DNA of 64,000 nt from an uncultured Coriobacteriaceae bacterium (lineage in GTDB: Bacteria; Actinomycetota; Coriobacteriia; Coriobacteriales; Atopobiaceae), in NCBI GenBank assembly GCA_902791035.1, contig CADAUA010000001.1, positions 186,001-250,000 on the forward strand. The letters are read 5' to 3'. Under the pieces are notes generated by a model, which did not search any database, was not told the origin of the DNA, and saw nothing but the letters and a program-made list of their open reading frames with translations. Position numbers and translations under genes: made by a program. Of this stretch, positions 1-64,000 are shown one piece after another. Position 1 is the first letter of the stretch; every line of letters begins with the position of its first letter.

Positions 1-92
1 TTCAGCGAAACCCCACACACCAGCCCGCGCGAAGGGTGCCGTCAGCCCCAAGTGATACATTTCTCCTCAGCCAAACAGACGGAAGGACCCCC

Positions 93-3038
93 ATGGAAGA
101 CAAGGACTTCTCCACCCCGCTCCCCGAGCTCGCACCCGGCACGACGCACGAGGGCTTCACCGTGACGTCGGTGGAGCCGGTGGCCGAGCTCTCCGGCACC
201 GCCTACCTCATGCGCCACGACGCCACGGGCGCGCGCCTCCTCTGGCTCGCCTGCCCAGACACGAACAAGGCCTTCTCCATCGCCTTCAAGACGCCCCCGG
301 CAGACGACACCGGCACCTTCCACATCCTCGAGCACTCGGTCCTGTGCGGCTCGGACTCCTATCCCGTGAAGGAGCCCTTCGTCAACCTGCTCAAGACCTC
401 CATGCAGACCTTCCTCAACGCCCTCACCTATCCCGACAAGACCATCTATCCCGTGGCCTCCACGAACACCGCGGACCTCGAGAACCTCATGGGCGTCTAC
501 CTGGACGCCGTCCTCCACCCCGCCATCTACCACCGCCCCCGCATCTTCGAGCAGGAGGGCTGGCACTACGAGATGGCCGACGACGGCACCCTCGTGCGCA
601 ACGGCGTGGTCCTGAACGAGATGCGCGGCGCCCTCTCCGACCCCGACGAGGTCCTCTACCTGGAGCTCTGCCGCAGGCTCTTCCCCAGCACGGCCTACGG
701 CTTCGAGTCCGGCGGCCACCCCCGCGCCATCCCCACGCTCACCTACGAGAAGTTCCTGGACAACCACGCCCGCCACTACCAGCTGTCCAACAGCTACACC
801 GTCCTCTACGGCGACCTGGACATCGACCGCGAGCTGGCCTTCGTGGGCGAGCGCTTCGACGGCGCCGCCGACCGCCATGCCGGCGCGCCCAACCCGCTCG
901 ACCTGCAGGCCCCGGTTCTCGCGCCCCGCGCCACCGTCCGCATGGCCACCTCGCCCCAGAACGCCACCGCGGGCATCGCCTACGTGGCCGGCACGGCGAT
1001 GGAGCGCGAGAGGATGCTCGCGATCGAGATCCTGGTGGACGCCCTCACGGGATCCAACGAGGCTCCCCTCAAGCGCCGCATGCTCGACCTCGACCTGGCC
1101 GACGACTTCGTGGTGACCACCGTGGGCTCCTGCCTGCAGCCCCACGTGGTCTTCCAGCTCAAGGGGCTGCACCCCGGTGGTGCGGACCGCTTCCGCGCCG
1201 AGCTCGAGGGTGCCTGCCGCGAGCTCGCGGACGCCGGCATCCCGCGCGACAAGCTCTCCGCCTCGCTCGCCCAGGCCACCTTCAACCTGCGGGAAGGGGA
1301 CTTCGGCTATGCGGACGGCGTGGCCATGGCCACGCAGGTCATGTCCGGCTGGCTCTACGACGACGCCCACGCCCTCGACTACGTGCGCTACGAGGACGCC
1401 CTCGCACACATCCGGGCCAAGCTCGACAGCGGCTACTTCGAGCGGCTCCTGCTCGAGCTCGTGTGCGACAGCTCGCACAGCGCCGAGGTGGAGCTCGTGC
1501 CCACCGAGGCGGGCGACGCGGCCGAGGAGGCCGAGGAGCTTGCGACCAAGCTCGCCGCCATGGGCGAGAAGGACGTCCAGCACATCCGCGACGAGGTGGC
1601 AGCGCTCCGCGCCGAGCAGGAGGCCCCGGACTCCCCGGAGGACCTGGACAAGCTCCCCACGCTGGGCATAAGCGACATCGAGGACCCCGAGCCCGCGCCG
1701 GCGGCACCGCGCGTGGAGGCCCCGCTCCCCTGCGTGGCCCACGAGCTGGACACCCACGGGATCGACTACGTCTACCACTACTTCCCCCTCTCGCACGTGA
1801 CCTTCGACGAGCTCCCCTACGTGGGCGTGCTGGCCGAGCTCCTGAGCAAGCTCGACACCCAGGAGCACTCCGCCTCCGACCTCGACACCCTCATCGAGGA
1901 GCGCCTGGGCGGGCTGAGCTTCTTCACTGAGACCTACACCCGCGACGACGACCTCTCCTTCGCCCGGCCGACCTTCGTGGTGGGTGCCTCCGCCCTCAGC
2001 GAGAACGTGGACGCCCTGGCCCAGATCCCGCGCGAGGTGTGGGACCGGACGCTCTTCTCGGACACCGACTCCATGCGCGACATCCTCACCCAGGCGCGCA
2101 TCGGCATGGAGCAGTCCTTCACCAACTCCGGCCACTCCGCCGCCGCGGCACGCGCCGCGACCGGCATCTCCTCGGCGGCCATCGCCGCGGACCGCCTGGG
2201 AGGCGTGGACTACTACCTCTTCCTCAAGGACCTCCTCTCCAGCTGGGACGAGCGCGCCCAGGGACTGGGCAACAAGCTCGTCGACCTGGCAGGCCGCATC
2301 TTCACGAGCGACGGCGTGACGGTGAGCTTCACGGGGCCCGCCGAGGACCGCGCGCGCTTCTGGGCGCAGGGGGGCGACCTGGGCCTGGCCCCGGCTGCGG
2401 CCGAGCCCGCGGGGCTCGCGCTACCCACCCCCACACCGCGCCGCGAGGCCCTCGTCATCCCCTCCAACGTGAGCTTCGTCTGCCGCATGGCGTCCCCCTC
2501 CTCCCTGGACTCGGGCACCCCCGGCTCCTGGCAGGTAGCCACCCGTGCCCTCTCCTTCGACTACCTCTGGAACGAGGTCCGCGTTAAGGGCGGTGCCTAC
2601 GGCGTGGGCTTCCGCCGCGACTCCCAGGGTTCCCGCACCTTCTGGTCCTACCGCGACCCGAACGTGGACGCGACCTTCGGGCGCTACGACGGCGCTGCCG
2701 AGTGGCTGTCCCGGTGGGACCCCTCCGAGGACGAGTTCGCGGGCTACGTGGTCTCCACCGTGGCCGCGCACGACGCACCCGTCAAGCCGCGCGCCCTTGC
2801 CCGCAGGCAGGACGTCGCGTCCTTCTCTGGCCACGGGCCAAAGTGGCGCGACCAGGTGCGCGAGCAGGAGCTGGGCACCACACCCGCCCAGGTCCGCGCC
2901 ATGGCCGCCGCCCTCGCCGACGATACCGCGCCCCAGGCCGTCTGCGTCTTCGGCTCGGCCTCCGCTATAGCCGCGTCCTCCGTGGACTTCGAGGTCACGC
3001 ACCTGGTGGACGAACCGGCAGAGGACCCGGAGGCCTGA
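93..3038 (+). CDS. M16C insulinase-family zinc metalloprotease (presequence-protease-like)
   Basis: The product is a 981-residue peptidase of the insulinase superfamily, long M16C type (PreP/Cym1-like), which folds into a closed chamber and degrades short unfolded peptides, here presumably in the cytoplasm because no signal peptide is visible. The inverted zinc motif HILEH is at residues 77-81 and the probable third ligand is Glu176 in VVLNEMRG, about 95 residues downstream as expected. The length suits M16C proteins, which carry two M16 units in one chain. I chose ATG 93 over GTG 36 because GGAAGGA lies a few bases upstream of it. The stop codon overlaps the next start by one base, so the dehydratase-type gene may be translationally coupled. 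Family assignment is firm; the substrate is unknown. Confidence 0.9.
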   Translation: MEDKDFSTPLPELAPGTTHEGFTVTSVEPVAELSGTAYLMRHDATGARLLWLACPDTNKAFSIAFKTPPADDTGTFHILEHSVLCGSDSYPVKEPFVNLLKTSMQTFLNALTYPDKTIYPVASTNTADLENLMGVYLDAVLHPAIYHRPRIFEQEGWHYEMADDGTLVRNGVVLNEMRGALSDPDEVLYLELCRRLFPSTAYGFESGGHPRAIPTLTYEKFLDNHARHYQLSNSYTVLYGDLDIDRELAFVGERFDGAADRHAGAPNPLDLQAPVLAPRATVRMATSPQNATAGIAYVAGTAMERERMLAIEILVDALTGSNEAPLKRRMLDLDLADDFVVTTVGSCLQPHVVFQLKGLHPGGADRFRAELEGACRELADAGIPRDKLSASLAQATFNLREGDFGYADGVAMATQVMSGWLYDDAHALDYVRYEDALAHIRAKLDSGYFERLLLELVCDSSHSAEVELVPTEAGDAAEEAEELATKLAAMGEKDVQHIRDEVAALRAEQEAPDSPEDLDKLPTLGISDIEDPEPAPAAPRVEAPLPCVAHELDTHGIDYVYHYFPLSHVTFDELPYVGVLAELLSKLDTQEHSASDLDTLIEERLGGLSFFTETYTRDDDLSFARPTFVVGASALSENVDALAQIPREVWDRTLFSDTDSMRDILTQARIGMEQSFTNSGHSAAAARAATGISSAAIAADRLGGVDYYLFLKDLLSSWDERAQGLGNKLVDLAGRIFTSDGVTVSFTGPAEDRARFWAQGGDLGLAPAAAEPAGLALPTPTPRREALVIPSNVSFVCRMASPSSLDSGTPGSWQVATRALSFDYLWNEVRVKGGAYGVGFRRDSQGSRTFWSYRDPNVDATFGRYDGAAEWLSRWDPSEDEFAGYVVSTVAAHDAPVKPRALARRQDVASFSGHGPKWRDQVREQELGTTPAQVRAMAAALADDTAPQAVCVFGSASAIAASSVDFEVTHLVDEPAEDPEA

Positions 3039-4342
3039 TGGCCGGATTCGACGTAGTCAAGTGGTTTGGCGGGGTTGCCGACGGACACCTGGAGGGTAGC
3101 CCCGCCTTTACCCGCAACTGGCTCATGCTGGGCTACCAGCTGCAGCGCCTCAAGGTGCGCTACGTCCCCGACAAGGGCATATCCCCCTCCTTCGCCGAGG
3201 CCTACTGCCTCTTTATGGACTCGGTCGTGGGCGCCCAGGCCGACCTGGCCCACGCCGCCGTGGTGAGCATCTTCACCCCCTGCGAGATCTTCCATGCCAT
3301 GGGAGTCCGGCCCGTCACCGCCGAGGCCATCGGCGCCATAGCCGGAGGTGCCCAGGCGGAGTCCGGGCTCATAGCCCATGCAGAGGGTGCAGGCATCCCC
3401 CAGACCTACTGCTCCTACCACAAGATCCTCATGGGTCTCGCCGAATCCGGCGTCCTCCAGAGGCCCGGCTTCCTGGCCTGCACCTCCCCCGCCTGCGACG
3501 CGAACAACCTCACCTTCCGCGCCCTCGGCCAGCGCTGGGGCATGCCCCACACCTACATAGACGTTCCCACTGAGGTCTCGCGCGACTCCGTGGCCTACGT
3601 AGCAGACCAGCTCCGCGAGATGCAGACAGCTGCCGAGGACGCCTTCCACACCAGGGTGGTGCCCGAAGAGCTCCAGGCCTGTGTGCTCCGCTCCGACCAG
3701 ACCGACCAGGCCCTCCTCCGCTCCCTCCCCCTGCGGCGCGACCGCTACCTGGCCAACACCATGACCACCGACATGATGCTCATGCTGGACACCCACCTCT
3801 GCCTGGGCACCGAGCGCGCCGAGGCCCTGGCCCGCCACTCCCTGGCAGACCTCCAGGCCGCCCCCACCTACGACGGCCTTCGCCTCGTGTGGGCCCACGT
3901 CATGCCCTTCTACCTGGACGCCCTGGGCGACCACCTCAACGTGACCCAGGAGGCCCAGGTCGTGGCCTGCGACATGACCTTCGACCACCTGCCGCCGGAG
4001 GGTGGCGGGCTCTTCTCGCCAGACGAGCCCTATGAGTACATGGCCGAGCGCCTGGTGCGCAACTGCTTCAACGGGCCGGCGGAGCGCCGCGTGACCACCC
4101 TCAGGCGCCTGGCTGACGCCACCGACGCGGACGGCGTGGTCGTCTTCTGCCATTGGGGCTGCAAGCAGACGGCAGGTGCCGCCCAGCTCATCCGGTCCGG
4201 TCTCGAGGACGCCGGCTACCCGGTGCTGGTGCTCGACGGCGACGGCGTGGACCGGGAGAACACCAGCGTGGGCCAGACCTCCACGCGCTTTGCGGCCTTC
4301 CTGGAGCTCCTGCAGTCGCGTCGGGCGGGCGGCGCGGCCTAG
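3038..4342 (+). CDS. 2-hydroxyacyl-CoA dehydratase-type Fe-S subunit, full length
   Basis: This 434-residue protein resembles the HgdB/FldBC/BcrBC-type subunits of 2-hydroxyacyl-CoA dehydratases and benzoyl-CoA reductases, which hold an Fe-S cluster that receives an electron from an ATP-driven activator. Candidate cluster cysteines are Cys82 (TPCEIF), Cys125 (QTYCSYHK), and Cys371/Cys375 (VVFCHWGC), with CTSPACDANN at about 148-157. It starts one base inside the stop of the M16C gene. Downstream, beyond a nitroreductase on the other strand, lie an internally deleted paralog and a subunit-activator fusion, so all three probably serve one redox system. The substrate cannot be read from the sequence. 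Double-cubane cluster proteins of the same superfamily are an alternative identity. Confidence 0.8.
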   Translation: MAGFDVVKWFGGVADGHLEGSPAFTRNWLMLGYQLQRLKVRYVPDKGISPSFAEAYCLFMDSVVGAQADLAHAAVVSIFTPCEIFHAMGVRPVTAEAIGAIAGGAQAESGLIAHAEGAGIPQTYCSYHKILMGLAESGVLQRPGFLACTSPACDANNLTFRALGQRWGMPHTYIDVPTEVSRDSVAYVADQLREMQTAAEDAFHTRVVPEELQACVLRSDQTDQALLRSLPLRRDRYLANTMTTDMMLMLDTHLCLGTERAEALARHSLADLQAAPTYDGLRLVWAHVMPFYLDALGDHLNVTQEAQVVACDMTFDHLPPEGGGLFSPDEPYEYMAERLVRNCFNGPAERRVTTLRRLADATDADGVVVFCHWGCKQTAGAAQLIRSGLEDAGYPVLVLDGDGVDRENTSVGQTSTRFAAFLELLQSRRAGGAA

Positions 4343-4346
4343 CGCT

Positions 4347-4937
4347 CTACCCGACGAGAAGGTCGTCCACCCCCAGCTTGGGCACGTGGTGGCAGGTGCC
4401 CTCACGCCAGTAGGCCACCTTGCCGGGAGCCCCCTCCTCGAGCACGACCCGCTCGTCTGCCGCCGGCCAGCCGAGCGCCAGGAGCACCAGGCACTCGTAG
4501 CCCTTCTGGGCCACGCCCAGCACCTCGTCGAGCCCGGCGTCATAGCTCTTGATCATGCAGCCCACGAGGCCGCGCGATCGGGCGTCGAGCATGATCGTCT
4601 GCGCCGCTATGCCGGCATCGAGGATGCGGATGGGGAGCTTGGAGGCGCCGGTCGGCGCGCAGACGGCGATGTAGGCCGTGGGCTTCTCGCCCTCGGCAGG
4701 CCCGTCCCAGTCCGCAAGCAGGGCCGCCCAGTGGTGGTGCGACTCGACCTCCAGCGCCTTGGCGGGGTCGGCCACCAGGGCGAAGCGCAGGGTCTGCGTG
4801 TTGTTGCCCGTAGGGGCAAAGCGGGCCACGTCCACGAGTCCCCGCAGCACGTCCTGGCCCACCGGCCGCGTCCCGTCGAAGCGCCGGTAGCTCCGCGAGT
4901 CCCTCACCAGTGCCGCAAGGTCCTTCTCTTCCGCCAT
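4347..4937 (-). CDS. Nitroreductase-family flavoprotein
   Basis: The 196-residue product is a small FMN-dependent nitroreductase-fold oxidoreductase. The N-terminal RSYRRFDGTRPV and RFAPTGNNTQT segments are the usual FMN-phosphate contacts, and the LDAGIAAQTIMLDARSRGLVGC helix followed by a lengthened C-terminal tail is typical of anaerobe members. ATG 4937 is preceded by GAGGAGG with good spacing. It lies antisense between two dehydratase-type genes, ending five bases from the stop of the upstream one. It may recycle flavin or NAD(P)H for that module, but this is inference from position only. Confidence 0.85.
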   Translation of the reverse strand: MAEEKDLAALVRDSRSYRRFDGTRPVGQDVLRGLVDVARFAPTGNNTQTLRFALVADPAKALEVESHHHWAALLADWDGPAEGEKPTAYIAVCAPTGASKLPIRILDAGIAAQTIMLDARSRGLVGCMIKSYDAGLDEVLGVAQKGYECLVLLALGWPAADERVVLEEGAPGKVAYWREGTCHHVPKLGVDDLLVG

Positions 4938-5136
4938 GATTGCCTCCTCGGGTCGCAGGGTATGGTCTGTTGAGCCTTTGTTTGTTTTTGACCGCGATTC
5001 AATACTTGTCTGACCCATGCTAGAGTTTACTAGCCTCGCCTGGGTTGAGGAGCCTTCCCGGACAAGTGCAAACCGCGAGAAACTTCTTTCGACTTGGCGG
5101 TCGGTAGCCCACGAGGGAGGTCGGGTCAGCTTGCCA

Positions 5137-5949
5137 ATGGACACCACGCCCGTGCTCGACTGGTATGGCGGCCTTCTCTCCGATCACGTGGCCGACGCGC
5201 CCGAGGCGGTGCGCGGCTGGCTGCACCTAGGCTTCGACCTCAAGCGCACCCAGACCGAGCTGGCCCCCAACCGGGCCTACCTGCCCTCTGGCCGAATGGC
5301 CGCCCGCATGGCCCTCCAGTCCGTGACGCGGGCTCTGGACGACTACGGCCATGCCGTGATCACGAGTATCTTCCTCCCCAGCGAACCCTTCCTGGCCCTG
5401 GGAACCCCGGAGACACTGGCTATGGCCCAGCAGCTGGGGCGCGACCTGGCGCGGGCGCGGGCGCACGAGGGTCTCTCCCTGGTGTGGGCCCACATCCCGC
5501 CCTTCTTCCTGCGGGGCCTGCGCGACCATCTGGACCTGACCCAGGAGGCGCAGATCGTGGCATCGGACATGGTCTTCGACCAGGTGGGGCCCGCGCCGCC
5601 CGCCTATGGGCCCGACCAGCCCTTCGAGGCCCTGGCCGAGCGCATGCTCCGCAACAGCTTCAACGGCTCGGCCACCCGTCGGGCGGACCGCCTGTCCTGG
5701 CTGGCCCGCCAGACCCGGGCAGACGGCGCCGTGGTCTTCTGCCACTGGGGCTGCAAGGAGACCGCCGGGGCCTCTCAGTTCATCGCCCGCCGCCTGGAGG
5801 CGGAGGGGGTGCCCACGCTCGTGCTGGACGGGGACGGCTGCGAGCGCGCCAACTGCATGGAGGGCCAGATGACCACACGCTTCGACGCGTTTCTCGAGAT
5901 GCTGCGCGACCGTCGCGCACGCAGTCAGGAGGGAGTCAGCGATGTCTGA
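5137..5949 (+). CDS. Internally deleted 2-hydroxyacyl-CoA dehydratase paralog lacking Fe-S ligands
   Basis: The 270-residue protein aligns at both ends with the 434-residue subunit encoded at 3038-4342. Residues 1-95 match its N terminus, and residues from about 96 match its region from about 262 onward (LVWAHIPPFF against LVWAHVMPFY; FCHWGCKETAG against FCHWGCKQTAG). The roughly 165 residues between are missing, taking the Cys125 and CTSPACD regions with them, and the first ligand Cys82 is replaced by Ser82 (LPSEPF). It therefore probably cannot bind the usual cluster, yet the reading frame is intact. The stop overlaps the next gene by eight bases, indicating coupled expression. TTG 5131 is an alternative start better spaced from GGGAGG at 5115-5120. 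Confidence 0.75.
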   Translation: MDTTPVLDWYGGLLSDHVADAPEAVRGWLHLGFDLKRTQTELAPNRAYLPSGRMAARMALQSVTRALDDYGHAVITSIFLPSEPFLALGTPETLAMAQQLGRDLARARAHEGLSLVWAHIPPFFLRGLRDHLDLTQEAQIVASDMVFDQVGPAPPAYGPDQPFEALAERMLRNSFNGSATRRADRLSWLARQTRADGAVVFCHWGCKETAGASQFIARRLEAEGVPTLVLDGDGCERANCMEGQMTTRFDAFLEMLRDRRARSQEGVSDV

Positions 5950-7747
5950 GACACCTGCGGGCCACACCGTCTTCTACGCCTGTAAGTACACGCCGGTTGA
6001 GCTCCTGGCCGGCTTCGGGGCCAGGTGCGAGCTTGCGGAGGCCGACGTCTCCAGCTTCGACCAGGCGGACAGCCTGGCCCACCCCAACCTCTGTGGCTAC
6101 GGCAAGGGGCTGATCGAGCGGCTCCTGGCGCCCGACGTGCACGAGGTCGTGCTCGTGACCTGCTGTGACGTTGTCAAGCGTGCCTATGACGTCCTGCGCG
6201 AGCAGGGCGGGCTCGACTTCTGCTTCCTCCTGGACCTGCCCCACAAGCGCGGCAAGGCCGAGCGGCGGCTCTTCCGCACGCGCCTGGCCCGGCTCGCGGA
6301 GGAGTACGCCGCCTACAGCGGGCTCAGCTTCGACGTGGGTCGCGCTCTGGCCTCCTTCCAGCCGCCGCTCCCCCGCACCGACGACCGCGTGACCCTCCTG
6401 GGCGCCCACGCCACGCGGGCCCTTCTCTCCGACGTGGGCCAGGGACTGGCCCTGCCCGTGGAGAACGCCACCTGCACGGGGCCCCGCCAGCTGGCCTCGC
6501 CTCCGGCGGCCCTGGCGCGCATGGCGCCCACGGGCACCTGCGACTCCTGCGAGGACCCCACGGACACCCTGGGCACCTCTCGCATGGGCGGCACGCTCGA
6601 CACCTTCCTGGACTGGTACGCGGGCGCCCTCCTGGACCAGATGCCCTGCATGCGGATGGACGACGTGGACCGCCGCCAGGACCTGATAGGCGCCCGCGGC
6701 CAGCAGGGCGTGATCTACCACACGATGAAGTTCTGCGACTACTACGGCTTCGAGTACGCCGAGGCCTCGGCCAACGAGGGGGTTCCCATGGTAAAGATAG
6801 AGACGGACGGCACCTCCCAGAGCTCGGGACAGCTGCGCACGCGCCTTGCCGCCTTCGGCGAGACCCTGCGCGGCAGGCGGCAGTCCCAGGAGGGCGACGG
6901 CGAGAAGCCCGAGGCCGCCCCGGATCACGCCACCACGGGCCACGCCACCGTGGGCAGGAGGGGCCCGACCGCCACCTACGTGCTGGGCGTGGACTCCGGC
7001 TCCACCTCCACGGACGCCGTGATCGTGGACGGGCGGGGCGGGGTCGTCTCCCAGGTGATCCTGCCCACGGGCGCCAAGGCGACCACGGCCGCCGCCAAAG
7101 CCATCCAAGAGGTGCTGGACCAGGCGGGACTGGCCGACTCCGACCTCAGCCTGCGGGTCTCCACCGGCTACGGCCGAGACGCCATCCCCGGCATGGACAC
7201 CTCCATCACGGAGATCACCTGCCACGCCCGGGGAGCGCACGCGCTTGTTCCCAGCGCGCGCACCGTCATCGACATCGGCGGGCAGGACTCCAAGGTCATC
7301 CACCTCTCGCCCAAGGGCGAGGTCCTGAGCTTCGTGATGAACGACAAGTGCGCGGCAGGCACCGGACGCTTCCTGGAGATGATGGCCTCCACGCTGGAGC
7401 TCCCGCTCGACGAGTTCTGCCGGGTGGGGCTGGGGTGGAAGCACGACGTGCGGATCTCCAGCATGTGCACCGTCTTTGCCCAGAGCGAGGTCGTCTCGCT
7501 CGTGGCGGACGACACCCCCACGGCCGACATCGTCCACGGGCTGTCCGAGTCCGTGGCCCGCAAGACCGCCTCGCTGGCCAAGCGAGTGAACGCCGAGCCG
7601 CCCTACCTCATGACGGGCGGCGTGGCGCAGAACGAGGGCGTCGTGGCCGCGCTCACCAGCGTCCTGGGCTCCCCGGTGGCCACGAACCCCGACTCCCAGC
7701 TCTGCGGTGCCATAGGTGCGGCCCTCCTGGGCCTCGAGTCGCTCTAG
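5942..7747 (+). CDS. Fusion of a dehydratase-type Fe-S subunit with an ASKHA ATPase activator
   Basis: Residues 1 to about 315 form a second dehydratase-type subunit with CKYTPVEL (Cys14), HPNLCGY (Cys51), TCCDVVKR (Cys74/75) and MKFCDYYGFE (Cys265), the positions where this family carries Fe-S ligands. A low-complexity linker (about 316-345) leads to an activator of the HgdC/BcrAD-BadFG type. DSGSTSTDA at 351-359 is the ASKHA phosphate-binding loop; Cys470 (KCAAGTGRF) and Cys509 (SMCTVFAQSE) would supply the 4Fe-4S cluster bridging the dimer. In characterised systems a separate activator hydrolyses ATP to fire an electron into the dehydratase; here electron donor and acceptor share one chain. 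The start overlaps the preceding ORF by eight bases. Confidence 0.85.
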   Translation: MSETPAGHTVFYACKYTPVELLAGFGARCELAEADVSSFDQADSLAHPNLCGYGKGLIERLLAPDVHEVVLVTCCDVVKRAYDVLREQGGLDFCFLLDLPHKRGKAERRLFRTRLARLAEEYAAYSGLSFDVGRALASFQPPLPRTDDRVTLLGAHATRALLSDVGQGLALPVENATCTGPRQLASPPAALARMAPTGTCDSCEDPTDTLGTSRMGGTLDTFLDWYAGALLDQMPCMRMDDVDRRQDLIGARGQQGVIYHTMKFCDYYGFEYAEASANEGVPMVKIETDGTSQSSGQLRTRLAAFGETLRGRRQSQEGDGEKPEAAPDHATTGHATVGRRGPTATYVLGVDSGSTSTDAVIVDGRGGVVSQVILPTGAKATTAAAKAIQEVLDQAGLADSDLSLRVSTGYGRDAIPGMDTSITEITCHARGAHALVPSARTVIDIGGQDSKVIHLSPKGEVLSFVMNDKCAAGTGRFLEMMASTLELPLDEFCRVGLGWKHDVRISSMCTVFAQSEVVSLVADDTPTADIVHGLSESVARKTASLAKRVNAEPPYLMTGGVAQNEGVVAALTSVLGSPVATNPDSQLCGAIGAALLGLESL

Positions 7748-7776
7748 AGGGCGCCTCTGGGGGGGCGGGACATATC

Positions 7777-7915
7777 GGACGCTTAGCCGGGGCTAAGCGG
7801 GACACCCTTCCCGGCCCGGGAAACCCGGGACGCTTAGCCGGGGCTAAGCGGGGCACCCTTCCCGGCCCGGGAAACCCGGGACGCTTAGGCCCGCCTAAGC
7901 GGCCCATCCTTCCCG
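7777..7915. repeat. Three 51-bp units with covarying palindromes
   Basis: A 51-bp unit recurs at 7777, 7828 and 7879 (last copy partial), starting 30 bases after the stop of the dehydratase fusion. Each unit has a palindrome (GCTTAGCCGGGGCTAAGC at 7781-7798 and 7832-7849) and a second one, TTCCCGGCCCGGGAA. In the third unit the first palindrome becomes GCTTAGGCCCGCCTAAGC (7883-7900): both arms changed together, so pairing is preserved. A related sequence lies at 10582-10600. The rest of 7748-8172 has no gene; it holds these repeats and the nrdD promoter region. Confidence 0.85.
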
Positions 7916-8072
7916 GGAGCGTGGTCGTAGGCGTGGGCGACTTGTGGACGCCAGGCGGGCCACCTACCGTTCACGGAATGGGCAAGATTTCGCCATCGGA
8001 AAATGTCTCATGCGTCCCCAATTGCCTACCTGCGGGTTCGTGGCTTATCGACAGGCTTTCAACGGGCTTATC

Positions 8073-8119
8073 ACCAATATCTAGTGGTTTTCAACACACC
8101 ATGACCCAAGAAGTTGTGG
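8073..8119 (+). promoter_or_regulatory. Pair of NrdR-box-like sites upstream of nrdD
   Basis: ACCAATATCTAGTGGT at 8073-8088 and ACCCAAGAAGTTGTGG at 8104-8119 both resemble the NrdR box (general form ACAC-A-TAT-T-GTGT) and start exactly 31 bp apart, the three-turn spacing known for NrdR operators. They sit 54-100 bases upstream of the nrdD start. NrdR is the nucleotide-sensing repressor of ribonucleotide reductase genes. The second box is weaker. A CATAGT hexamer at 8120 could be the -10 element. Confidence 0.6.
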
Positions 8120-8172
8120 CATAGTAGCGTCTCGTTGACACAGATTGTGCCCGAGCGAGAGGACATGCCACC

Positions 8173-10388
8173 ATGAAGATCATCAAGCGCAACGGGTCGG
8201 AGGTCACCTTCGACGTCGCCAAGATAGAGAACGCCATCCGCGCCGCCAACCTGGAGGTTCCCCAGGAGCAGCGCCTGACCGAGCGCGAGATCCGCTTCGC
8301 CTCGCTCAACGTGACCGACGAGTGCATGGAGGCCGGCCACACCGTCACGGTGGAGGAGGTCCAGGACCTGGTGGAGGACCAGCTCATGGCCCTCGACCAC
8401 TTCGAGGTGGCTCGCAAGTACATCATCTACCGCTACGTGCAGAACCAGAAGCGCCAGAAGAACACCACGGACGACAAGATCCTCTCCCTCATCGAGTGCA
8501 ACAACGAGGAGGTCAAGCAGGAGAACTCCAACAAGAACCCCACCGTGGTCTCCGTCCAGCGCGACTACATGGCCGGCGAGGTGTCCCGCGATCTCACCGC
8601 CCGCGCCCTGCTGCCCGCCGACGTGGTCGAGGCCCACAAGGAGGGCATCATCCACTTCCATGACGCCGACTACTTCGCGCAGCACATGCACAACTGCGAC
8701 CTCGTAAACCTCGACGACATGCTGCAGAACGGCACCGTGATCTCCGGCACCCTCATCGAGCGCCCGCACTCCTTCTCCACCGCCTGCAACATCGCCACGC
8801 AGATCATCGCCCAGGTGGCCTCCTGCCAGTACGGCGGCCAGTCCATCTCCCTCACGCACCTGGCTCCCTTCGTGGACGTCTCGCGCAAGAAGATCCGCCG
8901 CCAGGTCAACGCCGAGATGCAGACCATCGGCTACGAGCCCACGGCCGCCCAGGTGGACGAGATCGTGGAGAAGCGCCTGCACGAGGAGGTGGCCCGTGGC
9001 GTCCAGACCATCCAGTACCAGGTGGTCACCCTCATGACGACCAACGGCCAGGCGCCCTTCATCACCGTCTTCATGTACCTCAACGAGGCCCGCAGCCCCC
9101 AGGAGAAGCACGACCTGGCCCTCATCATCGAGGAGATGCTCAAGCAGCGCTACCAGGGCGTGAAGAACGAGGCCGGCGTGTGGATCACCCCCGCCTTCCC
9201 CAAGCTCATCTACGTGCTCGAGGAGGACAACATCCACGAGGGCGACCCCTACTTCTACCTGACCAAGCTGGCCGCCAAGTGCACCGCCAAGCGCATGGTG
9301 CCCGACTACATCTCCGAGAAGAAGATGCGCGAGTACAAGCTGTCCAAGGGCGAGACCGAGGGCAACGGCGACGTGTACACCTGCGCCGCTCCTTCCTGAC
9401 CCCCGACCGGTCTGGCAACGGCTACGACAACGTGGCCAACGCCGGCAACTGGGAGCCCGGCAAGCCCAAGTACTACGGGCGCTTCAACCAGGGCGTCGTG
9501 ACCATCAACCTGCCCGACGTGGCGCTCAGCTCCGAGGGCAACATGGACGAGTTCTGGAAGATCTTCGACGATCGCCTGGAGCTCTGCCACCGGGCCCTGC
9601 GCTGCCGCCACGACCGGCTCTGCGGCACCCTCTCCGACGCGGCGCCCATCCTCTGGCAGTACGGTGCCCTGGCCCGCCTGAAGAAGGGCGAGAAGATCGA
9701 CAAGCTCCTCTACGGCGGCTACTCCACCATCAGCCTGGGCTACGCCGGCCTGTACGAGTGCGTCAAGTACATGACGGGCAAGAGCCACACCGACCCCGAG
9801 GCCAAGCCCTTCGCCCTCCAGGTCATGCAGCACATGAACGACAAGTGCGCCGAGTGGAAGGCCGCCGAGAACATCGACTACTCCCTCTACGGCACGCCGC
9901 TCGAGTCCACCACCTACAAGTTCGCCAAGGCCCTGCAGCGCCGCTTCGGCATCGTCAAGGGCATCACGGACCACGGCTACATCACCAACAGCTACCACGT
10001 GAACGTCCGCGAGGACATCGACGCCTTCACCAAGCTCAAGTTCGAGAGCGAGTTCCAACGCCTCTCCCCCGGCGGCGCCATCTCCTACGTCGAGGTGCCC
10101 AATATGCAGGACAACCTCGAGGCCGTGATCAAGGTCATGCAGTTCATCTACGACAACATCATGTACGCCGAGCTCAACACCAAGTCCGACTACTGCCAGG
10201 TGTGCGGCTACGACGGCGAGATCCAGATCGTGGAGGACGACGGCAAGCTGGTGTGGGAGTGCCCCTGCTGCGGCAACCGCGACCAGTCCAAGATGAACGT
10301 GGCGCGTCGCACCTGCGGCTACATCGGAACCCAGTTCTGGAACCAGGGCCGCACCGAGGAGATCAAGGACCGCGTGCTGCACCTGTAG
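8173..10388 (+). pseudogene. nrdD: Anaerobic (class III) ribonucleoside-triphosphate reductase, frameshifted
   Basis: The gene encodes the oxygen-sensitive glycyl-radical enzyme that reduces ribonucleoside triphosphates. The first part, to 9399, has an N-terminal ATP-cone (residues 1 to about 90) and the first half of the catalytic barrel. It shifts frame near 9380 and stops at TGA 9397. The homologous sequence resumes in another frame with RSFLTPDRSGNGYDNV and continues through the zinc site (CQVCGYDG and CPCCGN) to the glycyl-radical motif RRTCGYIGTQFW at the C terminus. The family has an MGCRSFL motif here; observed codons fit loss of seven bases encoding M-G-C. ATG 8173 is preceded by GAGAGGAC. 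No activase gene (nrdG) adjoins. A sequencing error cannot be excluded. Confidence 0.8.
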
Positions 10389-10397
10389 AGACGCAGG

Positions 10398-10477
10398 CCC
10401 TTGTCCTTGTCTCCGTGCTCAAACAGTCCTCGTGCACAGAACGCGCTGCGAAACTGCGCCGGAGACAAGGACAAGGG
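10398..10477. repeat. Perfect 18-bp inverted repeat with 44-base loop after nrdD
   Basis: The arm CCCTTGTCCTTGTCTCCG at 10398-10415 is matched perfectly by its reverse complement at 10460-10477. The 44-base interior has no coding potential. It begins ten bases after the nrdD stop and precedes a conventional terminator. It could be a long 3'-end stem-loop that protects the transcript, or a remnant of a small inverted-repeat element. Confidence 0.7.
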
Positions 10478-10522
10478 CGGGCCTCTGCAGGCGCAACGTC
10501 GCATACCACGAGGAAAGTTTGT

Positions 10523-10550
10523 GGCCCGCCCCTTCTGGGGTGGGCCTTCT
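10523..10550 (+). terminator. Rho-independent terminator of nrdD
   Basis: GGCCCGCCCC (10523-10532), loop TTCT, then GGGGTGGGCC (10537-10546) form a ten-pair stem with one G-T pair, followed by TTCTTG. This fits an intrinsic terminator for nrdD. Confidence 0.7.
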
Positions 10551-10578
10551 TGCATCTGCAGGCAGGTGTAGGCTGGCA

Positions 10579-10658
10579 GTCACGCTTATCCGGGCCTAAG
10601 CGTGGCCGCACGCTCGGGCTTGGGCCACCAGCCACGGATAGCCACGGGTAAGCGTGAC
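10579..10658. repeat. Inverted repeat GTCACGCTTA / TAAGCGTGAC
   Basis: Ten-base arms at 10579-10588 and 10649-10658 are perfect inverted copies. Inside, CGCTTA-N8-TAAGCG (10582-10601) resembles the GCTTAG..CTAAGC palindrome of the 51-bp repeats at 7777. The element sits 45 bases beyond the hydrolase stop (10703, other strand), so it lies between two convergent genes and may end transcription from either side. Confidence 0.55.
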
Positions 10659-10702
10659 CATCCGCTCCAGGCTATCCGACGCACCACACGTCAGGCGGCA
10701 TC

Positions 10703-11668
10703 CTACCGAGCTACCTGCACGTCCTGCCAGTTGGGGTTGGCCAGGATCTCCGCCCCGTCGCCAAAGAAGGCCCTGCCAGCCTCCTCGTCCCCCTGCAGCC
10801 AGTAGGCGAACCAAGCCGTCATGTAGGCATCGCCACAGGCGGGCATGTCGCCGTGGTCCTTGCCCACCGCACGAGCCATGACCTTGGGCACGCCCGAAGG
10901 GATGGCGTCAAAGTTGTGCAGCATGTCGTAGAGGGGCGTGATGCCCTGGCCCTCGGTGGCCGCGATGTCCGTGGCCGTGCCCGCGTCGAAGCTGCCCGTA
11001 CCGGCGGTCATCAGGTAGGGGATCCGCACCTTGGTCACGTCGTAGGCCCACTCGCTGCCAAAGACACTGTCCTGACCCCAGTAGTTGCCCGTGGCGCTGG
11101 CCGTGTACATGGCCGCGTACCGCCCGCCGTTGGGCTGGGCCGTCACCGCGTTGATCACGCCCACGCCGCCCTGGGAGTGGCCCTCTATGCCCATGCGCTC
11201 GGTGTCGATGTGCCCATGGAGGGGGCTCGAAGGGTCGTCGTTCTGGGCCAGCATGAAGTCCAGCGTGGCCTCAGCGGAGGCACCGGTCCGTGTGTTCTGG
11301 TCCATGTTTCCCGCCACGATGAAGCCCCAAGAGGCCAGATGGCGCATCTGCGGCTCGCAGTTGTCCGCCGTGGAACCGGTACCGTTGACGACCACGACCA
11401 CCGGGTACCTCTCGCCCTCCTGCATGTCCGCAGGGTAGAGGACCTTGTACTGCTTGCAGAGGTCGTCCCCGGCGTCAAAGGTCGTCGAGGCCACTCCGTG
11501 GCTCCCCAGGCCGGTATAGCGCCTCTCCACGTCCCCGGCGGGTTCCGCGAACTTGTAGTAGTTGGCTTCCTTGTACTTGGCAAAGAGAAAGAGGCCCACG
11601 AGCGCCACCACGACCAGCGCGATGATCCCCAGAACCACTTTGACCACGATTCCCAGCACCTTCCGCAT
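10703..11668 (-). CDS. Membrane-anchored alpha/beta hydrolase
   Basis: This 321-residue protein has an N-terminal transmembrane anchor (about residues 6-30) followed by an alpha/beta-hydrolase domain predicted outside the membrane. The nucleophile elbow GHSQGG places the catalytic Ser at 165. VVVVNGTGST (about 91-100) forms the oxyanion-hole strand region, and GKDHGDM near the C terminus supplies the likely catalytic His. The family includes carboxylesterases, lipases and polyester hydrolases. ATG 11668 follows GGGGGAGG closely; a GTG at 11701 would add 11 residues. It is transcribed divergently from a TetR-type regulator that probably controls it. Confidence 0.8.
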   Translation of the reverse strand: MRKVLGIVVKVVLGIIALVVVALVGLFLFAKYKEANYYKFAEPAGDVERRYTGLGSHGVASTTFDAGDDLCKQYKVLYPADMQEGERYPVVVVVNGTGSTADNCEPQMRHLASWGFIVAGNMDQNTRTGASAEATLDFMLAQNDDPSSPLHGHIDTERMGIEGHSQGGVGVINAVTAQPNGGRYAAMYTASATGNYWGQDSVFGSEWAYDVTKVRIPYLMTAGTGSFDAGTATDIAATEGQGITPLYDMLHNFDAIPSGVPKVMARAVGKDHGDMPACGDAYMTAWFAYWLQGDEEAGRAFFGDGAEILANPNWQDVQVAR

Positions 11669-11717
11669 GTCCTCCCCCTCGTGCGCTCGCTTGCCAAACA
11701 CCGAGCCCTTGATGTAA

Positions 11718-11790
11718 CATTTGTACCATCATATAAGAACATGCGCAAGTGTCGGACTAAATGGCACACCAGGGGAGGTTTTGTACCAGC
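11718..11790. promoter_or_regulatory. Divergent promoter region with two TTTGTACCA copies
   Basis: The nonamer TTTGTACCA occurs at 11720-11728 and 11780-11788 between the divergent hydrolase and TetR genes; the second copy adjoins the TetR start codon. CATATAAG at 11729-11736 offers a -10-like element. Direct repeats in such an intergenic region are candidate operators for the TetR protein. Confidence 0.4.
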
Positions 11791-12297
11791 ATGGGCAACG
11801 TGGAGAGAAACTCGTACGTGGTGGGGGCGATCACGCGCGCCACGATCGACCTCCTCGGCGAGAGGAACCTGGTGGATCTGACCATAAGCCAGGTGTGCGC
11901 GGCCGCCCAGGTGAGCCGCAACTCCTTCTATCGCAACTTCCAGAGCCTGGAGGACATCCTGCGGCGGGAGGTCGGGCGGCGCCTGGGTGCCTGGTACGCG
12001 GTCTGCCAGTCCGAGGGACGCGACTTCGACGCCGACCTCTACGGGTCCTTCTTCCAACACCTGCAGGAGAACGGGGACTTCTACCAGCTCCTGGAGCGGC
12101 GCGGCCTCTTCCACCTCTTCCGCGAGGCCTACCTGGGCCTCTTTGGGCCCAAACCGGACCAGCCCAACGTCCAAGCCTATGTGGTGGCCTTCGTGGCGGG
12201 CGGCATGCTGGCCTGGGTGGAGGAGTGGATGGCCCGCGGCATGCAGGAGTCCGGCGACCAGATGGCTGCCGCCCTGCGTGCCCTTGGGGCCAAGTAG
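11791..12297 (+). CDS. TetR-family transcriptional regulator
   Basis: The 168-residue protein has a TetR-type N-terminal helix-turn-helix: ITRATIDLLGERNLVDLTISQVCAAAQVSRNSFYRNF is split over residues 14-50, with recognition helix VSRNSFYRNF. The C-terminal all-helical domain (about 60-165), including VVAFVAGGMLAWVEEWM, would bind a ligand and dimerise. ATG 11791 follows GGGGAGG by about 13 bases; ATG 11761 is an alternative without a ribosome-binding site. Position suggests it represses the divergent hydrolase. The effector is unknown. Confidence 0.8.
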   Translation: MGNVERNSYVVGAITRATIDLLGERNLVDLTISQVCAAAQVSRNSFYRNFQSLEDILRREVGRRLGAWYAVCQSEGRDFDADLYGSFFQHLQENGDFYQLLERRGLFHLFREAYLGLFGPKPDQPNVQAYVVAFVAGGMLAWVEEWMARGMQESGDQMAAALRALGAK

Positions 12298-12459
12298 CGC
12301 ATCCGTGACGACCGACAGCGCGACTGCCACAACCACCAGCGCGGGCATGAGGGTCTTGGGATCTGCGCCCAGCTTGCCGCGCAGCTGCAGGATTTCGACC
12401 ACCTGCTGGGGCAGCCGCCACCCAGCGGCCCCCTTGCTCAGAAAGACCTCGTCTTCCAT
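12298..12459 (-). pseudogene. Possible 5' fragment of a lost gene
   Basis: On the minus strand, ATG 12459 has a well-placed GGAAGGG and opens a frame of about 54 codons (MEDEVFLSKGAAGWRLPQQV at its start) with one likely transmembrane helix (LMPALVVVAVALSVVTDALL). The frame then runs antisense into the TetR gene without a stop, where its composition is that of a shadow. I read this as the beginning of a gene whose 3' part has been lost, or a short membrane peptide. There is no family match I can name. Confidence 0.35.
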
Positions 12460-12541
12460 AGACACCCTTCCAACAACCGCGGTACGCGCTGCCACGTCGT
12501 ATGCTACACGCATGGACCATCGCCCACCGGGAGGCTACGTA

Positions 12542-13030
12542 ATGGACAAGCACGAGACGCTCGCATACCTGGACGCGCATGGCGTGCCCTACGAGCTCAC
12601 GGAGCACCCAGCCGCCTTCACCGTGGAGGAGATGGGCCGCGTTGCCCTGCCCCACCCTGAGGCCGGGGCCAAGAACCTCTTCCTGCGCGACGACAAGCAC
12701 CGCAGCCATTACCTGGTGACCCTGCGCGACCACAAGGCCATAGACCTCAAGGCCTTTGCACGCGAGCAGGAACTCCGCCGCCTGAGCTTTGCCTCGGCGG
12801 AAGACCTGCAGGGCCTGCTGGGACTTACCCCGGGCTCCGTGACGCCCCTCGGCCTTCTGAACGACAAGGACCGACGCGTGGCCCTCTACCTGGACGAGGA
12901 GTTCGCCCGTCCCGGCGAGCTCATCGGCGTGCATCCCAACGACAACACCGCCACCGTGTGGCTGCCCGGCACGGACCTCGTGCGGCTGATCCGCGACCAT
13001 GGCAACCCGGTACATCTGGTGCGCATATAG
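12542..13030 (+). CDS. YbaK/ProX-type aminoacyl-tRNA deacylase
   Basis: The 162-residue protein is a free-standing prolyl-tRNA-synthetase editing (INS) domain that hydrolyses mischarged tRNA, usually Ala-tRNA(Pro) or a related species. Typical features are the N-terminal YLDAHGVPYELTEHPAAFTV, GAKNLFLRDDK, the VTLRDHKAIDLKAF segment and GVHPNDNTATVWL near the end. ATG 12542 has GGGAGG eight bases upstream. It converges with the GH1 gene across a region holding two hairpins. The substrate specificity (ProXp-ala or other) is not decided here. Confidence 0.85.
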   Translation: MDKHETLAYLDAHGVPYELTEHPAAFTVEEMGRVALPHPEAGAKNLFLRDDKHRSHYLVTLRDHKAIDLKAFAREQELRRLSFASAEDLQGLLGLTPGSVTPLGLLNDKDRRVALYLDEEFARPGELIGVHPNDNTATVWLPGTDLVRLIRDHGNPVHLVRI

Positions 13031-13089
13031 CATCTGGGATACAGGGCTTGCGCGGCTGGGGATAGCCCGGCCTTCCTTTCTTGAAAGAA

Positions 13090-13119
13090 GGGCCCCGGCA
13101 CGCTATCGCACCGGGGCCC
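13090..13119 (+). terminator. GC-rich hairpin after the ProX-type gene
   Basis: GGGCCCCGG at 13090-13098 pairs perfectly with CCGGGGCCC at 13111-13119 around a 12-base loop. It lies 60 bases downstream of the stop and is followed by a weak T stretch (CGATCTTTC), so it is a likely terminator. Confidence 0.55.
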
Positions 13120-13145
13120 GTCGGGCGATCTTTCATCAAGTTTCA

Positions 13146-13180
13146 AATGTGACAAAAGTGACTGTCACTTTTGTCACATT
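13146..13180. repeat. 35-bp perfect palindrome between convergent genes
   Basis: Arms of 17 bases (AATGTGACAAAAGTGAC at 13146-13162 and its exact reverse complement at 13164-13180) flank a single central T. The sequence is much more AT-rich than its surroundings and lies 22 bases from the stop of the GH1 gene. It may be a bidirectional terminator, as the CTTTT tract suggests on either strand, or a protein-binding palindrome. It shares TTTGTCAC with the 22-bp repeats at 53727. Confidence 0.75.
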
Positions 13181-13201
13181 ACATGTTTGATGGTGCGACG
13201 A

Positions 13202-14662
<1,461 letters not shown>

Positions 14663-14732
14663 CTACCGCCAAAACGCCTACCTGTTTCATCTTCCCCCGC
14701 AGAGTGGTAGCTTTCAAGACGCCGCACCCCGG

Positions 14733-14754
14733 GTGGAACAAGATGGAACATGTG
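14733..14754. promoter_or_regulatory. Candidate RpiR operator in divergent promoter
   Basis: GTGGAACAAGATGGAACATG at 14733-14752 contains two TGGAACA half-sites ten bases apart, between the divergent GH1 and RpiR genes. A very similar GTGGAACAACGTGAAAT occurs at 15772, upstream of the next HAD gene. The shared motif suggests one regulator controls all three promoters. Confidence 0.45.
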
Positions 14755-14785
14755 CGGCAAGTCACATGGCGAAGGGATACCCAGC

Positions 14786-15703
14786 ATGGACCAGACGACC
14801 GTCCCCACGAGCAAGAAGGGCCTCCTCGGACGCGTGCGGGACCTCACCCACAGCCGCGTCGAGTCGAGGCGCGCCATCGCCCAGCTGCTCCTGAGCGAGG
14901 GCTCTGGCCTCTCGCGCCTCTCCATGGCGGAGGTGGCACAGCTCAGCTACACATCAAAGCCCTCCCTGGTACGCTTTGCGCAGGCCTTGGGCTTTGCCGG
15001 CTGGCTGGACTTCCAGGATGCCTTCGTTCGAGAGGCCCTGATGGCCGAGGGCTCGGTGATGGAGGGCAGCGTGGACCCAAACTTCCCCTTCGACGCGCAC
15101 ATGCCCTCCGGCCAGCTGGCCAAGCGAATCCTGGCCCTCAAGGGGCACGCGCTGGAGCAGGTCCTTCTCACCATCGACCATGCCGCCCTGCAGGAGGCGG
15201 CGCGGCGCATGGTAGACGCCCGCCAGGTGGTCTACTTTGGCGTGGAGCAGAACCGCTTCTTTGGGGAGAACCTGGCCTATCACCTGAGGCAGATAGGCAT
15301 AGACTGCCTGGTGCCAGCCTTGGAGGAGTGTCAGCTCCTGGCACGCGGGATGGGACCGGACACCTGCGCCATCATCGTGTCCTACTCCGGGCTGGGCCAG
15401 CACCGGCCACCCTCGCTCTACCTGCCCACCCTCAAGGCCAACGGCGTCCCCTGCGTGGCCGTCACGAACTCCGGCGACAACTGGCTGCGCCACAACTGCG
15501 ACTGCGTGCTGGCCTTCCCGCCCGAGGAGCACCTCTACAGCAAGATAGGCGGTTTCTACAGCGAGGAGGCGACCGTCTTTGTGTTGGACCTGCTCTTCTC
15601 GCTGTGCTTCCAGACCAGCTACGAGAGGAACGTGCAGCGCAAGCTGGACACCGTCGTGGCCGCGGAGCGCCTCATGCAGTCACCGGACGTCATCCCCCTG
15701 TGA
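14786..15703 (+). CDS. RpiR-family transcriptional regulator (HTH plus SIS domain)
   Basis: The 305-residue protein has an N-terminal RpiR helix-turn-helix (about 20-85; AEVAQLSYTSKPSLVRFAQAL) and a C-terminal SIS sugar-phosphate-binding domain (about 125-260; VVYFGVEQNRFFGENLAYHL and IIVSYSGLGQ). Such proteins sense sugar phosphates and control sugar catabolism. ATG 14786 follows GAAGGGA; an upstream ATG at 14750 would add 12 residues. Divergence from the GH1 gene suggests it controls uptake or cleavage of beta-glucosides, with 6-phospho sugars as likely effectors. Confidence 0.85.
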   Translation: MDQTTVPTSKKGLLGRVRDLTHSRVESRRAIAQLLLSEGSGLSRLSMAEVAQLSYTSKPSLVRFAQALGFAGWLDFQDAFVREALMAEGSVMEGSVDPNFPFDAHMPSGQLAKRILALKGHALEQVLLTIDHAALQEAARRMVDARQVVYFGVEQNRFFGENLAYHLRQIGIDCLVPALEECQLLARGMGPDTCAIIVSYSGLGQHRPPSLYLPTLKANGVPCVAVTNSGDNWLRHNCDCVLAFPPEEHLYSKIGGFYSEEATVFVLDLLFSLCFQTSYERNVQRKLDTVVAAERLMQSPDVIPL

Positions 15704-15771
15704 GGGATGGCCGCCGCCGGGCCGGACCGCGCGACCCACCACTCGCCGCCCCTAGGCGCCGCTGTCCCTGC

Positions 15772-15803
15772 GTGGAACAACGTGAAATGGATGCTCGTTC
15801 CAC
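15772..15803. promoter_or_regulatory. Second candidate RpiR operator, upstream of HAD gene
   Basis: GTGGAACAACGTGAAAT begins at 15772 and an inverted GTTCCAC lies at 15797-15803. The pair GTGGAAC..GTTCCAC and the similarity to the site at 14733 mark a candidate operator in front of the HAD phosphatase gene. Confidence 0.4.
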
Positions 15804-15893
15804 ACATGGCAGACTTGTGTCACAGGGAGACGCACGACCAGCATGGATGCATGGGCCTCGGCCACCGCTGGGCACAGGACAAGGGAGCGTGAC

Positions 15894-16739
15894 ATGGGAG
15901 AGAAGAAGATCTGCCTTATAGACGTTGACGGGACGCTAGTGGACTACAGCGGCAACCTGCCGCAGAGCGCGGTGGATGCGGTGCGCGCGGCGCGGGCGAA
16001 CGGCCACGAGGTCTACGCTTGCACCGGCCGCTCCAAGGCCGAGATGTACCAGAACATCCTGGACATTGGCCTGGACGGCATGATAGGCGGCAACGGTTGC
16101 TACATAGAGTCCCACGACGACGTGGTCTTCCACCAGCTCATACCCGCCGACGAGGAGCGCCGCTTGGTTGACTGGCTGAACGCCCGCGGCCTGGCCTTCT
16201 ACCTGGAGTGCAACAGCGGGCTCTATGGCAGCCCGACCTTCCGCGAGGACGGCCGCGAGACCATGCGCCTCTACGCCAAGGGCAAGGGCAAGCCCGAGGA
16301 GGTCTACTCCAAGATGGAGGTGACCGACGCCTTCCCGGAGATGATCTTTGGCGCCGACCCCTACCGCGACGACGTGAACAAGGTCTCTTTTATCCTCAAG
16401 TCCTACCAGGACCACCTGGACTCGGCGGCCGCCTTCCCCGACCTCAAGGCCGGCACCTGGGGCGGCAAGGGCGAGGCCGCCCTCTTCGGAGACCTGGGCG
16501 TGAAGGACATCACTAAGGCCTTTGCCGTGGGCAAGCTTTGCCAGTGGCTGGATGCCGACCCCGCCGACACCATCGCCTTTGGCGACGCCAAGGTGGACAT
16601 CCCCATGTTCGAGGCCTGTGGCCAGTCCTGCTGCATGGGGTCGGGCGGCGACGAGGCCAAGGCTGCGGCCGACTACGTGACCGACGACGTGGACAAGGAC
16701 GGCCTGGCCAAGGCCTTCGCCCACTTCGGCTTGGTCTAG
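15894..16739 (+). CDS. Cof-type HAD phosphatase
   Basis: The 281-residue protein is a C2-capped HAD hydrolase likely to dephosphorylate sugar phosphates or similar metabolites. Motif I is IDVDGTLVDY near the N terminus (nucleophile and general acid Asp), motif II ACTGRSKAE, motif III Lys in the GVKDITKAFAVGKL region, and motif IV AFGDAKVDIPMFE. ATG 15894 is close behind AGGGAGCG. It follows the RpiR gene and shares its putative operator, so it may clear excess sugar phosphate in the same regulon. The exact substrate is unknown. Confidence 0.85.
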   Translation: MGEKKICLIDVDGTLVDYSGNLPQSAVDAVRAARANGHEVYACTGRSKAEMYQNILDIGLDGMIGGNGCYIESHDDVVFHQLIPADEERRLVDWLNARGLAFYLECNSGLYGSPTFREDGRETMRLYAKGKGKPEEVYSKMEVTDAFPEMIFGADPYRDDVNKVSFILKSYQDHLDSAAAFPDLKAGTWGGKGEAALFGDLGVKDITKAFAVGKLCQWLDADPADTIAFGDAKVDIPMFEACGQSCCMGSGGDEAKAAADYVTDDVDKDGLAKAFAHFGLV

Positions 16740-16749
16740 CACCACGGCG

Positions 16750-16811
16750 AACAAGGGGGGTACTCCCCTGTGTTTGGGGCAAACAAAACACAGGGGAGTA
16801 CCCCCCTTGTT
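16750..16811. repeat. GGGGAGTACCCC palindromic element, copy A
   Basis: Perfect 26-bp inverted arms (16750-16775 and 16786-16811) surround a ten-base loop, starting 11 bases after the HAD stop. Each arm carries the core GTACTCCCC and ends in TGTTT. A further half-unit (CCCCCTTGTTTG) trails it. It belongs to the dispersed family also found at 18248, 20634, 22889, 26928, 37024, 37616 and 57709. Confidence 0.85.
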
Positions 16812-16834
16812 TCCCCCTTGTTTGCCGCCGTCTC

Positions 16835-16840
16835 TATAAT
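16835..16840 (+). promoter_or_regulatory. Consensus -10 TATAAT just before the MATE start
   Basis: TATAAT at 16835-16840 would place the transcription start at about 16847, next to ATG 16848. No ribosome-binding site precedes either ATG (16839 or 16848). This arrangement suggests a leaderless messenger. No convincing -35 element is seen. Confidence 0.4.
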
Positions 16841-16847
16841 GGACGGC

Positions 16848-18245
16848 ATGGACGAGAAGGAACGCAGACAGTACGAGCAGCTCGTACTCACCCCCATACA
16901 TCGCCTCATCCCACGGCTTGCCATCCCCACCGTGGTCTCGATGATGACGACCATGCTCTACAACCTGGTGGACGCCTACTTCGTAGGTAAGCTGGGCACC
17001 TCGGCCGCTGCCGCCACGGGTGTCCTCATGTCGGTGCAGGCGGTCTTCCAGGCGATCGGCTTCATGCTGGGCCACGGGTCGGGCACCAACATATCTGTGG
17101 GCCTGGGCAGGGGCGACACGGACGGTGCCTCGGTCTACCTGTCGACGGCCTTCTTTGGCGGCATGGCCATCAGCGGCGTGCTGATGGCCTTGGGACTCGT
17201 CTTCCTCACGCCGCTCATGTGGGCCTTGGGCAGCACCCAGACCATCCTGCCCTACGCCCGCACCTACGGGGCGTACATGCTGGTGGCAGGCCCGGCACTC
17301 ACCATGAGCTGCGTCCTCAACAATGTGATGCGCTATGAGGGCCGGGCCTCCTACGCCATGATCGGCCTCGTGTCGGGCGGCATCCTCAACATGGTGGGTG
17401 ACCCCATCTTCATGTTTGGCCTCGACATGGGCATCGCCGGCGCGGGCCTCTCCACCGCCATCTCCGAGTACGTCTCGCTCGCCATCCTTCTCCACATGTT
17501 CCTCTCGGGCAAGACGATCTCGCGCCTGCGCGTCTCGCGCGTGGCCCGGCGCCCCTACGAGTGGGTGCACATCTTCCGCAACGGGCTGCCCAGCCTGCTG
17601 CGACAGGTACTCAACGCCACCTCGACCATCATCCTCAACCTCTCCGCCGCGCCTTACGGCGACGCGGCAATCGCCGCCATGACCATCGACGGCCGCGTGA
17701 TGATGCTCTTTGGCAGCGTCCTCATAGGCATCGGCCAGGGCCTCCAGCCGGTGGCAGCCTACGACTTTGGCGCCAAGAAGTACGCGCGCCTGCGCGAGGC
17801 CGCCAGCTTCACCTGGAAGGTGAGCGAGGTCCTGCTCTGCGTCTGCGCCGTCCTGGGCTGGGCCTTCGCGCCAGACGTGGTCCGGCTCTTCCGGGACGAC
17901 CCCGAGGTGGTGAGCGTCGGCGTCGTGGCACTACGGTGCATGTGCGTGGCCGTCGTGGCCCAGCCGCTCTCGGTGGTGGCCAACATGACCTTCCAGTCCA
18001 TCGGCCGCAGCCGCGAGGCCTCCTTCCTGGCGTCGCTGCGCACGGGCCTCTGCTACATCCCGGTGCTGCTGGTCATGCCCCGCGTGTGGGGGATCTTCGG
18101 CATACAGTCGGCACAGATGATTGCCGACATCCTAGCCTCGGCCATCTCTCTCCCCTACCTGGTCAGGCTCTTCCGCCACGAGCTACCGCAGGAGGACCAG
18201 CCGTCCGACACGGACCTCGCCTACGCCCAGTCCGTCGCGCGGTAG
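16848..18245 (+). CDS. MATE-family multidrug/metabolite efflux protein
   Basis: The 465-residue protein has about twelve hydrophobic helices in two MATE repeats. The first repeat opens with RLAIPTVVSMMTTMLYNLVDAYFVGKLG, split here as RLAIPTVVSMMTTM and LYNLVDAYFVGKLG, a clear MATE signature. Such carriers export drugs or metabolites driven by Na+ or H+. Start choice is uncertain: ATG 16848 fits a leaderless transcript from TATAAT at 16835, whereas ATG 16839 would overlap that promoter. Palindromic repeats flank the gene on both sides, so it is probably a single transcription unit. The substrate is unknown. Confidence 0.85.
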   Translation: MDEKERRQYEQLVLTPIHRLIPRLAIPTVVSMMTTMLYNLVDAYFVGKLGTSAAAATGVLMSVQAVFQAIGFMLGHGSGTNISVGLGRGDTDGASVYLSTAFFGGMAISGVLMALGLVFLTPLMWALGSTQTILPYARTYGAYMLVAGPALTMSCVLNNVMRYEGRASYAMIGLVSGGILNMVGDPIFMFGLDMGIAGAGLSTAISEYVSLAILLHMFLSGKTISRLRVSRVARRPYEWVHIFRNGLPSLLRQVLNATSTIILNLSAAPYGDAAIAAMTIDGRVMMLFGSVLIGIGQGLQPVAAYDFGAKKYARLREAASFTWKVSEVLLCVCAVLGWAFAPDVVRLFRDDPEVVSVGVVALRCMCVAVVAQPLSVVANMTFQSIGRSREASFLASLRTGLCYIPVLLVMPRVWGIFGIQSAQMIADILASAISLPYLVRLFRHELPQEDQPSDTDLAYAQSVAR

Positions 18246-18247
18246 CC

Positions 18248-18310
18248 AAACACGGGGGAGTACCCCCTGTGTTTCTGTGTTTGAAACACAGGGGGTACTC
18301 CCCCGTGTTT
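18248..18310. repeat. GGGGAGTACCCC palindromic element, copy B
   Basis: Perfect 28-bp arms lie at 18248-18275 and 18283-18310 around a seven-base loop. The element starts two bases after the MATE stop codon. Each arm itself is a near-palindrome, AAACAC-GGGGGAGTACCCCC-TGTGTTT in outline. Confidence 0.85.
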
Positions 18311-18380
18311 CTCACTTAAGAAAGCCCTTCTCACTTGCCATCCTCCCTGCTATTATTACTTTCGTCAGGAGGTGACGTAA

Positions 18381-19361
18381 GTGGCTAACACAGAGGAGCT
18401 CAAGAGGCGCAACGTCCGCAGCGTGCTGGGCTGCCTGGGCAACGGCAGGACCTGGAGCAAGGCCGGCCTGGCACAGGCGACGGGCCTCTCCTCCGGCGCC
18501 CTCACAAAGATCCTGCAGGACCTGCAGGAGACCGGCGAGGTCCTCTTCCTGGGAACGGCGCCCAGCACGGGTGGCAGGCGTCCCAAGGAGTTCTCACTCA
18601 ACCCCCACTTCCGTCATGTGGCGCAGGTGAGCATCGAGGCCACCACGCAGGGCTACCAGATCCGCACCAGGACCTGTGACCTCAACGGAGCTGTCCTGGC
18701 CGATCGGACGGCCTTCTCCCCCACCTGCACCGAGCAGGATCTGGCGGCCGCCGTAGGCGCCGCATGCGCGGAGGACCCCACGGTCGGCATCGCCTGCGTG
18801 GCCAACCCAGGCGTCTCCATCGGCGGCAGGGTGATCGTCTCCGACGCCGAGGGCCTGGTGGGCTCCGACCTAGTAGCGACCCTTAGGGAGGCCTGCGGCG
18901 TCGCCGCCGTGGTGGAGAACGACGTCAACGCCGCCGCAATCGGCCTCTGGGAGGACTGCCACGCCGAGAGCCTGGCCCTGCTCTACCAGCCCGCCCGCTA
19001 CTACGTGGGCGTGGGCATGGTCATTGGCGGGCGGCTCTACAACGGCGCCTCCCATGCGGCGGGCGAGCTTCGCTACCTGCCCTTCTACACCGAGGGGGAG
19101 CAGGACCAGGCCCTTGCCAGCGACCCTGTGGACCTCCTGGCCAAGCAGGTGGCCACCCTCAACTGCGTGATGAACCCCGAGGTCGTGGGCATCTGCGTGG
19201 AGCGGGGAACGCCCACCGACCTGGGTGCCTATCTGCGCTACGTCCCTGTGGAGTTCAGGCCGCGAATGGTCGCGGTCAACGACTTTTCCCAGAAGGTCGG
19301 GCGGGGCCTCGCGGCAATCGCGCGCGACGTCCTGTTCAGCGAGAGAGAGGAACAAAGATGA
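18381..19361 (+). CDS. ROK-family regulator (HTH plus sugar-kinase-like domain)
   Basis: The 326-residue protein has an N-terminal winged helix (about 1-70; WSKAGLAQATGLSSGALTKIL) joined to a ROK domain, as in NagC/XylR/Mlc repressors. The ROK part shows VGIACVANPGVSIGG, VVENDVNAAAIGLWED and YVGVGMVIGGRLYNGASHAAGEL. The CxCGxxGC zinc motif of ROK kinases is absent, favouring a regulator over an enzyme. GTG 18381 has AGGAGGTGA upstream, and TATTAT at 18353-18358 may be its -10. The stop overlaps the next gene by four bases, so the VOC gene and the PHP gene beyond may be co-transcribed. Confidence 0.8.
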   Translation: MANTEELKRRNVRSVLGCLGNGRTWSKAGLAQATGLSSGALTKILQDLQETGEVLFLGTAPSTGGRRPKEFSLNPHFRHVAQVSIEATTQGYQIRTRTCDLNGAVLADRTAFSPTCTEQDLAAAVGAACAEDPTVGIACVANPGVSIGGRVIVSDAEGLVGSDLVATLREACGVAAVVENDVNAAAIGLWEDCHAESLALLYQPARYYVGVGMVIGGRLYNGASHAAGELRYLPFYTEGEQDQALASDPVDLLAKQVATLNCVMNPEVVGICVERGTPTDLGAYLRYVPVEFRPRMVAVNDFSQKVGRGLAAIARDVLFSEREEQR

Positions 19362-19748
19362 GGATCGAACACGTTGCCCTGTACGTCAACGACCTGGAGG
19401 GGGCTCGCGCCTTCTTCGAGAAGTACTTTGGCGCGCACGTGACCGACAAGCCCTACCACAACCCCCCGCACGGACTTCCGCTCCTACTTCATGGGCTTCG
19501 ACGACGGCTCGGCACGCCTGGAGCTCATGCACAAGCCCGAGATGGACCAGCTCGACAAGCCCCTCAACCGCACCGGTTACGCCCACCTCACCTTTGCCCT
19601 GGGCTCCTATGCACGGGTGGACGAACTTGCGGCCCAGCTTGCCGCCGACGGCTACGAGACCCTGAGCGGCCCCCGCACCACGGGCGACGGCTACTACGAG
19701 GCCTGCGTGCTGGGCTTCGAGGGCAACCAGATCGAGATCACCATCTAA
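19358..19748 (+). pseudogene. VOC/glyoxalase-like protein, frameshifted at a C6 tract
   Basis: The N-terminal part MRIEHVALYVNDLEGARAFF..KYFGAHVTDKPYHNP is a typical vicinal-oxygen-chelate (glyoxalase I-like) start. The rest, beginning TDFRSYFMGFDDGSARLELM and ending GNQIEITI, continues in another frame to 19748. The break is at CCCCCC around 19461-19466. The family pattern YHNPRT would need four C's, so two extra bases (or one missing) explain the shift. It may be a real mutation, a slippage-prone contingency tract, or a sequencing error. The intact protein would be about 130 residues with a metal site. Confidence 0.7.
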
Positions 19749-19774
19749 TCACCCGTTCCCAGGGAGGGCATGAC

Positions 19775-20632
19775 ATGCTAGTCGACTACCACCTGCACTG
19801 CGAGTTCTCCGACGACTCCGACGAGCCCATGGAGAGCCAGATCAAGCACGGCATCGAGCTCGGCCTCGACGAGATGTGCTTCACCGACCACGTTGACTAC
19901 GGCATCAAGACCGACTGGACCGACAAGGTCGAGTGGCGCGACACCTTCGAGCACGGCAAGTGGAACCACCAGCCCATGGCCAACGTCAACTACCCCGAGT
20001 ACTTCGCCAAGCTCATGCGCATGGGGAAGACCTACGGCGACCAGATCACCATCAAGAAGGGCCTGGAGTTCGGCATCCAGACGATCACCATCCCCCAGTA
20101 CGAGAAGCTCTACGCCGACTGGGCGGACGAGCTGGACTTCGTCCTGCTCTCCATGCACCAGGTGGACAACCTCGAGTTCTGGAACCAGGACTTCCAGCGG
20201 GGCCGGACCCAAGAGGAGTTCCGCACCAGGTACCTGGAGGAGATCCTGGCCGTCCAGCAGCAGTTTAAGCACTACAGCGTCCTCGCCCACCTGGACCTGC
20301 TGGCCCGCTACGACCAGTGCGGCCCCTACCCCTTCGAGAAGGAGCGCGACCTCTACGCCGAGATCCTGAGGCAGGCCATCGCCGACGGCAAGGGCATCGA
20401 GATGAACACGTCCTCCTGGCACTACGGCCTCTCCGACACCACGCCCTCCCGCGACATCCTGCGCCTCTACAAGGACCTGGGCGGCACCATCGTGTCCATG
20501 GGCAGCGACGCCCACTCGACCAAGTACCTGGGCGACCACATGAAGGATGCCCAGGACATCCTCAAGAACGAGATCGGCATCGATGCCATCTGCACCTTCG
20601 ACAAGATGGTGCCGACCTTCCACAAGATCTAG
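19775..20632 (+). CDS. PHP-domain phosphatase (histidinol-phosphatase, HisJ-like)
   Basis: The 285-residue protein belongs to the PHP metallophosphoesterases. Metal-binding motifs are visible: YHLHCEFSDDS at the N terminus, CFTDHVDYG, KKGLEFGI, LSMHQVDN, LAHLDLLARYD, and GSDAHSTKYLGDH near the end. HisJ-type enzymes dephosphorylate histidinol phosphate, but many homologs act on other phosphomonoesters. No other histidine-pathway gene is near, so a different substrate is possible. ATG 19775 follows GGGAGGGC. It lies downstream of the ROK and VOC genes on the same strand. Confidence 0.85.
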   Translation: MLVDYHLHCEFSDDSDEPMESQIKHGIELGLDEMCFTDHVDYGIKTDWTDKVEWRDTFEHGKWNHQPMANVNYPEYFAKLMRMGKTYGDQITIKKGLEFGIQTITIPQYEKLYADWADELDFVLLSMHQVDNLEFWNQDFQRGRTQEEFRTRYLEEILAVQQQFKHYSVLAHLDLLARYDQCGPYPFEKERDLYAEILRQAIADGKGIEMNTSSWHYGLSDTTPSRDILRLYKDLGGTIVSMGSDAHSTKYLGDHMKDAQDILKNEIGIDAICTFDKMVPTFHKI

Positions 20633-20633
20633 G

Positions 20634-20704
20634 GGCCAAACAGAGGGGAGTACCCCCCGTGTTTGGTCCCCCAAACACGGGGGGGTACTCCCCTCTGTTT
20701 GGCC
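20634..20704. repeat. GGGGAGTACCCC palindromic element, copy C
   Basis: Arms of 33 and 34 bases (20634-20666 and 20671-20704) are inverted copies differing by a single C, with a four-base loop. The element begins one base after the PHP stop and runs into the terminator hairpin of the convergent EIIA gene. Confidence 0.85.
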
Positions 20705-20731
20705 CGCCCTCGCCTTGCACGAGGGCGGGCC
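20701..20731 (-). terminator. Terminator-type hairpin after the EIIA-Glc gene
   Basis: GGCCCGCCCTCG at 20701-20712 pairs perfectly with CGAGGGCGGGCC at 20720-20731 around seven bases. It lies 15 bases past the EIIA stop. No T tract follows, so it would be a U-less terminator, helped by the adjoining palindromic repeat. Confidence 0.55.
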
Positions 20732-20745
20732 GATCGCAATACGAA

Positions 20746-21264
20746 CTACTTGGCGAACTTGACGGCCTTGTCGCCGGCCTTGACGGCACCGGTGGTGGCC
20801 ACGTCGACGGAGGCCAGGTCGTCGGTGTTGGTGATGGCCATGATCACCACGTCGTCGTGGCCAGCGGCCGCGATCTTCTTCTTGGAGAAGCCCAGCAGCG
20901 GCGTACCGGCGGCCACGTGCTGGCCCTTCTCGGCGTAGAGGGTAAAGCCGTCGCCCTTCATCTCCACGGTGTCAACGCCCACGTGGATAAGGACCTCGGC
21001 GCCGTTGTCGCCTTGGAGGCCAAGCGCGTGGTAGTTGGGCGCGCCGTAGGCCGTGAGGGTGCCGGAGACCGGCGCGTAGACGGTCTCGCCGGCGGGCTTG
21101 AAGCCGGCGCCCTTGCCCATGGCGCCGCAGGAGAAGACGGGGTCGGACACCTGGTCGATGGGCATCTCGTCGCCGTCGACGGGCGCGTACACGAAGCCCG
21201 GCTCCTCAGAGACCGCGATGGCCTCCGGCTTGGCCGGCTTCTTGAACCTGTCAAAGAATCCCAT
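20746..21264 (-). CDS. crr: PTS glucose-type EIIA protein
   Basis: The 172-residue protein is a free-standing EIIA of the glucose family, which passes phosphate from HPr to a glucose/beta-glucoside EIIB. The active His94 is in VLIHVGVDTVEM and the supporting His79 in NYHALG. The leading residues MGFFDRFKKPAK resemble stand-alone EIIA-Glc. ATG 21264 has AGGAGG upstream. It follows a GH1 6-phospho-beta-glucosidase gene on the same strand but is separated by a strong hairpin. The matching EIIBC is not in this window. Confidence 0.9.
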   Translation of the reverse strand: MGFFDRFKKPAKPEAIAVSEEPGFVYAPVDGDEMPIDQVSDPVFSCGAMGKGAGFKPAGETVYAPVSGTLTAYGAPNYHALGLQGDNGAEVLIHVGVDTVEMKGDGFTLYAEKGQHVAAGTPLLGFSKKKIAAAGHDDVVIMAITNTDDLASVDVATTGAVKAGDKAVKFAK

Positions 21265-21323
21265 GGAAAACCTCCTATATGAGAAGTCCGAATTGGTACT
21301 TGCATTGTAGGCAACGGGCGCCA

Positions 21324-21347
21324 GCGGGCGGGACAGAACCCGCCCGC
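21324..21347 (-). terminator. Perfect hairpin between GH1 and EIIA genes
   Basis: GCGGGCGGG at 21324-21332 pairs with CCCGCCCGC at 21339-21347 around ACAGAA. It follows the GH1 stop and may reduce read-through into the EIIA gene. No T tract follows. Confidence 0.5.
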
Positions 21348-21385
21348 CGCGCCAATATGGCCGCTGGTCGGCCGCTAGCCTGGAG

Positions 21386-23132
<1,747 letters not shown>

Positions 23133-23187
23133 AAAAAATCCCCCCGACGGCGCTAGCGCAGGAACAAGCCGAATGATGTTCAACCGC

Positions 23188-23228
23188 GCAAGTAATGCCT
23201 CCGAGGGTCCACGGAGTAACAACCTTGC
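23188..23228 (-). promoter_or_regulatory. RAT-like antiterminator RNA element
   Basis: Read on the minus strand, GCAAG-GTTGTTA-CTCCG, an eight-base loop, then CGGAG-GCATTA-CTTGC folds into two stems (GCAAG/CTTGC and CTCCG/CGGAG) with internal loops. TTGTTACT and GGCA match the ribonucleic antiterminator consensus bound by BglG-family proteins. It lies about 55 bases upstream of the antiterminator fragment. The following sequence ends in ATTTTTT just before the start codon, which might be a terminator tail. Confidence 0.5.
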
Positions 23229-23448
23229 GGGATGACTTTAGCACCTACCGCTCCGGGAGCACTCAAGATTTGTGTTGTGGGTGGATTTTGACCGCTCACG
23301 TCCCGTACCCCACCGTTTGCGGAATGGATTCGAAATGGGTGAATACGTGCTAAGGGGCGTTCTGCACCGTCGCAGGACGTTCTTGTCCCATAATGGGCTT
23401 CACTCGCATAGGCCCTGCCACCCAGGCTCGCCCCATAGAGGAGGCCGC

Positions 23449-24813
23449 ATGGACATCACCCCGCAGGAGGTCGCCGAGACCCACGCCATGGTCTCGCAGC
23501 AGAACCTCGACTTGCGTACCATCACGATGGGCATCTCGCTTGAGGGATGCGCCGACGAGAGCATGCCCCGCATGTGCAGCAAGATCTACGACCGCATAAC
23601 GCACCAGGCGGAGCACCTGGTGGACGTGGCGTGCGACCTTGAGCGCGAGTACGGCATCCCCATAGCCAACAAGCGCGTCTCCGTGACCCCCATAGCCCAG
23701 GTGGCGGCCGGCTGCCCCGACGAGGACCTCTCCCCCATCGCGGGCGCCATGGACCGCGCGGCCGAGACCCTGGGCATCGACTTCATGGGCGGCTTCTCGG
23801 CCCTGGTGCAGAAGGGCATGGGGTCGGCCGACCGCCGCCTCATCGCCTCCGTGCCTGCGGCCGTGAGCCAGACCCGGCGCGTGTGCTCCTCGCTCAACAT
23901 CGCCTCGACCCGCGCCGGCATAAACATGGACGCCGTCCTCCTCTCCGCCCAGACCATCATCGACTGCGCCAAGGCCACGACCGACATCGACTGCTACGGC
24001 GCCGCCAAGTTCGTGGTCTTCGCGAACATGGTGGAGGACTCGCCCTTCATGGCGGGCGCCGTGCACGGGACGGGCGAGGCCGACGCCGTGATCAACGTGG
24101 GCGTCTCCGGCCCCGGCGTGATGGCCGCGGCGCTGGAGGAGCTCTCCCCCGACGCCAACCTCATGGACGTGGCCGAGAAGATCAAGCAGACCGCCTTCAA
24201 GATCACGCGCGCAGGCGAGCTCATGAGCCGCGAGGCGTCGCGTCGCCTGGGCGTGGAGAAGGGCATCGTGGACCTCTCGCTCGCACCGACCCCCGCCGCC
24301 GGCGACTCCGTGGCAAAGATCCTGGAGATCATCGGCGTGGGCGAGTGCGGAGGTCCCGGCACCACCTGCGCGCTGGCGCTCCTCAACGACTGCGTGAAGA
24401 AGGGCGGCGTGATGGCGTCGTCCAGCGTGGGCGGGCTCTCCGGCGCCTTCATCCCCGTGAGCGAGGACGCCGGCATGATCCGCGCGGCCGAGGACGGCTC
24501 CCTCACCATCGAGAAGCTCGAGGCCATGACCTCCGTGTGCTCCGTGGGGCTGGATATGATAGCCATCCCCGGAGACACCCCCGTGGAGGCCATCGCGGGC
24601 ATCATCGCCGACGAGATGGCCATCGGAGTCATAAACACCAAGACCACGGCCGTCCGCCTGATCCCCGCTATCGGCCACAAGGAGGGCGACGTGCTGGAGT
24701 TCGGCGGGCTCTTCGGCTCCGCCCCGGTCATGCCCGTGAACGCGTTTGCCGGCAGCGTGCTCGCGCACCGCGGCGGGCGCTTCCCCGCCCCGCTCAACTC
24801 GCTCAAGAACTAG
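23449..24813 (+). CDS. UPF0210/DUF711 family protein
   Basis: The 454-residue protein belongs to the DUF711 (UPF0210) family, often annotated as PFL family protein because of its fold. Its biochemical role is not established. Typical stretches are [57 protein letters not shown] and [19 protein letters not shown]. In many genomes it follows a small ACT-domain gene (UPF0237); none is seen here. ATG 23449 has GAGGAGG upstream, and CATAAT at 23389-23394 may be the -10. It is divergent from the antiterminator fragment. Confidence 0.85.
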
Positions 24814-24849
24814 GGGTTCGAGGCCGCCAGGGGTCTGCTCCCCTGGCGG

Positions 24850-25164
24850 TCAGCCCAACCGCTTCTGCCAGTCGCTCCCGCCAAAGAAGGGATCGACGAG
24901 GATGACGGCTTGGGCCGGCTCGTCGACTCTATAGACCGCAACGTACGAATCGACAAGAACCCATCTCAAGTCACGAGTGTCTTCAGTATTTGGTGAATTC
25001 GCGGGCTTGCCCATCCGGGGCATCGCGGACAAGTCCTTGCATACGTTGTCATACGCATCAAGTAGGGCCCGGGCGCTTCTTGTTCCCACGTTCTCTATTC
25101 GATACCGAATGGCCCCGTCTAGGCGCGCGTCAAACGAGGGAGTCGCGGCCACGCTATAGCCCAT
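24850..25164 (-). CDS. RelE/ParE-type toxin
   Basis: The 104-residue protein has the RelE/ParE toxin layout: YSVAATPSFDARLDGAIRY helix, LSAMPRMGKPAN, and a C-terminal beta strand region RWVLVDSYVAVYRVDE followed by VILVDPFFGGSDWQ. RelE-type members cleave ribosome-bound mRNA; ParE-type members poison gyrase. The sequence does not decide between them. It overlaps the upstream antitoxin gene by 11 bases, typical of toxin-antitoxin operons. Codon use is less GC-biased than that of its neighbours, suggesting acquisition. Confidence 0.8.
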   Translation of the reverse strand: MGYSVAATPSFDARLDGAIRYRIENVGTRSARALLDAYDNVCKDLSAMPRMGKPANSPNTEDTRDLRWVLVDSYVAVYRVDEPAQAVILVDPFFGGSDWQKRLG

Positions 25165-25429
25165 AGCGCTCTCTCAAGCTGCGCGACACCTCATCTGCTG
25201 GCTTGGCAAGGCCGGCAGCGTACTCCTCATCTGCTCTTGCCACACGAGCAAGGAACTCCTCGCGTGTTCCCAGCTTCAGCGGATTCTTGGGTACTGCCAC
25301 GACCTCTACGCGCTCCCCATCGCTCAAGAAGGCCACTTGGTCGTTTGGCCTGACGCCCAAGATATCTCGGATAGCCTTAGGTAGGCTAACCTGTCCTGAC
25401 TGCGTAATGGTGCTCACCGCCATTGGCAT
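25154..25429 (-). CDS. AbrB/MazE-type antitoxin
   Basis: The 91-residue protein begins with a SpoVT-AbrB DNA-binding fold (VSTITQSGQVSLPKAIRDIL and VRPNDQVAFLSDGERVEVV) and has a charged helical tail that would wrap the toxin. It should bind its own promoter and neutralise the RelE/ParE-type toxin. ATG 25429 has AGGAGA upstream; ATG 25423 is an alternative. A 7-bp inverted repeat (CTATTAA TT TTAATAG) lies 18 bases upstream as a likely operator. Confidence 0.8.
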   Translation of the reverse strand: MPMAVSTITQSGQVSLPKAIRDILGVRPNDQVAFLSDGERVEVVAVPKNPLKLGTREEFLARVARADEEYAAGLAKPADEVSRSLRERYGL

Positions 25430-25447
25430 GCCGTCTCCTTTCCTTAG

Positions 25448-25463
25448 CTATTAATTTTAATAG
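25448..25463 (-). promoter_or_regulatory. AT-rich operator/promoter of the toxin-antitoxin pair
   Basis: CTATTAATTTTAATAG consists of inverted 7-base arms around TT, an AT island in GC-rich DNA directly upstream of the antitoxin. It can serve as -10 (TATTAA-like) and autoregulatory operator. The remaining 25464-25706 up to the phosphofructokinase gene shows no gene; it contains a small GCCTC..GAGGC hairpin at 25482-25498 and presumably the pfk promoter. Confidence 0.5.
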
Positions 25464-25706
25464 AAACCGCGTGTCAGTCAACGCCTCTCCTCTGAGGCCA
25501 TGGCAAACGGCCGACTCGTTGGCCAAGGTAAGAGTACACGCCGTCGCCCGCCGTCCGTGTTGGGTGCCCCCGTGGCAGCAGCGGATGCGCAGTCGGACTC
25601 TCGCAGAGACCCACCACACGCTTCTCGCAGCGCTGGGGAAGGCGCGCGGTACCCCCACCAGTTGCGGTATCGTTGTCGCAGACGCCACCCCACGAAAGGA
25701 GCCCCC

Positions 25707-26918
25707 ATGTCCGCATCCCACGCCATCTCCCGCGTGCTCGTAGGCCAGTCGGGCGGGCCCACCGCCGCCATCAACGCCAGTCTGGCAGGCGTGATCGAGG
25801 CCGCGCGCGGGCTGGGGGCCAGCGTGCTGGGCATGCGGCACGGGGTGCAGGGGCTTCTGGCCGGGGACCTCGTGAACCTGGACGCGACCCTCCCCACCGC
25901 GGCCGACCTCGAGCTCCTGCGCCACACGCCCTCGAGCTACCTGGGGAGCTGCCGGTACAAGCTCCCCGCCATCGAGGACGACCCCACGCCCTACCAGACG
26001 CTCTTCTCGCTCTTTGACGCGCAGGGGATCGACGCCGTCCTCTACATCGGCGGCAACGACTCCATGGACACCATCTCCAAGCTGGCCGCCTATGGCGAGA
26101 AGGTCGCGAGCCCCGTGCGCTTCGTGGGCGTGCCCAAGACCATCGACAACGACCTCGAGGGCACGGACCACACGCCCGGCTTCGGGTCCGCCGCCAAGTT
26201 CATAGCCACGAGCGTGGCTGAGCTGGGCCGCGACGCCTCCGTCTACGACCTCGAGAACGTGCTCGTGGTGGAGATCATGGGCCGCAACGCCGGCTGGCTC
26301 GCGGGCTCGGCCTGTCTGGCGCGTGAGGATGGCCTGGGCTTCCCCAGCCTGATCCTCCTGCCCGAGGCCCCCGTTGAGGAGGACGCCCTGGTGGAGGCCG
26401 TGGCGGCCAAGATGCACGAGTCCAAGACCGTGGTCCTGGCCGTGAGCGAGGGGGCACGGCGTCCCGATGGCACCCTCATGTGCGAGGCGCCCCTGGGCGG
26501 CGCCAAGCTGGATGCCTTCGGCCACGAGGCCGCCCTCTCCGGCACAAGCCGCTACCTGGCAGGGCTTCTGGGCGCGCGTCTGGGCATCAAGACCCGCGCC
26601 GTTGAGCTCTCCACCCTGCAGCGCTGCGCCAGCCATATCGCCAGCGCGACCGACCTCGCCGAGGCCGCGGCCCTGGGCGCACACGCCGTGCAGGCTGCGG
26701 CAGACGGGCTCACGGGCGTGCTGCCGGTGGTCCGCCGCACGGGCAACGAGCCCTACACCGTGGAGTACGGCCTGGTGCGCATCGCCGACGTGGCAAACGA
26801 GGAGCGTCACGTACCTGCCACATGGATCGCGGCGAGCGGCATGGACGTGACCCCGGACTTCGCGGACTACGTGCGCCCGCTGGCCGACGGCCTGCCCAGC
26901 CACGTCCCTGCCCTCTGA
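25707..26918 (+). CDS. 6-phosphofructokinase, probably PPi-dependent
   Basis: The 403-residue enzyme phosphorylates fructose 6-phosphate in glycolysis. The donor-site loop reads YIGGNDSMDT rather than the GGDGS of ATP enzymes, and the substrate loop reads VPKTIDNDL with Lys before TIDND; both features are characteristic of PPi-using PFK. MGRNAGWLAG and QSGGPTAAINASLAG also fit this clade. The PPi enzyme is reversible and common in anaerobes. ATG 25707 follows GAAAGGA. Donor specificity is inferred from motifs. Confidence 0.85.
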   Translation: MSASHAISRVLVGQSGGPTAAINASLAGVIEAARGLGASVLGMRHGVQGLLAGDLVNLDATLPTAADLELLRHTPSSYLGSCRYKLPAIEDDPTPYQTLFSLFDAQGIDAVLYIGGNDSMDTISKLAAYGEKVASPVRFVGVPKTIDNDLEGTDHTPGFGSAAKFIATSVAELGRDASVYDLENVLVVEIMGRNAGWLAGSACLAREDGLGFPSLILLPEAPVEEDALVEAVAAKMHESKTVVLAVSEGARRPDGTLMCEAPLGGAKLDAFGHEAALSGTSRYLAGLLGARLGIKTRAVELSTLQRCASHIASATDLAEAAALGAHAVQAAADGLTGVLPVVRRTGNEPYTVEYGLVRIADVANEERHVPATWIAASGMDVTPDFADYVRPLADGLPSHVPAL

Positions 26919-26927
26919 CCGGGCACT

Positions 26928-26990
26928 GGGCACCAGGGGGTACCCCCTGGTGCCCGCGGGCGGAAGGGGAGTACCCCTTGGTGCTCGCCC
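26928..26990. repeat. GGGGTACCCC palindromic element, copy E
   Basis: A perfect 28-bp palindrome at 26928-26955 (GGGCACCAGGGGGTACCCCC at its start) is followed by a second imperfect one around AAGGGGAGTACCCCTT (26963-26978). The outer arms read GGGCACC instead of AAACAC. It fills the gap between the convergent pfk and murB stops. Confidence 0.8.
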
Positions 26991-26991
26991 A

Positions 26992-27933
26992 CTAGCCGAG
27001 GAAGCGGACCTCGGGCTCCAGGCGCACGCCAAAGTCGTGCTCGACCTCGTGCTGCACGTGCTCGATCACGGCGTGGACGTCGGCTGCCGTGGCACCACCA
27101 AGGTTGACCACGAAACCGGCGTGCTTCTTGCTCACGGCGGCCCGGCCCACCTGGTAGCCCATGAGGCCGGCATCGCTTATCAGCTTGCCCGCGAAGTGCC
27201 CCTCGGGACGCTTGAAGGTGGAGCCGGCGCTGGGCTTGTCGAGCGGCTGCTTCTCCTCTCGGCGCTGCGTGAGGTCGTCCATGGTCTCGCGGATCCTGTC
27301 CTGGTCCGCGGGCTCCAGCCTGAACGTCGCAGACAGGACCACCATGCCCTCGTCGGCTATGCGGCTCTTGCGATAGCCCAGGCCCAGCTCGTCCACGGGA
27401 AGGGTCGCCGTGGTGCCGTCGGCCAGCAGCACGCGCACACTCTTGAGCACGTCTGCCATGCAACCGCCGTAGGCTCCGGCGTTCATGAAGCAGGCTCCGC
27501 CGATGGAGCCCGGGATGCCGCAGGCGAACTCCAAGCCAGAAAGACCCAGCTCACAGGCCATCTCGGAGGCCTCGCGCAGCGGCACGCCCGCCTCGCACAT
27601 GAGCTCCTTGCCCTCGGCGTTCACACCCACGAGCCCCTCGGTGAGGGAGACGATGGCACCCCGGTAGCCCGCATCGGAAACGAGAAGGTCGGACCCGCAC
27701 CCGAGCAAGAAGCGCGGCTCGCCGGCCTCGTCCAGGATGCGCAGCACCTCCCGCAGCTCCTCGACGTCGTCCGGCATCACGTAGAGGTCCGCCGGACCCC
27801 CGATCTCGAACGTGGTGTGCTCGCTCATGGGCTCCGCGAGCTCGACGTTGTCTTCGCCCACCACCGAGCGAAGCCTCCATGCCAGCGCCTCTAAGTCAGG
27901 GCCACTCAGTGCCTCGGGGCCGCCTTGTGCCAT
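26992..27933 (-). CDS. murB: UDP-N-acetylenolpyruvoylglucosamine reductase
   Basis: The 313-residue flavoenzyme makes UDP-MurNAc for peptidoglycan. FAD-binding motifs TTFEIGGPADLYV and GCGSDLLVSDAGYRG, the core GIPGSIGGACFMNAGAYG, YRKS, and AGSTFKRPEGHFAGKLI (with the proton-donor Ser) identify a type IIb MurB. The start is uncertain: ATG 27933 has GGAG 12 bases upstream, while ATG 27957 (eight residues longer) has no site. It stands alone, convergent with pfk. Confidence 0.92.
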   Translation of the reverse strand: MAQGGPEALSGPDLEALAWRLRSVVGEDNVELAEPMSEHTTFEIGGPADLYVMPDDVEELREVLRILDEAGEPRFLLGCGSDLLVSDAGYRGAIVSLTEGLVGVNAEGKELMCEAGVPLREASEMACELGLSGLEFACGIPGSIGGACFMNAGAYGGCMADVLKSVRVLLADGTTATLPVDELGLGYRKSRIADEGMVVLSATFRLEPADQDRIRETMDDLTQRREEKQPLDKPSAGSTFKRPEGHFAGKLISDAGLMGYQVGRAAVSKKHAGFVVNLGGATAADVHAVIEHVQHEVEHDFGVRLEPEVRFLG

Positions 27934-28083
27934 ATGTGCAACACACTCCAAGCTCATGACGTGCGGCTGCAGCCGCGCGCGGGACGTTCCCGCAACCCGA
28001 CTGAGTATAGCAGCGTAAGATTGTGAATCCGAGTCCAAGCCTGCGGCGCCTCACGTGGTACCGCCCGGTCACGAGGAGCACAC

Positions 28084-29013
28084 ATGTCCATACGCAGCCG
28101 CTGGCTTCCCATCCTGCTCTCCGGCGCCCTGGTGGTGGCCATGGTCGCCCTGGCAGACGCCTTCGCCTGCCAGGAGCTCCTCTTCCCCGAGACTACGGCC
28201 ATCCTCTGCGGCGCCTGGATCCAGCCCCGACAGGCCTGGGAGGTCGACCGGCCCCGGATGTTCCTGCTCATGGCAGCGGGGGCGGTCTTCGGCTTAGTAG
28301 CAAACCTTGGACTCGGCGCCGTGCCCCTGCCCGCCCGCGTGCTCCTGGGCTACGCCTTCTGCGCCCTCATGATGACGCTCATGCACGCCAGCATGGCGCC
28401 CATGTTCTCCGCGGCCATCCTCCCCATGCTGCTCGGTACGGACTCCTGGGCCTACCCCGCGGCCGTGGTGATCCTCGTGACCATCGTCTGCGCTGGGCAG
28501 ATGGGACTTGAGCGGGCCGGGCTTCGTGAGCCCATCGAGCTCCCCAAGGTGGAAACAAGCCCGTCCGCCCGCGACGCGCTCGCCTACTGGGGCAGGCGCC
28601 TGGCGGTCTTTGCAATGGTGGCCGTGCCCGCCTACGTGGCCGGCCTCACCTTCCTCGCCGTGCCGCCCCTCATCGTGGCCTACACCGAGCTCTCGCAGCC
28701 GGGCTTCTCGCTGCGCGCGCACCCATTGCGGGCCTGGGCCGTGCTCGCAGGCGCCGGAGCCATAGGTGCGCTGGCAAGAAACGCGGTCGCCTTGCTTGGA
28801 CTGCCCCTGGCAGCAGCAGCGGCCCTCGGCTTCGTGGCACTCGTTTTCCTGTGGGACGGCCTGCACGTGTGGATGCCGCCTGCGGGGGCGGCCATGCTGC
28901 TGGCCCTCCTGGTGCCCTGGGCCAACCCCTGGGCCTACGCTCTGGAGGTGGCCTGCGGCGCCGCCATCTGGGTGGCCGCGGCCCTTCTCGCCTTCCCGCA
29001 CAATAACGCCTGA
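28084..29013 (+). CDS. Polytopic membrane protein, possibly HPP-like
   Basis: This 309-residue protein has about eight to ten hydrophobic segments in two halves, each with a similar plan (FPETTAILCGAWI in the first, WMPPAGAAMLLALLV in the second), separated by a short cytoplasmic linker near residue 155. The PPAGA segment faintly recalls the HPP family of small membrane proteins, but I cannot assign it securely. ATG 28084 follows GAGGAG. It is upstream of, and on the same strand as, the FMN riboswitch but is not itself under it. Confidence 0.65.
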   Translation: MSIRSRWLPILLSGALVVAMVALADAFACQELLFPETTAILCGAWIQPRQAWEVDRPRMFLLMAAGAVFGLVANLGLGAVPLPARVLLGYAFCALMMTLMHASMAPMFSAAILPMLLGTDSWAYPAAVVILVTIVCAGQMGLERAGLREPIELPKVETSPSARDALAYWGRRLAVFAMVAVPAYVAGLTFLAVPPLIVAYTELSQPGFSLRAHPLRAWAVLAGAGAIGALARNAVALLGLPLAAAAALGFVALVFLWDGLHVWMPPAGAAMLLALLVPWANPWAYALEVACGAAIWVAAALLAFPHNNA

Positions 29014-29048
29014 CGCGCCTGTACCGTTCTGCTACAGTAGGGGGGTCG

Positions 29049-29179
29049 TTTTCAGGGCGGGGTGGAAATCCCCACTGGCGGTAACGGGCGTTGCGACGCC
29101 CGAAGTCCGCGACCCGCGGATACGCGGCTGACCCGGTGCGAGTCCGGGACCAACGGTCAGAGTCCGGATGGAAGAAACG
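29049..29179 (+). promoter_or_regulatory. FMN riboswitch (RFN element)
   Basis: The conserved RFN blocks are present in order: TTCAGGGCGGGGTGGAAATC, CCCCACTGGCGGTA, AGTCCGCGACCC, GCTGACCCGGTGCGAGTCCG, and CCAACGGTCAGAGTCCGGAT. The element ends ten bases before ribU, and its 3' strand abuts the GGAG ribosome-binding site (29178-29182). No terminator lies between them, so FMN binding most likely blocks translation initiation. Confidence 0.95.
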
Positions 29180-29188
29180 GAGATTGCC

Positions 29189-29770
29189 ATGGCGGCAGAA
29201 TCCCACAGCACAAAGCGCACGAACCCCCACTCCACCTCCCAGGCGGGCGGATGGAGCACGAACAAGATCGCCACGGTGGCGCTTCTCTCCGCCGTCGCAC
29301 TCGTGCTCAGCTTCATCCAGATCCCCGTGTTCCCACCGGCGCCCTACCTCACCTACGATCCCTCGGGCGTCGTGGCCCTCTTCGCCGGCCTGGCCTTCGG
29401 CCCCGCCATGGGCGCCGCCGTGTCCGTCCTGCCCTGGGTCCTGCACCTGATCTTCGAGTTCAATCCCTGGGGCGACCTCATGGCCATCATCGCCACCGTG
29501 GCCCTGGCCCTGCCCGCCGCCCTTGTCTACGCGCGCAGCAAGACCCCGCGCGACATGGTCGCTGGCATGGTGGTGGGCGGCGTCGTGGCCCTCGTGGCCT
29601 GCATCGTGGGCAACCTGCTGATCACCCCCGTCTACTCCGGCGTTACGGTCGACGTGGTCGTCTCCATGATCGTGCCGATCCTCCTGCCCTTCAACCTCAT
29701 CAAGATCGTGCTCAACTGCGTGATAGGCGCGCTGGTCATGAAGCCGCTCTCAAAGGCCATCGGCCGCTAG
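29189..29770 (+). CDS. ribU: ECF riboflavin transporter substrate-binding subunit
   Basis: The 193-residue membrane protein has about six helices and the RibU-type segments IQIPVFPPAPYLTYDPSGVV (in outline) and FNPWGDLMA. It binds riboflavin and takes it up with the ECF energising module encoded next. A polar N-terminal extension of about 30 residues precedes the first helix. The FMN riboswitch directly upstream confirms the substrate. ATG 29189 is chosen because GGAG sits seven bases before it. Confidence 0.93.
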   Translation: MAAESHSTKRTNPHSTSQAGGWSTNKIATVALLSAVALVLSFIQIPVFPPAPYLTYDPSGVVALFAGLAFGPAMGAAVSVLPWVLHLIFEFNPWGDLMAIIATVALALPAALVYARSKTPRDMVAGMVVGGVVALVACIVGNLLITPVYSGVTVDVVVSMIVPILLPFNLIKIVLNCVIGALVMKPLSKAIGR

Positions 29771-29775
29771 CGCGC

Positions 29776-31548
29776 GTGGCACAGACCCCGGCCATACGGC
29801 TCGCCGACGTGAGCCTCGTCTACCAGGGTGCGGGCCGGGAGGTCCGCGCCCTGGACGGCGTCTCGCTCGAGATCCCGGTGGGCCAGCGCGTGTGCGTGCT
29901 TGGCGCCAACGGCTCCGGCAAGTCCACACTGGCCAGCGTGATCGCCGGCCTCATGGCGCCGGACGCCGGGACGGTGGAGCTCGTGGGCGAGCGCGTGTGC
30001 ACCGAAGGCCAGGCGGACTTCGAAGCCTACCGACGCGCCCGCCGTCTCCTGGGCCTCGTGTTCCAGAACCCCGGCGACCAGATCGTGACCAGCGTCGTGG
30101 AGGAGGACGTGGCCTTTGGCCCCGAGAACCTGGGCCTCCCCCGCGAGACGGTACGTCGCCGTGTGGACCGCGAGCTGGCGCGCGTGGCCATGACCGACTA
30201 CGCTCAGGCGGATCCCTCGCGCCTCTCCGGTGGCCAGCAGCAGCGCGTGGCCATCGCAGGCGCCCTGGCCATGGACCCTCGGGTGCTGGTGCTCGACGAG
30301 CCCTCCGCCCTCCTGGACGTGCGCGGCCGCGCGGCCATACTCCGCGTGCTCGGGCGCCTGCGCAGGATCGGCTGCACCATCGTGCACATAACCCATTTCA
30401 TGGACGAGGCCGTAGAGGCAGACCGCGTGGTGGTGCTCGACCATGGCCGCGTGGCCCTCGACGGCACGCCGACCGAGGTCTTCTCGCATGCGGACGAGCT
30501 GCGCACCATGCGGCTCGACATGCCCTTTGCCGCTGATCTCTCCTGCCGCCTGCGCGAGCGCGGCGTAGGCGTGCCTGTGGCCATGGAGGCGCAGGAGCTG
30601 GCCCGCAGCCTGGCCCCGCGGCTGGGCACGGTGCGCCTTGCCCCCGAGCAGGCGCCGGAAGGGCGGGCCACGGGCGACCGCGCGCATGCCAGCGTGCCAT
30701 CCGGCAAGAAGGTCCTCCAGCTGGAGGATGTCACCTACTCCTACCGGCCCGGGCTCCACGCCCTGGAGCACGTGTCCCTGGAGGTCGGGCAGGGCGAGCG
30801 CGTGGCGCTCGTTGGCCAGACGGGCTCCGGCAAGTCCACCCTCCTGCGGCTGGCGGCTGGCCTCGAGCGCCCGGACGCAGGCCGCGTGGTCGTGGCCGGC
30901 ATCGACACCTCGACCAAGCGCGGCCGTTGCGCCGCGCACCACGCGGTGGGCTACGTGATGCAGCACCCCGAGCGGCAGCTCTTTGCCCAGACCGTATGGG
31001 AGGACGTGGCCTTCGGCCCGCGGAACATGGGGCTTACCGGTGCGGAGCTCGAGGCCTGCGTGCGCGATGCGCTCGAGCTCACGCTCCTGGACAGCAAGGC
31101 CGGCCTCTCCCCCTTCGAGCTCTCCGGAGGCCAGCGGAGGCGGTGTGCCATCGCCGGGGTCATAGCCATGCGGCCCCACCTGCTCCTGCTCGACGAACCC
31201 ACGGCCGGCCTTGACCCCCACGGCTGCGCCGGCCTGCACGCCATCCTCGACCGCCTGCATGCCGAGGGCGTCACGATCGTGGAGGTCACCCACTCCATGG
31301 AGGACGCCGCGCAGGCCGACCGCGTGGTGGTGCTCGACCAGTCCCGCGTGCTTCTCTCCGGCTCTCCGGCAGAGGTCTTCTCGGAGGCGAACGAGGTGGC
31401 CCTCATCCAGCACGGCCTGGGCGTGCCAGCGGCCACGTCCTTCTCGCGCGTGATCAGGCGGCTGGGCGTTCCCGTGGAGGGGGACGCGCTGGGGGTCGGC
31501 GAGCTGGCCGACGCCCTTGCAGCGGCCTGCCGAGGGGGGCGGTCCTAG
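29776..31548 (+). CDS. ECF transporter ATPase, two ABC domains fused
   Basis: The 590-residue protein joins two ABC ATPase domains (EcfA1/EcfA2 equivalents) in one chain. Domain 1 has Walker A GANGSGKST at 43-51, signature LSGGQQQR and Walker B VLVLDEPSALLD. Domain 2 has Walker A GQTGSGKST at 347-355, signature LSGGQRRR and Walker B LLLLDEPTAGLD. Both have the ECF Q-loops (VFQNPGDQI and MQHPERQLF). It powers RibU and possibly other S components. GTG 29776 begins six bases after the ribU stop without its own ribosome-binding site, so it is probably translationally coupled. Confidence 0.93.
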   Translation: MAQTPAIRLADVSLVYQGAGREVRALDGVSLEIPVGQRVCVLGANGSGKSTLASVIAGLMAPDAGTVELVGERVCTEGQADFEAYRRARRLLGLVFQNPGDQIVTSVVEEDVAFGPENLGLPRETVRRRVDRELARVAMTDYAQADPSRLSGGQQQRVAIAGALAMDPRVLVLDEPSALLDVRGRAAILRVLGRLRRIGCTIVHITHFMDEAVEADRVVVLDHGRVALDGTPTEVFSHADELRTMRLDMPFAADLSCRLRERGVGVPVAMEAQELARSLAPRLGTVRLAPEQAPEGRATGDRAHASVPSGKKVLQLEDVTYSYRPGLHALEHVSLEVGQGERVALVGQTGSGKSTLLRLAAGLERPDAGRVVVAGIDTSTKRGRCAAHHAVGYVMQHPERQLFAQTVWEDVAFGPRNMGLTGAELEACVRDALELTLLDSKAGLSPFELSGGQRRRCAIAGVIAMRPHLLLLDEPTAGLDPHGCAGLHAILDRLHAEGVTIVEVTHSMEDAAQADRVVVLDQSRVLLSGSPAEVFSEANEVALIQHGLGVPAATSFSRVIRRLGVPVEGDALGVGELADALAAACRGGRS

Positions 31549-32342
31549 TGGCCTTCCGACTGGAACTTGGTCAGTACTACGACACGCGCTCGCCCCTGCA
31601 CCGCCTGGACGCGAGGGTCAAGATCCCCTGCGCCCTGGTCCTCATGGTCGCCATGTTCTTCATAGGCAACGCCTGGCAGCTCCTGCTGGGCGCGGCCGCC
31701 TCGGTGGCCGTCGTGGCGCTGAGCCGCGTGCCCCTGCGGCGCGTGCTCGGCTCCATCCGGCCGCTCTTCGTGGTCCTGGCCATCATCCTGGCCTTCAACG
31801 TGCTCTTCGTGCGCGACGGGAACGCCCTGGTGGAGGTGGGCCCAGTGGCGATAACCACGGGCGGGGCCTGGAGGGGTCTGCTCTATGCCGGGCGACTCAC
31901 CTGCGCCCTGCTCGTGGGCACGACCATCCTGCTCACCACTACGCCAGCACGGCTGACCGACGCCTTCGACGCGCTGCTCTCCCCACTCGCGCGGCTGGGC
32001 CTGCCTGCGCACGAGATTGCCATGGTCTGCTCCCTCACCCTGCGCTTCGTCCCCGTGGTCGCCGACGAGGCCGGCGCCATCCTGGACGCCCAGGCCATGC
32101 GGGGCGGCGCCCTCGACGAGGGTGGCATGGGGCACCGGGTCCGCTCGGTCGTGCCCGTGGTCGTGGCCCTCCTGGCGAGCGGACTGCGACATGCCGACAA
32201 CCTCTCGCGCGCCCTCGACGCCCGCTGCTACGAGGGCGGAACGGCCCGGACCCACCTGTACGAGTCCCACGTGGGCGGGCTTGAAGCCGTGGCAGTGGCT
32301 CTGAGCTGCGCGTTCGTGGTGGCGCTGGCCCTTCTCGCCTAG
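31548..32342 (+). CDS. ecfT: ECF transporter transmembrane subunit
   Basis: The 264-residue scaffold protein links S component and ATPases. Coupling motifs with Ala-Arg-Gly character appear as AQAMRGG and ALDARCYEGG, and the N-terminal SPLHRLDARVKI is typical of EcfT. About five to six membrane helices are visible. GTG 31548 overlaps the stop of the ATPase gene by one base. It closes the riboflavin uptake operon. Confidence 0.92.
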   Translation: MAFRLELGQYYDTRSPLHRLDARVKIPCALVLMVAMFFIGNAWQLLLGAAASVAVVALSRVPLRRVLGSIRPLFVVLAIILAFNVLFVRDGNALVEVGPVAITTGGAWRGLLYAGRLTCALLVGTTILLTTTPARLTDAFDALLSPLARLGLPAHEIAMVCSLTLRFVPVVADEAGAILDAQAMRGGALDEGGMGHRVRSVVPVVVALLASGLRHADNLSRALDARCYEGGTARTHLYESHVGGLEAVAVALSCAFVVALALLA

Positions 32343-32361
32343 GCTCCACGTCCGGCTTCCG

Positions 32362-32808
32362 TCACCGCCCGGCAAGCGTCTCCATGGCAGCCGATGGACG
32401 AGCCCACGTCACAGCGCACCCGCGCGGCCCCGGCTGACCACCCACCACCAGCCCCGCCCGAGCAGACTCGGCAGCCGCCGCATCCAGGCAGGCGGCGAGC
32501 GTGACCCCATGCCCTCCGCCCAGCGCCAACGCCCGCTCGTATTCCGCAGATCCCACTGCGACCACCGTGGCGTCCTGCCAGAGCTCCAGGGCCGCCTCCC
32601 AGGCGGCCCCTGCCCCAGGTCCTTGTAGCACCGCATCGAAGACCCGGCTTGCATCCACCGCCGTCACGAGCAGGCGGCATCCACGTGCAGCCTGCAGGAA
32701 GCCCATGGCCTCCTCGTGGGCCTCCCCACCGCCAAGAAGTGCGTCCGTCCACACGTCCCCGCACACGAGCACCCCACGCCGGCGCGCGGCGGCCCCCACA
32801 CCGCTCAC
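32362..32808 (-). CDS. PIN-like putative toxin with degraded active site
   Basis: The 148-residue protein has the PIN-domain outline: strand and helix VLVCGDVWTDALLGGGEAHEE (like DTNVLLDLLL..), LLVTAVDASRVFDAV, a central helix region, and GVTLAACLDAAAAESARAGLV..AVTWARPSAAMETLAG at the position of the usual DFEDALQAAAA..FVTRN. The first acidic residues may be kept, but the DFED acidic pair is replaced (GVTLAACLD), so RNase activity is doubtful. GTG 32808 overlaps the antitoxin stop (GTGA), typical of toxin-antitoxin pairs. PIN assignment is by pattern only. Confidence 0.55.
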   Translation of the reverse strand: MSGVGAAARRRGVLVCGDVWTDALLGGGEAHEEAMGFLQAARGCRLLVTAVDASRVFDAVLQGPGAGAAWEAALELWQDATVVAVGSAEYERALALGGGHGVTLAACLDAAAAESARAGLVVGGQPGPRGCAVTWARPSAAMETLAGR

Positions 32809-33041
32809 CGGATCCCCCAGCTCTCGCGCAGGGACTCCACCCGAGCGGCCACGTCGAGCGGCCGCCCATCCGGCACCTGCAGCTCCGGCAGCTCCCCGGT
32901 CTGAGCCACGTATGCCCACACCCGTCGCACGACCTCCGAGGGTGTGACGCCCAGCCGGCGCAGCTCCTCGTCGCCACGCTGCTTGAGCGCCGCGTCCATC
33001 CGCACGTTCATCTGCACGGAGCGAGTCCCATCTGCCGTCAT
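32805..33041 (-). CDS. RelB/DinJ-type ribbon-helix-helix antitoxin
   Basis: The 78-residue protein starts SVQMNVRMDAALKQRGDEEL, a classic RelB/DinJ ribbon-helix-helix, followed by LGVTPSEVVRRVWAYVAQTGELPE. It should repress its own promoter and bind the partner encoded next. ATG 33041 has GGGAGG upstream. In most systems of this type the partner is a RelE/YafQ toxin; here it is PIN-like. It is divergent from purL; 33042-33280 holds no gene, and TAGAAT at 33226 is a candidate -10 for purL. Confidence 0.8.
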   Translation of the reverse strand: MTADGTRSVQMNVRMDAALKQRGDEELRRLGVTPSEVVRRVWAYVAQTGELPELQVPDGRPLDVAARVESLRESWGIR

Positions 33042-33280
33042 GGCGCCTCCCGACCTCCAGCCCATCAATATCCTACATCAGGATGTTCGTACGACGGATC
33101 AGCGTCCAAGGCACCCAGCGCCAGAGGCGTCAGGCTTCAGGCGTCCGCCTCCCCACCAGCCGTCCACAGAATCTCACCATCACGTGTCAAGACGGCGCAC
33201 TTCTGGGCCGCACGTCACCGGTGGCGTAGAATTGGCGCGTGCATCGCTGTGCGTCACACCCCCGAACGGAAGGGCACCCC

Positions 33281-36200
33281 ATGGTTTGTCGCGTGTACGT
33301 AGAGAGAAGAGCCGGCTTTGACGGCGAGGCCAGGTCGCTCAGCCACGAGCTGCGCCACATGCTGGGCGTGAAGGGCCTCACCGACCTGCGCGTCATCAAC
33401 CGCTACGACGTGGAGGGCATCACCGAGGAGCTCTTTGCCACCTGCGTGCCCACGGTCTTCTCCGAGCCCCAGACCGACGTGGCCACATCCCAGATGCCGC
33501 CCGTGGCCGAGAGCGACCGCGTCTTTGCCGTGGAGTCCCTGCCCGGCCAGTTCGACCAGCGCGACGCCTCCGCCTCCGAGTGCATCCAGCTCATCAGCCA
33601 GGGCGAGCGCCCCATCGTGCGCAACGCCAAGGTCTACGTGCTCTCCGGCGACCTCACGGACAAGGACGTCGAGGCCGTAAAGGCCTACGTGATAAACCCG
33701 GTGGAGGCCCGCGAGGCGTCGCTCGAGCCCCGCACCACCCTGCGCACCACCTACCCGGAGCCGGCCGACGTCGAGGTGCTTGACGGTTTCGACCAGCTGG
33801 ACGAGGCTGGCCTTGCCGCCTTCATCGCGGACCGCGGCCTGGCCATGGACCTGGCCGACATCAAGTTCTGCCAGCAGTACTTTGCCGGCGAGGGCCGCGT
33901 GCCCACGATCACCGAGATCAAGATGATTGACACCTATTGGTCCGACCACTGCCGCCACACCACCTTTGGCACCCAGCTCACGGACGTGCAGATCGACGAC
34001 GAGGTCGTCCAGGCGGCCTTCGACCGCTACCTGGCCATGCGCCACGAGCTGGGCCGCGACGGCAAGCCCGTCTGCCTGATGGACATGGGCACCATCGGCG
34101 CCAAGTACCTCAGGCACACGGGCGACCTGGCCGGGCTCGATGAGTCCGAGGAGATAAACGCCTGCACCGTCAAGGTCAAGGTGGACGTGAACGGCACGCC
34201 CGAGGACTGGCTCTTCCTCTTCAAGAACGAGACCCACAACCACCCCACGGAGATCGAGCCCTTCGGCGGCGCGGCCACCTGCATCGGCGGTGCCATCCGC
34301 GACCCCCTCTCCGGCCGCTCCTACGTCTACCAGGCCATGCGCGTGACCGGCGCGGGCGACCCCACGGTGCCCGTGAGCCAGACCCTGCCCGGCAAGCTCC
34401 CCCAGCGCAAGCTGGTGCGCACGGCGGCCGCCGGCTACTCCTCCTATGGCAACCAGATCGGCCTGGCCACGGGCCAGGTGTCCGAGCTCTACCACCCGGG
34501 ATACGTGGCCAAGCGCATGGAGATCGGTGCCGTGGTAGGCGCCACGCCCCAGAGCCACGTGCGTCGCGAGTGCCCGGCCCCCGGCGACAGGATCGTCCTC
34601 CTGGGCGGCCGTACCGGCCGTGACGGCATCGGCGGCGCCACCGGATCCTCCAAGGCCCACAACGTGGACTCGCTCGCCCAGGACGGCGCCGAGGTGCAGA
34701 AGGGCAACGCTCCCGAGGAGCGCAAGCTCCAGCGCCTCTTCCGCCGCGAGGACGCCTGCCGCCTGATCAAGCGCTGCAACGACTTTGGCGCAGGCGGCGT
34801 GTCCGTGGCCATCGGCGAGCTGGCGGACGGCCTCTACATCGACCTGGACCGCGTGCCCAAGAAGTACGAGGGCCTGGACGGCACCGAGCTCGCCATCTCC
34901 GAGTCCCAGGAGCGCATGGCCGTGGCGCTCGCCCCCGAGGACGTGGACGAGTTCCTGGGCTACGCCCATGAGGAGAACCTCGAGGCCACCGTGGTGGCCA
35001 CCGTCACCGAGGAGCCCCGCCTGCGCATGACCTGGCGCGGCAAGACCATCGTGGACGTGAGCCGCGAGTTCCTGGCCTCCAACGGCGCCCCCAAGCATAT
35101 GGCGGTCCACGTGGAGGCACCCGAGCCCTACGAGCACACCTGGGCCGGCGCGACCTTCGCAGACCGCATGCACGCGCTCGTGACCGACCTCAACGTCGCG
35201 TCCAACAAGGGCCTCTCCGAGCGCTTCGACTCCACCATCGGCGCGGCCACCGTCCTCATGCCCTTTGGCGGCAAGCACCAGCTGACCCCGCCCATGGCCA
35301 TGGTGGCAAAGCTGCCCGTGGACGGCGAGACCGCCACGTGCTCCGGCATGGCCTGGGGCTTCAACCCCTATCTCATGAGCGCGGACCAGTTCCGTGGCGC
35401 CTACCTCTCCGTGGTGGAGTCCGTGAGCCGCATGGTGGCCGCCGGCTTCGACCACAGGAACCTCTACCTGACCTTCCAGGAGTACTTCGAGCGCCTACGC
35501 GATGTGCCCGAGCGCTGGGGCAAGCCCACGGCAGCCCTCCTGGGTGCCCTCATGGCCCAGGCCGACCTCAAGATCGGCTCCATCGGCGGCAAGGACTCCA
35601 TGTCCGGCTCCTTCGAGCAGCTGGACGTGCCACCCACCCTGGTCTCCTTCGCCACCGGCCTGGGCTCCGTTGACCACGTGGTCTCCCCCGAGTTCAAGGG
35701 CCCCGACCACCGCGTGATCGCGCTCGTGCCCAAGTACCAGGCCGACGGCATAACCCCCGAGCCCCAGAGCCTGCTCCACACCTATGAGGCCGTGGAGTCG
35801 CTGATCCGCCAGGGCGTGGCCCTGGCTGTGAGCACCCCAGGCTACGGCTGCGCGGCCGAGGCCATCTTCAAGATGTGCGTGGGCAACGGCTACGGCTTCC
35901 GCTTCGTGCCGGAGTACGACCTGGACTCGCTCTTCTTCCCAGCGTACGGGTCCTTTGCCGTGGAGGTCGCGGACGACATGCCCGTCCAGGTGGCCCCCAC
36001 CGACGTGACCGTGGCCGCCCTGGGCTACACCGAGGACGAGTACGAGCTGGCCGCCTGCGGAGAGGTCCTGGACCTGGCCGAGCTCCAGGAGGCCTGGGAG
36101 GGTGCCATCGAGTCCGTGTACCCCTACCGCGAGGTCGGACAGGAGGTCCAGCCCATCTCCTTCGACGTGGCCGAGAAGGGCGTGGCGCGGCCCGTGCCGG

Positions 36201-37012
36201 CCACCCGCGTGGCCAAGCCCCGCGTGGTCATCCCCGTCTTCCCGGGCACCAACTGCGAGTACGACACGGCCCACGCCTTCGAGCGCGCCGGTGCCCTACC
36301 CCAGGTCATGGTGGTAAACAACCTCTCGCCCGAGGCTGTGGCCGAGAGCACGCACGCCCTGGCCCAGGCCATCCGCCAGTCCCAGATAGTCATGATCCCC
36401 GGTGGCTTCTCCGGCGGCGACGAGCCCGATGGCTCCGCCAAGTTCATCACGGCCTTCTTCCGCGCTCCCGAGGTCACCGAGGCCGTGCGCGACCTCCTGC
36501 AGGCGCGCGACGGCCTCATGCTGGGCATCTGCAACGGCTTCCAGGCCCTCGTCAAGCTGGGCCTCGTGCCCTACGGCGACATCGTGGACATGACACCCGA
36601 CTGCCCCACCCTCACCTTCAATACCATCGGTCGCCACCAGAGCCGTCTGGTCCGCACCCGCGTGGCGTCCAACCTCTCGCCCTGGCTGGCCAAGTGCGAG
36701 GTGGGCGACGTGCACGTGATCCCCGTGAGCCACGGCGAGGGCCGCTTCGTGGCCTCCGACGAGCTTGTCGCCAAGCTTGCCGCTGCGGGCCAGATCGCCA
36801 CCCAGTACGTCGACGAGTCGGGCGCCCCCAGCATGGACCTGGCAGCCAACCCCAACGGGTCGGTCCTCGCCATCGAGGGCATCACCAGCCCCGACGGCCG
36901 CGTGCTGGGCAAGATGGGCCACACGGAACGCGTGAGTGCCGGCTGCTACCAGAACGTCCCTGGCAACAAGTTCCAGCCCATCATCGAGGGTGGCGTGGCC
37001 TACTTCGCCTAG
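33281..37012 (+). CDS. purL: Phosphoribosylformylglycinamidine synthase, single chain
   Basis: The 1243-residue enzyme carries out the fourth purine-synthesis step, converting FGAR and glutamine to FGAM. Synthetase motifs include YWSDHCRHTTF, FKNETHNHPTEIEPFGGAAT, GGRTGRDGIGGATGSS and GSIGGKDSMSGSF. The C-terminal glutaminase begins near VVIPVFPGTNCEYDTAHAFE with nucleophile Cys1084 (LGICNGFQAL) and the triad region SHGEGRF. The N-terminal arrangement fits the long single-chain form of Gram-positive anaerobes. ATG 33281 follows GGAAGGG; a GTG at 33239 is less likely. No other pur gene is adjacent. Confidence 0.95.
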   Translation: MVCRVYVERRAGFDGEARSLSHELRHMLGVKGLTDLRVINRYDVEGITEELFATCVPTVFSEPQTDVATSQMPPVAESDRVFAVESLPGQFDQRDASASECIQLISQGERPIVRNAKVYVLSGDLTDKDVEAVKAYVINPVEAREASLEPRTTLRTTYPEPADVEVLDGFDQLDEAGLAAFIADRGLAMDLADIKFCQQYFAGEGRVPTITEIKMIDTYWSDHCRHTTFGTQLTDVQIDDEVVQAAFDRYLAMRHELGRDGKPVCLMDMGTIGAKYLRHTGDLAGLDESEEINACTVKVKVDVNGTPEDWLFLFKNETHNHPTEIEPFGGAATCIGGAIRDPLSGRSYVYQAMRVTGAGDPTVPVSQTLPGKLPQRKLVRTAAAGYSSYGNQIGLATGQVSELYHPGYVAKRMEIGAVVGATPQSHVRRECPAPGDRIVLLGGRTGRDGIGGATGSSKAHNVDSLAQDGAEVQKGNAPEERKLQRLFRREDACRLIKRCNDFGAGGVSVAIGELADGLYIDLDRVPKKYEGLDGTELAISESQERMAVALAPEDVDEFLGYAHEENLEATVVATVTEEPRLRMTWRGKTIVDVSREFLASNGAPKHMAVHVEAPEPYEHTWAGATFADRMHALVTDLNVASNKGLSERFDSTIGAATVLMPFGGKHQLTPPMAMVAKLPVDGETATCSGMAWGFNPYLMSADQFRGAYLSVVESVSRMVAAGFDHRNLYLTFQEYFERLRDVPERWGKPTAALLGALMAQADLKIGSIGGKDSMSGSFEQLDVPPTLVSFATGLGSVDHVVSPEFKGPDHRVIALVPKYQADGITPEPQSLLHTYEAVESLIRQGVALAVSTPGYGCAAEAIFKMCVGNGYGFRFVPEYDLDSLFFPAYGSFAVEVADDMPVQVAPTDVTVAALGYTEDEYELAACGEVLDLAELQEAWEGAIESVYPYREVGQEVQPISFDVAEKGVARPVPATRVAKPRVVIPVFPGTNCEYDTAHAFERAGALPQVMVVNNLSPEAVAESTHALAQAIRQSQIVMIPGGFSGGDEPDGSAKFITAFFRAPEVTEAVRDLLQARDGLMLGICNGFQALVKLGLVPYGDIVDMTPDCPTLTFNTIGRHQSRLVRTRVASNLSPWLAKCEVGDVHVIPVSHGEGRFVASDELVAKLAAAGQIATQYVDESGAPSMDLAANPNGSVLAIEGITSPDGRVLGKMGHTERVSAGCYQNVPGNKFQPIIEGGVAYFA

Positions 37013-37023
37013 CAAGTCAGAGT

Positions 37024-37052
37024 GGGCACCAGGGGAGTAACCCCTGGTGCCC
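37024..37052. terminator. GGGCACCAGGGG hairpin after purL (repeat family, copy F)
   Basis: GGGCACCAGGGG (37024-37035) pairs perfectly with CCCCTGGTGCCC (37041-37052) around AGTAA. It starts 12 bases after the purL stop and shares its arms with copy E and its AGTA centre with the wider repeat family. There is no T tract. Confidence 0.65.
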
Positions 37053-37078
37053 GCCGAATGCCTAGCACAGGAGGAGAC

Positions 37079-37600
37079 ATGAAGCGCACGAAGGTCGGAC
37101 CGTTCGACTACGCCATCCAGGTCGAGAAGGCCATCCCCAAGGGGGTCCTTCTCACCACCAAGGCGGACAACAAGGTCAACAGCATGGTCATAGGCTGGGG
37201 GATGCTGGGCACCATCTGGTCCATCCCCACCTTCGTGACCTTCGTGCGGACCAGCCGCTACACCCACGAGCTCCTGGCCGCCAACCCCCGGTTCACCATC
37301 AACGTGCCGGTGGATGGTCCCCTGCCGCGTGACATCTTTCGCGTCTGCGGAACCCAGTCCGGCCGCGATGTGGACAAGGTCTCCGCAGCCGCGCTCGAGC
37401 TCGTGGAGGGCGAGAAGGTCGACGTACCCGCCATCGTCCAGGCGCCGCTGACCCTGGAATGCGAGGTCATGTACCACACGCCGCTCGACGAGTCAGCTAT
37501 CCCGGAGGACCTGCACGACCGCTACTACGTGCAGGATACGGACGGCCTCCACGACGTCTACTACGGCCGCATCGTCTCGAGCTACCTGCTCGAGGCCTAG
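37079..37600 (+). CDS. Flavin reductase-like FMN-binding protein
   Basis: The 173-residue protein belongs to the flavin-reductase-like split-barrel family (flavoredoxin type). MVIGWGMLGTIWSIPTFVTFV and TRYTHELLA-like RTSRYTHELL form the FMN-binding region, followed by FTINVPVDGPLPRDIFRVCGTQSGRD. It may bind FMN as an electron carrier or reduce flavin for another enzyme. ATG 37079 has AGGAGGAG. It lies between two palindromic elements and is probably monocistronic. Confidence 0.82.
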   Translation: MKRTKVGPFDYAIQVEKAIPKGVLLTTKADNKVNSMVIGWGMLGTIWSIPTFVTFVRTSRYTHELLAANPRFTINVPVDGPLPRDIFRVCGTQSGRDVDKVSAAALELVEGEKVDVPAIVQAPLTLECEVMYHTPLDESAIPEDLHDRYYVQDTDGLHDVYYGRIVSSYLLEA

Positions 37601-37615
37601 CAACCAAACAAGGGG

Positions 37616-37671
37616 AAACAAGGGGGAGTACCCCCGGCGTTTGCAAACGCCGGGGGTACTCCCCCTTGTTT
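37616..37671. repeat. GGGGAGTACCCC palindromic element, copy G (56-bp perfect palindrome)
   Basis: Two perfect 28-bp arms (37616-37643 and 37644-37671) meet without a loop, giving a 56-bp palindrome between the convergent flavin reductase and HAD stops. A leading half-unit AAACAAGGGG (37607-37616) duplicates its edge. Confidence 0.9.
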
Positions 37672-37674
37672 GGG

Positions 37675-38484
37675 TTACAGGCCGAAAACCTCCGCGAGCG
37701 TACGGGCCACGCCGCCCTCCACGTTGGACCAGGGGCACACGTGCATGGCAGCCTCCTTGACGGCAGGCACGGCGTTTGCCATGGCGTAGCTGCTGCCCAC
37801 CGCCCGCATCATCTCCAGGTCGTTCTCGCCATCACCAAAGGCCACGGCATCGGCAGGCGACACGCCGTAGTAGTCGCAGATGGCATGCACGGCGTCCGCC
37901 TTGCTCACACCACCGGCCATGATCTCGCAGAGCTCCGGACGGCTGAGCACCGCCGTTACCTCCGGATGCCGCTCTCGCACCACGTCGCGCGCCCGCAGGA
38001 TCTGGGCGGGCTCCCCCATGAGCAGGAACTTGTGGATGCCCCGCTCGTCAAAGGCCGCCCGCACGTCCGCGCACTGGGTGGCCTGGGCCTGGACGAAGTA
38101 CTCCTCCTCCACGTTTCGGGGGTCCGTCCGGTCGTCCACGACCCAGGTGTGGAAGCCGTAGGTGGCAGCCACCACCTGGGGCAGGTCGTGCACGAGGAAG
38201 TCCTTGATCTCGGCCGCCGCCTCAAGCGAGATGGTCCTGCTCACCAGCTCCTCGCCATGGGGTCCGAGCACATAGGCCCCAGAGAAGCACGCCATGGCGC
38301 CGACGATCCCCAGCCGCGACCGCACGGACTCCACGCCTTCCGGCGAGCGGGCGGACACCAGACACACGGGGACGCCCCGCTCCGCCAGCCGCGCGAACGT
38401 AGGGGCGTCGGCCGGCATGGGATGGTGCACGCCATCCACGATGGTGCCGTCCACGTCAGAGAACACGATCTTGGGCTCTGCCAT
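37675..38484 (-). CDS. Cof-type HAD phosphatase
   Basis: The 269-residue protein has FSDVDGTIVDG (nucleophile Asp), SARSPEG, Lys in GGVSKADAVHAI, and AFGDGENDLEMM, the four HAD motifs of the Cof subfamily with a C2 cap. It probably hydrolyses a sugar phosphate. ATG 38484 follows GGAAGG. It is the last gene on the strand carrying the mannose-family PTS, separated from it by a hairpin, so co-expression is possible but not required. Confidence 0.85.
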   Translation of the reverse strand: MAEPKIVFSDVDGTIVDGVHHPMPADAPTFARLAERGVPVCLVSARSPEGVESVRSRLGIVGAMACFSGAYVLGPHGEELVSRTISLEAAAEIKDFLVHDLPQVVAATYGFHTWVVDDRTDPRNVEEEYFVQAQATQCADVRAAFDERGIHKFLLMGEPAQILRARDVVRERHPEVTAVLSRPELCEIMAGGVSKADAVHAICDYYGVSPADAVAFGDGENDLEMMRAVGSSYAMANAVPAVKEAAMHVCPWSNVEGGVARTLAEVFGL

Positions 38485-38505
38485 ATCCGTCCTTCCCTGG
38501 GGAAT

Positions 38506-38532
38506 CCCCCAAGTGGTCTGCACCATTGGGGG
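38506..38532 (-). terminator. Hairpin between PTS-linked gene and HAD gene
   Basis: On the minus strand CCCCCAATGGT, loop GCAG, ACCACTTGGGGG forms a long stem with one bulge. It lies 26 bases after the stop of the membrane protein gene and probably ends or attenuates the PTS operon. Confidence 0.5.
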
Positions 38533-38558
38533 CATCTCCTGCGGTCCCTGCGAGGCCT

Positions 38559-39044
38559 CTACCTCTTGCCTTTGGGCTTCTTCTCCCTCGTGGGCATGCT
38601 GGGGTCCACGCCTGCCGCCACCAGGATGTTGCGCACGTTCTGCTTGGCGTTACGTACGCCCACGTACAGGATGATGGAGACAAACGCGCTCACGACCAGA
38701 AGGACTATCCCCACGGGTACGGCCCAGCCTGGTCCCCCGTGCAGGCCCCAGTAGGAAAGCAGCACGCCAATGGCCACGCCCGAGTAGCCCAGCCGCTTGA
38801 CCACCTCAAGCCGTAGGATCGCTGCGGTCTGGTCGTGGGCCTCCTTGATGAGGGCCTCCCGCTCGGCCTTGCTCATCTTGGCAGCCGTATCGCCCTTCGG
38901 GGCGCCGTCGGCCTTGCCGGCCTTGCCACTCTTCGCCTCCGGACCCTGTGCAGCAGAGGGGCCCGGCCCCTTGGGGGAAGCTTCCCCCGCAGAGCCGGGC
39001 TCCATGTTCGCACGGTCCGGAAGACGGTCTTCCGTCTTTCCCAT
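38559..39044 (-). CDS. Small membrane protein at the end of the mannose-PTS operon
   Basis: The 161-residue protein has a charged, Gly/Lys/Ala-rich N-terminal half (to about residue 75) followed by two transmembrane helices (about 88-105 and 110-132) and a basic tail REKKPKGKR. I do not recognise a family. ATG 39044 has AGGAGC and begins ten bases after the EIID stop, so it is cotranscribed with the PTS genes and may be an accessory of the EIICD complex. Confidence 0.65.
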   Translation of the reverse strand: MGKTEDRLPDRANMEPGSAGEASPKGPGPSAAQGPEAKSGKAGKADGAPKGDTAAKMSKAEREALIKEAHDQTAAILRLEVVKRLGYSGVAIGVLLSYWGLHGGPGWAVPVGIVLLVVSAFVSIILYVGVRNAKQNVRNILVAAGVDPSMPTREKKPKGKR

Positions 39045-39054
39045 GCAACTGCTC

Positions 39055-39888
39055 CTAGTAGGTCAGCTTGGGGTCGAAGACGCCGAGGAGGACGCCCACG
39101 AAGGCGACGACCACGAGGATGAGCATGACCAGGGTCGGGGAGATCTTCTTCTTGGTCATGAGCCACCAGCACAGCCACACGAAGAAGAAGTTCAGGCACT
39201 TGGGCATGATGGCGTCAAGCGTGTTCTGGAGCACGAAGGAGGAGTCCGGGCCGAACACAAGCTCGAAGGACGTGGTGATGCTCATCCACGTGGCGGCCAC
39301 GGCGCCGATGACCATGGTGCCCACCATGACGATGGAGCCACGCAGGGCCGCAGACTGGGGGCCGACGAGGGCCTCGACCGCGGAGCCGCCCAGGGTGTAG
39401 CCCTGGTCAAAAGCGAACTTCATGCCGAAGTACATGAGGACGTTCCAGGCCACGATGTAGAAGATCGGGCCCATGGGGTTGCCGCCGGTGGAAAGGCCCA
39501 GGGCGATGCCCAGCAGGATGGGGATGAAGGTGCCGACGATGATGGAGTCGCCCAGGCCGGCAAGCGGGCCCATGAGTCCGGCGCGGATGCCGTTGATGGT
39601 CTCGGCGTCCATGGGCTCGCCGTTGGCCTTGGCCTCCTCCAGGCCGACGGTCAGGCCGACGACCATGGTGCCGATCTGCGGCTCGGTGTTGAAGAACGTG
39701 GTGTAGGTGCGCAGCGCCTCCACCTTCTGCTCGTCGGTGTCATAGAGGTCATCGACGATGGGCAGCATGGCCCAAAGGTAGCCGAAGGTCTGCATGTGCT
39801 CCTGCGAGAAGCAGGTGAGGTTGCCATAGATCCAGTTACGGAAGCATGCCTTGCGGGCAGCCTCGGAGGTCTTCTTGAGCTCTGCCAT
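39055..39888 (-). CDS. PTS mannose-family EIID subunit
   Basis: The 277-residue membrane protein is the EIID of a mannose/sorbose-type PTS. Signatures include NLTCFSQEHMQTFGYLWAMLP in outline, NTEPQIGTMVVGLTVGLEEAKANG and GPLAGLGDSIIVGTFIPILLG. With EIIC it forms the channel. ATG 39888 is two bases downstream of the EIIC stop. The sugar imported is not evident. Confidence 0.93.
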   Translation of the reverse strand: MAELKKTSEAARKACFRNWIYGNLTCFSQEHMQTFGYLWAMLPIVDDLYDTDEQKVEALRTYTTFFNTEPQIGTMVVGLTVGLEEAKANGEPMDAETINGIRAGLMGPLAGLGDSIIVGTFIPILLGIALGLSTGGNPMGPIFYIVAWNVLMYFGMKFAFDQGYTLGGSAVEALVGPQSAALRGSIVMVGTMVIGAVAATWMSITTSFELVFGPDSSFVLQNTLDAIMPKCLNFFFVWLCWWLMTKKKISPTLVMLILVVVAFVGVLLGVFDPKLTY

Positions 39889-39890
39889 GG

Positions 39891-40754
39891 CTAGATGTCC
39901 TCCTCCTCTTCATCATCTGCGCCGGCGGAAGCGGCGGCAACGGCGGGACGGGCGGTCTTCAGGGTCTGGATCTCAAAGTTGATCAGCGCGAAGAAGACGG
40001 CAATTATTGCGGAAGCGATGAGGTTGCAGCCCATGACGGCGGCCAGCAGGAAGCCCACCGCAAAGGTGATCCAGTCCAGGGGCTTGGTGATGACCTGCTT
40101 GCACAGGATGCCGATACCGACGGCGGGAAGCAGGGAGCCGACGGTGAAGAGGGTCTTCATCGCGATGCCATCCATAGGCAGGTACTGCTTCATGAGGTCG
40201 ACCATGGTGGGGCCGGCCAGGCAGATGATCACAGTGGGGATGAAGGAGAAGAGGATGTGGGAGACCCAGGGGAACACGGCGTCGACCATGGGGATGGTCC
40301 TCTTGATGGTGTCCCACTTGCCGGACTCCATGGCCTTCCAGCCGATGCCCTGCCACACCAGGTTGAGCGTGGCGGTGCCATAGAAGAGGACGGTGCCGAG
40401 GGTGCCGACTGCGGCGCCAAGGGCGGCGGCCAGGCCGGAGGCCTCGGTGGAGTTGGGGTCGATGCCCTGCGCGGAGATGGAGAGCATGGCCAGGGGGATG
40501 CCGATGTAGGTGACGGCACGGACGTCGGCGGACACGGTGCCACCGGGGGTCACGAGGGCGATGTAGACGACCTGGATGGCCGCGCCCACGATGATGCCCA
40601 TCTGCATGTTGCCCAGGATGAGGCCCACGAGCAGGCCACCGACCAGAGGACGGCCGAGGGTGTAGTTACCGATGGTGGTGCCGCCCATGCCCGGCAGGGA
40701 CGCCAAGCATGCGAGCAGGCCGAGCAGGACGGCCTGAAGCACGTTGATGGTCAT
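39891..40754 (-). CDS. PTS mannose-family EIIC subunit
   Basis: The 287-residue protein has about seven membrane helices and typical EIIC-Man segments (RPLVGGLLVGLILGNMQMGI and IPLAMLSISAQGID) and ends in an acidic tail DDEEEEDI. ATG 40754 lies 11 bases after GGGAAGG; GTG 40766 and GTG 40760 are possible upstream starts. It pairs with the following EIID. Confidence 0.9.
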   Translation of the reverse strand: MTINVLQAVLLGLLACLASLPGMGGTTIGNYTLGRPLVGGLLVGLILGNMQMGIIVGAAIQVVYIALVTPGGTVSADVRAVTYIGIPLAMLSISAQGIDPNSTEASGLAAALGAAVGTLGTVLFYGTATLNLVWQGIGWKAMESGKWDTIKRTIPMVDAVFPWVSHILFSFIPTVIICLAGPTMVDLMKQYLPMDGIAMKTLFTVGSLLPAVGIGILCKQVITKPLDWITFAVGFLLAAVMGCNLIASAIIAVFFALINFEIQTLKTARPAVAAASAGADDEEEEDI

Positions 40755-40775
40755 AGACACAATCACCTTCCCAGA

Positions 40776-41273
40776 CTACTTGAGGTCAAACTGACCGCGG
40801 AACTTGTCCCAGCCGCCGATGGAAACGTCGGGGAGCAGGGAGAACTGCACGTCATAGCCAGCCTTGGTCATGTCCTCGAAGGCCTGGGCCTCCTCGGCGG
40901 TGATGGACTGGTTGTTGCCCAGCTTGACGGTGCCGGGACGGTCGTTGCAGGGACCGACGATGACGGTCTTGACGTCGGAGGGCACAAAGCCGAAGTCGAC
41001 AAGGATGGCCTTCATGTCGAGCGGGTTCTTGGTGATCAGGAAGTACCGAGTGTCGGACTTGAGGACCTTCTGGCTGACCTCCTTGAAGTGGTCCATGGTC
41101 CAGATGAAGATCTTCTTGTCTGGAGCGGCGCCCTTGTAGGCCGCCTTGAGCACCGGGTTCGTGGCCGCGGCGTCGTTGACGGCGATGATGCCGTCGCACG
41201 GACGCTCGAGCGCCCAACGCGTGACGGTCTGACCGTGGATCATGCGGTCGTCGATACGCACAAACGAAATCAT
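40776..41273 (-). CDS. PTS mannose-family EIIB subunit
   Basis: The 165-residue cytoplasmic protein carries the EIIB-Man active-site motif RIDDRMIHGQ with phospho-accepting His13. ATG 41273 has GAGGAG upstream. It receives phosphate from the EIIA encoded next upstream (41399-41827) and passes it to the sugar in EIICD. A terminator-like hairpin separates it from the EIIA gene. Confidence 0.93.
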   Translation of the reverse strand: MISFVRIDDRMIHGQTVTRWALERPCDGIIAVNDAAATNPVLKAAYKGAAPDKKIFIWTMDHFKEVSQKVLKSDTRYFLITKNPLDMKAILVDFGFVPSDVKTVIVGPCNDRPGTVKLGNNQSITAEEAQAFEDMTKAGYDVQFSLLPDVSIGGWDKFRGQFDLK

Positions 41274-41364
41274 TGCTCCTCGCTTTCTTCCTCTCGCCCG
41301 CAGGTGCGGACGCTAGTCCCCAACTGACAAATGCCCCCACCCCTACCCTCGCGGAGGCGCAAAA

Positions 41365-41386
41365 CGGGCTCCTACCACGGAGCCCG
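41365..41386 (-). terminator. Terminator between EIIA and EIIB genes
   Basis: CGGGCTCC and GGAGCCCG (41365-41372 and 41379-41386) form a perfect eight-pair stem. On the minus strand it is followed by TTTTG, so it looks like an intrinsic terminator or attenuator that would make EIIA transcripts more abundant than EIIBCD. Confidence 0.6.
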
Positions 41387-41398
41387 CAAATGCCAAGG

Positions 41399-41827
41399 CT
41401 AGAGGTCTTCCTCGTCGTCGGAGTCGTCGAGCTCGACCTTGAACTCCTGGAGGGCACCGCGGCCCTCGTCCACGACGGCCTGTGCCAGCATGTCGTCCGT
41501 CATGTCCTCGCCAAAGGCCACCGTCATGGCCATGGGGAGGTTCATGCCGCCGAAGATGTGGGTGCGGGGCAGGAGGCCGGCCTCGGTCACCACGTTGATG
41601 GCGTTGGTGAGGGGCGAGCCTCCGATGATGTCGCCAAAGAGGAAGACGGAGTCGTCGGGACCGATGACCTGGATCTTCTCCTTGAGGTGCTCCACGTAGA
41701 CGTCAGCGCTCATGCCGTCCTCGAGCGAGGTGCTCAGGATGTCGTCGCGCTTGCCGCAAAGCATGTCCAGGACCGAGTGCAGGCCCGGAGCGAACGTACC
41801 ATGGCTCACCAGAACGAGATACCGCAT
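41399..41827 (-). CDS. PTS mannose-family EIIA subunit
   Basis: The 142-residue protein has the EIIA-Man fold with active His9 in VLVSHGTFAPG and GDIIGGSPLTNA, ending in an acidic tail. ATG 41827 follows GGGAGAAG; ATG 41839 would add four residues. It is the first gene of the PTS operon and is divergent from an AraC-family regulator. Confidence 0.92.
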   Translation of the reverse strand: MRYLVLVSHGTFAPGLHSVLDMLCGKRDDILSTSLEDGMSADVYVEHLKEKIQVIGPDDSVFLFGDIIGGSPLTNAINVVTEAGLLPRTHIFGGMNLPMAMTVAFGEDMTDDMLAQAVVDEGRGALQEFKVELDDSDDEEDL

Positions 41828-41879
41828 GTCTTCTCCCATCGCTCGCCGACGTTCACAGAACGTCCATCCACCACATCTT

Positions 41880-41896
41880 CATAGTCTTACATAGTC
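41880..41896. promoter_or_regulatory. CATAGTC direct repeats in the PTS/AraC divergent promoter
   Basis: CATAGTC occurs at 41880-41886 and 41890-41896, ten bases (one helical turn) apart, in an unusually AT-rich stretch between the divergent EIIA and AraC-type genes. This spacing suits half-sites bound by an AraC-family protein. Confidence 0.45.
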
Positions 41897-41949
41897 ACAA
41901 TATGATTTCTTATGGATTCGGACTATTTATTGCGATATTAGGGCCTCTC

Positions 41950-43185
41950 ATGTCAGATTTTGGAATCGATTCCATAACCGAGAGTCGGCTACGTTCCATG
42001 TGCTCCCAGTTTGCCGAGGTCTCGCTCATCCCCGTGGCCCTCTGGCTGGACGGCAGCAGGCTCTGCGGTAGCGGCTTCGTATCTGGCGTGGAGCCCGACC
42101 GACACGTGTTCCCCGAACTAGTCGCCAGGCTTGGTGGCGAGGGCCATGAGACGACGTCGCTTGGGGCCGAGGGCGGCAGCATGTACGCGGCATCGGCCTC
42201 GCAGGGTGGCAGACGGATCCTCGTGATGGGACCGGTGTTCCCCTCTGGCACGAGCAAGACAGGTCTCGACGCAATCTCGCATGCCATGGGAACACCGGCC
42301 CACCTCTGGGGGGACGTCCGCACCAACCTGACGCTCATACCACAGCCGACGGCGGACCAGCTCATGTCCACCTGCCAGCTCTTCCACTCGCTCGTGGAGG
42401 TGGCCCTGAGGGACGACGAGAGCGGCAAGGTGGACTGGTACTTCGCACGGACCGCACACGAGCGCGCGGCGCGCCGGCAGGACATCCCCGTCCAGCAGAT
42501 TCACGAGTTCATGCAGGCGGTGGACGAGGCCATACGCCTGGGCGACTACGACCGCCTGGTCCAGACCCTGGACCTCGGGGAGCTTGCGACCATCGTGCCA
42601 AACATACACGGGGATGCCGAGCTCCGCCATGCCAAGGGGATCCTGGGCATCGTGCTCGCCGAGGCGGCCGAGCATGGTGCCGTGCCAGGAGGGCTGAGCC
42701 TTGCGGAGGCGTACGCGCTGGTGGACGCCTACCTATGGCAGGCGGACCGGCTCACGTCGGGCGCGGAGGTCCGCCGCCTGCTGCGGACGGCACTCGTGGA
42801 CCTGGCTGGCCTGGTGGCCGAGCGCCACATACAGTCCGGCCTCTCCCCCGAGGTGGCGCGCTGCATCCGACGCATCACGGACGACCTTGCCCAGAGCCCC
42901 ACCATAGACGAGCTGGCAGCCCTCGTGGGCAAGAGCCGCTCCTACGTTACCCGGCGCTTCCGGGAGGAGACCGGCCTCACCATCAGCCAGTTCGTAACCC
43001 GCGAGCGAATGCGCACGGCCAAACGACTCCTCCGCTACACGAGCCTGCCCCTCTCGGCCATAAGCGAGCGGTTGGGATACGCGAGCCAGTCCTACTTCTG
43101 CAACGTCTTCAAGGCCGAGACCGGCACGACCCCCCGCCGCTACCGGACGGCGACGGCCCTCTGGGAGGAAGAGGAGGAGGTCTAG
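41950..43185 (+). CDS. AraC-family transcriptional regulator
   Basis: The 411-residue protein has an N-terminal sensing region (about 1-280, including LIPVALWLDGSRLCGSGF and LFHSLVEVALRDD) and a C-terminal AraC DNA-binding domain (about 300-400) with TIDELAALVGKSRSYVTRRF and the second HTH LSAISERLGYASQSYFCNVF. The N-terminal layout resembles regulators fused to a small sensor followed by a helical segment; its ligand is unknown. ATG 41950 is chosen although its ribosome-binding site is weak (TAGGGC); ATG 41902 would add 16 hydrophobic residues. It probably activates the divergent mannose-family PTS. Confidence 0.85.
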   Translation: MSDFGIDSITESRLRSMCSQFAEVSLIPVALWLDGSRLCGSGFVSGVEPDRHVFPELVARLGGEGHETTSLGAEGGSMYAASASQGGRRILVMGPVFPSGTSKTGLDAISHAMGTPAHLWGDVRTNLTLIPQPTADQLMSTCQLFHSLVEVALRDDESGKVDWYFARTAHERAARRQDIPVQQIHEFMQAVDEAIRLGDYDRLVQTLDLGELATIVPNIHGDAELRHAKGILGIVLAEAAEHGAVPGGLSLAEAYALVDAYLWQADRLTSGAEVRRLLRTALVDLAGLVAERHIQSGLSPEVARCIRRITDDLAQSPTIDELAALVGKSRSYVTRRFREETGLTISQFVTRERMRTAKRLLRYTSLPLSAISERLGYASQSYFCNVFKAETGTTPRRYRTATALWEEEEEV

Positions 43186-43305
43186 GACTGAGTCCCGTCG
43201 TTCCTCGAGATCGTCAAAAAAAATAATATCGTACACGTGTTCCTTCTTCGTTGCAGAACGTGTAGAATGGTCTCCCACACCCACTGGACCGGGAAGGAGG
43301 CTCCC

Positions 43306-45279
43306 ATGGACGCGAGCGACGTCGACGATCGCGTGGAGAAGATCCTGCAACAGATACTGGCCAGCGTCCGCGAGAGCACGAGCGCGACCTTCTCGACCGG
43401 CACCTATGCCGACCAGCCCATCATCCGCAAGGGATCGGACTTCCGCCGCAACGCCGAGGCGGAGCGCGAGCGCCGCCAGGCCCAGGCCCAGAGGCGCGAG
43501 GACGCAGCGAGAAGGGCGCAGGCCCGGCGCAGCTCCGAGCAGGCCGCCCAGGCGCGCGAGGCGCGCGACCGGGCCTGGCGGACGGCCTGGTCCTACGACG
43601 AGGCATCCCCCTTCGACGACCCCGTGACGGCGCGGCAGACCAGTGGCGCACGGACGGCTGCCACGGCACCCAAGGCCACCACCCCCAAGGACACCCCGGA
43701 GCTGCTCCGCCAGCTCGTGGCGCTCGGGAAAGGCCAGGGTGGCAAGGCGGCGCGCTCGGGTGAGGTCTTCGTCCAACAAGCCCGCCTGGCCGAGGACTAT
43801 GAGGACGACGTGCCCTGGCAGCCGGTGGTGGCCCGGACGTGGACCCCGACCTACCAGTCCCTCAGCCTCCCACAACTGCGCTCCTACTTCGCCTGGCGGA
43901 CCGCGCTCAGGCATGGCGAGGATGTGGCCCTGCCCTCCGCCTTCGTGCTCATCCATGCCTTCGAGCTCCTCGCCGACGTGGGCTGCGAGCACGGGGAGGA
44001 CGCCCTCGAGCACCTGGGACGCTTGGCAGACCTGTGCGACACGACCTCCGGCAGCGACTCCGTGCTCTCCTCCAGCATCCGCGTCTGGCGTCGCGACTAC
44101 GCGGTGCTCAACGGGCTCGATCCAGCGCTGGTCGTACCGGCCGATGAGCTGGCCCGCGACACCGCCCTGGCCACGTTGCGACGTGCCGAACGGACAACTC
44201 TCGCCCAGGAGGGGCTCCATGACCTCACCCAGGCTGACATGCCCCTGGAGGTGCCCACGGACGCCCAGGTGTGGGAGGCCATGGGAGCGGCCGGTACCTA
44301 CCGACCGGAGCGGTCGCCCTTCTTCCGCGAGCACCCCGAGGAGGCCGCGGCCGTGGGGGCGGAGGTCTTCCGCCGCATGGTGGTGCACTGTGGCAAGAGG
44401 CGCAAGACGGACCTCGTGGACGGGCTCTTTGGCCCCAGGACCATCGAGCCCTACTCGCCCCTTGCCGGGACCCCCTTCGCCTGGGGCCGCGACTCCCAGG
44501 ACGTGACCTACCAGTTGAGCCCCTGCGTGCGCGTGGAGTGCCGCTCGGGCCGCTGGCGCCTGCACCGCGCCTACACCCGTCGCGGCAGGAACGCCGAGCT
44601 TGGCCGCATGCTCCACGCCATAGACCGGCAGATGCGCGACGACTGGGCCTATCCCAAGCCCCTCAAGGAGCGGAGCGTCCCCCGCTATCTGCAGACCATG
44701 GTCGCCAAGGCGAGCGCGGCCGAGCACGAGCGGACCCTCGAGCGCGAGAGGCGCACCATACATATAGACGTCTCCCAGCTGGCCCAGATCCGCAGCGCGG
44801 CAGCCACCACGCGCGAGGCCCTCCTGGTGGACGAGGAGCGCGAGGAGACCCCAGCGGTCGAGGCGGCTCAGCCGGTGGTCGCGCAGCCCTGCCCAGCCCC
44901 TGGCACACCACAGCCAAACAGCGCGGCGGCACCGGCGCAGGGCAGAACGGGGATGGTGCCGCCACAGGCCGCCGCAGACAAGGACGTCACTTTGACGGCC
45001 GGCACGTCTGCACCCACCGCGCCAGCGGATGCCACGCCAGCGGATGCCAACCCCTGCGGCCTCACGGACCTGGAGCTCGCCGTGGCCCGGCGCATACTGG
45101 AGGACAGGGACTTCCAGGACCTCCTGGGGCCCGGCGCGTCCATGGAGTCCGTGATTGTGGATGCCATAAACGAGAAGCTCTTCGACGCGGTGGGGGATGC
45201 CGTCATCGAGTATGGTGATGCGGGCCCACAGCTCATCGAGGACTACAAGGACGACGTGAGGGAGCTTATCGCCCTATGA
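43306..45279 (+). CDS. TerB_N/TerB_C domain protein of a BREX-like ATPase-helicase operon
   Basis: The 657-residue protein begins with an Arg/Ala/Glu-rich coiled region (about 45-92). A TerB_N domain follows (about 165-360), recognised by TWTPTYQSLSLPQLRSYFAW and RHGEDVALPSAFVLIHAFELL. The C-terminal TerB_C domain starts near IHIDVSQLAQIRSAAATTRE and ends with VIVDAINEKLFDAVGDAVIE and LIEDYKDDVREL, after a Pro/Ala-rich linker (about 530-590). A central TerB domain is not obvious. Such proteins have been linked computationally to tellurite-resistance-type stress and DNA-processing systems. ATG 43306 has GGAAGGAGG. The stop overlaps the ATPase gene by four bases, implying coupled synthesis. Confidence 0.82.
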   Translation: MDASDVDDRVEKILQQILASVRESTSATFSTGTYADQPIIRKGSDFRRNAEAERERRQAQAQRREDAARRAQARRSSEQAAQAREARDRAWRTAWSYDEASPFDDPVTARQTSGARTAATAPKATTPKDTPELLRQLVALGKGQGGKAARSGEVFVQQARLAEDYEDDVPWQPVVARTWTPTYQSLSLPQLRSYFAWRTALRHGEDVALPSAFVLIHAFELLADVGCEHGEDALEHLGRLADLCDTTSGSDSVLSSSIRVWRRDYAVLNGLDPALVVPADELARDTALATLRRAERTTLAQEGLHDLTQADMPLEVPTDAQVWEAMGAAGTYRPERSPFFREHPEEAAAVGAEVFRRMVVHCGKRRKTDLVDGLFGPRTIEPYSPLAGTPFAWGRDSQDVTYQLSPCVRVECRSGRWRLHRAYTRRGRNAELGRMLHAIDRQMRDDWAYPKPLKERSVPRYLQTMVAKASAAEHERTLERERRTIHIDVSQLAQIRSAAATTREALLVDEEREETPAVEAAQPVVAQPCPAPGTPQPNSAAAPAQGRTGMVPPQAAADKDVTLTAGTSAPTAPADATPADANPCGLTDLELAVARRILEDRDFQDLLGPGASMESVIVDAINEKLFDAVGDAVIEYGDAGPQLIEDYKDDVRELIAL

Positions 45280-46664
45280 CGAACGCAAAGACCATACAAG
45301 CCGACAAGCCCCGCGTGCCCAAGCGCATCGCGGCCGTGATCATAAACTCGCTCAAGGGCGGCGTGGTACCGCGCGTGGGCCTACCCTACATCACGGTGGG
45401 CCGCGAGCGCGAGATAGCAGCCCTCCTCCACGACCTGGACCTGGTGGCCGACGGCGGTGCCAGCTTCCGCTTCCTGGTGGGGCGCTACGGCTCCGGCAAG
45501 AGCTTCCTCCTGCAGACCATCCGCAACCACGCCATGGGCAAGGGCTTCGTGGTATGCGACGCCGACCTCTCCCCCGAGCGCAAGCTCCAGGGTGGGGGCG
45601 GCCAAGGCCTGGCCACCTATCGCGAGCTCATCTCCAACCTCTCCACAAAGACCCGTCCCGAGGGTGGGGCCCTCCCCCTGGTGCTCGACCGCTGGGTGTC
45701 CAACATCCAGACGGCCGTCACCGTGGAGGAGGGGCTCCAGCCCACGGACGTCGGCTTCTCCGATGCCGTGGAGCGGCGCATCATGACCACGGTGCAGGGG
45801 CTCCAGGAGCTCGTGCACGGCTACGACTTCGGCCGTCTGCTCGTGCTCTACTGGCGCGCCTACCAGGACGGCGACGACGAGACCAAGGCCAACGTGATCC
45901 GCTGGTTCCGTGGCGAGTACCGCAACAAGACCGAGGCCCGCCGCGACCTTGGCGTGAACATAGCCATCGGCGACGAGGACTGGTACGACTACCTCAAGCT
46001 CTTCGCCACCTTCCTGCGCGGGGCCGGCTACCAGGGCCTCATCGTCCTCATCGACGAGCTCGTGAACCTCTACAAGATCCCCAACGCCGTGAGCCGCCAG
46101 TACAACTACGAGAAGATCCTCACCATGTACAACGACACCCTCCAGGGCAAGGCCCACTACCTGGGAATCATCATGGGTGGCACGCCCCAGGCCATAGAGG
46201 ACCGCCGCCGTGGCCTCTACTCCTACGAGGCCCTGCGCAGCCGCCTGACCCAGGGGCGCTTCTCGCAGGAGCAGGAGGGCCTGGTGGACATGCTGGCCCC
46301 GGTCATCCGACTCCAGCCCCTCACCTACGAGGAGCTCCTCGTCCTTATCGAGAAGCTCGCAGACATCCATGCCGGGCTCTTCGGCTACACACGGGCTCTC
46401 ACCCAGGACCAGCTCGTGCGCTTCCTGCAGGCGGAGTACGGACGCGTGGGGGCAGACACCCACCTCACGCCCCGCGAGGTGATCCGCGACTTCGTGGAGA
46501 TGCTGGACATCCTCTCCCAGAACCCGGGCGTCACCGTGGAGAGCCTGCTAGGTGGCCAGATGTTCTCGGCACCGGTGGCCTCGCCCGCCGAGCAGCGTGC
46601 GGCCCAGGCCACGGACGGTGGGTCCTCCCCGGCAACCGACGAGTTCACCGAGTTCGAGATCTAG
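45276..46664 (+). CDS. BrxD-like AAA ATPase (BREX ATP-binding family)
   Basis: The 462-residue ATPase belongs to the family (formerly DUF2791) that includes BrxD of BREX type 2/Pgl loci. Walker A GRYGSGKS is at 69-76 and Walker B LIVLIDE at 255-261, followed by LVNLYKIPNAVSRQYNYEKI, characteristic of the family. The C-terminal part has a winged-helix-like region (VIRDFVEMLDILSQNPGVTV) and an acidic tail. It starts within the stop codon of the TerB gene (ATGA). BREX loci also contain PglZ and a methylase, which are absent here. Role in defence is inference. Confidence 0.85.
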   Translation: MTNAKTIQADKPRVPKRIAAVIINSLKGGVVPRVGLPYITVGREREIAALLHDLDLVADGGASFRFLVGRYGSGKSFLLQTIRNHAMGKGFVVCDADLSPERKLQGGGGQGLATYRELISNLSTKTRPEGGALPLVLDRWVSNIQTAVTVEEGLQPTDVGFSDAVERRIMTTVQGLQELVHGYDFGRLLVLYWRAYQDGDDETKANVIRWFRGEYRNKTEARRDLGVNIAIGDEDWYDYLKLFATFLRGAGYQGLIVLIDELVNLYKIPNAVSRQYNYEKILTMYNDTLQGKAHYLGIIMGGTPQAIEDRRRGLYSYEALRSRLTQGRFSQEQEGLVDMLAPVIRLQPLTYEELLVLIEKLADIHAGLFGYTRALTQDQLVRFLQAEYGRVGADTHLTPREVIRDFVEMLDILSQNPGVTVESLLGGQMFSAPVASPAEQRAAQATDGGSSPATDEFTEFEI

Positions 46665-46666
46665 CC

Positions 46667-47233
46667 ATGGGCCCGAGGATCGCGTACGGCGACGAAAGCA
46701 TGCGACAGTCCCATGACCCGAAGCTCTACCTCTTGGGCGCATGCACGGTAGATAACCCCAGAGAGGTATCGTCGCGTCTGATTGGCTCGCTTCCAAAGGG
46801 GGCCCAGAAGCTGCATTGGCATGACATGCCCCTGGCCGACCAACAACGCTCGCTCCAAGCGATCGCAGAATGCAAAGGAGTATGGGCGTACATCGCAGCG
46901 CTCCCATACGAGGGCAGGCAGGAGCGCGCGAGACGCAAGCGCCTCGAGATTCTCCTCCCGTTCCTGGAGTCCCGGGGCGTAGAGGAGCTTGTCCTCGAAT
47001 CGAGGGAGGAGCGGGACAACAAACGCGATGTTGCGCTCCTGCTGGCTGCACGAAGCAAGCACCTTGTAGGCCGCATAGATCTACACCACGAGCCTGGCCC
47101 TCAGAATCCCCTGCTCTGGTTACCAGACCAGCTCATAGGTGCGTATGGCGACTCCATATGCAATATCGAGAAGACACTTTCGTGGAATCTGGCATGGCGG
47201 AAGGTCAAGGGGTGCATCCAGCTCGTCACATAG
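46667..47233 (+). CDS. DUF3800-like protein (putative RNase H-fold) within the operon
   Basis: The 188-residue protein begins IAYGDESMRQSHDPKLYLLG, where the DES triad resembles the N-terminal Asp-Glu-Ser of DUF3800 proteins. Its C-terminal LLWLPDQLIGAYGDS resembles their conserved LPDxIAGA segment with a further acidic residue. These suggest an RNase H-like metal-dependent active site. It starts two bases after the ATPase stop. Base composition is visibly less GC-rich than that of the flanking genes, and a strong terminator follows, so it looks like a later insertion into the operon. Function unknown. Confidence 0.6.
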   Translation: MGPRIAYGDESMRQSHDPKLYLLGACTVDNPREVSSRLIGSLPKGAQKLHWHDMPLADQQRSLQAIAECKGVWAYIAALPYEGRQERARRKRLEILLPFLESRGVEELVLESREERDNKRDVALLLAARSKHLVGRIDLHHEPGPQNPLLWLPDQLIGAYGDSICNIEKTLSWNLAWRKVKGCIQLVT

Positions 47234-47236
47234 CGC

Positions 47237-47275
47237 TGGGGCCGGCCCCTGTGATGCACAGGTAATCCGGCCCCA
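47237..47275 (+). terminator. Nested hairpin after the DUF3800-like gene
   Basis: TGGGGCCGG (47237-47245) pairs with CCGGCCCCA (47267-47275), enclosing a second stem CCTGTG-ATG-CACAGG. It begins three bases after the stop and separates the first three genes from the helicase, which may have its own promoter (TATTCT near 47309). Confidence 0.65.
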
Positions 47276-47350
47276 ACTTCCGTTCCCCCGCAGGGGTGGC
47301 TTCTGCGGTGTATTCTACCCCGATTCAATGCCATGAGTGGAGAAGTGCCC

Positions 47351-49750
47351 ATGGACGTCTTCGACCGGTACGCCCCCTTCATACAGGACTTCATCTATGA
47401 GCACGACTGGCAGAGCCTGCGCGCCGTGCAGGTGGCAGCCGCCGATGCGATCTTCAACACGGACTCCAACGTCCTTCTCACCGCCTCCACCGCCTCGGGC
47501 AAGACGGAGGCGGCCTTCTTCCCCATCCTCACCGAGCTCTGGGAGGACCCGCCGGCATCCGTGGGCTGCATCTACATAGGCCCCCTCAAGGCCCTCATCA
47601 ACGACCAGTTCATCCGGCTGGAGGACCTCTGCGCCCAGGGTGACATCCCCGTGTGGCACTGGCACGGCGACGTGTCGCAGTCCCACAAGCAGAAGATGCT
47701 CAAGCACCCCTCGGGCATCCTGCAGATAACCCCCGAGTCGCTGGAGGCCATGCTCCTCCACCGCCACAACGCCATCCCAAAGATCTTCGGCGACCTGCGC
47801 TACGTGGTCATAGACGAGGTCCACTCCCTCCTGCGCGGCGACCGCGGCGACCAGTGCCTCTGCTGCATAGAGCGGCTCTCGCGTCTGGCCGGGGTCAATC
47901 CGCGCCGCATAGGCCTCTCCGCCACCATCGGCGACCCCGAGGCCACCGGCCGCTACCTCAGCATGGGGACCGGGCGCGACTGCGTGATCCCCCGCATGGA
48001 GGCACCCAAGGAGCGCTGGCGCCTCTCCATGGAGCACTTCTACGTGACGGGACCGCAGGCCCCCGAGCGCGGCCGCGACGGGGTCAGCCGCGGGGAGGCC
48101 CCGGCGGCATCCGACGAGCCCACCTACGAGATGCCCGACGAGACGGCCCAGCCCCAAGCGGTGCCAAGGCCCGCCGACCGGCCGGCCGACCCCACCGCGG
48201 TGCCGACCCAGGCAGTCCCCGCCCCCGTGCAGCCAGAGGACGTGACCCCCACCGACCAGGCCCCCGTATTCGCGGACCCCGGCATGGCCTACGTCTTCGA
48301 GCACACGCGGGGCCACAAGTGCCTGGTCTTTGCCAACTCCCGCGAGGAGGCCGAGGCCGTCACCACGACGCTCCGTCAGTACTGCGAGGCCCAGGGCGAG
48401 CCCGACCGCTTCCTCATCCACCACGGCAACCTCTCCTCCAGCCTGCGCGAGTCCGCCGAGGAGCTCATGCGAGACGACGAGCTTGCCCTCACCACCGTGA
48501 CGACCTCCACCCTGGAGCTGGGAATCGACATCGGCCGCCTGGAGCGGGCCTTCCAGATTGACGCCCCCTTCACGGTGAGCTCCTTCCTGCAGCGCATGGG
48601 TCGCACGGGCCGGCGTGGCCAGCCACCAGAGATGTGGTTCGTCATGCGGGAGGATCCGCCCGAGGCCCGTGCCCTTCTCCCCGAGACCATCCCCTGGAAG
48701 CTCCTGCAGGGCATAGCGCTCGTCCAGCTCTACCTGGAGGAGCGCTGGGTGGAGCCACCACGCCTGGACGGACTCCCCTACAGCCTCCTCTACCACCAGA
48801 CCATGGCTACGCTGGCCTCGTCCGGCGAACTGCCGCCCGCCGAGCTCGCGCGACGCGTGCTCACCCTCACGCCCTTCCACCGGGTGACGACCGACGACTT
48901 CCGCGTGCTCCTGCGCCACCTGCTGGAGATCGACCATATCCAACGGACCGCCGAGGGCGGCCTCATCGTGGGGTTGGCCGGCGAGCGCGTGACCAACAAC
49001 TTCCGCTTCTACGCCACCTTCGCGGACGACGAGGAGTACACGGTGCGCAGCGAGTCCGAGGAGCTGGGCACCATCGTGCAGCCGCCTCCCGTGGGCGAGC
49101 GCATAGCCATCGCCGGGGCCGTCTGGGTGGTGGAGGAGATCGACCACAAGCGCCACCTCATCGAGTGCACCAAGGTCAAGGGCAAGGTACCCGCCTACTT
49201 CGGCATGGTGGCGGGGGACGTGAACACCCACATCCTGGAACGCATGCGCCAAGCCCTGGTGGAGGACCGCGACTATCCCTACCTGCGGGGCAACGCGCAG
49301 GCGCGGCTGGCCCAGGCGCGCCACGTGGCGGCCAATGCCCACGTTACGGACACGCCGCTCGTGTGCCTGGGTGGCAGGGTCTGGTGCCTCTTCCCCTGGC
49401 TGGGGTCGTATGCCTTTCTCGCACTGGAGCGCTTCCTCAAGATCCGCTGCGCCGACGAACTCGGCCTCAAGGGACTGGACTCGTCGCGGCCCTACTTCAT
49501 GCAGTTCCAGATGCGGGTCGACGAGGACACCTTCTGGGACGTGCTGGCCGAGCAGGCCTCCCTGCCGCTCGACCCCATGGAGCTCCTCTATCCCGGCGAG
49601 GTCCCCTACTTCGACAAGTATGACGAGTTCGTGCCGGAGGACCTTATCCGCAGGGGCTTCGCCTACGGGGTGCTGGACGTGGAGGGTATGCTTGCCCGCG
49701 TGCGCGAATGGACGGGCCAGCGGACGGACGAGGAGGTGCTGCTCCCGTGA
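47351..49750 (+). CDS. Lhr/BrxHI-like SF2 DEAD/DEAH-box helicase
   Basis: The 799-residue helicase has motif I TASTASGKT (44-52), motif II DEVH (155-158), motif III SAT (190-192) and motif VI QRMGRTGRRG (414-423). A Pro/Ala-rich insert of about 75 residues (around 235-310) separates the two RecA lobes. The C-terminal part, with WVVEEIDHKRHLIECTKVKG and FLALERFLKIRCADELGLKG, resembles Lhr-type helicases associated with BREX type 2 (BrxHI) or DUF1998-type neighbours. ATG 47351 follows GGAG at eight bases; ATG 47333 would add six residues. Together with the TerB and BrxD-like genes it forms a candidate DNA-processing or defence system. Confidence 0.85.
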   Translation: MDVFDRYAPFIQDFIYEHDWQSLRAVQVAAADAIFNTDSNVLLTASTASGKTEAAFFPILTELWEDPPASVGCIYIGPLKALINDQFIRLEDLCAQGDIPVWHWHGDVSQSHKQKMLKHPSGILQITPESLEAMLLHRHNAIPKIFGDLRYVVIDEVHSLLRGDRGDQCLCCIERLSRLAGVNPRRIGLSATIGDPEATGRYLSMGTGRDCVIPRMEAPKERWRLSMEHFYVTGPQAPERGRDGVSRGEAPAASDEPTYEMPDETAQPQAVPRPADRPADPTAVPTQAVPAPVQPEDVTPTDQAPVFADPGMAYVFEHTRGHKCLVFANSREEAEAVTTTLRQYCEAQGEPDRFLIHHGNLSSSLRESAEELMRDDELALTTVTTSTLELGIDIGRLERAFQIDAPFTVSSFLQRMGRTGRRGQPPEMWFVMREDPPEARALLPETIPWKLLQGIALVQLYLEERWVEPPRLDGLPYSLLYHQTMATLASSGELPPAELARRVLTLTPFHRVTTDDFRVLLRHLLEIDHIQRTAEGGLIVGLAGERVTNNFRFYATFADDEEYTVRSESEELGTIVQPPPVGERIAIAGAVWVVEEIDHKRHLIECTKVKGKVPAYFGMVAGDVNTHILERMRQALVEDRDYPYLRGNAQARLAQARHVAANAHVTDTPLVCLGGRVWCLFPWLGSYAFLALERFLKIRCADELGLKGLDSSRPYFMQFQMRVDEDTFWDVLAEQASLPLDPMELLYPGEVPYFDKYDEFVPEDLIRRGFAYGVLDVEGMLARVREWTGQRTDEEVLLP

Positions 49751-49770
49751 GCACGAACGAGAAGGACACG

Positions 49771-50745
49771 ATGGCGGGCGGCAAAGGAGCGGGTAACAAG
49801 GACATCTCGCAGGGCATCCCCTTCCTGGCCACCACGCCCGGGGTCATCCTGGGTGCGCTTGGGTGCTGCCTCCTCTGGGGCAGTGCCTTCCCCTGCATAA
49901 AGATCGGCTACCAGCTCTTCCAGGTTGATGCGGCGGACTCCGCCTCGCAGCTCCTCTTCGCCGGGGCACGCTTCACGCTGGCTGGCATCATGGTGGTCGC
50001 CTTCTCGAGCGTTCGCGCGGGACATCCGGTCGTCCCCCGACGGCGCGACGCGGGCACCGTGCTGGTCCTCGCCCTCTTCCAGACGGTCCTCCAATACGTC
50101 TTCTTCTACATGGGTCTCTCCAAGGCGGCCGGCATAACCAGCTCGATCATCGAGGCCAGCTTCAACTTCTTTGCGATCCTCTTCTCTGCCCTGCTCTTCC
50201 GCCAAGAGCGGCTAACGGGCCGCAAGCTCCTGGGGTGCGCCGTGGGGCTGGCGGGCGTGGTGGCCGTGAACCTGGGCGGCAGCGGGAGCGTGCACTTTGC
50301 CTTGGACGGCGAGGGACTCATCCTGGTCTCCGCCTTGGCGGGAGCCATGTCCACCTGCCTCATCCAGCGCTTCTCCGCCGACCACGACCCCGTGATGCTC
50401 AGCGGCTGGCAGTTCCTGGTAGGCGGGATCGTACTCGTCGTCATGGGGCTTCTTGGTGGCGGCCGCCTGGATGCCACAGGCGCAGGCTCTTGGGCCCTCC
50501 TGGTCTACATGGCCTTCATCTCCGCGGCGGCCTACTCCGTGTGGTCGCTCCTGCTGCAGGTGAACCCGGTCTCGCGTGTGTCGGTGTTCGGTTTCATGAA
50601 CCCCGTGTTCGGCGCCGTGCTCTCCGCCCTGCTCCTGAGCGAAGGCTCCGTGATCAACCCCTGGCTCGCCGTGCTCGCGCTCGTGCTCGTGGCGGTGGGC
50701 ATCGTGATCGTGAACCGGGCGCCCAAGGTGGCTTCCTCCGCATAG
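49771..50745 (+). CDS. EamA/DMT-family transporter
   Basis: The 324-residue protein has ten predicted membrane helices arranged as two EamA repeats (GVILGALGCCLLWGSAFPCI at the start of the first; LVSALAGAMSTCLIQRF at the second). It probably exports an amino acid or other metabolite. ATG 49771 has GAAGGA upstream; GTG 49747 overlaps the helicase stop and would make it coupled to that operon. A functional link with the helicase system is doubtful. Confidence 0.85.
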   Translation: MAGGKGAGNKDISQGIPFLATTPGVILGALGCCLLWGSAFPCIKIGYQLFQVDAADSASQLLFAGARFTLAGIMVVAFSSVRAGHPVVPRRRDAGTVLVLALFQTVLQYVFFYMGLSKAAGITSSIIEASFNFFAILFSALLFRQERLTGRKLLGCAVGLAGVVAVNLGGSGSVHFALDGEGLILVSALAGAMSTCLIQRFSADHDPVMLSGWQFLVGGIVLVVMGLLGGGRLDATGAGSWALLVYMAFISAAAYSVWSLLLQVNPVSRVSVFGFMNPVFGAVLSALLLSEGSVINPWLAVLALVLVAVGIVIVNRAPKVASSA

Positions 50746-50770
50746 GACGCCAGCCACCCGCCCCACAGCC

Positions 50771-52093
50771 CTACTCCCCCACGCTTCTCTCCCGCTCCAG
50801 GATCTGCGCCGTAGTAAGCGAGTCGCCATGCTTGGCCAGCGCCGTCACTGCCACCATCGCCGCGCTCATGGCGGCCACGTACAGGAAGAGCTGACCCTCG
50901 GCCACGTCCATGAGCGCGCCCGACGCGATGGGCGTGACCACCTGCGCCGCCATGCTCACCGTGTAGTAGTAGCCCGAGTAGCGGCCCACGGTCTTCTCGC
51001 TGCAGCCCTCCAGGATCATGGGGTAGACGCAGAGGTCGTAGGCCCCCAGGCCCGCGCCCATGAGGAGGAAGATCGCGTAGTAGGCCGGGCTGAAGCTCGG
51101 GAAGGCCCACATGACAAGGCAGCCCAGCGTCATCACGATGCCTGAGCCCAACGCCACCCGCTTGCGCCCCACCCTCATGGAGAGCCTGGCCATGGGCACG
51201 TAGGAGAGGAGCCCGCCCGCGATGGTGGCGATGTTTATGATCGCGTACTGGCCGCCCTGCATGGCGAAGAAGTCCCCCGCGTAGCGCGAGATGTTGGTCG
51301 TCATGGCGTTGTAGGCCATGTAGTAGAAGAAGACCCCACCCAGGAGGTAGGCCACCGAGCGCCGCACGTCCGGATCCTTGATGCGCTCCGTACCGCCGTC
51401 CTGAGGGTCGTCCGACACGTCGATCTCCGACTCGTCTATCCCCATGGCGAGGCTCTCCTCGTGCATCTGCCTCACTGCCCGGGGCTCGTCGAGCGCCAGG
51501 CGATACACCACCGCCGAGACCGCGATCACCACGCCCTGGAGGAGGAAGATGGGCAGGTAGTCGGGATGCTCAACCGCCGGCACCAGCAGGCCGATGGCCA
51601 CGAGCATGACGCCCGTGCCCGCATAGCCCACGATCTTGTTGACCGAGTCTCCCCGCGTGCGGAGCGGCCGGGGCGTCACGTCGGCGATGATCGCCACGGT
51701 GCAGGTGCGGTAGGCGCATATCGCCACGAGCGTCAAGAGGATCATGGCGATGAGGAGCCAGAAGCTCCCCAGGTTGTTCGCCACGGCGATGAGGGGCACG
51801 GCCACCGCCGCCACCGCGGATCCCCACAGGATGAAGGGCGTGCGGCGGCCCAGGCGCGACGTGCAGTGGTCGCTCTGGATGCCGAACCAGGGCAGCAGGA
51901 AGAGGCCGAAGATGTTGTCGAGCGCCATCACGACGCCCGTCTCGGCGTTGCTGAGGCCAAAGGTGCCGGTGAGCATCTTTGGGACGAGGCCGTCAAAGAC
52001 CTGCCAGAACGAGATCATCCCCATGAAGGGCAGCGCCGCGACCGCGCAGCGCCTCCAGTCGAACGGGACCTTGCCAGACCTTTGGGCGGCCAT
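50771..52093 (-). CDS. MFS transporter (GPH/sucrose-symporter-like)
   Basis: The 440-residue protein has 12 predicted helices. The segments FGLFLLPWFGIQSDHCTSRLGRRTP (split across the helix 2-3 loop) and RTCTVAIIADVTP resemble glycoside-pentoside-hexuronide or sucrose-type symporters; a charged central loop separates the two halves (about 215-250). ATG 52093 follows GAAGGAGG. It is 42 bases from the M20 peptidase gene on the same strand, so the two may be cotranscribed. Substrate unknown; a peptide or sugar is possible. Confidence 0.82.
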   Translation of the reverse strand: MAAQRSGKVPFDWRRCAVAALPFMGMISFWQVFDGLVPKMLTGTFGLSNAETGVVMALDNIFGLFLLPWFGIQSDHCTSRLGRRTPFILWGSAVAAVAVPLIAVANNLGSFWLLIAMILLTLVAICAYRTCTVAIIADVTPRPLRTRGDSVNKIVGYAGTGVMLVAIGLLVPAVEHPDYLPIFLLQGVVIAVSAVVYRLALDEPRAVRQMHEESLAMGIDESEIDVSDDPQDGGTERIKDPDVRRSVAYLLGGVFFYYMAYNAMTTNISRYAGDFFAMQGGQYAIINIATIAGGLLSYVPMARLSMRVGRKRVALGSGIVMTLGCLVMWAFPSFSPAYYAIFLLMGAGLGAYDLCVYPMILEGCSEKTVGRYSGYYYTVSMAAQVVTPIASGALMDVAEGQLFLYVAAMSAAMVAVTALAKHGDSLTTAQILERERSVGE

Positions 52094-52135
52094 AGGGACC
52101 TCCTTCGCTCGCGGCCGCACGCGGCGGCCTACCCG

Positions 52136-53626
52136 TCACGCCCGCAGCTCCCCCAAGCCGCGGACGAACGCCACATAGAACGACACCCCACGCTTGAAGT
52201 CCTCCACGCCGATCCGCTCGTTTGCCCCGTGGATGAGGCTGCGGGACAGGGGCGTGTACACGAAGGGCGCCAAGCGGTAGACGTGCTCGCAGATGGCCCC
52301 GAAGGCCCGTGAGTCCGACCCGCTCGTCTGCACGTAGGGGCAGGCGCCCGCCTCGGGATAGGTCCCCGCCAGGCAGCGCCGCAGGTAGTCGAACTGCGCG
52401 TCGTCAAAGGGCGACAAGGGCGCCGGTTCGTGGAGCTCGGTGCCCTCGGCAGGCCCCACACGCACCTCACCCTTCTTGCCGGCGGCATCCGAGACCACGG
52501 CCGCCTGGGCCCGGGCCCGCGCGAGGGCATCGTCGATGCGCTCGAAGGGGGCCACCCGCACGTTGAGGTTGGCCGTGGCCTCGGAGGGCAGGACGTTGCG
52601 CGCCGTGGAGCCCGCGAGCTGGGTGAGGGCATAGGTCGTCCGCACCATGGGGCCAGTCTCCGCACCGGCCGCGATGATCCTCGTGACGAGCGGACGGAAG
52701 AGCCACATGTTCGCGAAGACGACGCGATAGGCAAAGCTCCCCCGCGCCGCCAGCTCGCGCAGCATCTCCTCCACCGCGGGCACCAGACGCGGCTTGCCGG
52801 GGTTGGCGCAGATCCGCTCCGTGGCGCGGACGAGCAGGCGGGTGGCGTCGTCGTCGCTGGGTGCCGAGGCATGGCCACCCGCCGAGGTTGCCCGCACCGT
52901 GAGGTTGACCTGGCCCTTCTCCGAGATGCCGATCATCGCCATGGGCGCTTGCACGCCCAGGGGCACGCCCGTGGCCACGGCCCCGCCCTCGTCCAGAACC
53001 ATGCAGGGATGGACGTCCTTGTTGCCCAGCCATGCCACGGCCTCGTCGACTGCAGGGCCGGAGACCTCCTCGCCGCAGGAGGAGAAGAACCAGATGTCGC
53101 GCGGGGGCACGTAGCCCGAGGCCGCCAGGTACTCGAAGGCCTCCATGCAACCCGTGAAGCAGCACTTGTTGTCCAGGGTCCCGCGCGCCCAGATCTCGCC
53201 GTCGTGGACCTCGGCCGCAAAGGGCGGGTACCTCCACTCCTGGCCCTCCACCGGCACCACGTCGTGGTGGGCCATCATGACCACCGGGTCGAGCGAGGGG
53301 TCGGCGCCCGGCCAGCGCATGAGGAAGCCGTAGCCATCGAAGTGGCGGGGTTCCTCGAAGGCCTCGAAGACGTGCGGGTAGAGGGCACGCACCGTGGCGC
53401 GGAACTCCTCGAAGGCCGCGTCGTCGCGCTCGGACTCGTCGCGGCGGCTCACGGTGGGAATCCGCAGGAGAGCCCGGAAGCGCTCCACGCACCCGTCGCT
53501 CGGCTCGAAGCCACCGGCGTCGATGGGCGCTCCCTTGGGCTCGGCAGGCTTGAGCGCCGCGGCACGGACGAGACAAGCCACGGCAAGCGCGGCTATGACA
53601 ACAAGGATGACGCACAAGACGGGCAT
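52136..53626 (-). CDS. M20-family peptidase (carboxypeptidase S-like), membrane-anchored
   Basis: The 496-residue protein has an N-terminal transmembrane helix (about 3-24) and an M20 di-zinc peptidase domain. Metal and catalytic motifs are MMAHHDVVPVEG, GTLDNKCCFTG, SSCGEEVSG (catalytic Glu pair) and VLDEGGAV, with a C-terminal His in SLIHGANERIG. The length and long insert resemble carboxypeptidase PM20/CPS1-type enzymes, which act on dipeptides or N-acyl amino acids. ATG 53626 is followed downstream by the MFS gene, suggesting peptide or amino-acid use. Confidence 0.85.
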   Translation of the reverse strand: MPVLCVILVVIAALAVACLVRAAALKPAEPKGAPIDAGGFEPSDGCVERFRALLRIPTVSRRDESERDDAAFEEFRATVRALYPHVFEAFEEPRHFDGYGFLMRWPGADPSLDPVVMMAHHDVVPVEGQEWRYPPFAAEVHDGEIWARGTLDNKCCFTGCMEAFEYLAASGYVPPRDIWFFSSCGEEVSGPAVDEAVAWLGNKDVHPCMVLDEGGAVATGVPLGVQAPMAMIGISEKGQVNLTVRATSAGGHASAPSDDDATRLLVRATERICANPGKPRLVPAVEEMLRELAARGSFAYRVVFANMWLFRPLVTRIIAAGAETGPMVRTTYALTQLAGSTARNVLPSEATANLNVRVAPFERIDDALARARAQAAVVSDAAGKKGEVRVGPAEGTELHEPAPLSPFDDAQFDYLRRCLAGTYPEAGACPYVQTSGSDSRAFGAICEHVYRLAPFVYTPLSRSLIHGANERIGVEDFKRGVSFYVAFVRGLGELRA

Positions 53627-53726
53627 GACGGTCCCTCCGACGCGTTGGTTAGCCCCACATTGTGCCGTTCGGCTTGGCCGGCGGCACGGAGGGTAACGCG
53701 TCGTTCACACGTCATGAGCCACCCCG

Positions 53727-53790
53727 GGGGTCTGACCCTTTGTCACGCGGGGTCGGGTCCCGTGTCACGCGGGGTCTGACCCTTTGTCAC
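53727..53790. repeat. Three tandem 22-bp GGGGTCTGACCCTTTGTCAC units
   Basis: Units start at 53727, 53749 and 53771. The first and third share GGGGTCTGACCCTTTGTCAC exactly; the middle one is GGGGTCGGGTCCCGTGTCAC. The array ends 14 bases from the stop of the HAD gene (minus strand), so it lies at the 3' end of that gene and upstream of the M20 gene. Confidence 0.8.
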
Positions 53791-53804
53791 ATTCTGGCGG
53801 CAGC

Positions 53805-54635
53805 CTAGCGCTCGAAGGGCCACTCCCCGGCCGCGAGCGCCTCGATGGCGGCCGCGACCGCGTCGTCCTTGCAGAGGCCGATGTGCCAGCGCGCTGCCTC
53901 CGCAGCGTCCGGGGTGGCGTTGGCCACGGCCACCGAGTTCTCCACCACGCGGAACATGGGCAGGTCGTTGTTCGCATCGCCGAAGACGACCACCTGGTCG
54001 GTCCCTATCCCCAGCTGCCGGCAGATCTCCAGCACGCCGGAGCCCTTGTCATAACCCTGGGGCATCACGTTGGAGTAGCCCGGGCAGGCGTAGTCCACGT
54101 GCAGGGTCGGCACCCTGCTGTTTATGAGGTCCGCGAGCGGCTTGGAGCCCTCGAATCCCCCGTGCGCGAAGACGTTCGCCTTTATCACCGGGAAGTCCGG
54201 CACGCCATCCGCGTCCACGGCCTTCTGGGCATAGGCCGGGAAGGACTCCGAGAGCACCTCGCGCGTGCCTGCCACCAGATGAGGCGTGAGCCCGTCGAAG
54301 CACACGAGGCCCGCACCGGGCACCTCGCGCACCACGGCCAGAAGGGCCTCCAGGTCCTCGCGCCGCAGGACCTCCTCGTGGATGAGCTGGCCATCCACGT
54401 AAACCTGCAGGCCGTTCGTGGCGAGCGAGGTGGCGCAACATGCCGCGTCCCCGCCAAAGAAGCCCGGGAGCCAGTCGAACCCGCGCCCCGAGGCGCAGCC
54501 GACGTGCATGCCGGCGTCCAGCGCCGAGTGGAAGGCCGCGATCGTGCGTGCGGATACGGTCTTGGGAGTGCCCTCGGGCAGGTGCGGGAGGATGGTGTCG
54601 TCGATGTCGCAGAGTATGAGCTTGATGTCGTGCAT
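53805..54635 (-). CDS. Cof-type HAD phosphatase
   Basis: The 276-residue HAD hydrolase has LCDIDDTILPH (motif I; Asp-Asp instead of the usual Asp-Gly), CASGRGFD (II), Lys in GYDKGSGVLEI (III) and VFGDANNDLPMF (IV). The C2 cap lies in between. It follows the DeoR-type gene on the same strand, 73 bases apart, and may act on sugar phosphates of that regulon. ATG 54635 follows GGAAGGCGG. It is the third Cof-type phosphatase in the window. Confidence 0.85.
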   Translation of the reverse strand: MHDIKLILCDIDDTILPHLPEGTPKTVSARTIAAFHSALDAGMHVGCASGRGFDWLPGFFGGDAACCATSLATNGLQVYVDGQLIHEEVLRREDLEALLAVVREVPGAGLVCFDGLTPHLVAGTREVLSESFPAYAQKAVDADGVPDFPVIKANVFAHGGFEGSKPLADLINSRVPTLHVDYACPGYSNVMPQGYDKGSGVLEICRQLGIGTDQVVVFGDANNDLPMFRVVENSVAVANATPDAAEAARWHIGLCKDDAVAAAIEALAAGEWPFER

Positions 54636-54708
54636 GGCCTGCCGCCTTCCGCGGGCCAGGCCCGCCTTCGTCCGTCCTCCGAGTCCCGTCGCGCGCCCCT
54701 GCGGCGCC

Positions 54709-55497
54709 CTAGCGCGCAAGCACCAGTCGAGCGCGCCCACACTCCAGGTCCGCCGCCACCGCGCCGTCCGGGTCTGCGTCCATGATAACCGCATCGACCC
54801 CCTGTGCCTGGCCGAACACCATGAGCCCACGCGCTCCCACCTTGCTCGCGTCCACGAGCACATAGGTCCTCTCGGCGCACGCCAGGGAGGCGGACTTGAG
54901 CTCGGCCATCTCGCGGTTGTTCGTAAGGAGGCCATGGCCCGGGGCATAGGCTGTGGGGCACACGAAGGACTTGTCTGGGTGGAGCAGGCCGAGCGCCGCC
55001 ACCGCCAGCGGCCCCGATGTGTAGCGGTGGCCCTTGCGCAGGTGCCCGCCCAGCATCACGACCTCGGCGCCAGGCATGGAGGAGTCCACGTAGTCCGCCA
55101 CCGTGAGGTCGCAGGTCACGATCGTGAGGTCGCGCGTGTGGCCTAGGGCGCGCACGAGCTCCAGCGAGGTGGTACCCGAGTCCACGAGGATCGCGTCACC
55201 GTCCTCCACGAACGTCGCGGCCGCGCGGGCGATCGCCCGCTTCGCCTCCACGTTCACGTTCACGCGCCGCTCCTGGACCGAGACAGTCACCCGCTTGCGG
55301 AGCGAGACGGCGCCACCGTGCGTGCGCCGCAGCTTGCCCGCCTGCTCCAGGGCGTCGAGGTCCGCCCGGACGGTCACCCGCGAGACCCCGAAGGCTTCCG
55401 CCAGCTGCGCCACCTGCACCGATGCGTCGCGGTCCAGCATCTCCAGGATCGCCGCCCTCCGCTCCTCCGCGTAGAGCGGACTCCCCTCCCCAGCCAT
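54709..55497 (-). CDS. DeoR-family sugar-operon regulator
   Basis: The 262-residue protein has a DeoR helix-turn-helix (about 8-62; RRAAILEMLDRDASVQVAQL then AEAFGVSRVTVRADLDAL, LRRTHGGAV) and a C-terminal sugar-phosphate sensor with DAILVDSGTTSLELVRAL, VVMLGGHLRKGH and YVLVDASKVGARG. ATG 55497 has GGAGG upstream. It is divergent from the aldolase/PfkB genes across 290 bases and probably represses them, with a phosphorylated hexose or tagatose/fructose intermediate as inducer. Confidence 0.88.
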   Translation of the reverse strand: MAGEGSPLYAEERRAAILEMLDRDASVQVAQLAEAFGVSRVTVRADLDALEQAGKLRRTHGGAVSLRKRVTVSVQERRVNVNVEAKRAIARAAATFVEDGDAILVDSGTTSLELVRALGHTRDLTIVTCDLTVADYVDSSMPGAEVVMLGGHLRKGHRYTSGPLAVAALGLLHPDKSFVCPTAYAPGHGLLTNNREMAELKSASLACAERTYVLVDASKVGARGLMVFGQAQGVDAVIMDADPDGAVAADLECGRARLVLAR

Positions 55498-55787
55498 TGC
55501 GCCTCCGGCTCCCGCACCAGTTTTGTGCGAATTGTGTTTTCGTTTACTTGCCCTAAGCGCAAGTATAGGACTTTTCATTTCCTTCGAAACCCAGGGCCCA
55601 GACCGTTGGGCGCGGCCACATCCACCGTCCCCCACCTGCGGTGACGCGCAAGGGTCTCCGTTTGCTTTCGCTTCCACGCGACCACAGCCCCGACGGCACG
55701 TCCTTCTCGCCAGCGCGCCCCCCTCCGACCCCATAGAATCTGGGCTGTCAGCAAGGAGCCCTGCGGGGCCCGCGAAAGGAGACAGCG

Positions 55788-56639
55788 ATGCTCGTCACCA
55801 CCAAGGAAATGCTGCTCGACGCCCAGGCCGGCCACTACGCCGTCGGCGCCTTCAACGTGGAGAACCTCGAGTTCGTGATGGCCGTGATCAAGGCCGCCGA
55901 GGAGAAGCACTCCCCCGTGATCATGCAGACCACCCCCGGCACCGTGAAGTACGCCAACCTGGACTACTTCGCCGCCATGGTGCGCGCCGCTGCCCAGAAC
56001 GCCTCCGTGCCGGTGGCCCTGCACCTGGACCACGGTGACGGCTTCGACCGCTGCATGCAGGCCCTGCGCGCCGGCTACACCTCCGTGATGATCGACGGCT
56101 CCCACGTGCCCTTCGAGGACAACATGGCCCTCACCGAGAGCGTGACCAAGGTCGCCATCGCCATGGGCGTGCCCGTGGAGGCCGAGCTCGGCAAGGTGGG
56201 CGGCAAGGAGGACGACGGTCCCGCCGTCAAGGGCGAGAACCCCTTCACCGACCCCGATGAGGCCCAGGAGTTCGTGGCCCGCACCCAGTGCAGCTCCCTG
56301 GCCGTGGGCGTGGGTACCGCGCACGGCGTGTACAAGGGCATCCCCCACATCGAGCAGGGCGTCCTCAGGGAGATCCGCTCCAAGGTGGACGTGCCCCTCG
56401 TGCTCCACGGCACCTCCGGCGTGCCCGACGACCAGGTGGCCGAGGCCATCCGCAACGGCATCTGCAAGGTGAACTACGCCACCGAGCTGCGCCAGGCCTT
56501 CATGCGCGGCTTCATGGGCTTCATGGCCCAGAACCCCGAGTGCTTCGACCCCAAGAAGCCCTCCAAGCCTGGCATGGCCGAGATCGTGGCCGTCGTGGAG
56601 AGCCACATGGACAACCTCGGCTCCACAAACAAGGCCTAG
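55788..56639 (+). CDS. Class II fructose/tagatose-bisphosphate aldolase
   Basis: The 283-residue zinc aldolase cleaves a ketose 1,6-bisphosphate to triose phosphates. ALHLDHGDGF supplies the catalytic Asp and zinc His, EAELGKVGGKEDD the next ligand region, GTAHGVYKG and LVLHGTSGVPDD the remaining zinc and phosphate sites. It resembles GatY/KbaY/FbaA; the sequence alone does not separate fructose from tagatose substrates. The neighbouring PfkB kinase and the DeoR regulator favour a dedicated fructose/tagatose pathway. ATG 55788 follows GAAAGGAG. Confidence 0.9.
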   Translation: MLVTTKEMLLDAQAGHYAVGAFNVENLEFVMAVIKAAEEKHSPVIMQTTPGTVKYANLDYFAAMVRAAAQNASVPVALHLDHGDGFDRCMQALRAGYTSVMIDGSHVPFEDNMALTESVTKVAIAMGVPVEAELGKVGGKEDDGPAVKGENPFTDPDEAQEFVARTQCSSLAVGVGTAHGVYKGIPHIEQGVLREIRSKVDVPLVLHGTSGVPDDQVAEAIRNGICKVNYATELRQAFMRGFMGFMAQNPECFDPKKPSKPGMAEIVAVVESHMDNLGSTNKA

Positions 56640-56681
56640 CGGACCGGCGAGCGGCCGCACGGCCGCCATCCAGCCAAGACG

Positions 56682-56707
56682 GGGCCCGCGCCATCAGGTG
56701 CGGGCCC
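56682..56707 (+). terminator. Terminator hairpin after the aldolase gene
   Basis: GGGCCCGCGCC (56682-56692), loop ATCA, GGTGCGGGCCC (56697-56707) form an eleven-pair stem with one G-T pair, followed by TTGCGCTAT. It separates the aldolase from the PfkB kinase. Confidence 0.65.
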
Positions 56708-56762
56708 TTGCGCTATGCTCGGACACAGGTCCCACCACCAGCGACCACAAGGGAGCGCCCCC

Positions 56763-57683
56763 ATGATCTACACCCTGACCCCCAACCCCGCGATCGACAT
56801 GAACGTGACCGCGGGCGACGTCCAGCCCAACCGCGTGTCGCGCACGCGCAACGCCGTCTACACCCCCAACGGCAAGGGCTTGAACGTCAGCTTCACGCTC
56901 CAGCACTACGGGGTCGAGGCCCCCATCCTCGGCTTCTTCGGGGGTTTCTCGGGCCGCTACATCATAGACGGCGCCCGTGCCATGGGCTGTGAGGTGCATC
57001 CCGTGGAGGTGGACGGCATCACCCGCATAAACACCTTCGTGACCTGCGACGCGGGCGAGTACAAGTTCCCCAACGCAGGCTGCCCCGTGCCGCGCGAGGC
57101 ACAGGTCAGGATGCTCGAGCTCGTGGACACCCTGCCCGACCTGGACTGCCTGGTGGTCTCCGGCTCCCTCTCGCCCCAGATCGAGCCCACCTACTACGAC
57201 GAGCTCTGCGACCACGTGCACGCCCGCGGGGGCGAGATCGTGCTCGACATGAGCCACAGGCACCTGGCCGAGCTCGTGGAGAAGCACCCCCTCCTCATCA
57301 AGCCCAACGACGAGGAGGTGTCCGCCATCTTTGGCGTGGACGTGCACGACGAGAAGGACATCCTGCATGCGCTCGACTTGATCTGCGAGCGGGGCTGCAA
57401 GAACGTCCTTCTTACCCTGGGGGGCGAGGGCGCCTACTTTACCGACGGCGAGCACGTGTGGCACGCGAACGCCGCCAAGGTCAAGATGTACTCCTCCGCC
57501 TGCGCGGGCGACGCCACCCTGGCGAGCTTCCTCTCGCTGTGGTTCTTCGACCGAAACGACGTGGAGGGCGCCCTCGTCCGTGCCATGGCCACCGGGGCCA
57601 ATGTTGCGGCAAGTGCCGGTCTGGGGGACTTCGCGCGCGTGGACGAGCTCGCGCAGCAGATCCACGTGGACCTGGTCGCCTAG
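56763..57683 (+). CDS. PfkB-family 1-phosphofructokinase/tagatose-6-phosphate kinase
   Basis: The 306-residue kinase opens with YTLTPNPAIDMNV, the hallmark of the FruK/LacC branch, and has PNGKGLNVSFTLQHYG, VSGSLSP, LIKPNDEEVSAIFG and LLTLGGEGAY. The catalytic loop reads SSACAGDATLAS; the usual GAGD has Cys in place of the first Gly but the Asp base is kept. It probably feeds the aldolase with a hexose bisphosphate. ATG 56763 follows AAGGGAG. A fructose PTS is encoded convergently downstream, consistent with fructose 1-phosphate as substrate. Confidence 0.88.
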   Translation: MIYTLTPNPAIDMNVTAGDVQPNRVSRTRNAVYTPNGKGLNVSFTLQHYGVEAPILGFFGGFSGRYIIDGARAMGCEVHPVEVDGITRINTFVTCDAGEYKFPNAGCPVPREAQVRMLELVDTLPDLDCLVVSGSLSPQIEPTYYDELCDHVHARGGEIVLDMSHRHLAELVEKHPLLIKPNDEEVSAIFGVDVHDEKDILHALDLICERGCKNVLLTLGGEGAYFTDGEHVWHANAAKVKMYSSACAGDATLASFLSLWFFDRNDVEGALVRAMATGANVAASAGLGDFARVDELAQQIHVDLVA

Positions 57684-57708
57684 CGCCCCAAGCAAACAAA
57701 GGGAAACA

Positions 57709-57763
57709 AACAAAGGGGAGTACCCCCTGTGTTTGGAACAAAGGGGAGTACCCCCTGTGTTTG
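57709..57763. repeat. GGGGAGTACCCC element, copy H (direct duplication)
   Basis: The 27-base unit (core AAAGGGGAGTACCCCCTGTG) occurs twice in the same orientation at 57709-57735 and 57737-57763. Half-units (CAAACAAAGGG) precede it. It starts 26 bases after the PfkB kinase stop. Confidence 0.85.
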
Positions 57764-57770
57764 TGAAAGA

Positions 57771-57800
57771 GAGGGGCCGACGCGATTGCGCCGGCCCCTC
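57771..57800 (-). terminator. Terminator of the fructose PTS operon
   Basis: GAGGGGCCGACGC (57771-57783) and GCGCCGGCCCCTC (57788-57800) pair around GATT with one mismatch. On the minus strand it is followed by TCTTTC and ends the EIIA gene. Confidence 0.65.
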
Positions 57801-57825
57801 CGTCATACCGAGCTGTGGGGATGGG

Positions 57826-58278
57826 CTACTTGGCAAGCCCCTCGCTGATGGCCTCGACGATGGAGACACCGTCGGTGGCATCCAGGACCTTGGTGCGGAA
57901 GGCCGGGTCCATGAGGAGGACGGCCACGCGGGAGAGCGTCTTGAGGTGCTCGGCCGCCGCACCCTCGGGGCTCAGCAGGCAGATGGCGACCTTGATGGGC
58001 TCACCGTCCATGGAGTTCCACTCGATACCCTGCGAGAAGACCGCCACGACGACGGTGGCTTCCTTGACGGCGGCGCTCTTGGCGTGCGGGATGGCGAAGC
58101 CACCCATCATGCCCGTGGTCCCCTCGGCCTCGCGGGCCTTGAGGGCGTCGGTCAGCGCCGCGACGTCATCGGCGGCATCCAGCTCCACGGCCTTGCCGGC
58201 CAGGTAGGCAAGTGCCTCGTCAACGGTAGTGGCAGGGCAGTCGAAGAAGACATGGGACGCACTCACGAAGTCGCTCAT
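57826..58278 (-). CDS. PTS fructose-type EIIA protein
   Basis: The 150-residue EIIA-Fru/Mtl domain carries the active His65 in GFAIPHAKS and VFSQGIEWNSMDGEPI further on. It passes phosphate from HPr to the EIIB domain encoded just upstream on this strand (22 bases away). ATG 58278 follows a weak GGTGAGG site. As a separate gene it differs from the fused EIIABC found in many fructose operons. Confidence 0.92.
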   Translation of the reverse strand: MSDFVSASHVFFDCPATTVDEALAYLAGKAVELDAADDVAALTDALKAREAEGTTGMMGGFAIPHAKSAAVKEATVVVAVFSQGIEWNSMDGEPIKVAICLLSPEGAAAEHLKTLSRVAVLLMDPAFRTKVLDATDGVSIVEAISEGLAK

Positions 58279-58300
58279 TGCTCATCCTCACCTTAGGTGG

Positions 58301-59809
58301 CTACTCGCGGACCTTGTTGCCGTTCTTCTCATAGTCAGACTTCTTGAACAGCACGAAGAGGATACCACCAATAACAGCGCCGATGAGAATGGCGATGACC
58401 CACTGCAACCCACCGTCAACAACCGGGAGCACCAGGAAGCCGCCGTGAGGGGCGGGGTCGTGGACACCCCAGAGGATGGACAGGATGGCACCGATGGAGG
58501 AGCCAATCATCATGATGGGCATGACGGGCCAGATGTTCTTGGTCATGAAGGGGATTGCGCCCTCGGTGATGTGGGTGCAGCCAAGGATGAGGTTGACGAT
58601 ACCGGCGTCGTGCTCCTCCTGGGTGAAGTACTTCTTGCCCACGATGACCGCGAAGGTGGTGATCAGCGGCGGGACGATGCAGGCGGCGGACACGGCGGCC
58701 ATGAAGTTGGTGCCGAAGTTGTAGGTGTCGGTGCCGACGCCGGCGGTCAGGGCCTCGGTCAGCATGGCGGTGCCGGTGACGTAGGCAGCCTTGTTCACGG
58801 GGCCGCCCATGTCAAACGCGCACATGCAGCCGATGGCAAGGCCAAGGACGATGGGGCCGGAGGACTCGAGGCTCTTGAGGAAGTCCATCATGCCGGTGTT
58901 GATCGCGGCCATGGGGCCGGAGATGCCCAGCATGACGAGGCCGGTGATGAAGGCCGAGCACAGCGGGTACAGGAAGATGGCCTTGAGGCCGTTGAGGTTC
59001 TTGGGCAGGCCAGCGAAGACCTTCTCCAGGAGCTTGATCACGTAGCCGGCCAGGAAGCCGCCGACGATGCCGCCCAGGAAGCCGAAGCCCACGCCCGAGC
59101 CGCCGGCGTCGATAAGGCCGGTCTCGGCGTTGACGGGCAGGCCCTGGATGGCAATCATGCCGGCCAGGAAGCCAGGAACGAGACCGGGACGGTCTGCGAT
59201 GGACTCGGCGATGTAGGCGGCGAGCACGGGCACCATGAGGTTCATGCAGATGCCACCGATGATCTTGAGCATTGCCGCGAAGGAGTTGTAGTCAGCCGCG
59301 GTGGAGTCGAAGGACGTGATGCCCCAAAGGAAGGAGACTGCGGTGAGCACGCCGCCGGCGACCACGAAGACCAGCATGTGGCTGACGCCGTTCATCAGGT
59401 GCTTGTAGATGACGTGGCCGACGGACTCCTTCTCCACGTCGCCCGAGTTGGCACCGGCGTTCTTGACGGCGTCGGTCATCTCGCCCTGGGCCTTGGCGGC
59501 AAGGGCCTTGTCGATGAGGCCGTCCGGGTCCTTGATGGCGGCGGTCACGCCGACGCTCACCATGGGCTTACCGGCAAAGCGGCCAGCCTGGACGTCCTTG
59601 TCGGCGGCGACGATGACGGCCTTGGCGGCCTTGATCTCCGCCGGGGTCACCTCGTTCTCGATGCCGACCTGCCCGTGGGTCTCGACCTTGATGGTGAGCC
59701 CCTTGGCTGCGGCGGCCTTCTCGAGGGCCTCCTTGGCCATGAAGGTGTGTGCGATGCCCGTGGGACAACCAGTCGCGGCGATAAGGTCGTACGTGGTCTC
59801 TTCAGCCAT
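58301..59809 (-). CDS. PTS fructose-specific EIIBC
   Basis: The 502-residue protein has an N-terminal EIIB-Fru domain (about 1-100) with active Cys15 in AATGCPTGIAHTFMA, and a membrane EIIC domain (about 130-490) with AFDMGGPVNKAAY and LGCTHITEGAIPF, the family signatures. It imports fructose and phosphorylates it at C1 or C6. ATG 59809 has AAAGGAG. With the convergent PfkB kinase and aldolase it makes a complete fructose-use set. 59810-60040 upstream holds its promoter region and no gene. Confidence 0.92.
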   Translation of the reverse strand: MAEETTYDLIAATGCPTGIAHTFMAKEALEKAAAAKGLTIKVETHGQVGIENEVTPAEIKAAKAVIVAADKDVQAGRFAGKPMVSVGVTAAIKDPDGLIDKALAAKAQGEMTDAVKNAGANSGDVEKESVGHVIYKHLMNGVSHMLVFVVAGGVLTAVSFLWGITSFDSTAADYNSFAAMLKIIGGICMNLMVPVLAAYIAESIADRPGLVPGFLAGMIAIQGLPVNAETGLIDAGGSGVGFGFLGGIVGGFLAGYVIKLLEKVFAGLPKNLNGLKAIFLYPLCSAFITGLVMLGISGPMAAINTGMMDFLKSLESSGPIVLGLAIGCMCAFDMGGPVNKAAYVTGTAMLTEALTAGVGTDTYNFGTNFMAAVSAACIVPPLITTFAVIVGKKYFTQEEHDAGIVNLILGCTHITEGAIPFMTKNIWPVMPIMMIGSSIGAILSILWGVHDPAPHGGFLVLPVVDGGLQWVIAILIGAVIGGILFVLFKKSDYEKNGNKVRE

Positions 59810-60040
59810 CCGACACTCCTTTCGTTTCCGGCGCCCGCAGGCGCCATCCAACAGATGCGGACCTGGGCGTGCGAAACCCCGCAACTTCACACGAACCCCA
59901 AAAGTCCTGCACAAGGGTAGCACATATCCTCGATAGAGACCCGGGATGCCGCAAACGGTGGCACGACATAAGTCCTCGTAGCTCGCAGCGAGAACGGTCC
60001 CATGTGTTTGCGCAGGTGAGCCCAACGCGCACAAACAGCG

Positions 60041-60078
60041 GCGGGAGCCAACGTCGCACATGCGACGCCGGCTCCCGC
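60041..60078 (-). terminator. Hairpin terminator of the ROK kinase gene
   Basis: GCGGGAGCC (60041-60049) and GGCTCCCGC (60070-60078) frame an inner stem CGTCGCA/TGCGACG with small mismatches, giving a long hairpin. On the minus strand TGTTTGTG follows nearby. Confidence 0.6.
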
Positions 60079-60144
60079 ACGCCTTAGAGAAAAAACTTCC
60101 CGGCGCGACCGCCCCGGCAGTGGGACACCCGCCCCGTCCGCGGC

Positions 60145-61137
60145 CTACTGCTGCTCGGCCACCACGGCAGCCGCGGGAAGCGGCTGGCCCAGGCTCTCGG
60201 CGCGCAGGCGCAGGGCCTCGTAGGCGCAGCCGTACATGGCCGCCTGGTTGCCAAGGCTGGCGGCCTCGATGGCCACGTCCTTGCAGGTGGGCAGGGCGTA
60301 CTGCTGGAAGCGGCGGCGGAGCTCCGGGGCAAAGGTGGCAAAGGCACCTGCCACGCCACCACCCAGGAGGAACATCGCCGGGTCGACCACGCAGGAGACC
60401 TGCGCCATGGCAAAGGCCAGGTAGTCGCACATCTTGTCGACCGCGATCTTGGCGCAGTCGTCGCCCGCCGCCAGCGCGCGGAAGACCGAGAGGGTGTCGG
60501 TGGCGTGCTCCACGTGCACCGGGGTCACGCCGTGGGCCTCGCACTCCTCCAGGTACATGCGCACGACGCCCTTGGCGGAGGCGTACTGCTCCAGGCAGCC
60601 CTTGCGGCCGCAGCCGCAGGTGCGGGTCTCGCCCTTGTTCACGGTGATGTGGCCGATCTCGCCGCCGGCGCCAAAGGCACCCGCCACGAGCCTGCGGTTG
60701 ACCACCACGCCCGCGCCCACGCCCGTGCCAAGCGCGATGAGGACGAAGCTGGAGGCGCCGTGCGCCACGCCGGCCCAGAGCTCGCCCAAGGCAGCGGCGT
60801 TGGCGTCGTTCACGAAGGCGATCGTCGCGCTGGGGAGCGCCGCGGAGATGGCGTGCACCAGGCCCTCTGCGTCGAGCTGGATGTTGGGCAGGAAGCCCAC
60901 GGTGCCGTCGTCGGCCACGGGGCCGGGGATGTCCAGACCACAGGCGATCACGTCCTCGGGCACGGAGTCGTGCGCAGTCAGGATGCGGACCAGACCGTCG
61001 GTGACCACGCGATAGGCGTCCTCGTCCACGAGTGCCGGCGTGGGGATCTTGCGCTCCTCCAGAAGCTCGCCTTTGGGAGAGAATAGCCCGACCTTGATGC
61101 TGGTGCCGCCCACGTCGATGCCGATGACCTTGTCCAT
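60145..61137 (-). CDS. ROK-family glucokinase
   Basis: The 330-residue sugar kinase has the phosphate-binding loop GIDVGGTSIKVGLF, FVNDANAAALGELW, the substrate loop GAGGEIGHITV and the ROK zinc motif CGCGRKGCLEQY. The intact zinc motif and the absence of an HTH domain mark it as an enzyme, phosphorylating glucose or a related hexose with ATP. ATG 61137 has AAGGAAG about eight bases upstream; ATG 61143 is too close to it. It is divergent from the M32 peptidase, with a tandem-repeat array between them. Confidence 0.9.
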   Translation of the reverse strand: MDKVIGIDVGGTSIKVGLFSPKGELLEERKIPTPALVDEDAYRVVTDGLVRILTAHDSVPEDVIACGLDIPGPVADDGTVGFLPNIQLDAEGLVHAISAALPSATIAFVNDANAAALGELWAGVAHGASSFVLIALGTGVGAGVVVNRRLVAGAFGAGGEIGHITVNKGETRTCGCGRKGCLEQYASAKGVVRMYLEECEAHGVTPVHVEHATDTLSVFRALAAGDDCAKIAVDKMCDYLAFAMAQVSCVVDPAMFLLGGGVAGAFATFAPELRRRFQQYALPTCKDVAIEAASLGNQAAMYGCAYEALRLRAESLGQPLPAAAVVAEQQ

Positions 61138-61378
61138 GCCCATCTTCCTTTCGTCTGCCGCGCTCGCACGCGGTTCGCTTCCTTGCGGTGCCTCCATATC
61201 GTCCCAGTATGGAGCAGATGGCGGCTTGCGAGCCCGACTTGCCGGGAAAGGGTCGCTTTCCGTCGTGGACTGCGCCCCGGGCGGTCGGCAGGCGAGGGGG
61301 TATCGCGGGGATAACGCACTATCACGGCACCGGCGGTGCAAACGGCGCGCTATCACGGCCCGGCCCCACCGCGGGACC

Positions 61379-61750
61379 CAAACCCGACCTGTGGGGTGGG
61401 GTCGCGGCGCAAACCCGACTTGTGCGGCTCGCTGGCCACGCAAACCCGACCTGTGGGGTGGGGTCGCCACCCAAACCCGACCTGTGCGGCTCGCTCGCCG
61501 CCCAAACCCGACTTGTGGGGTGGGGTCGCCGCCCAAACCTGACCTGTGTGGCGTGCTGGCCACCCAAACCCGACTTGTGGGGCGGCGCCGCGGCCCAAAC
61601 CTGACCTGTGTGGCGCGCTGGCCACCCAAACCCGACCTGTGTGGCTCGCTGGCCACGCAAACCCGACTTGTGGGGTGGGGTCGCCGCCCAAACCCGACCT
61701 GTGTGGCGGCGCCCAGGCCCAAACCCGACCTGTGGGGCGGCGCCCCGGGG
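61379..61750. repeat. Tandem array of twelve 31-bp units
   Basis: Twelve units of exactly 31 bp begin at 61379 and end at about 61750. All start CAAACCCGACCTGTG (with C/T changes at two positions). The second half has two forms, TGGGGTCGCCGCC-like (units 1, 3, 5, 10) and GGCTCGCTGGCCAC-like (units 2, 4, 6, 8, 9), which largely alternate. CTATCACGGC at 61319 and 61350 continues the 31-bp period upstream in diverged form. No unique spacers exist. The rest of 61138-61908 has no gene; TACACT at 61830 is a candidate -10 for the peptidase gene. Confidence 0.9.
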
Positions 61751-61908
61751 GCAGACGGGCCTACTCGCCGCCCGCATGGGGACGCGGTGCGGTCGCCACC
61801 GGCCCGACCCGCAGCCGCCGTCGTCCCGCTACACTCGTGGAGTGCGAAGAAACCGGCCCCGCGCCCCGGCCAGCCGGCCCCGACGCGACGACCAAAAGGG
61901 AGAAGAAC

Positions 61909-63453
61909 ATGCCAGACACGCAGCAGACCACCCTAAACGCGGCGCTCCCCAACCCCAGGCAGGACGTCCAGGACCTCGACAAGCTCGAGCGCAAGCTCTT
62001 CGCGCTCAACTACGCCCTGGGCGAGATCCTCACCTTCGGCCCCGTGATCGACCCGCCCAAGGCCACACCCGAGCGCGCCGAGGCCATGGCCGTGCTCGAC
62101 GGCGAGCGCCAGGCGCTCCTGGCCGCGCCCGCCACCGGGGCGCTCCTGGACCGCCTCCAGCAGAACGAGGCCATCCTGGACGTCACCCACCGCGCCCAGC
62201 TGAAGATCCTCAAGCGCGACCGCGCCAGCCTGGTGAACGTCCCGCCCGAGCTCCAGGAGGAGTTCACCCGCCTGACCACCGAGTCCGACGACGTGTGGCG
62301 CCGTGCCAAGGCGGCAGACGACTGGGCGTCCTTCGAGCCCTACCTGGACCGCATCGTGGACCTCATGGTCCGCATGGCCCAGGCCAAGGACCCCAGCAAG
62401 GACCCCTACGACGTGTGGCTCGACGAGTACGAGCACGGCACCGACCGCGCCTTCTACGACGGGTTCTTCTCGCAGGTAAAGGAGTGCGTGGTGCCGCTCC
62501 TGGCCGACTGCATGGCCTCGCGCCACAAGCCCTCCGCCAAGCCGGTGCAGGGCAACTTCGACGAGGCGCGCCAGTGGCAGCTGGCCCGCGACATCATGGA
62601 CCTGGAGGGCGTGGACACCGACGCCCTCTGGATCGGCAAGACCGAGCATCCCTTCACGGGCGGCCCAGGCATCGGCTTTACCGTGATCGCCTCGCACGTG
62701 TACCCGAGCAACCTGCTCTCCAACGTCTTCAGCATGCTCCACGAGGGCGGCCACGTGCTCTACGAGCAGAACGTGGACCCAGCCTACCGCTTCACCTCCC
62801 TCAAGGGCGGCACCTCCTCCGGCATGCACGAGGCCCAGTCGCGCTTCTTCGAGAACTACGTGGGACGCTCCCGGGCCTTTGCCGACCCCATGTGCCGCCT
62901 CCTGGCCAAGCACTTCCCGGGCCAGCTGGGTCGCATGACGGCCTACCAGCTCTTCATGGCCGAGAACTGCGCCGAGCCCTGTCTCATCCGCTGCGATGCC
63001 GACGAGCTCACCTACCCGCTCCACATCATCGTGCGCTACGAGATCGAGCAGCTGCTCTTCTCGGGCGAGGCCAAGGCGGCGGACGTCCCCGGCCTCTGGG
63101 CCGAGAAGTACCGGCAGTACCTGGGCCTCGGCGTGCCCAACTACACCGACGGCGCCCTCCAGGACACCCACTGGGCCGACGGCTCCTTCGGCTACTTCCC
63201 CACCTACGCCCTGGGCAACGCCTTTGGCGCCCAGTTCCGCGACGCCATGATCGCGCAGGGGGTGGACTTCGAGGGCGCCTGCGCTTCCGGCGACCTGGCA
63301 CCCATCCGCACCTGGCTCCGCGACAACATCTGGCACTGGGGTCGCGCCAAGGACTCGGACGAGCTCATCCAGGCAGCGTGCGGCGAGCCCTTCGACCCGT
63401 CGCACTACACGCGCTACCTGGTGGAGAAGTTCAGTTCCATCTACGGGCTCTAG
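61909..63453 (+). CDS. M32 metallocarboxypeptidase (Taq type)
   Basis: The 514-residue protein is a cytoplasmic M32 carboxypeptidase that trims C-terminal residues from peptides. The zinc motif HEGGH is at 278-282 and the third ligand lies in HEAQSRFFEN (307-308). Further family segments are TEHPFTGGPG, RCDADELTYPLHIIVRYEIE and DTHWADGSFGYFPTYALGN. ATG 61909 has AAGGGAGAAG. Length and motifs are normal. It may be followed in transcription by dtd, 19 bases downstream. Confidence 0.93.
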   Translation: MPDTQQTTLNAALPNPRQDVQDLDKLERKLFALNYALGEILTFGPVIDPPKATPERAEAMAVLDGERQALLAAPATGALLDRLQQNEAILDVTHRAQLKILKRDRASLVNVPPELQEEFTRLTTESDDVWRRAKAADDWASFEPYLDRIVDLMVRMAQAKDPSKDPYDVWLDEYEHGTDRAFYDGFFSQVKECVVPLLADCMASRHKPSAKPVQGNFDEARQWQLARDIMDLEGVDTDALWIGKTEHPFTGGPGIGFTVIASHVYPSNLLSNVFSMLHEGGHVLYEQNVDPAYRFTSLKGGTSSGMHEAQSRFFENYVGRSRAFADPMCRLLAKHFPGQLGRMTAYQLFMAENCAEPCLIRCDADELTYPLHIIVRYEIEQLLFSGEAKAADVPGLWAEKYRQYLGLGVPNYTDGALQDTHWADGSFGYFPTYALGNAFGAQFRDAMIAQGVDFEGACASGDLAPIRTWLRDNIWHWGRAKDSDELIQAACGEPFDPSHYTRYLVEKFSSIYGL

Positions 63454-63472
63454 GCCCTAGGCGAGGTGCAGC

Positions 63473-63934
63473 ATGAGGGCCTTGTTGCAGCGCGTCGAGG
63501 GCGCACGGGTGGAGGTCGAGGGCAGGGAGGTCGGCTCCTGCGGGGCCGGCTTGCTCGTGCTTCTGGGCGTGGCACCCACGGACACGCCGCAGATCTGCGA
63601 CCGCCTGTGGCACAAGACCTCCCACCTGCGGATCTTCGCGGACGAAGAAGGCCGCACCAACCGCTCCCTCCTCGATGTGGGCGGCTCGGTGCTCGTGGTC
63701 TCGCAGTTCACGCTCTACGCCGACGCCCGGCGCGGCAACCGCCCCTCGCTCAACGGGGCGGCCCCGCCCGGACTCGCGGAGGAGCTCTACGAGCGCTTCC
63801 TGGCCGACGCGCGTTCGGAGCTCGGCGAGGCGCGCGTGGGACATGGGACCTTTGGCGCCCACATGCGGGTAGGGCTTGTTAACGATGGGCCCTTCACAGT
63901 GCTTCTCGACTCGGACGAGCTCGGTATGGGCTAG
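63473..63934 (+). CDS. dtd: D-aminoacyl-tRNA deacylase
   Basis: The 153-residue enzyme removes D-amino acids (and glycine) from mischarged tRNAs. The signature SQFTLYADARRGNRPS is present, and the second conserved loop reads NDGPFT where most members have NDGPVT. ATG 63473 follows GAGGTG. It is closely spaced behind the M32 peptidase. After its stop (63935-64000) no gene begins within the window, though AGGAG at the edge may be the ribosome-binding site of the next one. Confidence 0.93.
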   Translation: MRALLQRVEGARVEVEGREVGSCGAGLLVLLGVAPTDTPQICDRLWHKTSHLRIFADEEGRTNRSLLDVGGSVLVVSQFTLYADARRGNRPSLNGAAPPGLAEELYERFLADARSELGEARVGHGTFGAHMRVGLVNDGPFTVLLDSDELGMG

Positions 63935-64000
63935 GATTCTGCATTTGTAGGGACGGCTGCGGCCATCCCCTGGCACCTGCACGCGATCCAGAAGGAGTTT

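Follow-up and report, generated by a model that had tools for sequence, protein, structure and literature searches.

Class I benzoyl-CoA reductases (BzdNO/BzdPQ and MbdONPQ) are four-gene systems that combine a catalytic subunit carrying a three-cysteine [4Fe-4S] cluster with a double-cubane subunit and a BadF-type ATPase. In BzdO the [4Fe-4S] cluster is held by Cys95, Cys128, and Cys380 together with a water or hydroxide, and Glu65 is catalytic; in BzdN the double cubane has six ligands, Cys36, Cys73, Cys100, Cys263, Cys293, and Cys327 (PMC11971306). DCCP/DCCP-R (6ENO, 7YYL) likewise has a cognate ATPase, and 2-hydroxyisocaproyl-CoA dehydratase joins HadBC to the activase HadI.

The window analyzed here (64,000 nucleotides from an uncultured Coriobacteriaceae bacterium) encodes a module, genes A and C, that can be set beside each of these systems. 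Specifically, i) A resembles BzdO and the N-terminal domain of C resembles BzdN, but there are two genes instead of four, a single chain holds both the ATPase and the double-cubane-type domain, and the BzdO His131 base is apparently not conserved in A; ii) all six cysteine positions of DCCP have aligned counterparts in C, but the domain in C has no N-terminal lobe, is about 90 residues shorter in its middle part, shares a chain with the ATPase, is accompanied by a separate [4Fe-4S] partner, A, and reaches 57.4 of the 350 bits required by the DCCP equivalog NF040772 (A 54.6, B 31.3), so that C would resemble DCCP in working mode while falling outside the equivalog; and iii) HadB is the best fold match of A and the activase domain of C is HadI-like, but a double-cubane-type domain takes the place of a HadC-type partner, the activase is fused, and scores lie under the HadB and HadC equivalog cut-offs. 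By analogy, A-C might be described as a class I benzoyl-CoA reductase condensed to two genes, or as HadBC-HadI with a double-cubane-type partner. All scores against the Bcr, Bzd, HadB, and HadC equivalog models are far under cut-off and, because every named-enzyme cut-off failed, the A-C module is assignable to the superfamily only.

Layout and distribution of the locus

A sequence-only reading of this DNA had proposed a dehydratase-type module, and a BCR/HAD-type ATP-dependent Fe-S module is indeed present. The lengths and coordinates of A (434 aa), B (270 aa), and C (601 aa) were verified (Table 1). A genome search finds HGD-D matches in these proteins only, with PF06050 scores of 200.6, 104.3, and 106.7 bits for A, B, and C, all above the curated cut-off of 28.4. 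The ATG of A overlaps the TGA of an upstream M16 peptidase-like gene. As the sequence-only reading held, B overlaps the next gene, sharing its last 8 nt (ATGTCTGA) with the start of C, and we infer that the two are likely to be translationally coupled; translation of B may in fact begin at a TTG at 5131.

Table 1. Features of the A-B-C locus (positions in the window)
Feature	Position	Strand	Evidence
Gene A, HadB/BzdO-like HGD-D subunit (predicted)	3038..4342	+	PF06050 E 6.6e-59; profile vs PDB; AlphaFold model; invariant residues
Nitroreductase-like gene between A and B (predicted; named by sight)	4347..4937	-	ORF; synteny
Gene B, 270-aa internally deleted paralog	5137..5949	+	alignment; model; tree
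Deletion junction in B, CTGGCCCTGGGAACC (LALGT)	5392..5406	+	direct repeats flanking lost 504 nt in full-length orthologs
B stop / C start overlap, 8 nt	5942..5949	+	sequence; comparable A/C overlaps in many relatives
Gene C N-terminal domain, compact HGD-D with six-Cys double-cubane pattern	5942..6946	+	43/43 conserved; DCCP alignment
Gene C C-terminal domain, BadF/HgdC-type activase ATPase	6977..7747	+	TIGR00241 7.8e-72; HadI, HgdC matches

The minus-strand nitroreductase-like gene that parts A from B went unmentioned in the sequence-only reading; it lies between A and B-C here and 3′ of C in relatives. Given this displacement the locus is rearranged, perhaps by a larger duplication followed by several losses. 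A consensus promoter search gave no match, the consensus being of little use in a GC-rich genome. Palindromic REP-like repeats (ACGCTTAGCCGGGGCTAAGCGG) occur at 7779-7800, 7830-7851, and 10582-10603, where none is expected by chance; the two copies lying between C and nrdD are perfect, and the third has 3 mismatches.

To judge by its relatives, the window belongs to the Atopobiaceae (Coriobacteriia). A-type genes are found in 42 of 140 genomes of the family, and our genome collection places relatives in Atopobiaceae, Lachnospiraceae, Erysipelotrichaceae, and other Clostridia. Nearly every relative encodes A and then C, the stop of A overlapping the start of C in many of them. The gene order in Atopobiaceae is M16 peptidase, A, C, often followed by a minus-strand nitroreductase and nrdD; these are the only neighbors shared within the family and have no obvious functional tie, A-C loci of Firmicutes have no conserved neighbor genes, and nothing in either neighborhood points to the substrate of A-C. 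The two-gene A-C enzyme is widespread in gut bacteria and appears to be uncharacterized. In three Firmicutes loci (L107:8441-9999, L098:8207-10165, and L109:4786-6494) C apparently spans two frames, the break falling between the domains or inside one of them, which could reflect natural fission, a frameshift, or assembly error. A further HGD-D gene of a relative (G120:C3:118270-119096) has an internal TAG stop and a change of frame and is probably a pseudogene.

The catalytic-type subunit A and the fusion protein C

Compared with PDB, the family profile of A matches BzdO best (1.8e-19) and then HadB (2.6e-16), and the AlphaFold model of A (pLDDT 92.8) has HadB, MbdO, and BzdO as its top fold matches, ahead of any relay subunit. 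Glu96, Cys125, Cys153, and Cys375 of A are invariant in 38 family members and correspond to BzdO Glu65, Cys95, Cys128, and Cys380, respectively, although the HMM alignment of Cys153 with Cys128 is off by one residue and this pairing relies on the HadB register. The three-Cys ligand set of a catalytic [4Fe-4S] cluster is complete in A, which is predicted to be a HadB/BzdO-like [4Fe-4S] catalytic subunit.

C is a fusion, overlooked in the sequence-only reading, of a compact HGD-D domain (residues 1-310) with an activase ATPase (residues 346-601). Seven cysteines of the N-terminal domain are kept in every one of 43 relatives, and six of these seven (14, 51, 75, 178, 236, and 265) align by profile with those of DCCP (6ENO/7YYL, E about 2e-20). 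As this six-Cys pattern matches both DCCP and BzdN, the N-terminal domain of C probably binds an [8Fe-9S]-type cluster, which would put cluster and ATPase on one polypeptide. The activase domain also matches HadI (3e-61) and HgdC (1HUX, 4.1e-60), and Cys470 and Cys509 of C align with positions 127 and 166 of 1HUX, which we take to be the cluster ligands of HgdC. No description of a fused double-cubane/activase protein was found in the literature searched, which was largely without subscription papers, two key DCCP papers among them, and we provisionally regard the fusion as undescribed.

Origin of the internally deleted paralog B

B aligns with both ends of A (residues 1-85 and 254-434) in an intact frame, and the internal loss, put at about 165 residues in the sequence-only reading, measures 168 codons, equivalent to residues 86-253 of A; no stop or frameshift interrupts the 270 codons that remain. 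The deletion took the Cys125 and Cys153 columns together with the catalytic-type Glu96, leaving an incomplete ligand set in which Cys206 (the equivalent of Cys375) stands alone, and the cluster loop CHWGCK is perfectly preserved despite the missing partner ligands. Lacking the Glu and all but one of the three ligands, B is unable to carry the cluster of A. In the B model (pLDDT 85.6 overall) the N-terminal helices and the C-terminal domain are folded, while the first strand, left orphaned, is gone and residues 80-85 at the junction have pLDDT <50. Of 64 conserved columns, 2 are altered in B, and the full-length copies show no fewer, so the sequence that B retains has not decayed.

Four Atopobiaceae genomes (L065 to L068, including Olsenella porci) carry two full-length tandem A-type genes before C, in the order B′-A′-C. 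In an IQ-TREE phylogeny restricted to the columns that B retains, B groups with the full-length B′ copies (support 99/92) and A groups with the other copies; the terminal branch of B (0.44, versus 0.71 for A) is unexceptional in length. Cys125, Cys153, and Cys375 are kept in all four B′ proteins, in which residue 82 is Ser in three and Asn in one. We conclude that B and B′ are orthologs. The finding of full-length orthologs at this locus largely matches what the sequence-only reading had said would count against it, namely full-length homologs in close relatives as a sign of a recent deletion. A conserved extra cysteine, Cys371, is missing from one copy in two of the tandem-copy species (L066:7224-8534 and L068:4704-6029), replaced by Val in O. 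porci B′ and by Ser in RUG001 A′, which hints at divergence of the duplicates.

A second deleted copy was found neither among 140 genomes of the family nor among 299 of the order, where the source genus is represented by one genome; the only contiguous match to residues 1-270 is the window's own B. Seemingly short hits, L091 and L101 among them, turned out on inspection to be full-length proteins that had been partly matched.

The B′ copies also settle the standing of residue 82, where the sequence-only reading had contrasted Ser82 in B with a ligand Cys82 in A. The residues are as described, but Cys82 is no ligand: among 52 relatives the column holds Asn in 23, Cys in 16, Ser in 9, and Thr in 4, it aligns with Gln41 of HadB, and the ligands proper occupy the columns of Cys125, Cys153, and Cys375. 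Ser82 as a lost ligand is ruled out by this variability and by the HadB register, and also because full-length orthologs with Ser82 retain all three ligands. Since three full-length B′ proteins already have Ser82, the substitution is older than the deletion and compatible with a complete ligand set. The sequence-only reading is right that B is unfit to hold the usual cluster, though not owing to Ser82. Ser77 is the residue that motif register assigns to the double-cubane first-ligand column (Cys14 in C); A and B both have it, and the position is Ser in all A-type proteins aligned.

Across its junction (5392-5406), B encodes FLALGT. The B′ counterparts have FLA[LM]G or FLSMG at the left breakpoint and HLA[LM]G or HLWLG at the right, and in three of the four B′ genes these short LA[LM]G-like direct repeats are spaced exactly 504 nt, matching the length deleted from B. 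L067 carries a perfect 11-nt repeat (CTGGCCATGGG), which places it among the top 2 of 10,906 in-frame pairs spaced similarly, and in L068 the junction ranks best of 819 positions at 504-nt spacing; the match is weaker in L065 (rank 12 of 804) and weak in L066 (rank 20 of 786), which has a spacing of 510 nt. One event, either slippage or recombination at these short repeats, accounts for B.

Fate of B and significance of the A-C module

We think it likely that A and C together form a two-gene ATP-driven low-potential enzyme and that B is a recent deletion derivative of a tandem duplicate of A whose frame leads into C. The enzyme would belong to the benzoyl-CoA reductase / 2-hydroxyacyl-CoA dehydratase superfamily and act as a reductase or a dehydratase. 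Its activase part in C would act as an ATPase dimer with a bridging [4Fe-4S] cluster, ATP would drive an electron onto the double-cubane-type cluster in the N-terminal part of the same chain, the electron would then pass to the three-Cys [4Fe-4S] cluster of A, adjoining Glu96, and the substrate at A, probably a CoA-thioester, would be reduced or dehydrated. B would have arisen by tandem duplication of A, and a single in-frame deletion, with short direct repeats at its ends, would then have removed its core. That the frame has stayed open would be due most likely to the young age of the deletion and to the way B runs on into the start of C. With the nitroreductase gene now parting A from C, B may also have taken over as leader gene for C, which would be an added reason.

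The sequence-only reading had instead cast B as a structural or regulatory partner. As a conserved subunit B finds no support, because B′ is full-length with its ligands, the relatives having full-length orthologs at the locus, and the 140 family and 299 order genomes yielded no other deleted copy. In a narrower form, B might be a retained cluster-free subunit that, through its N-terminal helices and intact C-terminal alpha/beta domain, binds to C or A and tunes the complex, and several observations would suit it: an open frame lying 5′ of C and overlapping it, few changes in conserved columns, no relaxation of the retained part, an ordinary branch length, and a model in which both kept parts are folded. 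We nevertheless consider such a subunit unlikely, as B is confined to one genome, the modeled junction is poor and the first strand lost, and an intact CHWGCK without partner ligands suggests recency over a new role. The breakpoint repeats mark a likely spot for slippage or for misassembly collapse, and this, with the lack of any deleted homolog elsewhere, would also fit an assembly artifact or a strain-level deletion in a species that normally has full-length B. We hold this to be distinctly unlikely; an artifact in particular would have to be reconciled with repeats so short (about 11 nt) that most assemblers would not be misled by them, and with a locus lying on a 441-kb contig in a 99%-complete genome.

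It is harder still to credit that B is a pseudogene relic, already without a protein and open by chance: the catalytic core is gone, but a relic would hardly be expected to run uninterrupted through all its codons without loss of conserved residues, and we regard this as the least probable course. Very doubtful as well, though a little less so, is a broader scheme in which A-C would be a compact uncharacterized class with a double-cubane relay fused to the ATPase, lineage-specific duplicates B′ and A′ would share one C, and B would serve as a cluster-free tuner.

B is thus most likely a recently deleted paralog with a frame still leading into C, and as such a minor evolutionary event, an ordinary in-frame deletion of a paralog; the fused A-C module is the more interesting finding. 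Few double-cubane enzymes, which work at unusually low potentials, have been characterized, and here, in a conserved two-gene module of rumen and gut anaerobes, a domain of this rare double-cubane type shares one chain with the ATPase expected to drive it. A relay and motor joined in this way would make ATP-driven electron transfer easier to study.
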